From NCBI GenBank assembly GCA_937925595.1, contig CALALQ010000406.1, positions 1 to 36,700 of the forward strand: a stretch of DNA of 36,700 nucleotides. The letters are read 5' to 3'. Source of the DNA: an uncultured Demequina sp. Its GTDB lineage: Bacteria; Actinomycetota; Actinomycetes; Actinomycetales; Demequinaceae. Numbering within the stretch: position 1 is the first letter of the stretch; each line of letters starts with the position of its first letter. Positions 1 through 36,700 of the stretch are shown here, piece after piece. Both the position numbers and the translations under genes were made by a program. The notes below the pieces were generated by a model. The model worked only from the letters and a program-made list of their open reading frames with translations, did no database searches and was not told the DNA's origin.

Positions 1-405
1 CGGCGCGGGCGCGGCGGCCGCGGTGCGGCGCGCGCGGCGCAGGACGGCCTTCACGCGGCCGACGAGCTCGGCGACGCTGAACGGCTTGGTGACGTAGTCG
101 TCCGCGCCGGCCTCGAAGCCGACGACCTTGTCGAGCTCGGTGTCCTGGGCGGTGAGCATGAGCACGTGGGCGTCGCTGAACGAGCGCACACGGCGGCAGA
201 CTTCGACGCCGTCGATGTCGGGCAGGCCGATGTCGAGGACGATCAGGTCCGGGTCGGTCTGCTCGGCCGTGAGCACGGCGGCGGCGCCGTCCGCGGCCTG
301 AGCGACCTCGAAGCCCTGCTGGATCAGCAGCGCGCTGACGAGCATGCGGTTCTCCGCGGCGTCATCGACGACGAGGGCGCGAGGGGTGACAGTGGTACCG
401 GGCAT
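1..405 (-). CDS. response regulator, receiver domain (3' end cut by window)
   Basis: Two-component response regulator. 135 residues are visible from the ATG at 405, which is preceded by a GAAAGGGG ribosome binding site. The receiver domain is complete: acidic pair D14/D15, phospho-acceptor D58 in LIVLDIGLPD, switch threonine T85 in MLTAQD, and K107 in YVTKPF. The sequence leaves the window in a basic Ala/Arg stretch, where an OmpR/PhoB-type winged-helix output domain would normally begin, so the output domain is inferred. It diverges from the acyl-CoA synthetase with 58 bp between starts. No partner histidine kinase is in view. Confidence 0.93.
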   Translation of the reverse strand, partial: MPGTTVTPRALVVDDAAENRMLVSALLIQQGFEVAQAADGAAAVLTAEQTDPDLIVLDIGLPDIDGVEVCRRVRSFSDAHVLMLTAQDTELDKVVGFEAGADDYVTKPFSVAELVGRVKAVLRRARRTAAAAPAP

Positions 406-463
406 GGTCTGACCCCTTTCATCGGCAGACATCGCCGAACTTGCACCGGGTAGAACTTCGACC

Positions 464-1843
464 GTGCTTCTGACAGGTTTGCGCGACGCGGACGGCCGCG
501 AGGCGGTGCGGGTGGGGGACAACGCCCTCAGCTACGAGCAGCTGGCCGGGGCCGCGGGCGCGGTGGCCGCCCGCGTGGCCGGCGCGTCGCGGGTGGCGGT
601 GGTCGCCCACACGCGGCTGGAGACGGTCGTCGCGGTCGTCGGCGCGCTGGCCGCGGGCGTGCCGATCGTGCCGATCAACCCGAAGGCGGGCGAGCGCGAG
701 CTCGAGCACATCCTCACGGACTCGGCGCCCGAGCTGATGCTCGACGACGTCGACCTGGCGGCAGTGGGCGACTGGCCGCTCGCGGAGCCCGCCGGCGAGA
801 CGCCGGCGATCATCGTCTACACGTCCGGGACGACCGGGCCGCCGAAGGGCGTCGTGCAGCCGCGGCGGGCGCTGGCGGCGAACCTCGACGCGCTCTACGA
901 GGCGTGGGGCTGGACCGCGGACGACGTGGTCGCGCACGGGCTGCCGCTGTTCCACGTGCACGGGCTGATCCTCGGCATGCTCGGGCCACTGCGCGTGGGC
1001 GGCGGCGCATGGCACCTGGGCCGGTTCTCCACCGCGGCGGCCGCCGCGGCGCTGGCGGGGCGCGCGACGATGCTGTTCGGCGTGCCGACGATGTACCACC
1101 GGATGGCCGCCGACCTGGAGGCGGACCCGCCGCTGGCAGAGGCGATCGGGGGCGCGCGGCTGCTCGTCTCCGGCTCCGCCGCGCTGCCGGCCGCGGACCA
1201 CGAGCGGATCCGCGCGGCGTGCGGGCTGGAGATCGTCGAGCGCTACGGGATGAGCGAGACGCTGATGAACACGGCGATCCGGGCGGACGGCGAGCGCCGA
1301 CCCGGGACGGTCGGCCGGCCGCTGGAGGGCGTGGAGCTGCGGCTGGTGGACGACGCGGGCGCCGAGCTCGACGTGTGGGACGACGAGACCGTGGGCGAGA
1401 TCCAGGTGCGCGGCACGAACCTGTTCCTCGAGTACCTGAACCGGCCGGACGCGACCGCGCAGGCGTTCCGCGACGGCTGGTTCGCGACCGGCGACGTGGC
1501 GACGCGGTCCGCGGACGGCTACATCCGGATCGTGGGCCGGCGCGCGACCGACCTGATCAAGAGCGGCGGCTACAAGATCGGGGCGGGCGAGATCGAGAAC
1601 GCGCTCAACGAGCACCCCGCGGTGGCCGAGGCGGCCGTCACCGGCGAGCCCGACGACGACCTCGGCGAGCGCATCGTGGCCTGGGTCGTGGTCGAGGACG
1701 GCGCCGAGCGGCCGTCGGCGCAGGAGCTGAGCGACCACGTGGCCCGGCTGCTGACGCCGCACAAGCGGCCGCGCGACGTGCGCTACCTCGACGCGCTGCC
1801 CCGCAACGCGATGGGCAAGGTCACGAAGGCGACCCTGCGGTAA
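464..1843 (+). CDS. AMP-forming acyl-CoA synthetase (MatB/FadD36-like)
   Basis: Member of the adenylate-forming (ANL) family, 459 aa from a GTG start. It activates a carboxylic acid to an acyl-adenylate and transfers it to CoA. Visible motifs are the phosphate loop YTSGTTGPPKG, the adenylate-binding ERYGMSET, the hinge region GWFATGDV followed by IVGRRATDLIKSGGYKIG, and the C-terminal catalytic lysine in PRNAMGKV. The short N-terminus and the DLIKSGG form fit the actinobacterial PRK07787/FadD36 group, which is related to malonyl-CoA synthetase MatB. Substrate is not readable; malonate or a short to medium acid is possible. It ends 32 nt before the GGDEF-EAL gene, so the two may be cotranscribed. 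Confidence 0.9.
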   Translation: MLLTGLRDADGREAVRVGDNALSYEQLAGAAGAVAARVAGASRVAVVAHTRLETVVAVVGALAAGVPIVPINPKAGERELEHILTDSAPELMLDDVDLAAVGDWPLAEPAGETPAIIVYTSGTTGPPKGVVQPRRALAANLDALYEAWGWTADDVVAHGLPLFHVHGLILGMLGPLRVGGGAWHLGRFSTAAAAAALAGRATMLFGVPTMYHRMAADLEADPPLAEAIGGARLLVSGSAALPAADHERIRAACGLEIVERYGMSETLMNTAIRADGERRPGTVGRPLEGVELRLVDDAGAELDVWDDETVGEIQVRGTNLFLEYLNRPDATAQAFRDGWFATGDVATRSADGYIRIVGRRATDLIKSGGYKIGAGEIENALNEHPAVAEAAVTGEPDDDLGERIVAWVVVEDGAERPSAQELSDHVARLLTPHKRPRDVRYLDALPRNAMGKVTKATLR

Positions 1844-1875
1844 AGCCTGCGGGATTCCCGCCGACCACCCCGGGG

Positions 1876-3675
1876 GTGTTGGGCACGCGCACCCTCGCCA
1901 TCGCCGCCGTCGTCGCGCTCGTCGCCGTGGCGGCGAGCGTTGGCGTGGCCGTGCTGCACGTGCGCGCCGGCGGGCCCCGCGAGCGCTACGAGACGTTCAT
2001 CGCGCTCGAGTCCGCGGCCGGCCGCCTCGACGCGCTCGAGTCGCAGGCCGGAGCCGAGCGGCAGGTGTCGCTGGCCGTGCAGGGCGAGTTCACCGCGCTG
2101 CTGGACGTCATCGAGCGCGGCCTGGACCGGCTGGTGGCCACGGACGCGCGCGGCGGGCACGCGCTCCACGACACGTTCACCCACTACCGGCCGCTGATGG
2201 AGGAGCAGTTCGAGGCGCTGCGGGCGCGTGACTTCGCGGCCGCCTACGCGGCCGACGAGGCCGTCGACTTCGACGCGCTGCGCGCGGGGTTGCGGGAGGC
2301 CGCCGCGTACAGCGAAGACGTCGCCGACCGCGCCGAGCGGCTCGCGTGGACGGGCACGATCGGCGTGTTCGTGGCCGCCGTGATCGCGTTGACCGTGCTG
2401 CTGGCGTGGCTCGACCGCGCCGGCCGCCGGAGCGCCCGGGACGCCGAGCTGCAGGCGCTGGCGTTCACCGACTCGCTGACCGGCCTGCCGAACCGCACGT
2501 TGTTCGAGCAGCGCATCGCCGAGGTGCTCGAGCGCGGGGAGGACGCGGTGGTCGCGTTCCTCGACCTGGACGACTTCAAGCGCGTCAACGACTCGCTCGG
2601 GCACGCCGCCGGCGATCGCCTGCTGGAGATCTGCGGCGAGCGCCTCGCGAACGCGCTGCGGACGTCGGACACCGTGGCCCGGCTGGGCGGCGACGAGTTC
2701 GCCGTGCTCGCGGTCGGCGCCGACGATCCCGACGCGCTCGTCGACCGGCTGTTCAACGTGCTCGCCGCGCCCGTCATGCTCGAGGGCAAGCGGCTGCACC
2801 TGCGCGCGTCGATCGGCATCGCCACCACGGCCTCCGGCACCGACCTGCTGCGCAACGCCGACCTGGCCATGTACGCGGCCAAGGGCTCGGGCACCAACCG
2901 CTTCGCGGTCTTCACGGCCGACATGCACGTCCACGCGCTGGCGCGGCTGGACCACCGCGAGCAGCTCGAGCGGGCGATCGAGAACGAGGAGCTCGTGCTC
3001 CACTTCCAGCCGATCGTCGAGCTCGACCAGGGGCACGCGATCGGCTTCGAGGCGCTCGTGCGCTGGCAGCACCCGGTCCGCGGTCTGCTCGGGCCCGGCG
3101 AGTTCATCCCGCTGGCCGAGGAGACCGGGCTGATCGTGCCGCTCGGGCGCTGGGTGCTGCGCGAGGCGTGCCGCCAGGCGACCACGTGGCCCGGCGCCCC
3201 GTACCTGAGCGTCAACGTCGCGGGCGCGCAGCTCGAGCAGGAGGGCTTCGTCGACGAGGTCGCCGCCGCACTGGGCGACAGCGGGCTCGCGTCCGCGCGG
3301 CTGGTGCTCGAGGTCACCGAGTCCTCGCTGGTCGGCGACGCCGAGGCCGAGCGCCTGCAGGCGCTGCGCAAGCTCGGCGTGCGGCTCGCGATCGACGACT
3401 TCGGCACGGGCTACTCGTCGCTCTCCTACCTGCGGCGCTTCCCGATGGACGTGCTCAAGATCGACCGCTCGTTCACGCGCGACGCGTGCGACGACAGCGC
3501 GCTGCTGCGGGCGATCGTGGCCATGGGCGAGTCGCTCGGGCTCGTGCTCGTGCCCGAGGGCATCGAGTCCGCCGAGCAGGCCGAGGCGCTGCGCGCGCTC
3601 GGCTGCCGGGTCGGGCAGGGCTACCTGTTCGGCCGGCCCGTGCCGGCGGCAGAGCTCAGCGCCGTCACCGTCTAG
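1876..3675 (+). CDS. membrane-anchored GGDEF-EAL cyclic-di-GMP protein
   Basis: Makes and/or degrades cyclic-di-GMP at the membrane; 599 aa from the GTG at 1876 (TTG at 1879 is the alternative). Layout: TM helix at about residues 6-28, extracytoplasmic helical sensor region 30-155, second TM at about 158-180, GGDEF domain with intact GGDEF at 271-275, and EAL domain from about 375. An RxxD inhibitory site (RTSD, 262-265) lies exactly five residues before GGDEF. EAL catalytic elements are present: EAL at 392, the Asn in NVAGAQL, EVTES, DDFGTGYSS, LKIDRSF, EGIES and QGYLFGRP. Both domains therefore look active, and net activity cannot be read from sequence. Its TAG stop lies in a CTAG shared with the stop of the convergent gene. 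Confidence 0.93.
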   Translation: MLGTRTLAIAAVVALVAVAASVGVAVLHVRAGGPRERYETFIALESAAGRLDALESQAGAERQVSLAVQGEFTALLDVIERGLDRLVATDARGGHALHDTFTHYRPLMEEQFEALRARDFAAAYAADEAVDFDALRAGLREAAAYSEDVADRAERLAWTGTIGVFVAAVIALTVLLAWLDRAGRRSARDAELQALAFTDSLTGLPNRTLFEQRIAEVLERGEDAVVAFLDLDDFKRVNDSLGHAAGDRLLEICGERLANALRTSDTVARLGGDEFAVLAVGADDPDALVDRLFNVLAAPVMLEGKRLHLRASIGIATTASGTDLLRNADLAMYAAKGSGTNRFAVFTADMHVHALARLDHREQLERAIENEELVLHFQPIVELDQGHAIGFEALVRWQHPVRGLLGPGEFIPLAEETGLIVPLGRWVLREACRQATTWPGAPYLSVNVAGAQLEQEGFVDEVAAALGDSGLASARLVLEVTESSLVGDAEAERLQALRKLGVRLAIDDFGTGYSSLSYLRRFPMDVLKIDRSFTRDACDDSALLRAIVAMGESLGLVLVPEGIESAEQAEALRALGCRVGQGYLFGRPVPAAELSAVTV

Positions 3676-5042
3676 AAGCGCAGCCGCTTCGTCGCCTTCG
3701 CCGTCCCGTGGCGGACGGTCAGCGTGACCGTGCCCTTGCGGCGCATCGTGGCGTTGAGCGCGATCCGGATCGTGAACCGGCCGTTGCTGAGCGTGGCCGA
3801 CTTGCGGGCGGTCCGCTTGCCGCGGGTGACGGTCGCGGTGACGCGCTTCGCGGTGGGGTGGGAGACCGTGCCGCGCACGACCAGGCGGGTGCCGCTGCGC
3901 TTGGCGCTCGTGAGCTTGACCTTCGGCGCCGCGGCGTTCTGGTGCAGCACGGGCGGGTTGAGCGACACGGCGGACACGGCGGGAACGCCGACCGCGGTCG
4001 CCGGATCGGCGTTGCCGGCCTCGTCCTCGAGGTAGATGCGCTCCACGGGGGAGGTCGACTCGAGCTGCTGGAGGTTCGCGCCGCGGACGACCGTGCCGTC
4101 CGAGCGGTGGGCGGCGACGATCGGCGCGGCGGTGCCCTGGTCCGGGTTCGTCCAGGTGTACAGGTACGCGTCGCCGTGCGAGCGCACGGTCAGGTTCTCC
4201 GGCGGCCCGGGCGCCGTCCGGTCGACCTTGAGCGTGCCGGTGGCCGAGGCGGTCTGCTTGGCGGCGTCGGTGGCGCGGGCGGTGATCGGGTGCGTGCCGT
4301 CCGGCAGGTCGGGAGCGAACGTCGCCGTTCCCGTCGCCGGGCACGGCCGGAGGTGCCGGTCGTCGCAGCGCAGCGTCGTGGTGCCGAGCGTCCGGGCGCC
4401 GCTGACGAGCGCCAGCGAGGCGACGCCGCTGGCGTCGGCGGCGGAGACGGTCACCGTGGGGGCGCGCTGCCAGCCGCTCGCCGTGACGCTGACCGTGGGC
4501 GGCGCCGGGTCGTTGATCTGCGCGGTCGCGCTCTCGATCGCGATCCAGGCGCGCGAGCCCTGCGGCGAGTTGCCGCACGTGGCGTCGGCGCAGCGCACGC
4601 TCACCGCCAGTTCCCGCGTCACCTCGTAGGCGCGGGTCGTGACCTCCTCGTCGCAGCGGACGTTGGCGGCGCAGCCGTCGACGACCTTCCCGTCGGCCGC
4701 CACGACCACCTCGTAGTCCCGGTCCGCCTTTCGCAGACGGCGGCGGACCGTCACCTCCTCGAACGAGGTCCCGGCGGGCGCGGTGAGCGTCCAGCCCGCG
4801 CCCACGCCACGCGCCACCCCGGCCGTGCCCGGCTTGACGCCGGCGAACACGCCGCTGTAGGGCACCTCATCCGACCATGGGCACGTCGCCGTCGCCGTCA
4901 GCGCAGCCGGGTTGTCGTTGCGGGCCACAAAACCCGTCGCCTGCGGGTCCGTGCACAGCCGCACCGTGTAGGGCGCGGCCTCGGCCGTCGCCGCCACGAG
5001 CGCGAGCAGGATCGCGGCGAGCGCCGCTGCGCTGGCCTTCAC
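3672..5042 (-). CDS. secreted protein with Ig-like/beta-sandwich domains, function unknown
   Basis: 456 aa starting at an ATG with a clear Sec signal peptide: two lysine-proximal residues, an Ala/Leu-rich core, and likely cleavage after AEA near residue 22. The N-terminal part (23-170) has paired cysteines and a predicted beta structure. The middle (180-280) looks like a bacterial Ig-like domain with the phrase LPDGTHPITARATDAA. A fibronectin-like stretch follows. The C-terminal 80 residues form an Arg/Lys/Thr-rich beta domain ending in KRLRF. This kind of basic C-terminal domain recurs in the giant exoprotein at 29086-36183. No catalytic motif was recognised; a cell-surface or extracellular binding role is inferred. 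It overlaps the GGDEF-EAL gene by 4 nt, tail to tail. Confidence 0.85.
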   Translation of the reverse strand: MKASAAALAAILLALVAATAEAAPYTVRLCTDPQATGFVARNDNPAALTATATCPWSDEVPYSGVFAGVKPGTAGVARGVGAGWTLTAPAGTSFEEVTVRRRLRKADRDYEVVVAADGKVVDGCAANVRCDEEVTTRAYEVTRELAVSVRCADATCGNSPQGSRAWIAIESATAQINDPAPPTVSVTASGWQRAPTVTVSAADASGVASLALVSGARTLGTTTLRCDDRHLRPCPATGTATFAPDLPDGTHPITARATDAAKQTASATGTLKVDRTAPGPPENLTVRSHGDAYLYTWTNPDQGTAAPIVAAHRSDGTVVRGANLQQLESTSPVERIYLEDEAGNADPATAVGVPAVSAVSLNPPVLHQNAAAPKVKLTSAKRSGTRLVVRGTVSHPTAKRVTATVTRGKRTARKSATLSNGRFTIRIALNATMRRKGTVTLTVRHGTAKATKRLRF

Positions 5043-5145
5043 AGGCGTTCGGTCGTCCGGCTCACGCGGGCGACTCTACCGTGGAGCGATCCGGAAGGGC
5101 AGTCCGCGTGCCGAATCGATCGCGCGGCCGGCCCCCTGCACGAGG
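5043..5145. other. short intergenic region, nothing recognised
   Basis: 103 bp between the terC stop and the start of the secreted protein gene, both on the minus strand. I see no tRNA, strong hairpin with a T-tract, or small ORF. A promoter for the secreted protein gene is likely here, but no clear -35/-10 pair is visible. Confidence 0.4.
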
Positions 5146-6108
5146 TCAGGCCGCCGAGGCGGTCTTCTTGCGGTCAGCGCGCATCGACAGCACCGCGGTG
5201 AGCGCGAGCGTCGCCACGATCACCGACAGCGACAGCCAGATCGGCACGTGCCAGATGTCGATCAGCAGCATCTTGGCGCCGATGAAGGCGAGGATGAACG
5301 CGAGCCCCTGCGTCAGGTAGACGAACTTGTCCATCAGGCCGACGAGCAAGAAGTAGAGCGCCCGCAGGCCGATCAGCGCGAACGCGTTGGCCGCGAAGAC
5401 GATGAACGGCTCCTGCGTGACGGCGAAGATCGCCGGGATCGAGTCGACGGCGAAGATGATGTCGGTCGTCGCGATCACGACGAACACGGCCAGCAGCGGG
5501 GTCGCGATCCGCTTGCCGTTCACGCGCGTGAACACCTTGCGCCCGTCGTACTCGTCGGTCATCTTCACGCGCTTGCGGATGATCTTGAGCGCCGGATTCT
5601 GCCCGGGTTCGACCTCCGCCTCGTCGTGGCGCGCCAGCTTCCACGCCGTGTAGAGCAACAGCAGCCCGAAGGCGTAGAACGTGACGTGGAACGCGTCGAG
5701 CAGTGCCGCGCCGATCAGGATGAAGACCAGGCGCAGCAGCAGCGCGAGGATGATCCCCCAGGCCAGCACGCGCGCCTGCGCCTGCAGCCCGGGCACGGCG
5801 AAGTAGCTCAGGATCACCGCGAAGACGAAGATGTTGTCCAGCGACAGCGAGCGCTCGAGCAGATAGCCGGCGTAGAACTGCGAGCCGGCCTCGTGCCCCT
5901 GCCAGGCCCAGAACAGCGCGCCGAACAGCAGCGCGACCGCGATCCAGCCGATCGACCAGATCGTGTTCTCGCGCACGCTCGGCACGTGGCCGCGCGCGTA
6001 GATCACGAGGTCGAAGATCGCCATCACGATGATCACGGCGGCCAGGCCGCCCCACATCGCGAGGTTGATGTCCAGATTCAGGGCGTCAGCGGAAGATGCA
6101 GCGAACAA
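5146..6108 (-). CDS. TerC/Alx-family integral membrane metal transporter
   Basis: TerC family protein of about 320 aa with roughly eight to nine TM helices. Family signatures include ERSLSLDNIFVF near the first acidic helix and the second repeat DSIPAIFAV followed by FAANAFALIGLRALYF. Members such as E. coli Alx and Bacillus MeeF/MeeY are linked to manganese export or metalation of exported proteins. Start choice: the ATG at 6129 has no Shine-Dalgarno, and its first codons contain a strong GGAGAAGG (6123-6116) placed 7 nt before an in-frame TTG at 6108. I therefore prefer TTG 6108; starting at ATG 6129 adds seven residues. It lies 72 nt after bioF (52 nt if the ATG is used) and may be read through from the biotin operon, behind a possible riboswitch. 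Confidence 0.9.
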   Translation of the reverse strand: MFAASSADALNLDINLAMWGGLAAVIIVMAIFDLVIYARGHVPSVRENTIWSIGWIAVALLFGALFWAWQGHEAGSQFYAGYLLERSLSLDNIFVFAVILSYFAVPGLQAQARVLAWGIILALLLRLVFILIGAALLDAFHVTFYAFGLLLLYTAWKLARHDEAEVEPGQNPALKIIRKRVKMTDEYDGRKVFTRVNGKRIATPLLAVFVVIATTDIIFAVDSIPAIFAVTQEPFIVFAANAFALIGLRALYFLLVGLMDKFVYLTQGLAFILAFIGAKMLLIDIWHVPIWLSLSVIVATLALTAVLSMRADRKKTASAA

Positions 6109-6115
6109 CGAAGTT

Positions 6116-6142
6116 CCTTCTCCAGGCATGGTTGGGAGAAGG
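6116..6142 (-). promoter_or_regulatory. hairpin sequestering the terC Shine-Dalgarno
   Basis: On the minus strand CCTTCTCC (6142-6135) and GGAGAAGG (6123-6116) form a perfect 8-bp inverted repeat around an 11-nt loop that contains the upstream ATG. The right arm is the only good ribosome binding site for terC, so folding would block translation. The left arm can instead pair with GGGAAGG at 6229-6223 (six Watson-Crick pairs and one G-U). The two pairings are mutually exclusive, as in a translational on/off switch. Confidence 0.7.
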
Positions 6143-6229
6143 TTTCGTCCGCCGGAACCGCGCGGCCGGTGGCGCCGGGCCTATCGGCCGTGCTGACGAA
6201 CGCCACCCGTCGGGACTACTTCCCTTCCC
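6136..6229 (-). promoter_or_regulatory. candidate yybP-ykoY (Mn2+) riboswitch upstream of terC
   Basis: A 94-nt leader that resembles the yybP-ykoY aptamer, whose usual targets include terC-type genes. Elements on the minus strand: outer helix GGGAAGG (6229-6223) with CCTTCTC (6142-6136); 6-nt left loop GAAGTA (6222-6217; the family has GGAGTA as I recall it); inner helix GTCC (6216-6213) with GGAC (6150-6147); 4-nt right loop GAAA (6146-6143); CGTCA at 6198-6194; a GGCC-GATA-GGCC hairpin (6189-6178); and CACCGGC at 6171-6165. Against it: one change in the conserved left loop, weak P3/P4 helices, a competing 7-bp helix GGTGGCG/CGCCACC (6207-6201 with 6175-6169), and overlap with the end of bioF. 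The family assignment rests on remembered consensus and has not been searched. Confidence 0.5.
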
Positions 6230-7293
6230 GACCCACGATACCTCACGACGCTCTCACGCAAACCGGCCAGAGCGCTCGGATCGTGCGCAGCGGTGGCCAC
6301 GGCCCGCAGCCGGGAGGTGCCTTCCGGCACGGTCGGCGGCCGGATCGCCTGCACGTACACACCCTCCGCGAGCGCCGCCTCGCACAGCGCCATCGCCTCG
6401 TCGGCGCCGCCAACGACGAGCGGCACGATCGGCATGTCCGACACCTCGACCCCGAGCGCCTCGCGCAGCACCCGCGCGTTGGCGTGCAGGCGCGCCACGC
6501 GCTCGGCGTCCATCAGTTCCAGCGCCTTCAGCGCCGCGCCGATCGAGGGCGGCGGCAGCGCGGTCGAGTAGATCAGCGTCCGCGCGCGGTTGACGAGGAA
6601 GTCCGCGATCTCGCGCGAGCAGCACACGAACGCGCCGTAGGAGCCGAGCGCCTTGCCCAGCGTGCCGATCGTGATCACGTGCTCCTGCAGCCCGAGCTCG
6701 TGTACGAGTCCGCGCCCCTCGCGCCCGATCACGCCGGTCGCGTGCGCCTCGTCGACGATCACGCGCGCGCCCGTCTCCACCAGCGCCCGCAGGTCGGCCA
6801 CGTCGCCGTCCATCGAGAACACGGCGTCGGTGACGATCACGTCCGCGCCCTCGGGCACGGTGCCGTGCTCGTACACGTGCGTGCGCGCCCGCGCGAGCCG
6901 GCAGCCGTCGATGATCGAGGCGTGGTTGAGCGCGTCGCTGGCCACGACCCCGTCGGTCGCCAGCGCCGCGATCACGCCCGTGTTGGCCAGATAGCCCGAG
7001 CCGAACAGCACGCACGCCTCCGTGCCCTTGAGCTCGGCCAGGCGCTCCTCGAGCTCGCGGTGGATGCCCATGTGACCCGAGATCAGCTGCGAGGAGCCCG
7101 CCCCGGCGCCCCAGCGCCGCGCGGCCTCCGCGGCCGCCTCGGCCACGCGCGGGTCGCCCGCCAGCCCGAGGTAGTCGTTCGAGCACAGCAGCAGCACCTC
7201 GCGGCCGTCGAGCGTGACCGTCGGCCCCTGCGCGGACTCGATCTCGCGCAGAAAGCGCCGCAGCGACGGGTCTACGCGGGGCAGCGGACGCAC
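6181..7293 (-). CDS. bioF: 8-amino-7-oxononanoate synthase BioF
   Basis: PLP-dependent alpha-oxoamine synthase that condenses pimeloyl-ACP/CoA with L-alanine to give 8-amino-7-oxononanoate, the first ring-forming precursor step in biotin synthesis. About 370 aa. Visible motifs are SNDYLGL near residue 38, the SGH substrate region, VDEAHATG with the PLP-binding Asp, and the Schiff-base lysine in GTLGKALGSYG. I place the start at the GTG at 7293, which leaves 37 residues before SNDYLGL as in other family members and overlaps the bsaP stop by 22 nt. A longer version starting at 7419 would cover all of bsaP and is unlikely. It is the last bio gene of the operon; its final codons overlap the candidate riboswitch. 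Confidence 0.93.
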   Translation of the reverse strand: MRPLPRVDPSLRRFLREIESAQGPTVTLDGREVLLLCSNDYLGLAGDPRVAEAAAEAARRWGAGAGSSQLISGHMGIHRELEERLAELKGTEACVLFGSGYLANTGVIAALATDGVVASDALNHASIIDGCRLARARTHVYEHGTVPEGADVIVTDAVFSMDGDVADLRALVETGARVIVDEAHATGVIGREGRGLVHELGLQEHVITIGTLGKALGSYGAFVCCSREIADFLVNRARTLIYSTALPPPSIGAALKALELMDAERVARLHANARVLREALGVEVSDMPIVPLVVGGADEAMALCEAALAEGVYVQAIRPPTVPEGTSRLRAVATAAHDPSALAGLRESVVRYRGSGREVVPTGGVRQHGR

Positions 7294-7436
7294 GAGGCCA
7301 CGTATCCCGTCGGCAGCACCTGCACCTTCAGCTTGCGGCCGCACGTCACGCAGAAGCGCGGCGGGTCCAGCGGCCGCACGCACGTCTCGTGCCCGGCCTC
7401 CGCGACCGTCTTCCCACACCCCGGGCAGTAGCTCAC
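7272..7436 (-). CDS. bsaP: biotin synthase auxiliary protein (BsaP-like), cysteine-rich
   Basis: A 54-residue protein between bioB and bioF. Its GTG start overlaps the bioB TGA (GTGA), so it is translationally coupled. It has seven cysteines in pairs (C4/C7, C19, C29/C32, C49/C52) and the phrase [16 protein letters not shown]. Similar short Cys-rich proteins sit beside bioB in many actinobacteria. In mycobacteria such a protein has been reported as an iron-sulfur auxiliary protein needed for biotin synthase. The assignment rests on position, size, Cys pattern and the remembered PPR(F/Y)C...VQV signature. A simple zinc ribbon is the alternative. Confidence 0.8.
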
Positions 7437-8422
7437 AGCGCCTTCGAGAACTCCTTCACCGGCATGCTCAGCTCGGCCAGCAGGTCCAGGTCCTCCTGCG
7501 GGTCGCGGCCGAGCGTGGTCAGGTAGTTGCCGACGATCACGGCGTTGATGCCGCCGACCATGCCCTGGCGGGCGCCGAGGTCGCCGAGCGTGAGCTCCCG
7601 GCCGCCGGCGAAGCGCAGGATCGTGCGCGGCAGCGCGAGCCGGAAGGCCGCGATCGTCCGCAGCGCGTCCATCGCCGGCACGGGCTCGAAGTCGGCGAAC
7701 GGCGTGCCCGGGCGCGGGTCGAGGAAGTTCAGCGGCACCTCGTTCGGGTCCAGCGCGGCGAACTGCGCGGCCAGCTCGGCGCGCTGCTCGAGCGTCTCGC
7801 CCATGCCGATGATGCCGCCGCAGCACACCTCCATCCCCATCTCGCGGACGAGCTGCAGCGTCTCCCAGCGCTCCTCCCACGTGTGCGTGGTGACGACGTT
7901 GCCGAAGTGGCTGCGGGCCGTCTCGAGGTTGTGGTTGTAGCGGTGCACGCCGAGGTCGCGCAGCTCCTCGCCCTGTTCGCGGGTGAGGATGCCGAGCGAG
8001 CAGGCGACGTGGATGTCGACGTTCTCGTGGATCGCCTTCACGCCCTCGCGGACCTGGGCCATCAGCCGCTCGTCCGGGCCGCGCACGGCGGCCACGATGC
8101 AGAACTCGGTCGCGCCGGTGGCCGCGGTCTGGCGGGCGGCCTCGACCAGGCTGGGGATGTCCAGCCGCACGGCGCGCACGGGCGTCTCGAAACGCCCGGA
8201 CTGGCTGCAGAAGTGGCAGTCCTCCGGGCAGCCGCCGGTCTTGATCGAGACGATGCCCTCGATCTCCACCTCGGGGCCGCAGTGGCGCATGCGGACCTCG
8301 TGGGCGAGCTCGAGCGCGTCGTCCACGCGCTCGTCGGGCAGCCGCAGGACCTCGAGCGTCTGCGCCTCGTCGAGGCCGACGCCCCGCTCCAGGACCTGCT
8401 CGCGGGCGATGTCGAGAATCAT
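7433..8422 (-). CDS. bioB: biotin synthase BioB
   Basis: Radical-SAM enzyme that inserts sulfur into dethiobiotin, the last step of biotin synthesis; 329 aa. The [4Fe-4S]/SAM motif is [10 protein letters not shown]. The residues matching the E. coli auxiliary [2Fe-2S] cluster ligands also seem conserved: Cys in EFCIVAA, Cys in HVACSLG, Cys in EVCCGGIIG (with one extra Cys) and Arg in LRFAGGRE. The ATG at 8422 overlaps the bioD stop (ATGA), which fixes the start. bsaP follows directly and probably assists this enzyme. Confidence 0.96.
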
Positions 8423-9006
8423 GCGGGGATCTCCATGGTCGTGAATTCTCCCTCGGGGAGGCGGCCGAGCACGGGGGCGATGGCCGCGAGGTCCTCGAGG
8501 TTGCACTGCGCCGCAAGGTCGGGGTCGCGCGGCCAGGCGCCGACGATGATGCCGAGGCAGCGTAGGTTGCGGCGCTCGATCGCCTCGACGGTCAGCGCCG
8601 TGTGGTTGAGCGTGCCGAGCCCGGCGCGGGCGACGACCACCAGCGGTGCGTCGAGCAGTTGCGCGAGGTCGGCGATCGTGCCGCCCTCGGCGTCGAGCTG
8701 GACGAGCAGCCCGCCGGCGCCCTCGACGATCACGCGCTCGTTGGGGAGCCGCCGCACGAAGTCCGCCACCTCCGCCATCGAGACGGTCGCCAGGCCCGCG
8801 CGGCGGGCCGCGGTCGCCGGCGCGAGCGGCTCGGGGTAGCGGGCGAGCGTGTGCACGTCGGCGCCGCTGAGCTCGCGGACGGTGGCCGCGTCGTCGTCGT
8901 CGCCGGTCTGGGCGGCCTTCACGTAGGCGTCGCCGGGGCGCGCGAGGGCCGCACTGGCCCACGTCTTGCCGACCCCGGTGTCCGTCCCGGTCACGACGAG
9001 CCTCAT
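8419..9006 (-). CDS. bioD: dethiobiotin synthetase BioD
   Basis: ATP-dependent carboxylase that closes the ureido ring of 7,8-diaminononanoate to give dethiobiotin; 195 aa. The N-terminus [11 protein letters not shown] is the family P-loop. VKAAQTG carries the conserved substrate lysine region, and [10 protein letters not shown] is the second nucleotide-binding signature. The chain is slightly shorter than E. coli BioD (about 225 aa). The ATG at 9006 overlaps the bioA stop (ATGA), which rules out the longer upstream reading. Confidence 0.95.
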
Positions 9007-10217
9007 CCGGCCGCCGCTCCCGCGATGGCTGCCCGGCAGATGCGTGCGATGTCCTCGTCGTCGGTCACGTACGGGGGCATCGTGTACACGAGGTCGCGGA
9101 ACGGCCGCAGCCACACGCCGTGCTCGACCGCCGCCCGGGTGGCGGCGACCCCGTCGATCGGGTGGTCGAGCTGGATCACGCCGATCGCGCCCTTCACGCG
9201 CACGTCGGCCACGCCGTCGACCTCCGCCGCATCCGCCAGTCCTTCACGGAGCCCGGCCTCGATCCGCGCGACGTCGTCCGCCCACGTGCCGTCCTCGAGC
9301 AGCCCGGTGGAGGCGAGCGCGGCGGAGACCGCGAGCGGGTTGGCCATGAACGTGGGGCCGTGCATCAGCGGCCCGTCGATGCGCTCCGCCAGCTCCTTTC
9401 GGCACAGCGTCGCGGCGAGCGTCATGTAGCCGCCGGTGAGCGCCTTGCCCAGGCACAGCACGTCCGCGAGCTCGGCGGCGGCGAACAGCGTGCCCGTGCG
9501 CCCGAAGCCGGTCGCGATCTCGTCGAGGATCAGCGGGACGCCGTGCTCGTCGCAGAGGTCGCGCAGCAGCTGGACGCACTCGCGCGGGTGGAAGCGCATG
9601 CCGCCCGCGCCCTGCACGATCGGCTCCACGATCACGCCGGCGAGCTCGTGCGCGGCGAACAGCTCGCGGACGCGCTGCTCCCACTCGGGCGTCCATTCCG
9701 GCAGCGGCGCGAACACGTGCTCGGCCAACGAGCCCTGCCACATCGCGTGCATCCCGCCTTCGGGGTCGCAGACGGCCATCGCGCCGAACGTGTCGCCGTG
9801 GTAGCCGCCGCGCCAGGTGAGCAGCCGCCGCCGTTCCCCGTGCCAGGACTGCAGCACGAGCTTGATCGCGACCTCGACCGAGACGCTGCCCGAGTCGGCG
9901 AAGAACACGTGGTCGAGCCCGGTCCAGTCCGTCAGGCGCTGCGCGAGCCGGATCGCGGGCTCGTGCGTGAGCCCGCCGAACATCACGTGCGCCATCCGGC
10001 CGAGCTGGTCCGTGACCGCGGCGTCGATCACGGGGTGCCGGTAGCCGTGGATCGCGCACCACCACGAGGCCATGCCGTCCACCAGCTCGCGGCCGTCGGC
10101 GAGCTGGAGCCGCACGCCCTGGGCGGAGACCACCGGCAGCGGGGGTGCCGCAGCCGGCATCGGCCCGTACGGGTGCCAGATGCGGGTTCGGTCCAGCTCG
10201 AGCAGCTCGGCGTTCAC
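9003..10217 (-). CDS. bioA: adenosylmethionine-8-amino-7-oxononanoate aminotransferase BioA
   Basis: PLP-dependent class III aminotransferase that converts 8-amino-7-oxononanoate to 7,8-diaminononanoate with SAM as amino donor; 404 aa. Motifs: IWHPYGPM near the N-terminus, [11 protein letters not shown] and [15 protein letters not shown] (typical of BioA), [12 protein letters not shown] with the PLP Asp, and the Schiff-base lysine in [11 protein letters not shown]. The GTG at 10217 is chosen because it sits directly before the family N-terminus and 11 nt after the metallophosphoesterase stop. It is first of the bio genes in the order A-D-B-bsaP-F. Confidence 0.95.
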
Positions 10218-10228
10218 GCCGCCCGACC

Positions 10229-11761
10229 CTAGCGAGTCGTCTGTGGCTCCAGGATCTCCCGCCGGGCGGATGAGTTGCCCGTGCCCGGGTCGATCGAGAT
10301 GAGGTCCGCGGCCAGCGGCTGGAACGACGGCTTGGTCGTGAACACGAAGCGCGCGAGGCTCAGCGCCGTGTTCTCGGCCAGGTTGCCCGTGCCGCCGGCG
10401 CCGATCGAGCCGCCGTTGATCATCGTCACGCCCGAGCGCGTGTAGAAGTCGGTCCGGTGCGTGTGGCCGACGAGGAACACGAGCGGGCGCTCCGGCGGGG
10501 CGTCCTCGAGCACCTTCAGCGCGGTGCTCAGCAGGCCCGGCTGGTGGACCATCACCACGTCCACCTTGCCGATCAGCGGGCGCAGCCACTGCGTGAACGT
10601 CTCCACCATCCCGGGCTGGGGGTTGTTGTCGTAGCGGTCGCGGAACGACTCGGCGCTCAGGCGCTCGAACGGGTCGTCGTAGCCCGCGACCCGCAGGCCC
10701 GCGATCTTGTTGATGATCGGCCCGCGGGAGCCGTCGGGCATCAGCCGCCCGCGGCGCGTGAGCACGATCGCGCCCTCCTTGGCCAGTTCCCGGCTGAGGT
10801 AGTCGGAATCGTGGTTGCCGGAGACGAACACGAACGGCTTGCCCGCGTGCGCGACCCGGCGCACCAGCCGCGTCTCCAGCGGGGAGCCGCGGTCGGTCAA
10901 GTCGCCGACGAAGAACAGCGGCCCGCCGCGCGCCGCCCGTTCGAGCACGCTCAGCGCGACCGTGTTGTTGTGCAGGTCGGAGGCGACCGTGATCGTCGGC
11001 TGGCCCTCGAGCCGCTGGCGGCGCCCGGGGTCCACGACGAGCCGCGCGAGGCCGACGAGCTGGGCGTCCAGCTCCTGGTTGAGGGCGCCCGGCGTGCGCT
11101 GCGCGGCCTCGACGGCCTCCAGCGCGCGCGGGATGTCCGGCCCGTGGGCGTAGTACTGCGGGTTGGAGATCTCGCCCCGGGGCGGGATCAGCACGACCAT
11201 GGCGACGCCGATCCCGACCGCGGTCACCACGCTCGCGCTCGAGGTCCAGCGCAGGCGCGGGACGCGGCTGCGGATCGCGAACGCCGTCAGCAGGCCGAGC
11301 GCCGCGCCCGCGGCCACGCTGAGCGCGATCAGCCGGATCAGGAAGTCGCGCAGCGCCCGTTCGGCCTCGATCCGGACCTTGTCGATGTCCAGCGACTGGC
11401 CCTGGGCGAGGCCGGTTGCGACACCCCGGTTGACGGTCTGCAGGTCCACGCGCAGGCGGATCGGCGCGCGGATCGCCTCGAAGCGCGCGCCCCAGTCCAC
11501 GAGCGGGACGTACACGTCGAGCGCACCCCGGTGCCCGGGGGACATCGAGAGGCGGATCTCGCCCACCGACAGCGTCGCGCTCTGGTGGTAGGCCACGAGC
11601 GCCAGGTAGGAGCCGCCGCACGTCGCCAGCATCACGAGCACGAGCGACAGCGCGCGCCGGAAGCACGTGATCAGGCGGCTCTTGACGTCCCGCCGCGCCC
11701 ACCGGGGCGGAGGTCCGTCGTCTGGTGCGTGATGTTGCGGCCGGTCGGCAACGCTCGCCAT
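10229..11761 (-). CDS. membrane-anchored calcineurin-like metallophosphoesterase
   Basis: 510 aa. N-terminal cytoplasmic tail, a TM helix at about residues 35-57, a periplasmic-type region, then two further TM helices at about 143-165 and 178-197. A calcineurin-like phosphoesterase domain follows from about residue 255. Metal-binding motifs are [26 protein letters not shown] and VGHTHRTDF, the complete D-x-H/GD/GNHD/H/GHxH set. Substrate unknown; YkuE-like or nucleotide phosphatases are relatives. The GGAGG before the ATG at 11761 is only 1 nt away, so the true start may differ. It lies 22 nt after the GNAT gene and 11 nt before bioA, so it is probably in the same transcript, with no obvious link to biotin. 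Confidence 0.88.
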
Positions 11762-11783
11762 TCCTCCAGTCCAACGTAGGAGG

Positions 11784-12539
11784 TCAGCGGCGGCGTTCCC
11801 ACAATTCCATCGGACAGAGGCGTTTGAGACCCAGTTGTTGGTACAGGCGTTCGCCCAGCTCGGTGGCCTGGAGCGTGATCGTGGTCAGGTGGTGGCGTTG
11901 CGCGTCGGCCAGCGCGCTGCGCATGACCTGGGTGGCGAGGCCGTGCCGGCGCGCCTTGGGGACCGTGGCCACGAACGAGATCCCGCAGTCCTGCCCGTGG
12001 TGCAGGGCGAGCGCGACCGCGGCGGGGGCGCCGTTGAGGTCGGCGCGGTAGCCGCGCAGCGTGCCCTCCTCGAGCGTGCTGAGCGTGCGCTCGAGGCGGC
12101 TGTCGACGTTCCCGTAGGCGAGGTCGTTGACGCGGCCGACGACGAGCAGGTCGGCGTTCGGACGCGGGTCGGCGGTCGTCAGGTCGATCTTGAGGTCCGC
12201 GAGCGCCGCCCCCATGCCGGGGGAGGCGGACGCGACGGCCATGCCCGACTGGCGCAGCTCGGCGGTCACGGCGCGGGCGCTGCCGTCGACCCACACCGCC
12301 CAGCGGCGCACGCCCGCGTCGCCGTACAGGACCTCCAGCTCGTCCAGATAGCGCAGCGCGGAGGCGGGGTCGAGCGCCACGGCGGCGTTCAGCGCCGGTG
12401 AGTCGGGGGTGCTCGGCACGACGCTGGCCATCAGCCCGTCGCGCTCGATCACGAAGCCCTGTTTCGCGCTGCCGCCGAGCAGCGTCTGCAGCGAGGCAAA
12501 GCCTTCCCAGAGGCGGCGTTTGAGCTCCGCGTCGTCCAT
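11784..12539 (-). CDS. GNAT-family N-acetyltransferase
   Basis: 251 aa starting at ATG 12539. The C-terminal half has the acetyl-CoA-binding signature FVATVPKARRHGLATQVM, matching the V-x-x-x-x-R-x-x-G-x-A pattern, followed by QATELGERLYQQLGLK, the usual GNAT beta4-alpha4-beta5 end. The N-terminal 110 residues are a separate, diverged region without recognisable acetyl-CoA motifs. The architecture resembles tandem or pseudo-dimeric GNAT proteins of actinobacteria. Substrate unknown. It leads the minus-strand run that continues into the metallophosphoesterase and biotin genes. Confidence 0.87.
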   Translation of the reverse strand: MDDAELKRRLWEGFASLQTLLGGSAKQGFVIERDGLMASVVPSTPDSPALNAAVALDPASALRYLDELEVLYGDAGVRRWAVWVDGSARAVTAELRQSGMAVASASPGMGAALADLKIDLTTADPRPNADLLVVGRVNDLAYGNVDSRLERTLSTLEEGTLRGYRADLNGAPAAVALALHHGQDCGISFVATVPKARRHGLATQVMRSALADAQRHHLTTITLQATELGERLYQQLGLKRLCPMELWERRR

Positions 12540-12564
12540 TGCCGCGGGACCCTAGCGGCGGAGC

Positions 12565-12581
12565 CGAGCCCAGGGGGCTCG
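12565..12581. repeat. 7-bp perfect inverted repeat upstream of the GNAT gene
   Basis: CGAGCCC and GGGCTCG separated by AGG, 26-42 bp upstream of the GNAT ATG. It could be a leader hairpin or an operator; there is no T-tract, so it is not a clear terminator. Confidence 0.3.
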
Positions 12582-12606
12582 ACTCGCGCTGCAGGGAGGA
12601 TTCGGT

Positions 12607-12753
12607 CTAGAAGATGAGTGCGCTCAGCTGGTCAGGCTGCGCGCTGGGTGCGAGCTTGGCTGCGCTGCCAAGTCCGCGCGCGTCGACCGTCGGTTGGAGC
12701 GCATTGACGGCCGCGGCGTGGCTGTTGAGCGGGGAGGAGGATCGCTTCAGCAC
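12607..12753 (-). pseudogene. possible 3' remnant of a minus-strand gene
   Basis: The 309-bp gap between the GNAT and dehydratase genes is not featureless. A minus-strand frame ending at TAG 12607-12609 reads 48 residues from a GTG at 12753. It ends in PSAQPDQLSALIF and its third codon positions are mostly G/C, as in real genes here. Upstream of 12753 the frame stays open towards 12830 but degenerates and then runs antisense to the dehydratase gene. No start with a ribosome binding site and no family was recognised. It may be the tail of a decayed gene, a small unknown gene, or chance. Confidence 0.25.
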
Positions 12754-12848
12754 GCTGCGTAGCTTGGAGCAGCGGCGGGCCGGTTTCGGGAGCGCTGGCC
12801 TGAGTCTTGCGGTGTGGCTAGCCGGACGTGGTGGTAGGGGCTGGCAAC

Positions 12849-14501
12849 ATGCGGGCGGTGGGCAGCCCCCTGCGCAGCCATCGCTGGTTCGGTGTGGACG
12901 ACCTGCGGTCGTTCGGTCACCGGTCGCGGACGCTGCAGATGGGCTTCGACCGCGAGGACTTCCGCGGCAAGCCCGTGATCGCGGTGGTGAACACGTGGAG
13001 CGAGATCAATCCGTGTCACACGCACCTGCGGGATCGGGCCGAATCGGTCAAGCGCGGTGTCTGGCAGGCGGGCGGGTTCCCGCTCGAGGTGCCCGCCCTG
13101 TCGTTGAGCGAGCCGTTCATGAAGCCGTCGACGATGCTGTATCGGAACCTGCTGGCGATGGAGACCGAGGAGCTGCTGCGGTCGTATCCGTTCGACGGCG
13201 CCGTGCTGCTGGGCGGGTGCGACAAGACGACGCCCGGGTTGGTGATGGGCGCGTTGTCGGCCGGGTTGCCGTTCATCTTCGTTCCCGCCGGGCCGATGCT
13301 GCGCGCGTCCTGGCGTGGGCGGACGTTGGGGTCGGGGTCGGACGTGTGGAAGTACTGGGACGAGTTGCGGGCCGGGGAGATCGGGGAGGACGACTGGCAC
13401 GCGGCCGAGGAGCGGATCGCGTCGTCGGCCGGGCACTGCATGACGATGGGCACCGCCTCGACGATGACGTCGGCGGTCGAGGCGCTGGGGTTGACCTTGC
13501 CGGGCGCGGCGTCGATTCCCGCGGCCGACAGCGACCATCCGCGGATGGCCGTGGCGTCGGGGCGGAGGATCGTCTCGCTGCCTCCGGTGTCGCTCTCGTC
13601 TTCGGACTTCGACCGTGCGATCCGCGTGGTGCTCGCGCTCGGCGGCTCGACCAACGCGGTCATCCACCTGATCGCGATGGCCGGCCGTGCCGGGGTTGAG
13701 TTGTCGCTGGCGCGCTTCGACGAGCTCTCGCGTGAGGTCCCGGTGCTGGCTGATCTGCGGCCCAGCGGGAAGTACCTGATGCAGGACTTCTTCGAGGCCG
13801 GTGGCCTCCGGGGCCTGATGTCCCGCCTCGGGTTGGGTGACGACGCGCCGGTGTTCGACGACGACGTGATCCGGCCGCTGTCCGATCCGGTCAGTGCCGA
13901 GGGCGGCCTGGCGATCCTGCGCGGTTCGCTGGCGCCGGACGGCGCGGTGATCAAGAGCTCCGCCGCGTCTGCGGCGCTGCTTCGGCATGTCGGGCCGGCG
14001 GTCGTGTTCGAGGACTACGACGACATGCGCGCGCGCATCGACGATCCCGAGCTGGACGTGACGCCCGACTCCGCGTTGGTGTTGCGCAACTCCGGGCCGC
14101 TGGGCGGTCCGGGCATGCCGGAGTGGGGCATGCTCCCGATTCCGAAGAAGCTGTTGCGTGCGGGCGTGCGCGACATGGTGCGGATCAGCGACGCCCGCAT
14201 GTCCGGCACCGCCTACGGTACGTGCGTGCTGCACGTCTCTCCCGAGTCCTTCGTCGGCGGTCCGTTGGCCCTGGTGCAGACGGGCGATCTGATCGAGCTC
14301 GACGTCGAGGCCCGCCGCCTCGAGCTGCGCGTCCCGCAAGAAGAGCGCGCCGCGCGCCGTTCTCTGTGGGTGCCCCGGGAGTTCCCCGCCACGCGCGGCT
14401 ACCAGGAGCTCTACGCCCGGCACGTCACCCAGGCCCACCAGGGCTGTGACTTCGACTTCCTCCACGGCGCCGGCGGCGTCCCCGAACCAGCCATCCATTG
14501 A
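12849..14501 (+). CDS. IlvD/Edd-family sugar-acid (pentonate-type) dehydratase
   Basis: Fe-S dehydratase that removes water from a 2,3-dihydroxy acid to give a 2-keto-3-deoxy acid; 550 aa. Predicted [2Fe-2S] ligands are C56 (NPCHTH), C124 (GGCDKTTPG) and C197 (GHCMTMGTASTM). Their 68- and 73-residue spacing equals that of Cys59/127/200 in Rhizobium L-arabinonate dehydratase. LGGSTNAVIHL, DARMSGTAYGT and KPSTMLYRNL also fit the sugar-acid branch rather than true IlvD. The exact substrate (arabonate, xylonate, gluconate or other) is not readable. I prefer ATG 12849, 8 nt after AGGGG; GTG 12828 is the longer option. Its TGA overlaps the next ATG (TGATG). Confidence 0.88.
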   Translation: MRAVGSPLRSHRWFGVDDLRSFGHRSRTLQMGFDREDFRGKPVIAVVNTWSEINPCHTHLRDRAESVKRGVWQAGGFPLEVPALSLSEPFMKPSTMLYRNLLAMETEELLRSYPFDGAVLLGGCDKTTPGLVMGALSAGLPFIFVPAGPMLRASWRGRTLGSGSDVWKYWDELRAGEIGEDDWHAAEERIASSAGHCMTMGTASTMTSAVEALGLTLPGAASIPAADSDHPRMAVASGRRIVSLPPVSLSSSDFDRAIRVVLALGGSTNAVIHLIAMAGRAGVELSLARFDELSREVPVLADLRPSGKYLMQDFFEAGGLRGLMSRLGLGDDAPVFDDDVIRPLSDPVSAEGGLAILRGSLAPDGAVIKSSAASAALLRHVGPAVVFEDYDDMRARIDDPELDVTPDSALVLRNSGPLGGPGMPEWGMLPIPKKLLRAGVRDMVRISDARMSGTAYGTCVLHVSPESFVGGPLALVQTGDLIELDVEARRLELRVPQEERAARRSLWVPREFPATRGYQELYARHVTQAHQGCDFDFLHGAGGVPEPAIH

Positions 14502-15712
14502 TGAACGACATTTCGCAGGGCCCCTGGGACGTCATCGTCGTCGGGGCGGGCATCCTCGGCCTGGCCACCGCGCGTGAGTGGATGTTGCGCTCCCCCGACG
14601 CACGTGTGCTGGTGCTCGAGCGCGAAGCCGACATCGCCCAGCACCAGACCGGCCACAACTCCGGCGTCATCCACGCCGGCATCTACTACAAGCCCGGGTC
14701 GCTGAAGGCGCGGCTGTGCGCCGAGGGCCGCGACGCGATGTACCGGTTCTGCGACGAGCACGGGGTCGCCTACGAGAAGTGCGGCAAGCTCATCATCGCT
14801 CTCAACCCCTCGGAATTGCCGGCCCTCGATGAGCTGGAGCGCCGCGGGATCTCGAACGGCGTCCCCGGCCTGCGCCGCCTGTCGGGAGGCGAGATCGCGG
14901 AGATCGAACCCCACGCCGTCGGCGTCGCCGCCCTGCACTCGCCCGAGACCGGCATCATCGACTTCGCCGCCGTCGCCCGGGTGCTCGCCGACGATCTTCG
15001 CGCGCGGGGCGCCGTGATCGCCTGCGGCGTCTCGGTGCGCTCGATCATGCGGCACGGCTCGACCACGATCGTCGACACCTCGGGCGGCGCGATCCCGACG
15101 GCGCGCGCCGTCGCTTGCGCCGGCCTCTGGTCCGACCGCCTCGCCCAGCGCAGCGGCGACGACGAGAACCCGCGGATCGTCCCGTTTCGTGGCGGCTACG
15201 CCAAGCTCAAGCCCGAAGCCCGGTACCTGGTGCGGTCCCTGATCTACCCGGTCCCGGACCCGTCGTTGCCCTTCCTCGGCGTCCACCTGACCAAGACGAT
15301 CTCGGGCGACATCTGGCTCGGCCCGACCGCCCTGCTCGCCCCGTCCCGCACGGCGTACTCGCTGCGCTCGATCAACCGCTTCGACATCGGCGCGACGCTG
15401 AGCTGGCCCGGCACCTGGAAGATGGCGAAGCGCTTCTGGCGCACGGGCCTGACCGAGATGCACTTCGCGGCCCGCCGCAGCGCCTTCGTCGAGGCCTGCG
15501 CCGCCTACGTCCCCGAGCTTCGGCCCGAACACGTCGAGCCCGGCCCGGCCGGCATCCGCGCCCAGGCCGTCGACCGCTCCGGCGCCCTCCTCGACGACTT
15601 CGCCTTCGGCACCGCGCCCGGCGTCGTCCACGTCCGCAACGCCCCGTCCCCGGCCGCCACGTCCTCCCTGGCGATCGCGAAAATGATCGCGGACCGTCTG
15701 GACGCCGCCTAG
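14501..15712 (+). CDS. lhgO: L-2-hydroxyglutarate oxidase-type FAD oxidoreductase (LhgO-like)
   Basis: 403-aa FAD-dependent oxidoreductase of the DAO fold. The N-terminal dinucleotide-binding motif is VVGAGILGLATA. LhgO family signatures are HQTGHNSGVIHAGIYYKPGS, the FAD-contacting RGGYAKL, DPSLPFLGVHLTK, the GPAGIRAQAV region and the C-terminal VRNAPSPAATSSLAIA. LhgO oxidises L-2-hydroxyglutarate to 2-oxoglutarate at the membrane and passes electrons to the respiratory chain. It starts at the ATG overlapping the dehydratase stop by 1 nt, with no ribosome binding site of its own, so translation is coupled. The pairing hints that its true substrate may be a hydroxy acid related to the dehydratase pathway. 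Confidence 0.9.
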   Translation: MNDISQGPWDVIVVGAGILGLATAREWMLRSPDARVLVLEREADIAQHQTGHNSGVIHAGIYYKPGSLKARLCAEGRDAMYRFCDEHGVAYEKCGKLIIALNPSELPALDELERRGISNGVPGLRRLSGGEIAEIEPHAVGVAALHSPETGIIDFAAVARVLADDLRARGAVIACGVSVRSIMRHGSTTIVDTSGGAIPTARAVACAGLWSDRLAQRSGDDENPRIVPFRGGYAKLKPEARYLVRSLIYPVPDPSLPFLGVHLTKTISGDIWLGPTALLAPSRTAYSLRSINRFDIGATLSWPGTWKMAKRFWRTGLTEMHFAARRSAFVEACAAYVPELRPEHVEPGPAGIRAQAVDRSGALLDDFAFGTAPGVVHVRNAPSPAATSSLAIAKMIADRLDAA

Positions 15713-15732
15713 TCGCTACCCTAAGCGCGCAC

Positions 15733-15806
<74 letters not shown>

Positions 15807-15892
15807 TGTTCTCGTAGGCCGCGCCACTGCGCGGATTCTGAAGGACCCGCAGGCTGCGCGCCTGCCGCCCGAGGGCCCGGCGAAACGGCCCT

Positions 15893-15915
15893 ATGGAAAC
15901 GATCTGGAAACTTCG
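15893..15915 (+). repeat. candidate integrase arm-type site, left arm
   Basis: ATGGAAAC, 4 nt, then TGGAAACTTCG: two TGGAAAC copies with an 11-bp period, 87 bp inside attL. An almost identical pair lies near attR at 24681-24704. Paired short repeats at both ends are expected of arm-binding sites for a lambda-type tyrosine integrase. Confidence 0.5.
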
Positions 15916-16268
15916 GGCGCTCCCGAGCGGCGTTGTGCGCCTCGTGATCGCGACTCGTGCCCGTCCTTGCCGTTGCCGATCGTCCCGGCACGCGAGGGCA
16001 GGACACAGCCCGTATCTGTCGTTCGCCCAGGTAGGCGTCGCCTCCACGACCGCGAGGAGCTGCGGCTGGCGCGCCTCGCGACCTCGCTCCCCCTCGGTGC
16101 CCGCTGTTGACGTTGGCCGGCGCCCCGGCTCCCCGTGGTGAGACCCTCCCGTGCGAGTCGCGCCCTGGTGTTGGTCGGCGAGCACGGCGAGCGAAGCGAG
16201 CCGCGCGCAGCCGGCCGGCGGCCGAAGGCCGCCCTTGAGTTCGTAGAGAAGATCGTCACCCTGAAGTT
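15916..16268. other. left-end non-coding region of the element, with GC-rich hairpins
   Basis: About 350 bp without a convincing gene. It contains a perfect 7-bp hairpin, GGCGGCC-GAA-GGCCGCC (16217-16233), and just before it GGCGAGCGAAGCGAGCC-like GCGAGC repeats (about 16176-16202). No T-tract follows, so it is not a clear terminator. Possible roles are attP arm, replication or transfer origin structures, or a boundary hairpin. No direct evidence separates these. Confidence 0.4.
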
Positions 16269-16964
16269 GTGTCTGTGCCGTCCGAGACCCGAACGGGCCA
16301 CGCAATTGAGCCGCGAGACTCGGGTGCGGAACGCCAGTCTGATCTGGTCGCCGATCCACTGCTCTCCGTCATGCAGGTCGCGCGCGAGTCGGACCTGAGT
16401 GCTGGCCAGGTGGCGTTGATGATCCGTCATGGTCACTTGCCGAGCTTGGATCGCGGTCGGTTGGTGGCGCGGGACGAATTGGACGTACCGTTGATCCGGC
16501 GTTCGTGGTTGACCAGGCTGCATGAGCCGCGGCCAGAGAGCGAGATACGAACTGATCGGCGACATGGCGACGGAGGCCATCCCGCCGCCGTGGTTCTGGC
16601 GCGGCTGATTAACGCGCTCGAGGCCAAGGATGCGAGTTCGGTGTGGCAGGTGTCATCTGCGGCCACGCGCGCCCTAGCGAGCGACGAGCGCGGGGCGGTC
16701 ACACTCTGGCTTCAGCACCTGCAGCCGGCGATCGCGAGGAATTTTGGGATCGCGTCCGTTGGGTATCTAATCGGCGACGGGGACGGAGTCGGTATCCGAC
16801 TAGTGGAGGAGCCCCTCCCACTGACGCAGGTGATGTCGAAACCGACTTCGATGATGGCTTGGGGCGCCGTTCCATTCGTGGAGGAAGACGGGGAGTGGCG
16901 AGCGGATCTACCGCTTTTCCTCCGGTACGACGAATGGCGGATGGACGTTGGGCTGAAAGGCTGA
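16269..16964 (+). CDS. HTH-domain protein of unknown function, element cargo
   Basis: 231 aa from GTG 16269; the start is uncertain because no Shine-Dalgarno is visible (GTG 16275 is also possible). Residues of about 32-80 (LLSVMQVARESDLSAGQVAL onward) look like a MerR/excisionase-type winged HTH. After a charged linker, residues 108-225 alternate Ala-rich helices and strands (WQVSSAATRALASDE, then VGYLIGDGDGVGIRLVEE), possibly an NTF2/SnoaL-like fold; that is a weak guess. A/T content is higher than in the flanking chromosome. Its 3' end overlaps the convergent GNAT-membrane gene by 57 bp, which is unusual here. Family not recognised. Confidence 0.62.
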   Translation: MSVPSETRTGHAIEPRDSGAERQSDLVADPLLSVMQVARESDLSAGQVALMIRHGHLPSLDRGRLVARDELDVPLIRRSWLTRLHEPRPESEIRTDRRHGDGGHPAAVVLARLINALEAKDASSVWQVSSAATRALASDERGAVTLWLQHLQPAIARNFGIASVGYLIGDGDGVGIRLVEEPLPLTQVMSKPTSMMAWGAVPFVEEDGEWRADLPLFLRYDEWRMDVGLKG

Positions 16965-18755
16965 CCCGACGGTCACTCCCTCGGCATCGACGTGGTGCTG
17001 GATCGCGCGCTCGTCAAGCCAGACATATGGAACCGCGAGCGCGAGGCATCGGTCCGTGGGCCGGTGAAGCAGTGCGTCGGCGACGGCCTGTGAAAAGCGG
17101 TCCTCAGTGAGGACCATGGAGAGGTAGACCGCCGTCGCGGCTACCCCAAGCAACGCCGCAACCTGCAAGTACACCCCGGTCGGGAGCGTGACGTGCATCC
17201 CGAGTGCATGGATGGCCTCCACTGGAATCGCGTCGCGAGTCCAAGCCTCGATCTGGCTTCGTTCGAACAGGACGGCCGCCAAGGCGTAGAAGTAGACGGT
17301 GAGGATAAGCGTCGCTGCGGACACGGAGATCAGGAGCCGAGGCAGAAGCGAGACGCCAAGGCTCCGACGGACGGTTGCGGCGATGTACGGGGCGTACTCT
17401 TGGGGTCGGTTCTTGGCGAACGCGGCGAGAACCGTGTCGCGCGCTAGCTGTTCGACAACGTCGGCGTTGTCCTTCTGCACGCGACGAGCCTCAGCTACTA
17501 GAAGTGCCAACGGGTCTGCTGCCCCCTCTAGGCGTCGCGCGCTTGCACGCACCACAGCCTCGATCTCCCGGTACAGCGTGAACGCAACCAAGACACCCAT
17601 CACCCCTACGGTCACGACGTACAGGGCGACCCAGTCGATCGAGTCAAGATCGCGGGCTACCTCCCAGATCTCGGCCGAGAAGAGCGGGACAAAGAGGACG
17701 ACGAGTGCTACGGGGCCGAGGAGCGGCGCGCTCCGCACGATCATTGCGACGTTGGACGCCAGATCTCGTGCGGTGCCGAGTCGCAGGCCGCGCAGAAGCC
17801 ATGGAATCGCAGCTAGTGCAATCGGGGCACCGTAAGTCCACCAAAGGAAGTGTCCGGAGGAACCGGTTAGCGTGAATATGAGCGCGCTGATGGGCCACGC
17901 CATCGTGATGACCGCGATCGCGATTCCTCTTGCCAAGGTAAACACGATGAAAACCGCGACCGAAACGGCGACGATCAGCAAGGGCCAGCCGGCGCCGCTG
18001 GGCTCGACCTGGCGGGCGATAAGCGCCGTTGCGGTCCAGACGTAAAGAAACCACGCGAGAAGACCGATCTGCGTGGCCCGGTTGCTGTCCTCCGGCTCCG
18101 GCTCGTGGGCGCAGAGGTCGCCGTAACGCTCGGTTCGGAGCAGCTGGGCCAGGCTCACGCGCAACAAGGCAGAGCGCTGGTCCTGGTCCAGCATCAAAGG
18201 TTCGGCGCGCGGTGGCGGCGCATCCTGAGCTTCCTGCCGTGGCATAGCGCGTCGCTGAAACAGGGCACCTGATTGCCGATGGGCGAGATCAACGGTCGCG
18301 ACGTGCGTAAACCCGTTGTTGGCGTAGTAAGCGTGGAGGCTCTCGTTCCGCTTGGCGCAGTCCAAACGCAGCCATTGGCGCCCCTCGGCCGCAACTAGTT
18401 CACCGGCGTAGTCGAGGAGCTGACGGCCGATTTCATGGCCAGAGTGAGCGCGATCCACGGCGAGGCGGCGGACATAGCCTGCGTCGTCTGGTGGGTTGCC
18501 CCAAAGCTCTGCATCGGGGGTGAAGGTGAGCGTGAAGGTCGCAACGGGCTCGCTGTCGAGCGTCGCGATGAAGACCTCGTCACGATCGATCGAAGGAGCG
18601 ATCGTGCCGGCCTCGAACGGCGACGTCCATTGATCTGTGATGCCTTGTTCGATCAGCCATTCGTAAGCCTGGTGGAGAAGGCCAACGACGGTATCGAGGT
18701 CCTCTGACGTTGCTCGGCGAATGTCGAGCGCGGTGCGAGAGGCCGGGGTCGGCAT
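16908..18755 (-). CDS. GNAT acetyltransferase fused to a multi-pass membrane domain
   Basis: 615 aa in one uninterrupted frame. Residues of about 8-168 are a complete GNAT domain: IRRATSEDLDTVVGLL at the N-terminus, the acetyl-CoA site YVRRLAVDRAHSGHEIGRQL, RLDCAKRNESLHAYYANNGF and the end GALFQRRA. A Pro/Ala-rich linker follows. From about 228 to 548 there are seven or eight hydrophobic helices, interrupted by a charged cytoplasmic segment at about 395-460, then a soluble tail of about 65 residues. I do not know this domain combination. An internal ATG in the linker could allow separate expression of the membrane part. It starts at TGATG overlapping the gntR stop, so it is coupled to the repressor and probably shares its control. 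Confidence 0.78.
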   Translation of the reverse strand: MPTPASRTALDIRRATSEDLDTVVGLLHQAYEWLIEQGITDQWTSPFEAGTIAPSIDRDEVFIATLDSEPVATFTLTFTPDAELWGNPPDDAGYVRRLAVDRAHSGHEIGRQLLDYAGELVAAEGRQWLRLDCAKRNESLHAYYANNGFTHVATVDLAHRQSGALFQRRAMPRQEAQDAPPPRAEPLMLDQDQRSALLRVSLAQLLRTERYGDLCAHEPEPEDSNRATQIGLLAWFLYVWTATALIARQVEPSGAGWPLLIVAVSVAVFIVFTLARGIAIAVITMAWPISALIFTLTGSSGHFLWWTYGAPIALAAIPWLLRGLRLGTARDLASNVAMIVRSAPLLGPVALVVLFVPLFSAEIWEVARDLDSIDWVALYVVTVGVMGVLVAFTLYREIEAVVRASARRLEGAADPLALLVAEARRVQKDNADVVEQLARDTVLAAFAKNRPQEYAPYIAATVRRSLGVSLLPRLLISVSAATLILTVYFYALAAVLFERSQIEAWTRDAIPVEAIHALGMHVTLPTGVYLQVAALLGVAATAVYLSMVLTEDRFSQAVADALLHRPTDRCLALAVPYVWLDERAIQHHVDAEGVTVGSAFQPNVHPPFVVPEEKR

Positions 18756-19525
18756 CAGTCGCCCGCGACGTCGTAGACGAGGGTGTAGCGATCGCCTGGG
18801 AGGACGGTGCTGAACAGGCGGACGGGCGTGTCGGTCTCGTCGTAGCCGACGCGCGCGAGGCAGGCAACGGGGGTGCCGGGACCGATCTGCAGCGTCGAGG
18901 CCTCGTCGGCGGTGGGCATGCGGACGGTGATCTCGTCCTGGAAGCGGACCTGGGCGTGGCCGATCTCGTCGAGCACCTTGTTCGCGCCCTGGGGTATGTC
19001 GTCGGGCGCGACGATGGGCGTGTCGCGCACGAGCTCGTGCGGGAAGTAGGTGTCGGCGATGGCGTAGGGCTGGTCGTCGACGTACTGAATGCGGCGGCGC
19101 ACGACGACGGTGGCGCCCTCGTCGAGTTCGAGCCGGGCGGCGGTCGTCGTGTCGGAGCGGATCATCGCGACTTCGATGCTGAGGTCGCCCTTGTGGCCCT
19201 GCTCGGCGACGTCGCTCTGGAAGGCGTCGCGGGTCGAGCGCGCGCGGCGTTCGCGTGAGTCGGTGCGAGAGGCGAAGAAGCGCAGCGGCGCGCGCTCGCG
19301 GACGAACGAGCCGCGGCCCTGGCTGCTTGTGATCAGGCCCTCGTTGGTCAGGGCGCCGAGCGCGAGGCGGATCGTGTTGCGCGAGACGCCGTGCTGGTCC
19401 ATCAGCTCTTGCTCGCTGGGCAGACGCGTGCCGGGGGCGAGGTCACCGCGGTAGATCGCATCCCGAAGCTGGCCGGCGATGCGGCGGTAGAGCGGTTGCC
19501 CGGAAGCGTTGGCGGCGGCGGACAC
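18755..19525 (-). CDS. GntR/HutC-family transcriptional repressor of the element (KorSA-like)
   Basis: 256 aa. An N-terminal GntR winged HTH (YRRIAGQLRDAIYRGDLAPG, LPSEQELMDQHGVSRNTIRL, SSQGRGSFV) is followed by a UTRA ligand-binding domain (about 95-250, with YVDDQPYAIADTYFP). In pSAM2-type elements KorSA-like GntR proteins repress excision and transfer genes. The GTG at 19525 lies only 7 nt after a TACAAT -10 box, suggesting a leaderless mRNA. The double operator at 19534-19603 covers this promoter and that of the divergent transfer genes, so autorepression is likely. Ligand unknown. Confidence 0.92.
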   Translation of the reverse strand: MSAAANASGQPLYRRIAGQLRDAIYRGDLAPGTRLPSEQELMDQHGVSRNTIRLALGALTNEGLITSSQGRGSFVRERAPLRFFASRTDSRERRARSTRDAFQSDVAEQGHKGDLSIEVAMIRSDTTTAARLELDEGATVVVRRRIQYVDDQPYAIADTYFPHELVRDTPIVAPDDIPQGANKVLDEIGHAQVRFQDEITVRMPTADEASTLQIGPGTPVACLARVGYDETDTPVRLFSTVLPGDRYTLVYDVAGD

Positions 19526-19532
19526 TGCACGA

Positions 19533-19604
19533 ATTGTACCAACGAGTGGAACAGGTCTTGACAGAGTCTCTCGTCTCTGCTGTTGTTCCACTCGTTGGTA
19601 CAAG
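19533..19604. promoter_or_regulatory. divergent promoter region with two inverted GntR operators
   Basis: TTGTACCAACGAGTGGAACA (19534-19553) and its exact reverse complement (19584-19603) form a 20-bp perfect inverted repeat with a 30-bp spacer. Each copy is itself a near-palindrome (GTACCA/TGGAAC), as expected for a GntR dimer site. The outer ends double as -10 boxes: TACAAT on the minus strand (19538-19533), 7 nt before the gntR GTG, and TACAAG on the plus strand (19599-19604), 21 nt before the ATG at 19626. A TTGACA lies in the spacer at 19558-19563. Bound repressor would block both directions. Confidence 0.85.
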
Positions 19605-19625
19605 TCTAACGAGCTGGGAGGCCGC

Positions 19626-19967
19626 ATGCGTTTGCCGATCGACACGAGTCGCCTGCAGTTCCTCGTCGTCAGCGAGGCGGAGCGGCTGTTGAAGTTCGAG
19701 GAGGGCAAGCCGCGTGACGCGTGGGCGCCGCGGGTCGACGAGAACGGCGAAGTCATGTGTCGCGTGCAGGTCGTCGCGCTTGGGGACGGCGAGGCCGAGA
19801 TCATCCGCGTGTCGGTCCCCGGTGACCCGGGGGTCAAGCAGGGCGAGATGGTGCGTGTCGACGGCATGACCGCGCAGGCGTGGGAGATGGAGGGCCGCAA
19901 CGGCATGGCCTTCCGCGCCGCCGCAATCCGGTCACTGCAGGCTCGGTCTGAGAAGGCCACCGCGTGA
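19626..19967 (+). CDS. small conserved element protein (SCO3933 family-like)
   Basis: 113 aa, ATG at 19626 with GGAGG 4 nt upstream. It begins MRLPIDTSRLQFLVVSEAE and has VSVPGDPGVKQGEMVRVDG, then WEMEGRNGMAFRAAAI near the end. This pattern recalls the short regulatory proteins that sit just before the transfer gene in Streptomyces elements (SCO3933 family of SLP1). The predicted all-beta core could be OB-like, but that is a guess. It is first in the rightward operon under the GntR operators. Biochemical role unknown. Confidence 0.8.
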   Translation: MRLPIDTSRLQFLVVSEAERLLKFEEGKPRDAWAPRVDENGEVMCRVQVVALGDGEAEIIRVSVPGDPGVKQGEMVRVDGMTAQAWEMEGRNGMAFRAAAIRSLQARSEKATA

Positions 19968-20026
19968 TGTTCCCCGCTCTGGGCAAGGTCGCCGATCTCG
20001 GGATGGGAGATCGCCTCGCGGCGTGA
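19967..20026 (+). CDS. 19-codon ORF coupled at both ends
   Basis: The start ATG overlaps the preceding TGA by 1 nt (TGATG), and its own TGA overlaps the GTG of the translocase gene (GTGA). It encodes MFPALGKVADLGMGDRLAA. Both overlaps are of the type used throughout this operon, so translation is plausible even though the peptide is tiny. It may serve only to carry ribosomes to the transfer gene, which has no close Shine-Dalgarno. Confidence 0.45.
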   Translation: MFPALGKVADLGMGDRLAA

Positions 20027-21336
20027 TCCTTGTGCGGCGAGAGCGCTACAGCCTCGTGGACGAGTGGCCGTACCTCGTCGCCGGCTGCGTCGCTGCGGTC
20101 TGGCGGTGGCGACTGGAGCTGGTCCTCGTGCTCGGGCCCGTGCTCGGCTGGCAAGCGCTCGTCGAGCAGCTCGGGCCGGTTGCCGCGTCGACGATCGTCG
20201 TCATCGCAGGGGCGGTCGTGCTCACGCCGCACACCTCACGCAGCGCGTTGAGCCGCGGACTGAAGGCGGCTCGGGTGCGGCGGCGCTGGCGGCGGGCGTG
20301 GATCGATGTCGGTCTCCCTCACGTCGCCGCTCGACGCGTGCGTCAGGTGCCGGCGGGCGAGCTGGTGCGCATCCGCTGCGCGCGTGGATCCTCGATCCCG
20401 CATGTGGAGCGGCACGCCGAACAGCTCGCCGCTTGCCTCGGCGCGCGCGAGGTCCGCGTCTGGCGTGACCCGGGGTCCGCGACCTGGGGCGACGCGCTGC
20501 TTGTGCGCCGCGACGCGCTCGACGGAATCACCGCGCCGTGGCCGTGGGTCGACGCGACCGGACCGCTGTCGCTGTGGGAGACATTCCCGGTCGGCGTCGA
20601 CGAGCTGGGCGACACGGTGACGATGCGCCTGCCCGAACGGAACCTGCTCCTGGGCGGCGAGCCGGGAGCGGGCAAGAGCGCGGCCCTGTCACTCGTGCTG
20701 GCGGCGGCCGCGCTGGACCCGAACGTCAAGCTCTGGCTGCTCGACGGCAAGCTCGTCGAACTCGCCGCCTGGGGGCCGTGCGCCGAACGAATGGCCGGCG
20801 CGAGCATCGACGACGCGATCGCGCTGCTCGAAGCGGTTCAGCGCGAGATGGATGCGCGCTATCGCGAGCTGGTGGCCAACGGCAAGCGCAAGATCGCTCC
20901 GGGCGACGGCCTGGCCCTTCACGTCGTGGCCTGCGACGAGCTGGCGTTCTATCTCACCGTCGAGGACCGCAAGAAGCGCATCCGCTTCGCCGAGCTGTTG
21001 CGCGACCTCGTCGCCCGCGGCCGCGCCGCTGGCGTGATCGTCGTTGCCGCCACGCAGAAGCCTGCAGCCGATGTCGTCCCCTCGGCACTGCGCGATCTTT
21101 TCGGGTTCCGGCTCGCGATGCGCTGCACGACGCGCGACGCCTCCGACACCATCCTCGGCCAGGGCCGGGCGACCAACGGCTACAGCGCGGCCACGATCGC
21201 GCCCGACCAACGCGGCATCGGCTTTCTGCTCGCCGAGGACGGCTTGCCGCGACGCATGCGGGCGTTCTACCTCGACGACCAGGCCGTCGACCGGCTTGCG
21301 CGCCGCGCGGCTGCGCTTCGACAGGGGGCGGAGTGA
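20023..21336 (+). CDS. FtsK/SpoIIIE-type DNA translocase (TraB/TraSA-like transfer protein)
   Basis: 437 aa from GTG 20023. Two hydrophobic helices lie at about residues 14-35 and 37-68, then a linker and an FtsK/SpoIIIE ATPase domain. Walker A is GGEPGAGKS (211-219). Walker B is HVVACDE ending at D305/E306. ATQKPAADVVPSALRDLFGFR is the characteristic FtsK-family sensor region. In AICEs this single protein forms a membrane-anchored hexamer that moves double-stranded DNA between mycelial cells. Its stop overlaps the rep start (TGATG). Confidence 0.92.
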   Translation: MILVRRERYSLVDEWPYLVAGCVAAVWRWRLELVLVLGPVLGWQALVEQLGPVAASTIVVIAGAVVLTPHTSRSALSRGLKAARVRRRWRRAWIDVGLPHVAARRVRQVPAGELVRIRCARGSSIPHVERHAEQLAACLGAREVRVWRDPGSATWGDALLVRRDALDGITAPWPWVDATGPLSLWETFPVGVDELGDTVTMRLPERNLLLGGEPGAGKSAALSLVLAAAALDPNVKLWLLDGKLVELAAWGPCAERMAGASIDDAIALLEAVQREMDARYRELVANGKRKIAPGDGLALHVVACDELAFYLTVEDRKKRIRFAELLRDLVARGRAAGVIVVAATQKPAADVVPSALRDLFGFRLAMRCTTRDASDTILGQGRATNGYSAATIAPDQRGIGFLLAEDGLPRRMRAFYLDDQAVDRLARRAAALRQGAE

Positions 21337-23123
21337 TGGTCGCGATCTCGCGGGAAATCCTCGATGGGCTGATCGCGCGCGCGGCGCGGCCGGACTTCGA
21401 AGCCTTCGCGGCGCAGGTGCGCTCGTCCAACTACTGCGTGCGGCCGGTGAGGCTACGCGGCACGATCGAGACGTGCGACGCCCACGGGCTGCGCCGGGTG
21501 TGGTCGACTGACTCGGAGCCGGACGGCGTGCTCCGGAAGGCGTGCGGGAATCGGCGCGAGGCGGTCTGCCCGTCGTGCGCGGAGCGGTACCGCCAAGATG
21601 CCTATCACCTGATCGCCGCAGGGCTGCGCGGAGGGAAAGGCGTTCCGGACACGGCTGTGGACCATCCGGCCGTCTTCGCGACGTTGACGGCGCCGAGCTT
21701 CGGGCTGGTGCACACACGCGCACTCGGACGCGACGGCAAGCCGCGGCGTTGCCGCCCACGGCGCGACGCGCCGGTCTGCCCCCACGGTCGGCCGCTGTCC
21801 TGCACCGCCATCCACGAAGAAGGCGATGCGTGCCTTGGCGAGCCGCTGTGCATGGACTGCTTCGACTACTTCGCGGCGGTGATCTGGAACAACACGCTCG
21901 GCGAGCTGTGGCGGCGAACGACGATCTACGTACGGCGGGCGTTGGCACGGCATGCGGGCATGACGCAGGCGGCACTGAACCTGGAGGTTCGGCCCGCGTA
22001 CGCCAAGGTCGCCGAGTACCAGAAGCGCGGGCTGATCCACCTGCACGTCCTCGTGCGGCTGGACCGGGCGATGCCCAAGTACCGCGAGCACGAGGTTCAT
22101 CCGCCGGCGAATCGCTTCGACGCCGAGCTGCTCGAGGAGGCATTGCGCACGGCTGTGGCCGAGGTATTCGCTCCGGTGCCGGCCGAGCTGGGGTCCGGGC
22201 GCATCCGCTGGGGCTCCGAGGTCGACGTCCGTCAGCTCCGTGCCGGGGACGAGCGCGGCGAGATCGCCGGCTACCTGGCCAAGTACGCGACCAAGAGCAC
22301 CGAGCAGGCCGGCGGGCTGCTGCATCGCATCGACCGCGACGGCGTCGAGCGGGTCGAAGTCCGAGAGCACGTGCGCAACTTCATGGCCGCCGCGTTCGTG
22401 CTCGACGCCTTCGCCGGGGCACGACGCAAGGCCACGACGCCGCGACCGGCCGCGCCCGCGCCCGCGCCCGACATCGAGACCGACTGGAACGCGGCGGCGC
22501 TCGCGATCCGCGTGCAGCGGGCGATGGGCGTTGACGAACTGCTGCGCGTCCGGCTTCACGACGGTCCGGCGCATATTGGCCGGGTCGTGCGCGTCCTCGA
22601 TACCGCGCCGAAGCGGCGTGGGACCTCGCTCGCGATCGAGCTGGACAGCGGCGCGTTCGTGCACCTCGCCGAGGTCGCTTCGATCGGGCCGGCGGATCGA
22701 CACACTCGCCGGCGCGAGCGCCGTGATCCGCGCCTGGCGACATGCGCGCATGCGTTCGGGTACCGCGGGCACTGCCTGACCAAGTCGCGCCGGTACTCGA
22801 CGACGTTCAAGCAGCTGCGCGCCGAGCGCGAAGCGTGGGTGCACGCACAGATCCTCGCGCGGTCTCGTGACGCGGCACAGCGCGCGCTGGCGGGTGCCGT
22901 CGAGCGCGTCGTCGCCCTGGAGTGGGATGGCGTCGGGCATGTCACAGCTGCAGACGAGTACTACGCGGTCTCTGAAGCTGCGCGGGCCCGTGAACGACGG
23001 CGAATCGGTCGCGAAGAGTGCTGCGGCGAGCCAAAGAGAGCGAGAAGGACGAGAGGACGGGCCACCGGACAAGAGCCCGTGGGTAAACGCGAGTCAGACA
23101 GGGAGGCGATGCACGGTGGGTGA
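21336..23123 (+). CDS. rolling-circle replication initiator (RepSA-like, HUH)
   Basis: 595 aa. The N-terminus has a Cys cluster (C70, C78, C81 in ACGNRREAVCPSC) followed by AERYRQDAYHLIAAGL, a signature I know from replication initiators of pSAM2-type elements. A second Cys/His group lies around CPHGRPLSC and CMDCFDYF. The HUH motif is HLHVLV (H235/H237), and the catalytic tyrosine motif is EIAGYLAKYATKS (Y313 or Y317). It nicks the origin and starts rolling-circle replication of the excised circle. The C-terminal 200 residues are Arg-rich and less conserved. The GGGGGCGGAG before ATG 21336 is a good ribosome binding site. Confidence 0.9.
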   Translation: MVAISREILDGLIARAARPDFEAFAAQVRSSNYCVRPVRLRGTIETCDAHGLRRVWSTDSEPDGVLRKACGNRREAVCPSCAERYRQDAYHLIAAGLRGGKGVPDTAVDHPAVFATLTAPSFGLVHTRALGRDGKPRRCRPRRDAPVCPHGRPLSCTAIHEEGDACLGEPLCMDCFDYFAAVIWNNTLGELWRRTTIYVRRALARHAGMTQAALNLEVRPAYAKVAEYQKRGLIHLHVLVRLDRAMPKYREHEVHPPANRFDAELLEEALRTAVAEVFAPVPAELGSGRIRWGSEVDVRQLRAGDERGEIAGYLAKYATKSTEQAGGLLHRIDRDGVERVEVREHVRNFMAAAFVLDAFAGARRKATTPRPAAPAPAPDIETDWNAAALAIRVQRAMGVDELLRVRLHDGPAHIGRVVRVLDTAPKRRGTSLAIELDSGAFVHLAEVASIGPADRHTRRRERRDPRLATCAHAFGYRGHCLTKSRRYSTTFKQLRAEREAWVHAQILARSRDAAQRALAGAVERVVALEWDGVGHVTAADEYYAVSEAARARERRRIGREECCGEPKRARRTRGRATGQEPVGKRESDREAMHGG

Positions 23124-23424
23124 GAACACAGTGGTCGTGCTCGGCGGCGATGAGCGCGCACTTCGGCGACTGGCCGAGCTGCTGGCGCCGTACATGCCGA
23201 CCCCGGCGGTCGACGTGGTGACAGACGAGGATCGGTGGATGAACTCGAAGGAGGCCGCCGAGTACGCGGGCACGTCGAGGCACGCGCTGCACAAGGCGAT
23301 GGCCGCGCGCGAAGTGCACTTCGAGCAGGACACGCCGGGCGGCAGGGCGTGGTTCAAGCGGGGCGACATCGATGCTTGGCGCCGCGGTGAGCGGCCGGCG
23401 TCGCGAGTCCGGAGCGCGGCATGA
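23116..23424 (+). CDS. excisionase / helix-turn-helix protein (Xis-like)
   Basis: 102 aa from GTG 23116, overlapping the rep end by 8 nt; GGGAGG sits 9 nt upstream. The C-terminal half is a HTH_17/excisionase domain: WMNSKEAAEYAGTSRHALHK, then a wing and FKRGDIDAWRRG. Its position directly before the integrase, with an ATGA overlap, is that of Xis in AICEs, where it directs the integrase towards excision. Confidence 0.9.
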   Translation: MGENTVVVLGGDERALRRLAELLAPYMPTPAVDVVTDEDRWMNSKEAAEYAGTSRHALHKAMAAREVHFEQDTPGGRAWFKRGDIDAWRRGERPASRVRSAA

Positions 23425-24809
23425 GTTCGTTGAGGCCGCCTCGGCCATGGCCGTTCGATGCAGCCGGGAAGCCGAAGCGTCGCGTCGGGGTGCCGGGTAA
23501 TCGAGGCATCTACTGGCGAGCTGACGGACTCTTCGAGGTCGGCTACCGCGATGCTGACGGGCGGCTGCGCTGGCGTGGTCCATTCGAGACGATCTCGGCG
23601 GCGCGTGCTGAGCGTGGGGACGCTCGGGCAAAGGCACGGAGTGGCGACCGCGAGTCGGCCAATCCGCGGCTCAAGTTCGGTGAGGCCGCCGATCGCTGGC
23701 TCGCCGAGCAGGTCGTCGATCTGCGACGCCAGACGCGGGCGCGGTACGCGTCGCACGTGCGCAACCACCTGGCGCCGCGGTGGGGCCAGCGTCGGATGGA
23801 CGCCATCGACGTGACCGATGCCGCGCGCCTGGTGCGTGAGCTGCGCGCGGCCGGGCTCGCGGAGTCCAGCATCAGCGGTGTGCTCCAGGTCGCCAACCGC
23901 GTGTTCAAGTTCGCCCGCCGGCACTGTCGCTGGCGCGGTGAGAACCCGATCGAGCTGCTGGAGACGAGCGAGCGGCCGAAGGCCAGCGCGACGCGTGAGA
24001 GGCGCATCTTCGAGGGCGACGAGCTCGCGCAGGTCCTCGCGGCGTCATGGGAGCCATGGGCGACGATCCTCCGCCTGGCGCACGACGTCGGTGGCCGTGA
24101 GAGCGAGCTTCTCGGGCTGTGGTGGGAGAACCTCGACCTTCGCGATCCGGCGACCGCCACAATCCGCTTCACGCATCAGCTGGACCGCGAGGGCAACCGT
24201 GTGGCGCTGAAGACTGAGGAGAGCAAGGCCACGCTGCCGCTGCCGCGCGCGACGGTCCGAATGCTGCTCGAACACAAGGCACACACGAAGGCGCCGACGG
24301 GTCCTCGCTCGTTCGTGTTCGCGACGCGCGACGGCAAGCCGCTCGGTCAACGCAACCTCATGCGAGCGCTGTACCTCGCGCAGGAGCGTGCGCGGGACGG
24401 TGACGGACGGCCAACCTTCCCGGAGCTGTTCGTGCATGACGCTCGCGGGAACCTGGTGGTTGACGTCAACGGCGACTACGTGCGCGGCGACGTCAAGCGC
24501 TCCGAGCTGCGCCTGCCGACCTTCCATGCGCTTCGCCACGGCGCGGCGATGGACTGCGACGATGCGGAGGAGGCGCGCGATCTTCTGCGGCATAAGAACT
24601 CGAACGTCACACGGGCGATCTACCGCGCGCACTTCGGCGACCGCCAGCGCGAGCAGCTTCGGGCCCGGATGGAGGCGCGCATGGAAACCCGCGTGGAAAC
24701 TTCGATCGCGGATCAGACGCAGCCGGCGCCTGGACAGACGGACAGCGAGGTCGCGGATCTGCGCGAGAAACGCGCTCAAGGGAAACGGCGGCGACGCTCT
24801 CCGCGCTGA
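23421..24809 (+). CDS. tyrosine recombinase / integrase
   Basis: 462 aa. It has an arm-binding-type N-terminus, a SAM-like core-binding domain (about 90-180), and a catalytic domain with the full set R226, K269, H369-x-x-R372, H391 and nucleophile Y401. A segment of about 40 residues before the HxxR box is longer than in compact integrases. Its ATG overlaps the xis stop (ATGA), and its TGA ends on the first base of the attR core, so the gene and its target site are physically joined. The 3' end also contains the right arm-type repeats. It is expected to recombine attP with the tRNA-Thr 3' end. Confidence 0.96.
   Translation: MSSLRPPRPWPFDAAGKPKRRVGVPGNRGIYWRADGLFEVGYRDADGRLRWRGPFETISAARAERGDARAKARSGDRESANPRLKFGEAADRWLAEQVVDLRRQTRARYASHVRNHLAPRWGQRRMDAIDVTDAARLVRELRAAGLAESSISGVLQVANRVFKFARRHCRWRGENPIELLETSERPKASATRERRIFEGDELAQVLAASWEPWATILRLAHDVGGRESELLGLWWENLDLRDPATATIRFTHQLDREGNRVALKTEESKATLPLPRATVRMLLEHKAHTKAPTGPRSFVFATRDGKPLGQRNLMRALYLAQERARDGDGRPTFPELFVHDARGNLVVDVNGDYVRGDVKRSELRLPTFHALRHGAAMDCDDAEEARDLLRHKNSNVTRAIYRAHFGDRQREQLRARMEARMETRVETSIADQTQPAPGQTDSEVADLREKRAQGKRRRRSPR
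24681..24704 (+). repeat. candidate integrase arm-type site, right arm
   Basis: ATGGAAAC, 5 nt, then TGGAAACTTCG inside the integrase 3' coding region, 104 bp before attR. It matches the left-arm copy at 15893-15915 except for the spacer (12-bp rather than 11-bp period). Confidence 0.5.
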
Positions 24810-24851
24810 TGGTAAGGAAGGGGTCGCCGGTTCGAGTCCGGCAGAGGGCTC
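24809..24851 (+). repeat. attR core, partial tRNA-Thr
   Basis: Exact 43-bp copy of the tRNA-Thr 3' half. It lacks the acceptor 5' strand, D arm and 5' anticodon stem, so it is not a functional tRNA. It marks the right end of the element; chromosomal (or older island) DNA resumes at 24852. Confidence 0.95.
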
Positions 24852-24986
24852 CTCAACACGCCCTGCGCGCTCTCAGGCCGGTCCTGGTCACCGGCTTCCG
24901 AAGCGCGGCTGCAGGCTCCAGCGTCCCGCCTCGAGGACGCCGCGGTTCTACGACCGCAACCGATGCCGTCCGTGCATGAGCAGCGT

Positions 24987-25436
24987 TCAGCCGTCGTGTT
25001 GCATCGGCGCAAACTCGTCGACACCGAATTGGCCCAGCAGCTGCGCCATCAGCCCGGCTGCCTGCGCCCCGTAACCGCTCTCCGCAATCCTTCGAATTGG
25101 CGACGGGCAGCCGAAGATCTTCAGGCGCCCGAATCCGTCCCAGTCGGTCTCGGTGTAGTTGACCGCCTGAGCGGCCCAAGCGGTAAACCGACGGGTGTCG
25201 ACGCTGCGCTCGTCGGCAATCTTGAACTCGACGCCGAACGCCGGACGATCGTCCTTCCACGGCTCCGGATCCTTAGGGACGAGCGCGGCGTCGAGTCGGA
25301 AGCGACGGCCGGACCAGTGCGTTCCCTGAAGCTCCTCGTGAACGACGCACCACGTCCCGAGCTTGTCGAGCACGCACGTTGCGAGTGCAGCTTCGGTCTC
25401 GATCGGCGGTAGCGGCAGACGGCGTTCGTCGATCAT
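24987..25436 (-). CDS. PD-(D/E)xK nuclease-like small protein, function unknown
   Basis: 149 aa from ATG 25436; the frame stays open to a GTG at 25634 (215 aa), and neither start has a clear ribosome binding site. Acidic residues E34/E35 in a helix, D49 in FRLDAAL and E70-F-K72 in FGVEFKIADE follow the E...D...ExK order of PD-(D/E)xK nucleases. A conserved-looking aromatic segment, FTAWAAQAVNYTETDWDGFG, comes next. The core beta strands around D49 and E70 are short but plausible. It is divergent from the helicase gene and just outside attR. The nuclease assignment is inferred from motif order only. Confidence 0.6.
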   Translation of the reverse strand: MIDERRLPLPPIETEAALATCVLDKLGTWCVVHEELQGTHWSGRRFRLDAALVPKDPEPWKDDRPAFGVEFKIADERSVDTRRFTAWAAQAVNYTETDWDGFGRLKIFGCPSPIRRIAESGYGAQAAGLMAQLLGQFGVDEFAPMQHDG

Positions 25437-25748
25437 CGCGTGAGAGTTGCACGGCGCAGGGCTCGCGGATCCGTTGCCGAGGCGCTCAACGCGCCGCTGC
25501 GTGATCGCAGCAATCAACTCGATGTCCGTGTCGTCGTGGAGCACGACGACACCCGCGCATCGCGGCGGTTGGCGGCTCCCGCATTCCGTGTCCGTCGCGC
25601 GCAGCACCTGCCACCACTTGCAGCCGCCGACCACCGAATACTCTGAACAGTGCCTAAGTGAGTGAGCGCCTCAGCGCACGTCGCGAAACGGATGCAGTTC
25701 TGACCTCTGTATCCGGTCGAGCCGACCCCGCCGGTAGTTTCTGCCGCC
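25437..25748. other. divergent intergenic region between nuclease-like and helicase genes
   Basis: 312 bp. Its left two thirds can be read as an N-terminal extension of the nuclease-like gene (open frame to 25634, mostly G/C third positions). The right third, from about 25640, is lower in GC and probably carries the helicase promoter. No tRNA, repeat or further small ORF was found. Confidence 0.4.
25735..25740 (+). promoter_or_regulatory. possible -10 box for a leaderless helicase mRNA
   Basis: TAGTTT fits the TANNNT pattern and ends 8 nt before the GTG at 25749, which has no Shine-Dalgarno. Such spacing is typical of leaderless transcripts in actinobacteria. No good -35 is visible. Confidence 0.3.
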
Positions 25749-28700
25749 GTGACTGACCTGAGGCCTGGTCTCCGCGACGAATTGCTCACTGCGGCGATAA
25801 GGGACGCGCTGTCGCAGGTCGACGAGGAACTCATCGAGTTGGCGGCGCTGGAAGGCGCCGAGGCGCCGGAGCGGTTGGCACGGCACGTCGGACTCGTCGT
25901 CCGTCGCGTCCTCGAGCGCATGCGCGACGAAGATGCTCCCGCTGAGGCGCAGGCGCTCGTCGTCAACGAACTCATTGGCGCCCTGTCTGACGAGGATGCA
26001 ATCCGCCTGCCACCGTCGGTGCTAACTGGCGTTCGACGGTCGGCCGAAGGGCTCGGCACTTCGATCTTGCCAACAAGCCCGATGATCGCGCTCTCAGCCA
26101 ACGAGCTGTTGGTCAACGGCCACTCACAGCCGGCGATCGGCCAGCAGATCCGCAGCGAACTTCCAAGCGCGGTTGACGTCGACTTCTTAGTGAGCTTCGT
26201 CCGCTGGACCGGCGTGCGCACCCTCGTCGACGATCTCGCCCAGGTCGTTGAACGCGGAGGGCGCGTGCGGGTCATCACGACGACCTACATGAGCGCCACC
26301 GAACCGAAAGCGCTCGACGAGCTCGCAAAGTGCGGCGCTGAGGTGCGCGTCGACTACGAGGCCGACCGCACAAAGCTTCACGCTAAAGCATGGATCATTC
26401 ACCGTCCCGGCGGTCTCACCACCGCCTTTCTGGGTTCGTCGAACATCTCCTATGCCGCGCTTCACCAGGGAATGGAGTGGAATATCCGCCTCAGCGAGGT
26501 AGCCACCGCGTCACTTGTGGAGCGGATGCGCGCGACGTTCGAGACGTACTGGGCAAACGAGGCCTTCGAACCCTACGACCCCGCGCAAGACAGCCAGCGC
26601 CTTCGCGAGGCACTTGATCGACAGCGTCGGGTGAAGCGACGCAATCTGGGCGGCGGCTTCGTGGCCTTCGACGTCACGCCTAAGCCACATCAGGCACGCA
26701 TGCTGGAACAGCTGCAAGCGCAGCGCGACCGCCACGACCGCCACCGCAACCTGCTCGTCGCGGCAACAGGCACCGGCAAGACTGTTATGGCCGCGCTTGA
26801 CTACCGCCGACTCTGCGACCACCTCGGCCGCAAGCCATCGCTCCTGTTTGTCGCTCATCGCCGGCGGATCCTCGATCAGAGCCGCGCGACGTACGCCACC
26901 GTCCTCAAGGACCCCGACTTCGGAGAAGTACTCGGCGACGGCGAAGTGCCGCTCATCGGCCGCCACGTGTTCGCCATGGTGCAGTCGCTGAACAACTCCG
27001 CGGTTGCGGCCCTCGACCCGCAGACGTATGAGGTCGTCGTCATCGATGAGGTGCACCATGCTTCCGCGCCGAGCTACCGCGGGCTGCTCGAACACCTCCG
27101 GCCGACCGAGCTCTTAGGTCTGACGGCAACCCCAGAGCGCATGGACGGCGAGGACATCACGCGATGGTTCGGGCACCGAACGGCCGTTGAGCTGCGGCTC
27201 TGGGAAGCCATCGACGACGGCTACCTTGCACCGTTTCAGTACTTCGGCGTCCACGACGACATCGATCTCTCCACTCTCGAGTGGCGCCGCGGTGGGTATC
27301 GCACCGAGGACCTCGATCGGATCTTCACTGGCGACGACGCCCGAGTCATGCGGCTCCTACGAGCGCTCGACCGCATCTTGCTCGATACCGGGCAGATGCG
27401 CGCGCTCGGTTTCTGCGTCTCAGTCGCCCACGCGAGGTACATGGCACGCGCCTTCACCGAACGTGGGCTCCCGAGCGCAGCCCTATCAGGTGAGACCGAC
27501 AGTGCGGAACGCGACTCGGCTCTGCGAAAACTCGAACAAGGCGACCTCCGCTGCGTCTTCAGCGTCGACGTTCTCGGTGAGGGCGTGGACGTTCCCTCCG
27601 TAGACACGGTGCTCCTGCTTCGTCCCACACAGTCCGCCACCGTCCTGACGCAACAGATAGGTCGCGGCTTGCGTGAGCACCAGAACAAGGCAACGCTCAC
27701 CGTCGTTGATCTCATCGGCCAGCAACACCGCCGATTTCGCTTCGACACCAAGCTCCGGGCGCTTCTCGATCCGCGCAACGGCAGGCTTACGGAGCAGGTC
27801 GAGCAAGACTTCCCGTACCTCCCAGCAGGTTGCGAGATCAAGCTCGACCGCATGAGCCGCGAGGTCATTCTCCACAGCCTTCGTACCGCCGCCGGCTCCG
27901 GCACATGGTCAGTGCTTGTCGACGACCTGCGACGCCTGGGCGCCGTCTCGCTCAACACCTTTCTTGAGGAAACCGAACGCGGGCTGGGCGATCTCTATAG
28001 AGGCCGCGACCGCACCTGGACTCGGCTCCGTCGCGACGCCGGCCTGTCCGTCGCAACTGGCGATCGACACGAAAGCGCGCTTCTTCGAGCCGTCCACCGG
28101 CTTCTCCACGTCGACGACGTAGATCGCGTACAGACGTATCGCCGGCTGTTGTCGTCGTCGAAGCCGCCAACGAACCTGACCGCGCATGACACGCGTCTCC
28201 TGAGCATGCTTGCCCTCGGCATCTTCGGCCGGCGGCACAGCTTCGCAAGTCTTGACGAGGCCGTACAGACGATGTGGAACAACCAGGCGGCACGCGAAGA
28301 ACTCGTGGAGGTCTTCGACATCCTCGGCGAAGAAGCCGACATCGCCACACACCCGCTTGACGTTCATCCGCTTCAAGTGCACGCACGCTACACGCGCGAC
28401 GAGGCCCTCCTGGCGTTAGGTGATGGCACCTTTGAGAAGCCGCCCACATCCCGGGAGGGCGTCCGCTGGTTGAGCGACCTCCGTACCGACGTCCTCTTCG
28501 TCACTCTGCGCAAGAGCGAGCGACGCTACTCCCCGTCAACTCGCTACCGCGACTACGCGCTCTCGTCCCGGCTGTTCCACTGGGAGTCGCAGAGCACGAC
28601 AAGCGCTAACAGCCCAACCGGCCGTCGCTACCGCCAACAGCAGCAAGCGGGCACGCACATTCTGCTGTTCGTACGCGAGAGCCCGACACTCGCCAACGGT

Positions 28701-28838
28701 GCCGGGGCGCCGTTCACCCTGCTGGGGCCGGCGACATTCGTGAAAGCCCGAGGCGAGCGTCCGATTCAGATCACATGGCGTCTGCACGAGCCGATGCCCG
28801 AGTCGCTGCTCGAGGTAGCGCGGCTCGTCGCCGCCTAG
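25749..28838 (+). CDS. PLD-like/superfamily 2 helicase/DUF3427 protein
   Basis: 1029 aa. Residues of about 105-270 form a PLD-like domain with one HxK motif (H211-A-K213) and GSSN near 229; the usual Asp of HxKxxxxD is His here. An SF2 helicase core follows: Walker A ATGTGKT (339-345), DEVH box at 433-436, LTATPER, then the C-lobe with DVLGEGVDVP and QQIGRGLR. The C-terminal 300 residues match the DUF3427 pattern (RYSPSTRYRDYALSSRLFHW, ILLFVRES, ITWRLHEP). Proteins of this architecture often lie near restriction or other defence genes. DNA processing in antiphage defence is inferred. The codons are less G/C-biased than in the flanking chromosomal genes, suggesting transfer. Confidence 0.9.
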   Translation: MTDLRPGLRDELLTAAIRDALSQVDEELIELAALEGAEAPERLARHVGLVVRRVLERMRDEDAPAEAQALVVNELIGALSDEDAIRLPPSVLTGVRRSAEGLGTSILPTSPMIALSANELLVNGHSQPAIGQQIRSELPSAVDVDFLVSFVRWTGVRTLVDDLAQVVERGGRVRVITTTYMSATEPKALDELAKCGAEVRVDYEADRTKLHAKAWIIHRPGGLTTAFLGSSNISYAALHQGMEWNIRLSEVATASLVERMRATFETYWANEAFEPYDPAQDSQRLREALDRQRRVKRRNLGGGFVAFDVTPKPHQARMLEQLQAQRDRHDRHRNLLVAATGTGKTVMAALDYRRLCDHLGRKPSLLFVAHRRRILDQSRATYATVLKDPDFGEVLGDGEVPLIGRHVFAMVQSLNNSAVAALDPQTYEVVVIDEVHHASAPSYRGLLEHLRPTELLGLTATPERMDGEDITRWFGHRTAVELRLWEAIDDGYLAPFQYFGVHDDIDLSTLEWRRGGYRTEDLDRIFTGDDARVMRLLRALDRILLDTGQMRALGFCVSVAHARYMARAFTERGLPSAALSGETDSAERDSALRKLEQGDLRCVFSVDVLGEGVDVPSVDTVLLLRPTQSATVLTQQIGRGLREHQNKATLTVVDLIGQQHRRFRFDTKLRALLDPRNGRLTEQVEQDFPYLPAGCEIKLDRMSREVILHSLRTAAGSGTWSVLVDDLRRLGAVSLNTFLEETERGLGDLYRGRDRTWTRLRRDAGLSVATGDRHESALLRAVHRLLHVDDVDRVQTYRRLLSSSKPPTNLTAHDTRLLSMLALGIFGRRHSFASLDEAVQTMWNNQAAREELVEVFDILGEEADIATHPLDVHPLQVHARYTRDEALLALGDGTFEKPPTSREGVRWLSDLRTDVLFVTLRKSERRYSPSTRYRDYALSSRLFHWESQSTTSANSPTGRRYRQQQQAGTHILLFVRESPTLANGAGAPFTLLGPATFVKARGERPIQITWRLHEPMPESLLEVARLVAA

Positions 28839-28870
28839 CGACGCGCAGTTCCTCGAACGGTTGCTTTCGG

Positions 28871-28899
28871 CTGGCGCCTCCGACGGTCTCGGGCGCCAG
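28871..28899 (+). terminator. candidate terminator hairpin after the helicase gene
   Basis: CTGGCGCC and GGCGCCAG form a perfect 8-bp stem with a 13-nt loop, starting 33 nt after the helicase stop. There is no T-run, as is common in high-GC actinobacteria, so it could also be a bidirectional hairpin. Confidence 0.45.
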
Positions 28900-29085
28900 T
28901 AGGTGGGCACCGCGGCTCCGGGCGGACTGGCGGCCGTCGAGCACGCAGCATCGACACGTAGGGCAGCGCCGGCGGGGTCCGCACGCTGAACGCCCAGCTG
29001 CGGGTAGCCAGAAGCGCTCCTCCGGGAGATGGAGATTGGACCGTCCCGAAACCGGTTCGTCCGTTTCTCTCGACAGGTCCCCTGT

Positions 29086-32000
29086 ATGCCCAAGTCCTCC
29101 CCGTTCGGCCGCGTGTCCGCGGCCGCTCTCTTGGCACTGTCGCTCGCGTTCGCGGCGCTCCCCTTCGCCGCGAACACCGACGCCGCCGCCCAGACCAAGC
29201 GCTCGACCGCGAAGCCCGCGGCCGCGAAGCTCCAGCGCACCGCTCCTGTCCCCCGCGCCCAGCAGGCCGCCCGCAACAAGCTTCGCGACCAACTCGGCCG
29301 CGCCGGGCTCGTTCAGACCGACAAACGCACCGGCGGCGTGCGCGCCGCCGCCAAGCTCGACGGCTTCCTCACGAAGCCGAACCGAGGCGCCCGCGCCGCG
29401 ATCATCGCCCTCGACTACGTCAAGCAGCACCGCGACGCGTTCGGGCTCTCGAACGAAGCCCTCAGCACCCTGAAGCTCGAGGACGAGACCCGCTCGAACG
29501 GGATCACGCACCTGCGCTGGGTCCAGCGCATCGACGGCGTGTCGTTCATCGACGGTGACCTGCGCGCGTCGGTCACCCAGGATGGCCGGCTCCTCCACAT
29601 CACCGGCGGAGCGCACCCGAGCCTGACCAACGTCGACACGACGCCGAACGTCACGCGCGAGCAGGCGATCGACGCCGCGAAGGGCGAGAGCGCCTCGCTC
29701 GTCATCACGACCGCGACCGGCACGCCCAGACTCGCCTGGCGCGTCGTCCGCACCACGACGACCAAGGCCGAGGACGTCCTGATCGACGCCCACACCCAGC
29801 AGCAGCTCCGCCGCACGGACCGCCTGAGCGACGCGATCGGCACGGCCTACCGCCACTACCCCGGCGCGCCCCAAGGCGGTTCACCGGAGACCGTCCAGCT
29901 CGACGACTGGCTACTGACCGCGGCCCCGAGCGATCTCACCCACGGCAAGCAGGCAACCGTGACCGCCGACGTCAACGGCAACGACACCATCGACGCCAAC
30001 GAGCAGATCTACGCCAAGCCCGACGGCTCGTTCGAGCACGCCCGCTACGCCTGGCGCAACCCGTTCTGTCCGCCCGCCGGCTGCTCGTGGGATCCGCGCC
30101 TGCCGTACTCGTACGAGGTCAACCAGAACCACTTCGGAACGCAGGCGTTCGTCTCCATCCACCGCTTCGCCGACCACCTCGCCCAGCCGCCGATCCAGTT
30201 CGAAGGGTTCACCAACAACGGCCGCATCGACGCCCGCGTCCTCGTCAACGCAGAAGGCCGCAACGGCGGCATCCCCGTCAACAACGCGTCGATGTTCACG
30301 CCGCCGGCGCCGCAGTCGCCGCAGATGCGGATGTACCTGTGGAAGGACACGGGCCAGGGCTACACCTCCGGGCACGCGTCCGACGACGCCTCCGTCGTCC
30401 ATCACGAGCACGCCCACGGCTTCGTGCAGCGCACCGTGACCGACGCGCAGGGTTGGGGCGCGCTGACACTGCGCCAGTCGAAGGCGCTGGACGAGGGCCT
30501 GGCCGACGTCTACGCCCTCGACTTCCTCGTCGGCGAGGGGCTGATCACGGACACGCCCACCCCCGGCGAGGTCCGCGTCGCGCCGTTCCTGGACCCCAAG
30601 GGCAAGGCGCGCACGATGCCGATCGACTGCCCGACAACCGCCACCACGGCGCCCTGCAAGAACGGCTACACCTTCAAGGCTCTCGGCAACGTCGACCCCG
30701 ACGGCCCCGAGGAGCACGCCGACGGCGAGGTGATGGCCCAGACGCTGTGGGACCTGCGCACCCGCCTCGACGACCCCGAGCGCTTCCGGCTCCTGCTCAC
30801 CGAAGCACTCCGGATGGTCCCGATCGAGCCCACCTTCCTCGACCTGCGCAACGCGATCCTGCTCGCCGACACGGCGACGGGCGGCACGCACCGCACCGCG
30901 ATCTGGGCGACGTTCGCCCAGCGCGGCATGGGCTTCTACGCGTCCACCCAGGACGGCAACGACGTCGATCCCACCGAGAACTTCGATACCCCGCCCACAA
31001 CCGGCACCGCGACCCTGCGCGGCACGATCCGCGACCGCGAGAGCGGCGAGCTGCTCCCCGGCGCGCGCGTCCGCCTCGCCGGACACGAGACCACCGACGG
31101 CGCGCTCAACGGACTGAGGGCCACGACGGACGAGAACGGCCGGTACGAGATCACGAACGTCCCGCCCGGCACCTACCCCGGCCTGACGGTCGCCCGCGAC
31201 GGCTTCGAGACCACCGTCAAGGACAACGTGATCATCGACGGCAACGGCGGCACGGCCGGCGTCACGCTCCGCAAGAACTGGGCGCACTTCGGCTGGCACT
31301 CGACCATCACCGACGCCGAGGGCCCCGACCACACCGACGAGGGCTGCGGCCCCAACGCCGCGATCGACGGCGAGCCGCTCACCGGCTGGGCGGTCGAGAC
31401 CGCGCCCGAGCGCTCGTTCACGCTCTGGCTGCCGGAGGAGGTCCGGCTCACGTCGGTCGCGATCGTCCCGCGCCCCGGCTGCGGCCTGGGCGAATCAGCG
31501 CTCCCCGAGACGATCACGGTTGAATCCTCGGGCAACCGCGGCCTCGTCTGGAACGACGTCGGCACGCTCCAGCCCGCCGGCAAGGGTATGCACGACGCCC
31601 ACGAGCTGCGCCCCACCGCGCCGCTCGAGAACGTCCGCCAGCTCAGGATCACCCTGCGCGCCCGCACCGACCAGGGCCCCTACCTCGGCCTCGGCGACCT
31701 GCGCGTGTTCGCGACGACCAACGTCGCCCCCCGCGCCTCGTTCTCCTTCACCCCCAGCAACCCGGAGGTGATGGACCGGATCGAGCTCGACGCGCGCAGC
31801 TCGACCCCCGGCTCGCACCCGATCGTCGCCTACCGCTGGGACTTCCACGGCGACGGCCGCTACGACACGCCCTGGCAGACCACGCCGGACATGACCGACA
31901 TCGCCGGCTTCCCCGGCCGCAAGACGATCGCGCTTCAGATCAAGGACGCGGCGGGCGAGACGGACACGGTCCGCCACACGTTCTGGGTCGGGCGCAGCGT

Positions 32001-35000
32001 CGAGATCTCCGACCTCGGCGCGCTCGACGGCAACAACGCCTCGCGCGCGATCTTCCCCACGCGCAACGGCACGATCGCCGGCTCGTCACACACCGGCGAC
32101 GCGCAGGCGAAGCAGGCCGCCCGCTACCGCGGCGGCGCGTGGGAGCGCCTGGAGCCGCTGCAGAACACGCCCGCCCCGCACAGCGTCGCCTATCAGTCCA
32201 ACGACGCGGATCAGACCGTCGGCTTCTCTGCGCCCTCGGCGACCGGCGACGAGCGCGCCGTGCTGTGGACCGGCACCACCCCGACCGACCTCGGCACGTT
32301 CGGCGGCCGCCGCTCCCAGGCGATCGGCATCAACGCCAGCGGCACGATCGTCGGCTTCGCCTACGACGAGCAGCAGCAACCGCGCGCCTTCATCAAGCGC
32401 CCGGGCGGCCCGTTGGAGGACATCCAGGAGCTCGCGGGCATCCCCGAGCACGAGCGCAAACCGTCGATGGCGACGAAGATCAACGACGACGGCAGCGTCG
32501 TCGGCTGCCTGCAGTTCGAGAACTACGCCTGCACGGGCGACGCCGCGTTCATCTTCAAGAACAACACGCTCACGCGGCTGTCGTCCCTGGACGGCAACGC
32601 CGCCGCGCTGCACGTCACCAACGGCGACTGGCCCGTGGGCTGGTCGGAGACGCTGGGCGGCACCCACGCGGTCCAGTGGATCGGCACGATCCCGCTCGAC
32701 CTCGGCACGCTCGGCGGCCCCAACTCCTCCGCGCTGGCCCTCAACGGCCCCACGATCGTCGGGTACGCCGAGGACGGCTTCGGCCGCCGCCGCGCCACCA
32801 AGTGGGAGGCCGAGGAGCCCACGGACCTCAACGACCTCGTCCGCGACACGGGCTGGGTGCTGGAGGAAGCCGAGGGCATCAATGAGCGCGGCGAGGTCAC
32901 CGGCACCGGCCTGATCGACGGCGAGCGCCACGGCTTCATGCTCAACCTCGGCCCGTGCCGCGTTTGCGTCGAGGACGTCGAGTTCGAGGAGCGCGACGTC
33001 CCCTCGACCGACTGGAAGCCGGTCGGGACCGACGGCACCGTGGACGGCAACCTCGTCCGCATCACGGCGACCGTCCGCAACGACGACGACCAGCCGCACA
33101 TCTTCCGCGTCCGTTTCGCCGACCAGGACACGGACGAAGAGCTCCCCGGCTCGGGCGAGACGGTGGCGCTGAACCCGGGCGAGCACGAGCGCGTCCAGCT
33201 CGAATGGGACACGGACGGACTCGCGTGGGACGCCGGCAAGCCGATGCCGGCCCGCGTGATCCGCGTCCAGGCCAAGCTCGGCCACACGGTCTACGACACG
33301 CACCGCGCGGCGCTCGACGTCCGTCCGCGCCCGCTGGTGCTCGTTCACGGCATGCTCGCCGACGCCGCCACCTGGTCGGAGTACCGCGGCTTCGCCGAGC
33401 GGGCGCACCCGGGCTGGGAGGCGTTCGCGGTCGGTGACGGGCGCGCGCCCGGCACGATGCGCACCGGCGACTGGTTCGCGCTCACGCAGCGCCCGTACAC
33501 GATCGCGAGCAACGCCCGCATCCTCGCGGAGTACGTGCGCGGCGTGCGCGACCAGGAGGACGCCGAGTACGTCGACCTCGTCGCGCACTCGATGGGCGGC
33601 CTGATCTCGCGCCAGTACATCCAGGACCACATGCCGGCCTCGCCCGACCCGGAGCGGTCGATCGTGCGGCACCTGGTGCAGATCGGCACGCCGAACATGG
33701 GCTCGCCGTGCGCGGACACGATCACCACGCCGCAGACCGCGGAGCTGCGCACGGACTCGGTGGAGCGGTTCAACCGCGCGGTCACCGACCGCCGCAACGT
33801 CAAGTTCTCGATCTTCGCGGGCGACCCGAGCCTGGCGACGTGCCTCTCGCCGGAAGTGGGGGATGGCGTCGTGCCGCTCTCCAGCGCCCTGTGGGAGATC
33901 GAGGACGCCGAAGTGGACGGCATCCTGCACACGTCGATGACCGGCTCCGGCACGGTGTTCTCGTCCTACGTGCGCCCGCGCCTGGACGGCCGCAACCCGA
34001 CCGGCAAGCGCAGCAAGCGCGCGGTCGAGGAGCCGGTGCCGGGCCGCACCCGCACGTTCCTCGCGCGCGAGGACGTGACCGTTCCGGCCCGCGGCCACGT
34101 CGACGTGCCGGTGAACGTCGACGCCATCGGCACCCTGACCGCCGACCTGCTCGCCGGCCCGCACGTCAGTGCCGAGCTGCGCGCGCCGGACGGCACGACG
34201 GTCGCGAGCACGCAGGACACCGCGCTGTTCCGCACCCTCAGCACCGAGGACAGCGAGCCGGGCCGCTGGACCGTGCGCCTGCACAGCGCGGCGGACCGCC
34301 CGAGCCTGGCGAGCGTTGCCGTCCAGCTCCAGGGCGACCCGTGGGACGTGGACGTCGCGCTCGGCGGGAGGACGTCCGGGGGCGTGCCGATCGTCGCCGC
34401 GATCGGCCGCGGCCGGCACCGGCTCACGAGCGTCGAGGTGACGCTGGAGGAGCCGCGCGTGCGCCTGGTCGACGATGGTCGGCACGGCGACGGCGCGGCC
34501 GGCGACGGCTGCTTCGGCGGCGTCGCGGATCTCCCCGAGGGCCCGCAGGTCCTGGCCGTCTCCGCCCGCACGCAGACCGCGAGCCGCCGGCACGAGACGT
34601 GGGTGGACGTGCGCGCGGGGGAGGCCGGCGTGACCTGCCCGCCGCAGTTCGGGCCGGGCGAGATCGTCTACCTCGCCGGGATCGAGCCGTTCTACGGCGA
34701 GTCGGTCCAGGACGGCCGCGTGCAGCGGTTCGGGAACTTCCCGCAGCGCATCGGGCGCTTCTCGTTCTCGCCCGACGGCGAGCACGTCGCCTACGACGAG
34801 CGCGGCCGGGTGCTGATCGTGGCGCCGGTCGACGGCGACGAGGAGGTCACCGTGCTCGCCGAGAGCGAGTGGGGTGACCGCAAGAACCCGGTGTTCTCGC
34901 CCGACGGCAAGCGGCTCGCCTACGCGACCGACTGCGGCTTCGACCGCCCGGAGGAGAGCGACCCGTGCGGGCTCGGCGTGATGGACATCGCGACGCGCGC

Positions 35001-36183
35001 CGAGCAGCGCGTGCCGATCACCGGCGCGGCCGACCCGACCTGGTCCCCCGACGGCACGACGCTCGCGTTCGCCCGCTGGGACGGCGACGAGACCGAGATC
35101 TACACCGTGCGCCTCGACGGCTCCGGCCTGCGGCGCGTCACCACGGGCATGGAGACCGCGCGCGAGCCGGCGTGGTCGCCCGACGGCCAGTGGATCGCGT
35201 TCACGCGCGGGGACGAGACGAAGGGCGTGTGGGTCATCCGGCCCGACGGCACGGGCCTGCGTCGCCTCAGCGACGATGCCGAGTCCCCCGCGTGGTCGCC
35301 CGACAGCCAGCGGCTCGCGTTCGTCAGCGGCCGCGACCACCCGTACGGGCGCGAGGTCTACACCGTCCGCCCGGACGGCGGGGGCCTGCGCCGGATGACC
35401 TACAACGGCGGCTGGAAGCAGTTCACCGCGTGGCGCCCGCGGGCGTGGTCGCTGGAGCCGGTGCCGCCCACGTGCACCGACACGACGGTCACGACGCGGC
35501 GCGACCAGGCGGTGCGGATCGCGCTGCCGTGCTCGGACGCGAACGGCGACCTGCTGACGCTGTCGGTCGTCTCGGGCCCGCAGCACGGGACGGTGTCGGG
35601 CGTCGACGCGAGCGGCGCGGTCCGCTACCAGCCCGCGCCCGGGTTCACAGGCCAGGACGCGTTCACGGTCGAGGCCTCCGACGGCACGTCGACGGCCCGG
35701 GCGCGGGTCACCGTCCTCGTCCAGGACCCGCCGCCGCCTCCGCCGCCGCCCGCCCCGGCCCCGCCCGGCGGCATCGGGCAGGTGACGACCGGGACGCCCG
35801 GAACGCCGGCGCCGCCCAAGAACTCCGGTGGTGGCGGCGGGACGCGCCTGCCCGCGACCTGCGTGACCGACGTGCGCACGGGCCGCTGCATCGTCGAGGT
35901 CGGCTGCCCGCTCGGGGGCGCGAACTGCGTCGGCCGCTTCACCGAGGCGGGTGCCGTGCGCAAGGCGAGCATCGCCGCGGCCTCGCGCTACCTGAAGCCG
36001 GTGAAGGCGACGATCAAGCCCGGCAAGCGCAAGAAGGTCGCGCTCAAGCTCAACGCGAAGGGGCGCAAAGTGCTCAAGCGCAAGGGCAAGCTCGTCGTCC
36101 GCGTGCGCGTCGAGGTGCGCCAGGGCGGCAAGGTCGTCCAGCGCACGACCAAGAAGGTGACGTTCAAGGTGCGCCGCCGCTAG
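29086..36183 (+). CDS. giant secreted mosaic protein: metallopeptidase, lipase-like domain and TolB-like propeller
   Basis: 2365 aa from ATG 29086, giving a Sec signal peptide (cleavage near ANTDAAAQ). Domains in order: FTP/PepSY-like propeptide (about 60-250); fungalysin-like zinc peptidase with HEHAH (440-444) and third ligand in DEGLAD (E470); carboxypeptidase-regulatory-like domain (about 640-730); discoidin-like domain (730-878); PKD (880-965); HAF-type repeats (976-1285, e.g. DLGTFGGRRSQAIGIN); a beta domain; alpha/beta hydrolase (from LVLVHGM near 1418) with S1502 in AHSMGG, D1593 and H1615; a beta domain; about five PD40/TolB repeats (1885-2120, WSPDG); cadherin/Ig-like domain (2126-2215); poly-Pro linker; basic beta domain at the C-terminus. 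Both active sites look complete. An extracellular, possibly wall-attached degradative enzyme is inferred. Confidence 0.9.
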   Translation: MPKSSPFGRVSAAALLALSLAFAALPFAANTDAAAQTKRSTAKPAAAKLQRTAPVPRAQQAARNKLRDQLGRAGLVQTDKRTGGVRAAAKLDGFLTKPNRGARAAIIALDYVKQHRDAFGLSNEALSTLKLEDETRSNGITHLRWVQRIDGVSFIDGDLRASVTQDGRLLHITGGAHPSLTNVDTTPNVTREQAIDAAKGESASLVITTATGTPRLAWRVVRTTTTKAEDVLIDAHTQQQLRRTDRLSDAIGTAYRHYPGAPQGGSPETVQLDDWLLTAAPSDLTHGKQATVTADVNGNDTIDANEQIYAKPDGSFEHARYAWRNPFCPPAGCSWDPRLPYSYEVNQNHFGTQAFVSIHRFADHLAQPPIQFEGFTNNGRIDARVLVNAEGRNGGIPVNNASMFTPPAPQSPQMRMYLWKDTGQGYTSGHASDDASVVHHEHAHGFVQRTVTDAQGWGALTLRQSKALDEGLADVYALDFLVGEGLITDTPTPGEVRVAPFLDPKGKARTMPIDCPTTATTAPCKNGYTFKALGNVDPDGPEEHADGEVMAQTLWDLRTRLDDPERFRLLLTEALRMVPIEPTFLDLRNAILLADTATGGTHRTAIWATFAQRGMGFYASTQDGNDVDPTENFDTPPTTGTATLRGTIRDRESGELLPGARVRLAGHETTDGALNGLRATTDENGRYEITNVPPGTYPGLTVARDGFETTVKDNVIIDGNGGTAGVTLRKNWAHFGWHSTITDAEGPDHTDEGCGPNAAIDGEPLTGWAVETAPERSFTLWLPEEVRLTSVAIVPRPGCGLGESALPETITVESSGNRGLVWNDVGTLQPAGKGMHDAHELRPTAPLENVRQLRITLRARTDQGPYLGLGDLRVFATTNVAPRASFSFTPSNPEVMDRIELDARSSTPGSHPIVAYRWDFHGDGRYDTPWQTTPDMTDIAGFPGRKTIALQIKDAAGETDTVRHTFWVGRSVEISDLGALDGNNASRAIFPTRNGTIAGSSHTGDAQAKQAARYRGGAWERLEPLQNTPAPHSVAYQSNDADQTVGFSAPSATGDERAVLWTGTTPTDLGTFGGRRSQAIGINASGTIVGFAYDEQQQPRAFIKRPGGPLEDIQELAGIPEHERKPSMATKINDDGSVVGCLQFENYACTGDAAFIFKNNTLTRLSSLDGNAAALHVTNGDWPVGWSETLGGTHAVQWIGTIPLDLGTLGGPNSSALALNGPTIVGYAEDGFGRRRATKWEAEEPTDLNDLVRDTGWVLEEAEGINERGEVTGTGLIDGERHGFMLNLGPCRVCVEDVEFEERDVPSTDWKPVGTDGTVDGNLVRITATVRNDDDQPHIFRVRFADQDTDEELPGSGETVALNPGEHERVQLEWDTDGLAWDAGKPMPARVIRVQAKLGHTVYDTHRAALDVRPRPLVLVHGMLADAATWSEYRGFAERAHPGWEAFAVGDGRAPGTMRTGDWFALTQRPYTIASNARILAEYVRGVRDQEDAEYVDLVAHSMGGLISRQYIQDHMPASPDPERSIVRHLVQIGTPNMGSPCADTITTPQTAELRTDSVERFNRAVTDRRNVKFSIFAGDPSLATCLSPEVGDGVVPLSSALWEIEDAEVDGILHTSMTGSGTVFSSYVRPRLDGRNPTGKRSKRAVEEPVPGRTRTFLAREDVTVPARGHVDVPVNVDAIGTLTADLLAGPHVSAELRAPDGTTVASTQDTALFRTLSTEDSEPGRWTVRLHSAADRPSLASVAVQLQGDPWDVDVALGGRTSGGVPIVAAIGRGRHRLTSVEVTLEEPRVRLVDDGRHGDGAAGDGCFGGVADLPEGPQVLAVSARTQTASRRHETWVDVRAGEAGVTCPPQFGPGEIVYLAGIEPFYGESVQDGRVQRFGNFPQRIGRFSFSPDGEHVAYDERGRVLIVAPVDGDEEVTVLAESEWGDRKNPVFSPDGKRLAYATDCGFDRPEESDPCGLGVMDIATRAEQRVPITGAADPTWSPDGTTLAFARWDGDETEIYTVRLDGSGLRRVTTGMETAREPAWSPDGQWIAFTRGDETKGVWVIRPDGTGLRRLSDDAESPAWSPDSQRLAFVSGRDHPYGREVYTVRPDGGGLRRMTYNGGWKQFTAWRPRAWSLEPVPPTCTDTTVTTRRDQAVRIALPCSDANGDLLTLSVVSGPQHGTVSGVDASGAVRYQPAPGFTGQDAFTVEASDGTSTARARVTVLVQDPPPPPPPPAPAPPGGIGQVTTGTPGTPAPPKNSGGGGGTRLPATCVTDVRTGRCIVEVGCPLGGANCVGRFTEAGAVRKASIAAASRYLKPVKATIKPGKRKKVALKLNAKGRKVLKRKGKLVVRVRVEVRQGGKVVQRTTKKVTFKVRRR

Positions 36184-36220
36184 CGACGAGGCGTGACGGC
36201 GGGCAGGTACCCTCGGCGTG

Positions 36221-36481
36221 ATGGCTCAACGTCGACTGCCCGCCGTCCGCGGCAAGGTGCCCTGGGCGGAGTTCCGCCGCCACGCGACCACGGCGTTTCT
36301 GATGCTGCAGGCGGGCTGGGGCGCGCTCACGCCCGCCGAGCGTGACGAGGCCAAGCGGCTGATCACCCAGTCCAAGGGGCGCCCGCGCAACCTCTCGCGC
36401 GGGGAGGCGCAGCAGCTCGGCCGGCTCGCCGCGAAGGCCGCGACCGCGGCGACTAACGCGCGTTCTCGACGACCGCGCTGA
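36221..36481 (+). CDS. small basic helical protein, function unknown
   Basis: 86 aa from ATG 36221. It is Arg/Ala-rich, with WAEFRRHATTAFLMLQAGW and a helix-rich middle (TPAERDEAKRLITQSKG), ending in RSRRPR. Composition suggests a soluble nucleic-acid or ribosome-associated protein, but there is no recognised family. It starts 37 nt after the giant gene and overlaps the convergent hydrolase gene by 29 nt. Confidence 0.7.
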   Translation: MAQRRLPAVRGKVPWAEFRRHATTAFLMLQAGWGALTPAERDEAKRLITQSKGRPRNLSRGEAQQLGRLAAKAATAATNARSRRPR

Positions 36482-36700
36482 TGATCCGCGGCCACGCTCC
36501 CGGCGGGAGGTCGTGGCCGAGCCCCTCGATCAGCTCCAGGCGCGCGCCCGGGATGGCGGCCGCGGTGGCCCGGCCGCCCGATGGCGCGCACATCCGGTCC
36601 GCGGTCCCGTGGATGACGACCGTCGGGGCGGTGATGGTGCCGAGGGCGGCGGTGCGGTCGCCGGCGCGCCGGAACGCGCGGTGCTGGCGGCGGCGCCCGG
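36453..36700 (-). CDS. alpha/beta hydrolase, C-terminal part (5' end outside window)
   Basis: The last 81 residues of an alpha/beta hydrolase. PTVVIHGTADRMCAP carries the acid residue of the catalytic triad (the Asp in HGTADRM), and LELIEGLGHDLPP carries the catalytic His. The nucleophile serine lies beyond the window edge. The stop is TAG at 36453-36455. Substrate unknown; an esterase or TAP-like hydrolase is likely. Confidence 0.85.
   Translation of the reverse strand, partial: GRRRQHRAFRRAGDRTAALGTITAPTVVIHGTADRMCAPSGGRATAAAIPGARLELIEGLGHDLPPGAWPRIISAVVENAR

Follow-up and report, generated by a model that had tools for sequence, protein, structure and literature searches.

What lies at the junction of bioF and terC, and does it control terC? 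In the window (the whole 36,700-nt stretch of DNA analysed here), the initial annotation had proposed a Mn2+-sensing riboswitch of the yybP-ykoY class that overlaps the end of bioF and acts on terC by sequestering its Shine-Dalgarno (SD) sequence. The segment 6227-6138 on the minus strand is very probably a divergent member of this class controlling terC translation, with Mn2+ as its predicted ligand. The class, the terC target and a platform for SD sequestration are supported by a match to a model trained without the window (R3, below), covariation, gene context and folds. Actinobacteria are already known to carry yybP-ykoY leaders, according to the available part of PMC3890552, and no description of the present variant was found in the searched literature, which consisted mostly of papers outside subscription.

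The element and its features

The features are as follows.

6227-6138, minus: predicted yybP-ykoY-type (Mn2+) aptamer, P1 to P1', 90 nt; full-length matches of models R1, R2 and R3
6229-6223, minus: switch helix P1, 5' strand GGGAAGG, partner 6142-6136; from sequence and constrained fold
6142-6136, minus: switch helix P1, 3' strand, also contributing to the anti-SD helix on its 5' side
6222-6217, minus: loop L1, 5' strand GAAGUA, with A6221 at the place of L. lactis G9; columns 6-11 of alignments A2/A3
6146-6143, minus: loop L1, 3' strand GAAA, with A6144, the equivalent of L. lactis G94, opposite A6221
6216-6213, minus: P1.2, 5' strand GUCC, paired with GGAC 6150-6147; two-sided changes at 4/4 pairs in A3
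6150-6147, minus: P1.2, 3' strand GGAC; A3 covariation
6207-6201, minus: P3, 5' strand GGUGGCG; two-sided changes at 7/7 pairs
6174-6168, minus: P3, 3' strand CGCCACC; A3 covariation
6200-6190, minus: loop L3, 5' strand UUCGUCAGCAC, in which A6194 corresponds to the Mn-sensing A41 and C6190 to C45 of L. lactis
6189-6178, minus: P3.2 hairpin GGCC-GAUA-GGCC; two-sided changes at 3/4 pairs
6177-6175, minus: loop L3, 3' strand CGG; columns 115-117, invariant in 85/85 rows
6166-6151, minus: P4 hairpin GCCG/CGGC with a variable loop; two-sided changes at 4/4 pairs
6142-6116, minus: anti-SD (OFF) hairpin, CCTTCTCC 6142-6135 with GGAGAAGG 6123-6116; -10.7 kcal/mol alone
6123-6116, minus: terC SD sequence GGAGAAGG
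6108-5146, minus: terC (TerC/Alx family), probable start TTG 6108-6106; PF03741, TIGR03718
7419-6181, minus: bioF frame from the first listed GTG, the true start probably lying further in

The motifs GAAGTA, GTCC/GGAC, GAAA and CGTCA (6198-6194, minus), on which the initial annotation relied, are all present on the minus strand. CACCGGC is present as well but is not the 3' strand of L3, since it spans the end of P3 into P4. The 7-bp helix suspected of competing with P3 (6207-6201 with 6174-6168) is P3 itself, with two-sided changes at each of its seven pairs. Outside the P4 loop, the stretch hardly differs between the window and the four Solirubrobacter loci found first (two of which, L001 and L002, are identical there), and its pairs covary over 85 distinct sequences, which together indicate that it is more than a chance arrangement.

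Family membership, covariation and the RF00080 model

Homology models were built from the element outward and, in reverse, from known members of the family; the E-values of models of this kind are rough. "Class", "order" and "phylum" refer to those of G001, the genome of the Solirubrobacter locus whose TerC is 89% identical to that of the window. Model R1, built from nine sequences with the window element among them, matched the window over the full length of 6227-6138 (91.4 bits, with the window in training) and found the element in 58 of 399 class genomes; its class matches in G325:C86, G056 and G326 lie outside the locus set. Model R2 was built from 60 aligned matches (A2), that is, class sequences and the window, including L034, a sub-threshold RF00080 match. 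It matched the same 6227-6138 over full length with 87.7 bits, the window again being in training, and found the element in 73 of 296 phylum genomes. Only the best R2 phylum matches were made into loci, and 27 new ones entered alignment A3; both A2 and A3 consist of selected loci with most duplicates left out.

R2 also reaches known members of the family. It matched the whole of the E. coli alx leader (45 bits, E 1.3e-9) and eight of the nine phylum RF00080 loci, three of them at E < 1e-4, two at < 1e-3 and three at 0.006-0.08. It gave no match on the ninth, L119, or, at E 10, on the mntP leader. In the reverse direction, alignment A4, the training set of R3, combines the alx leader with eight RF00080 loci from actinobacteria (one above the RF00080 cut-off; the eight may include members of the same class) and leaves out the window and the genomes of the class and order draws. 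R3 places the window element first in 36.7 kb, with 59.5 bits and E 2.2e-14, in a register that A4 takes from R2 and with one visibly poorly aligned row (L118). The held-out mntP leader scored 39.9 bits. Models built in both directions thus suggest that the window element and RF00080 represent the same family.

The next R3 match in the window (14809-14899, plus; 18.1 bits, E 0.008) aligns without CGUCA and without the GAGUAG of L1 and was therefore taken as chance, as was an R1 match at 25401-25494 (E 0.17). Weak Rfam matches to nhaA-II, drz-agam-1, S15-Halobacteria, DUF3085 and microRNA families all lay far below their gathering scores and were discarded. The sole Rfam match above gathering score in the window is a tRNA gene at 15733-15805 on the plus strand.

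The Rfam model RF00080 itself, from which the initial annotation had expected a significant hit, gave no match in the window, neither at the gathering score nor at E 10. It likewise gave none at E 5 among 20 class loci, and among 20 phylum-search loci it produced one weak match (L133, 23 bits). The alx and mntP leaders of E. coli are reported Mn riboswitches in the available part of PMC9603457; the RF00080 copy used here did not report the alx leader (L124:1377-1499) at E 0.1 and gave the mntP leader 41.6 bits, below the cut-off of 45. In its structure line, the 5' bases of P1, L1 and P1.2 are unpaired and the GUCA of L3 is paired with UGGC. Because this copy misses alx and draws P1, L1, P1.2 and L3 in this way, its miss of the window says little, and the missing match was rejected as a refutation of the class.

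In its own draws of genomes, RF00080 found matches in one of 249 class genomes (0 above cut-off) and in eight of 246 phylum genomes (one above cut-off). Among the 73 R2-positive phylum genomes it matched six (5/37 and 1/36), one of them above cut-off; in five of these six, at least one RF00080 match overlaps the R2 match, and in G531 the RF00080 match lies elsewhere. The present Rfam model may therefore greatly understate how common the Mn2+ riboswitch is in high-GC actinobacteria (73/296 by R2, six of those by RF00080), and the results point to a better structure model for RF00080.

Covariation among relatives, which the initial annotation had named as a check, is strong. Over the 85 distinct rows of A3, an alignment fitted to the model's own structure and thereby favouring it, there are 359 two-sided cells compared with 95.6 after shuffling; none of 500 shuffles reached 359 and the best slide gave 58. 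In total, 94.8% of the cells are paired, and 20 of the 24 pairs carry two-sided changes: all pairs of P1.2 (4/4), P3 (7/7) and P4 (4/4), 3/4 in P3.2 and 2/5 in P1, whose five modelled pairs are formed in 97.4% of cells. The predicted architecture of P1, L1, P1.2, P3, L3, P3.2 and P4 is therefore supported by covariation.

The E. coli alx leader shares with the window the order L1, P1.2, P3-L3-P3.2 and P4, a short linker between P1.2 and P3 and a downstream gene of the TerC/Alx family. It differs in L1, where alx has GGGGAGUA with GAGA (a G-G pair) and the window GAAGUA with GAAA (A-A), and in P4, which is a long arm in alx and short in the window. The window has a 5-nt linker where the RF00080 consensus draws a small hairpin. 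The cg2157 terC leader of C. glutamicum, compared here by annotation, shows that a terC leader from the actinobacteria has been assigned to yybP-ykoY before, with 49.13 bits for RF00080 from Rfam (PMC3890552, available part).

Loop L1 and the predicted metal site

The bases that hold the metal in the L. lactis riboswitch are G9, U39, C40, A41, U44 and C45 (PMC9190785, available part). The UCA of CGUCA is the counterpart of U39-A41, and the C lying four positions beyond its A is the counterpart of C45. In CGUCA, the C, G, C and A are invariant in 85/85 rows and the U is kept in 81/85. The column equivalent to A41 (column 46) is A in 85/85 rows, A6194 in the window, and that equivalent to C45 (column 51) is C in 83/85, C6190 in the window. 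The yoaB riboswitch of L. lactis (PDB 4Y1I) has the A41, C45, G8, A10 and A95 positions in common with the window and also uses an outer helix, P1.1, as its switch helix; it differs in using a transcription terminator and in having G9-G94 where the window has A-A (PMC9190785 and PMC6754395, both available in part).

The initial annotation had regarded one changed conserved base as odd. The change stands (A6221 for G9) but is no longer odd, being apparently compensated on the opposite side of L1 by A6144 for G94. Mapping of the L. lactis L1 contacts from the available parts of PMC9190785 and PMC6754395 indicates that, of the sarcin-ricin-like L1 with G8-A95, G9-G94 and A10, the window keeps the G8, A10 and A95 positions and has exchanged G9-G94 for A-A as a coupled change. 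Over the 85 distinct rows, the L1 pair is G-G in 43, A-A in 25, C-G in 12, C-A in four and A-C in one (L092); A-G and G-A do not occur. L034 is misaligned over L1 in A2/A3 and in truth has G-G there. On a 65-row TerC tree the A-A state requires four changes, of which the starred branches force at least three, a count whose strength is limited by shared ancestry and gene transfer. The row counts, lacking A-G and G-A, and the changes on the tree together indicate that the L1 change is coupled and repeated. These loci offer a natural experiment on how well a metal-binding site in RNA copes when a non-canonical pair is exchanged. An A-A pair may adopt the same trans Watson-Crick/Hoogsteen form as G-G here.

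Does the exchange alter function? Instead of being a neutral replacement, A-A, C-G and C-A loops could set apart a subtype that functions differently, with another metal threshold or metal preference. The repeated origin of A-A on the TerC tree speaks for this, as does the C-A pair, whose four rows (L082, L084, L087 and L098) all have the aptamer upstream of genes for M48 (HtpX-like) peptidases. Against it, the A41 and A10 positions are unchanged, and A-A rows with a TerC gene have the same target as G-G rows. Moreover, G9 of L. lactis contacts the metal through its phosphate and not its base (PMC9190785, available part), such that the swap may be neutral, and we consider a functional subtype unlikely. 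An equally doubtful extension is that these loops mark a re-tuned branch of the Mn2+ riboswitch, which would have arisen repeatedly within the actinobacteria through coupled exchange of a non-canonical pair beside the metal site and would differ from G-G members in metal threshold or selectivity. The Solirubrobacter aptamer would then also read the translation of bioF, as bioF ends inside it.

Proposed switching, target genes and the overlap with bioF

The perfect 8-bp pairing of CCTTCTCC (6142-6135) with the terC SD sequence GGAGAAGG (6123-6116), proposed by the initial annotation, is confirmed. Its 7-bp outer helix holds for six pairs, 6228-6223 with 6142-6137, which form in the P1-constrained fold (one as G-U); the seventh, G6229-C6136, is possible by sequence only. 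Since the strand 6142-6136 is common to P1 and the anti-SD helix, the two folds are mutually exclusive, and the idea of two helices competing for one shared strand is borne out by sequence and folds alike. The unconstrained minimum-energy fold of 6245-6097 is the OFF form with the anti-SD hairpin (-64.2 kcal/mol), and the constrained ON form has -58.2 kcal/mol, a value that excludes ligand and tertiary energy.

We infer from this arrangement a translational ON switch. Without Mn2+, the leader would adopt the hairpin that hides the SD sequence and terC would be off. Mn2+, together with Mg2+, would dock loop L1 onto loop L3 and so stabilise P1, which would withdraw the CCTTCTCC strand from the anti-SD hairpin, leaving the ribosome-binding site free and terC on. 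TerC/Alx might then handle the excess metal.

A comparable stem is found in many relatives. Among 86 leaders, the longest stem that the P1' region can form with the sequence downstream of it has a mean of 8.1 bp, compared with 6.2 bp for shuffled sequences, which preserve base composition only, and 6.5 bp for swapped downstream stretches; G-U pairs were allowed and contact with the SD sequence was not required. The stem with the leader's own downstream stretch exceeds the mean of the swapped ones at 73 of the 86 loci. In 12 of the 86 the longest stem is shorter than 7 bp, and some of the longer stems make no contact with the SD sequence; both points count against the proposed switch.

Control could instead act on transcription, through Rho or intrinsic termination. 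Transcriptional yybP-ykoY switches are well described (PMC11087558, available part), and four relatives (L034, L115, L122 and L150) have a stem followed by a T run at the place of the anti-SD hairpin of the window. No terminator-like site was found in window positions 6400-6050, and the 3' partner of the switch strand in the window is the SD sequence itself, which makes transcriptional control rather improbable here and argues for translational control. A scan of 6400-6050 found no sigma-70-type promoter. Just upstream of the aptamer, at 6240-6235 on the minus strand and in several relatives, lies TATCGT/TATCTT, which might serve as a -10 element within the upstream gene.

The product of terC matches PF03741 at E 1.2e-48 from the TTG start and TIGR03718 with 367.9 bits (cut-off 246.4), and is 87-89% identical to the TerC of four Solirubrobacter records. 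Translation probably starts at TTG 6108-6106 and not at the ATG at 6129. The TTG lies 7 nt past GGAGAAGG and is replaced by GTG in L003 and L035; the ATG lies within the loop of the anti-SD hairpin and is absent from these same two loci.

TerC is encoded within 1.2 kb downstream of the element in 66 of the 88 A3 loci (704 nt away in L085), a count in which the 19 loci found through TerC favour TerC. A Pfam search on 18 of the other 22 loci gave four P-type ATPases, three GDT1, four Na/Ca exchangers, four M48 peptidases, one VTT, one M50 and one unmatched gene; 11 of the 22 thus have cation transporters, drawn from three families. The RNA alone led to the 27 phylum-search loci, which are followed by TerC (16), P-type ATPases (four), Na/Ca exchangers (two), GDT1 (one), M50 (one), a gene without Pfam match (one) or the contig end (two). 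Leaders of the yybP-ykoY class typically accompany genes for TerC, P-type ATPases and GDT1. Control by Mn2+ can be predicted for the TerC, ATPase, GDT1 and exchanger genes of these genomes.

We infer Mn2+ as the ligand, and the E. coli alx riboswitch responds to alkaline pH as well (PMC9603457, available part), so that a different aptamer class, for another metal or for pH, might be built on the scaffold of the Mn riboswitch. This is highly improbable given the conserved bases of the metal site and the downstream genes, which mainly encode TerC or cation transporters.

The overlap with bioF proposed at the outset is real: the bioF stop TAG (6183-6181) lies inside the aptamer, into which the gene runs 47 nt. 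The same 47-nt overlap and a common TAG occur in the Solirubrobacter-type loci L001, L003, L004 and L035, and the BioF C-terminus is nearly identical in these four and the window, the last residue being R or Q. Translation of bioF extends 47 nt into the aptamer, which ribosomes travelling along a bioF-terC transcript would disturb, a point against the proposed switch. Elsewhere the RNA persists beside other genes. An upstream frame stops exactly at the UAG of L1 in nine loci. Pfam recognises four of these frames, those of L056, L060 and L061 as PPK2 and that of L081 as an alpha/beta hydrolase. The remaining five may be open by chance. At some further loci the RNA is kept where no long frame ends near it. 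Conservation of the BioF C-terminus plus a simple anti-SD hairpin, with no aptamer, would fit the 47-nt overlap and the similar last residues in five sequences but is scarcely credible and was rejected, because the compensatory changes fit pairing and not codons and because the overlapping gene elsewhere is PPK2 or alpha/beta hydrolase, or no long frame exists.

The upstream gene terminates on the UAG of L1 at L056:1364-1375, L060:2525-2536, L061:1359-1370 and L081:1578-1589. Further upstream in the window, a small CxxC frame between bioB and bioF (7436-7272, minus), which overlaps the bioB stop, matches the NCBIfam model of BsaP, the biotin synthase auxiliary protein, with 64.9 bits (cut-off 39).
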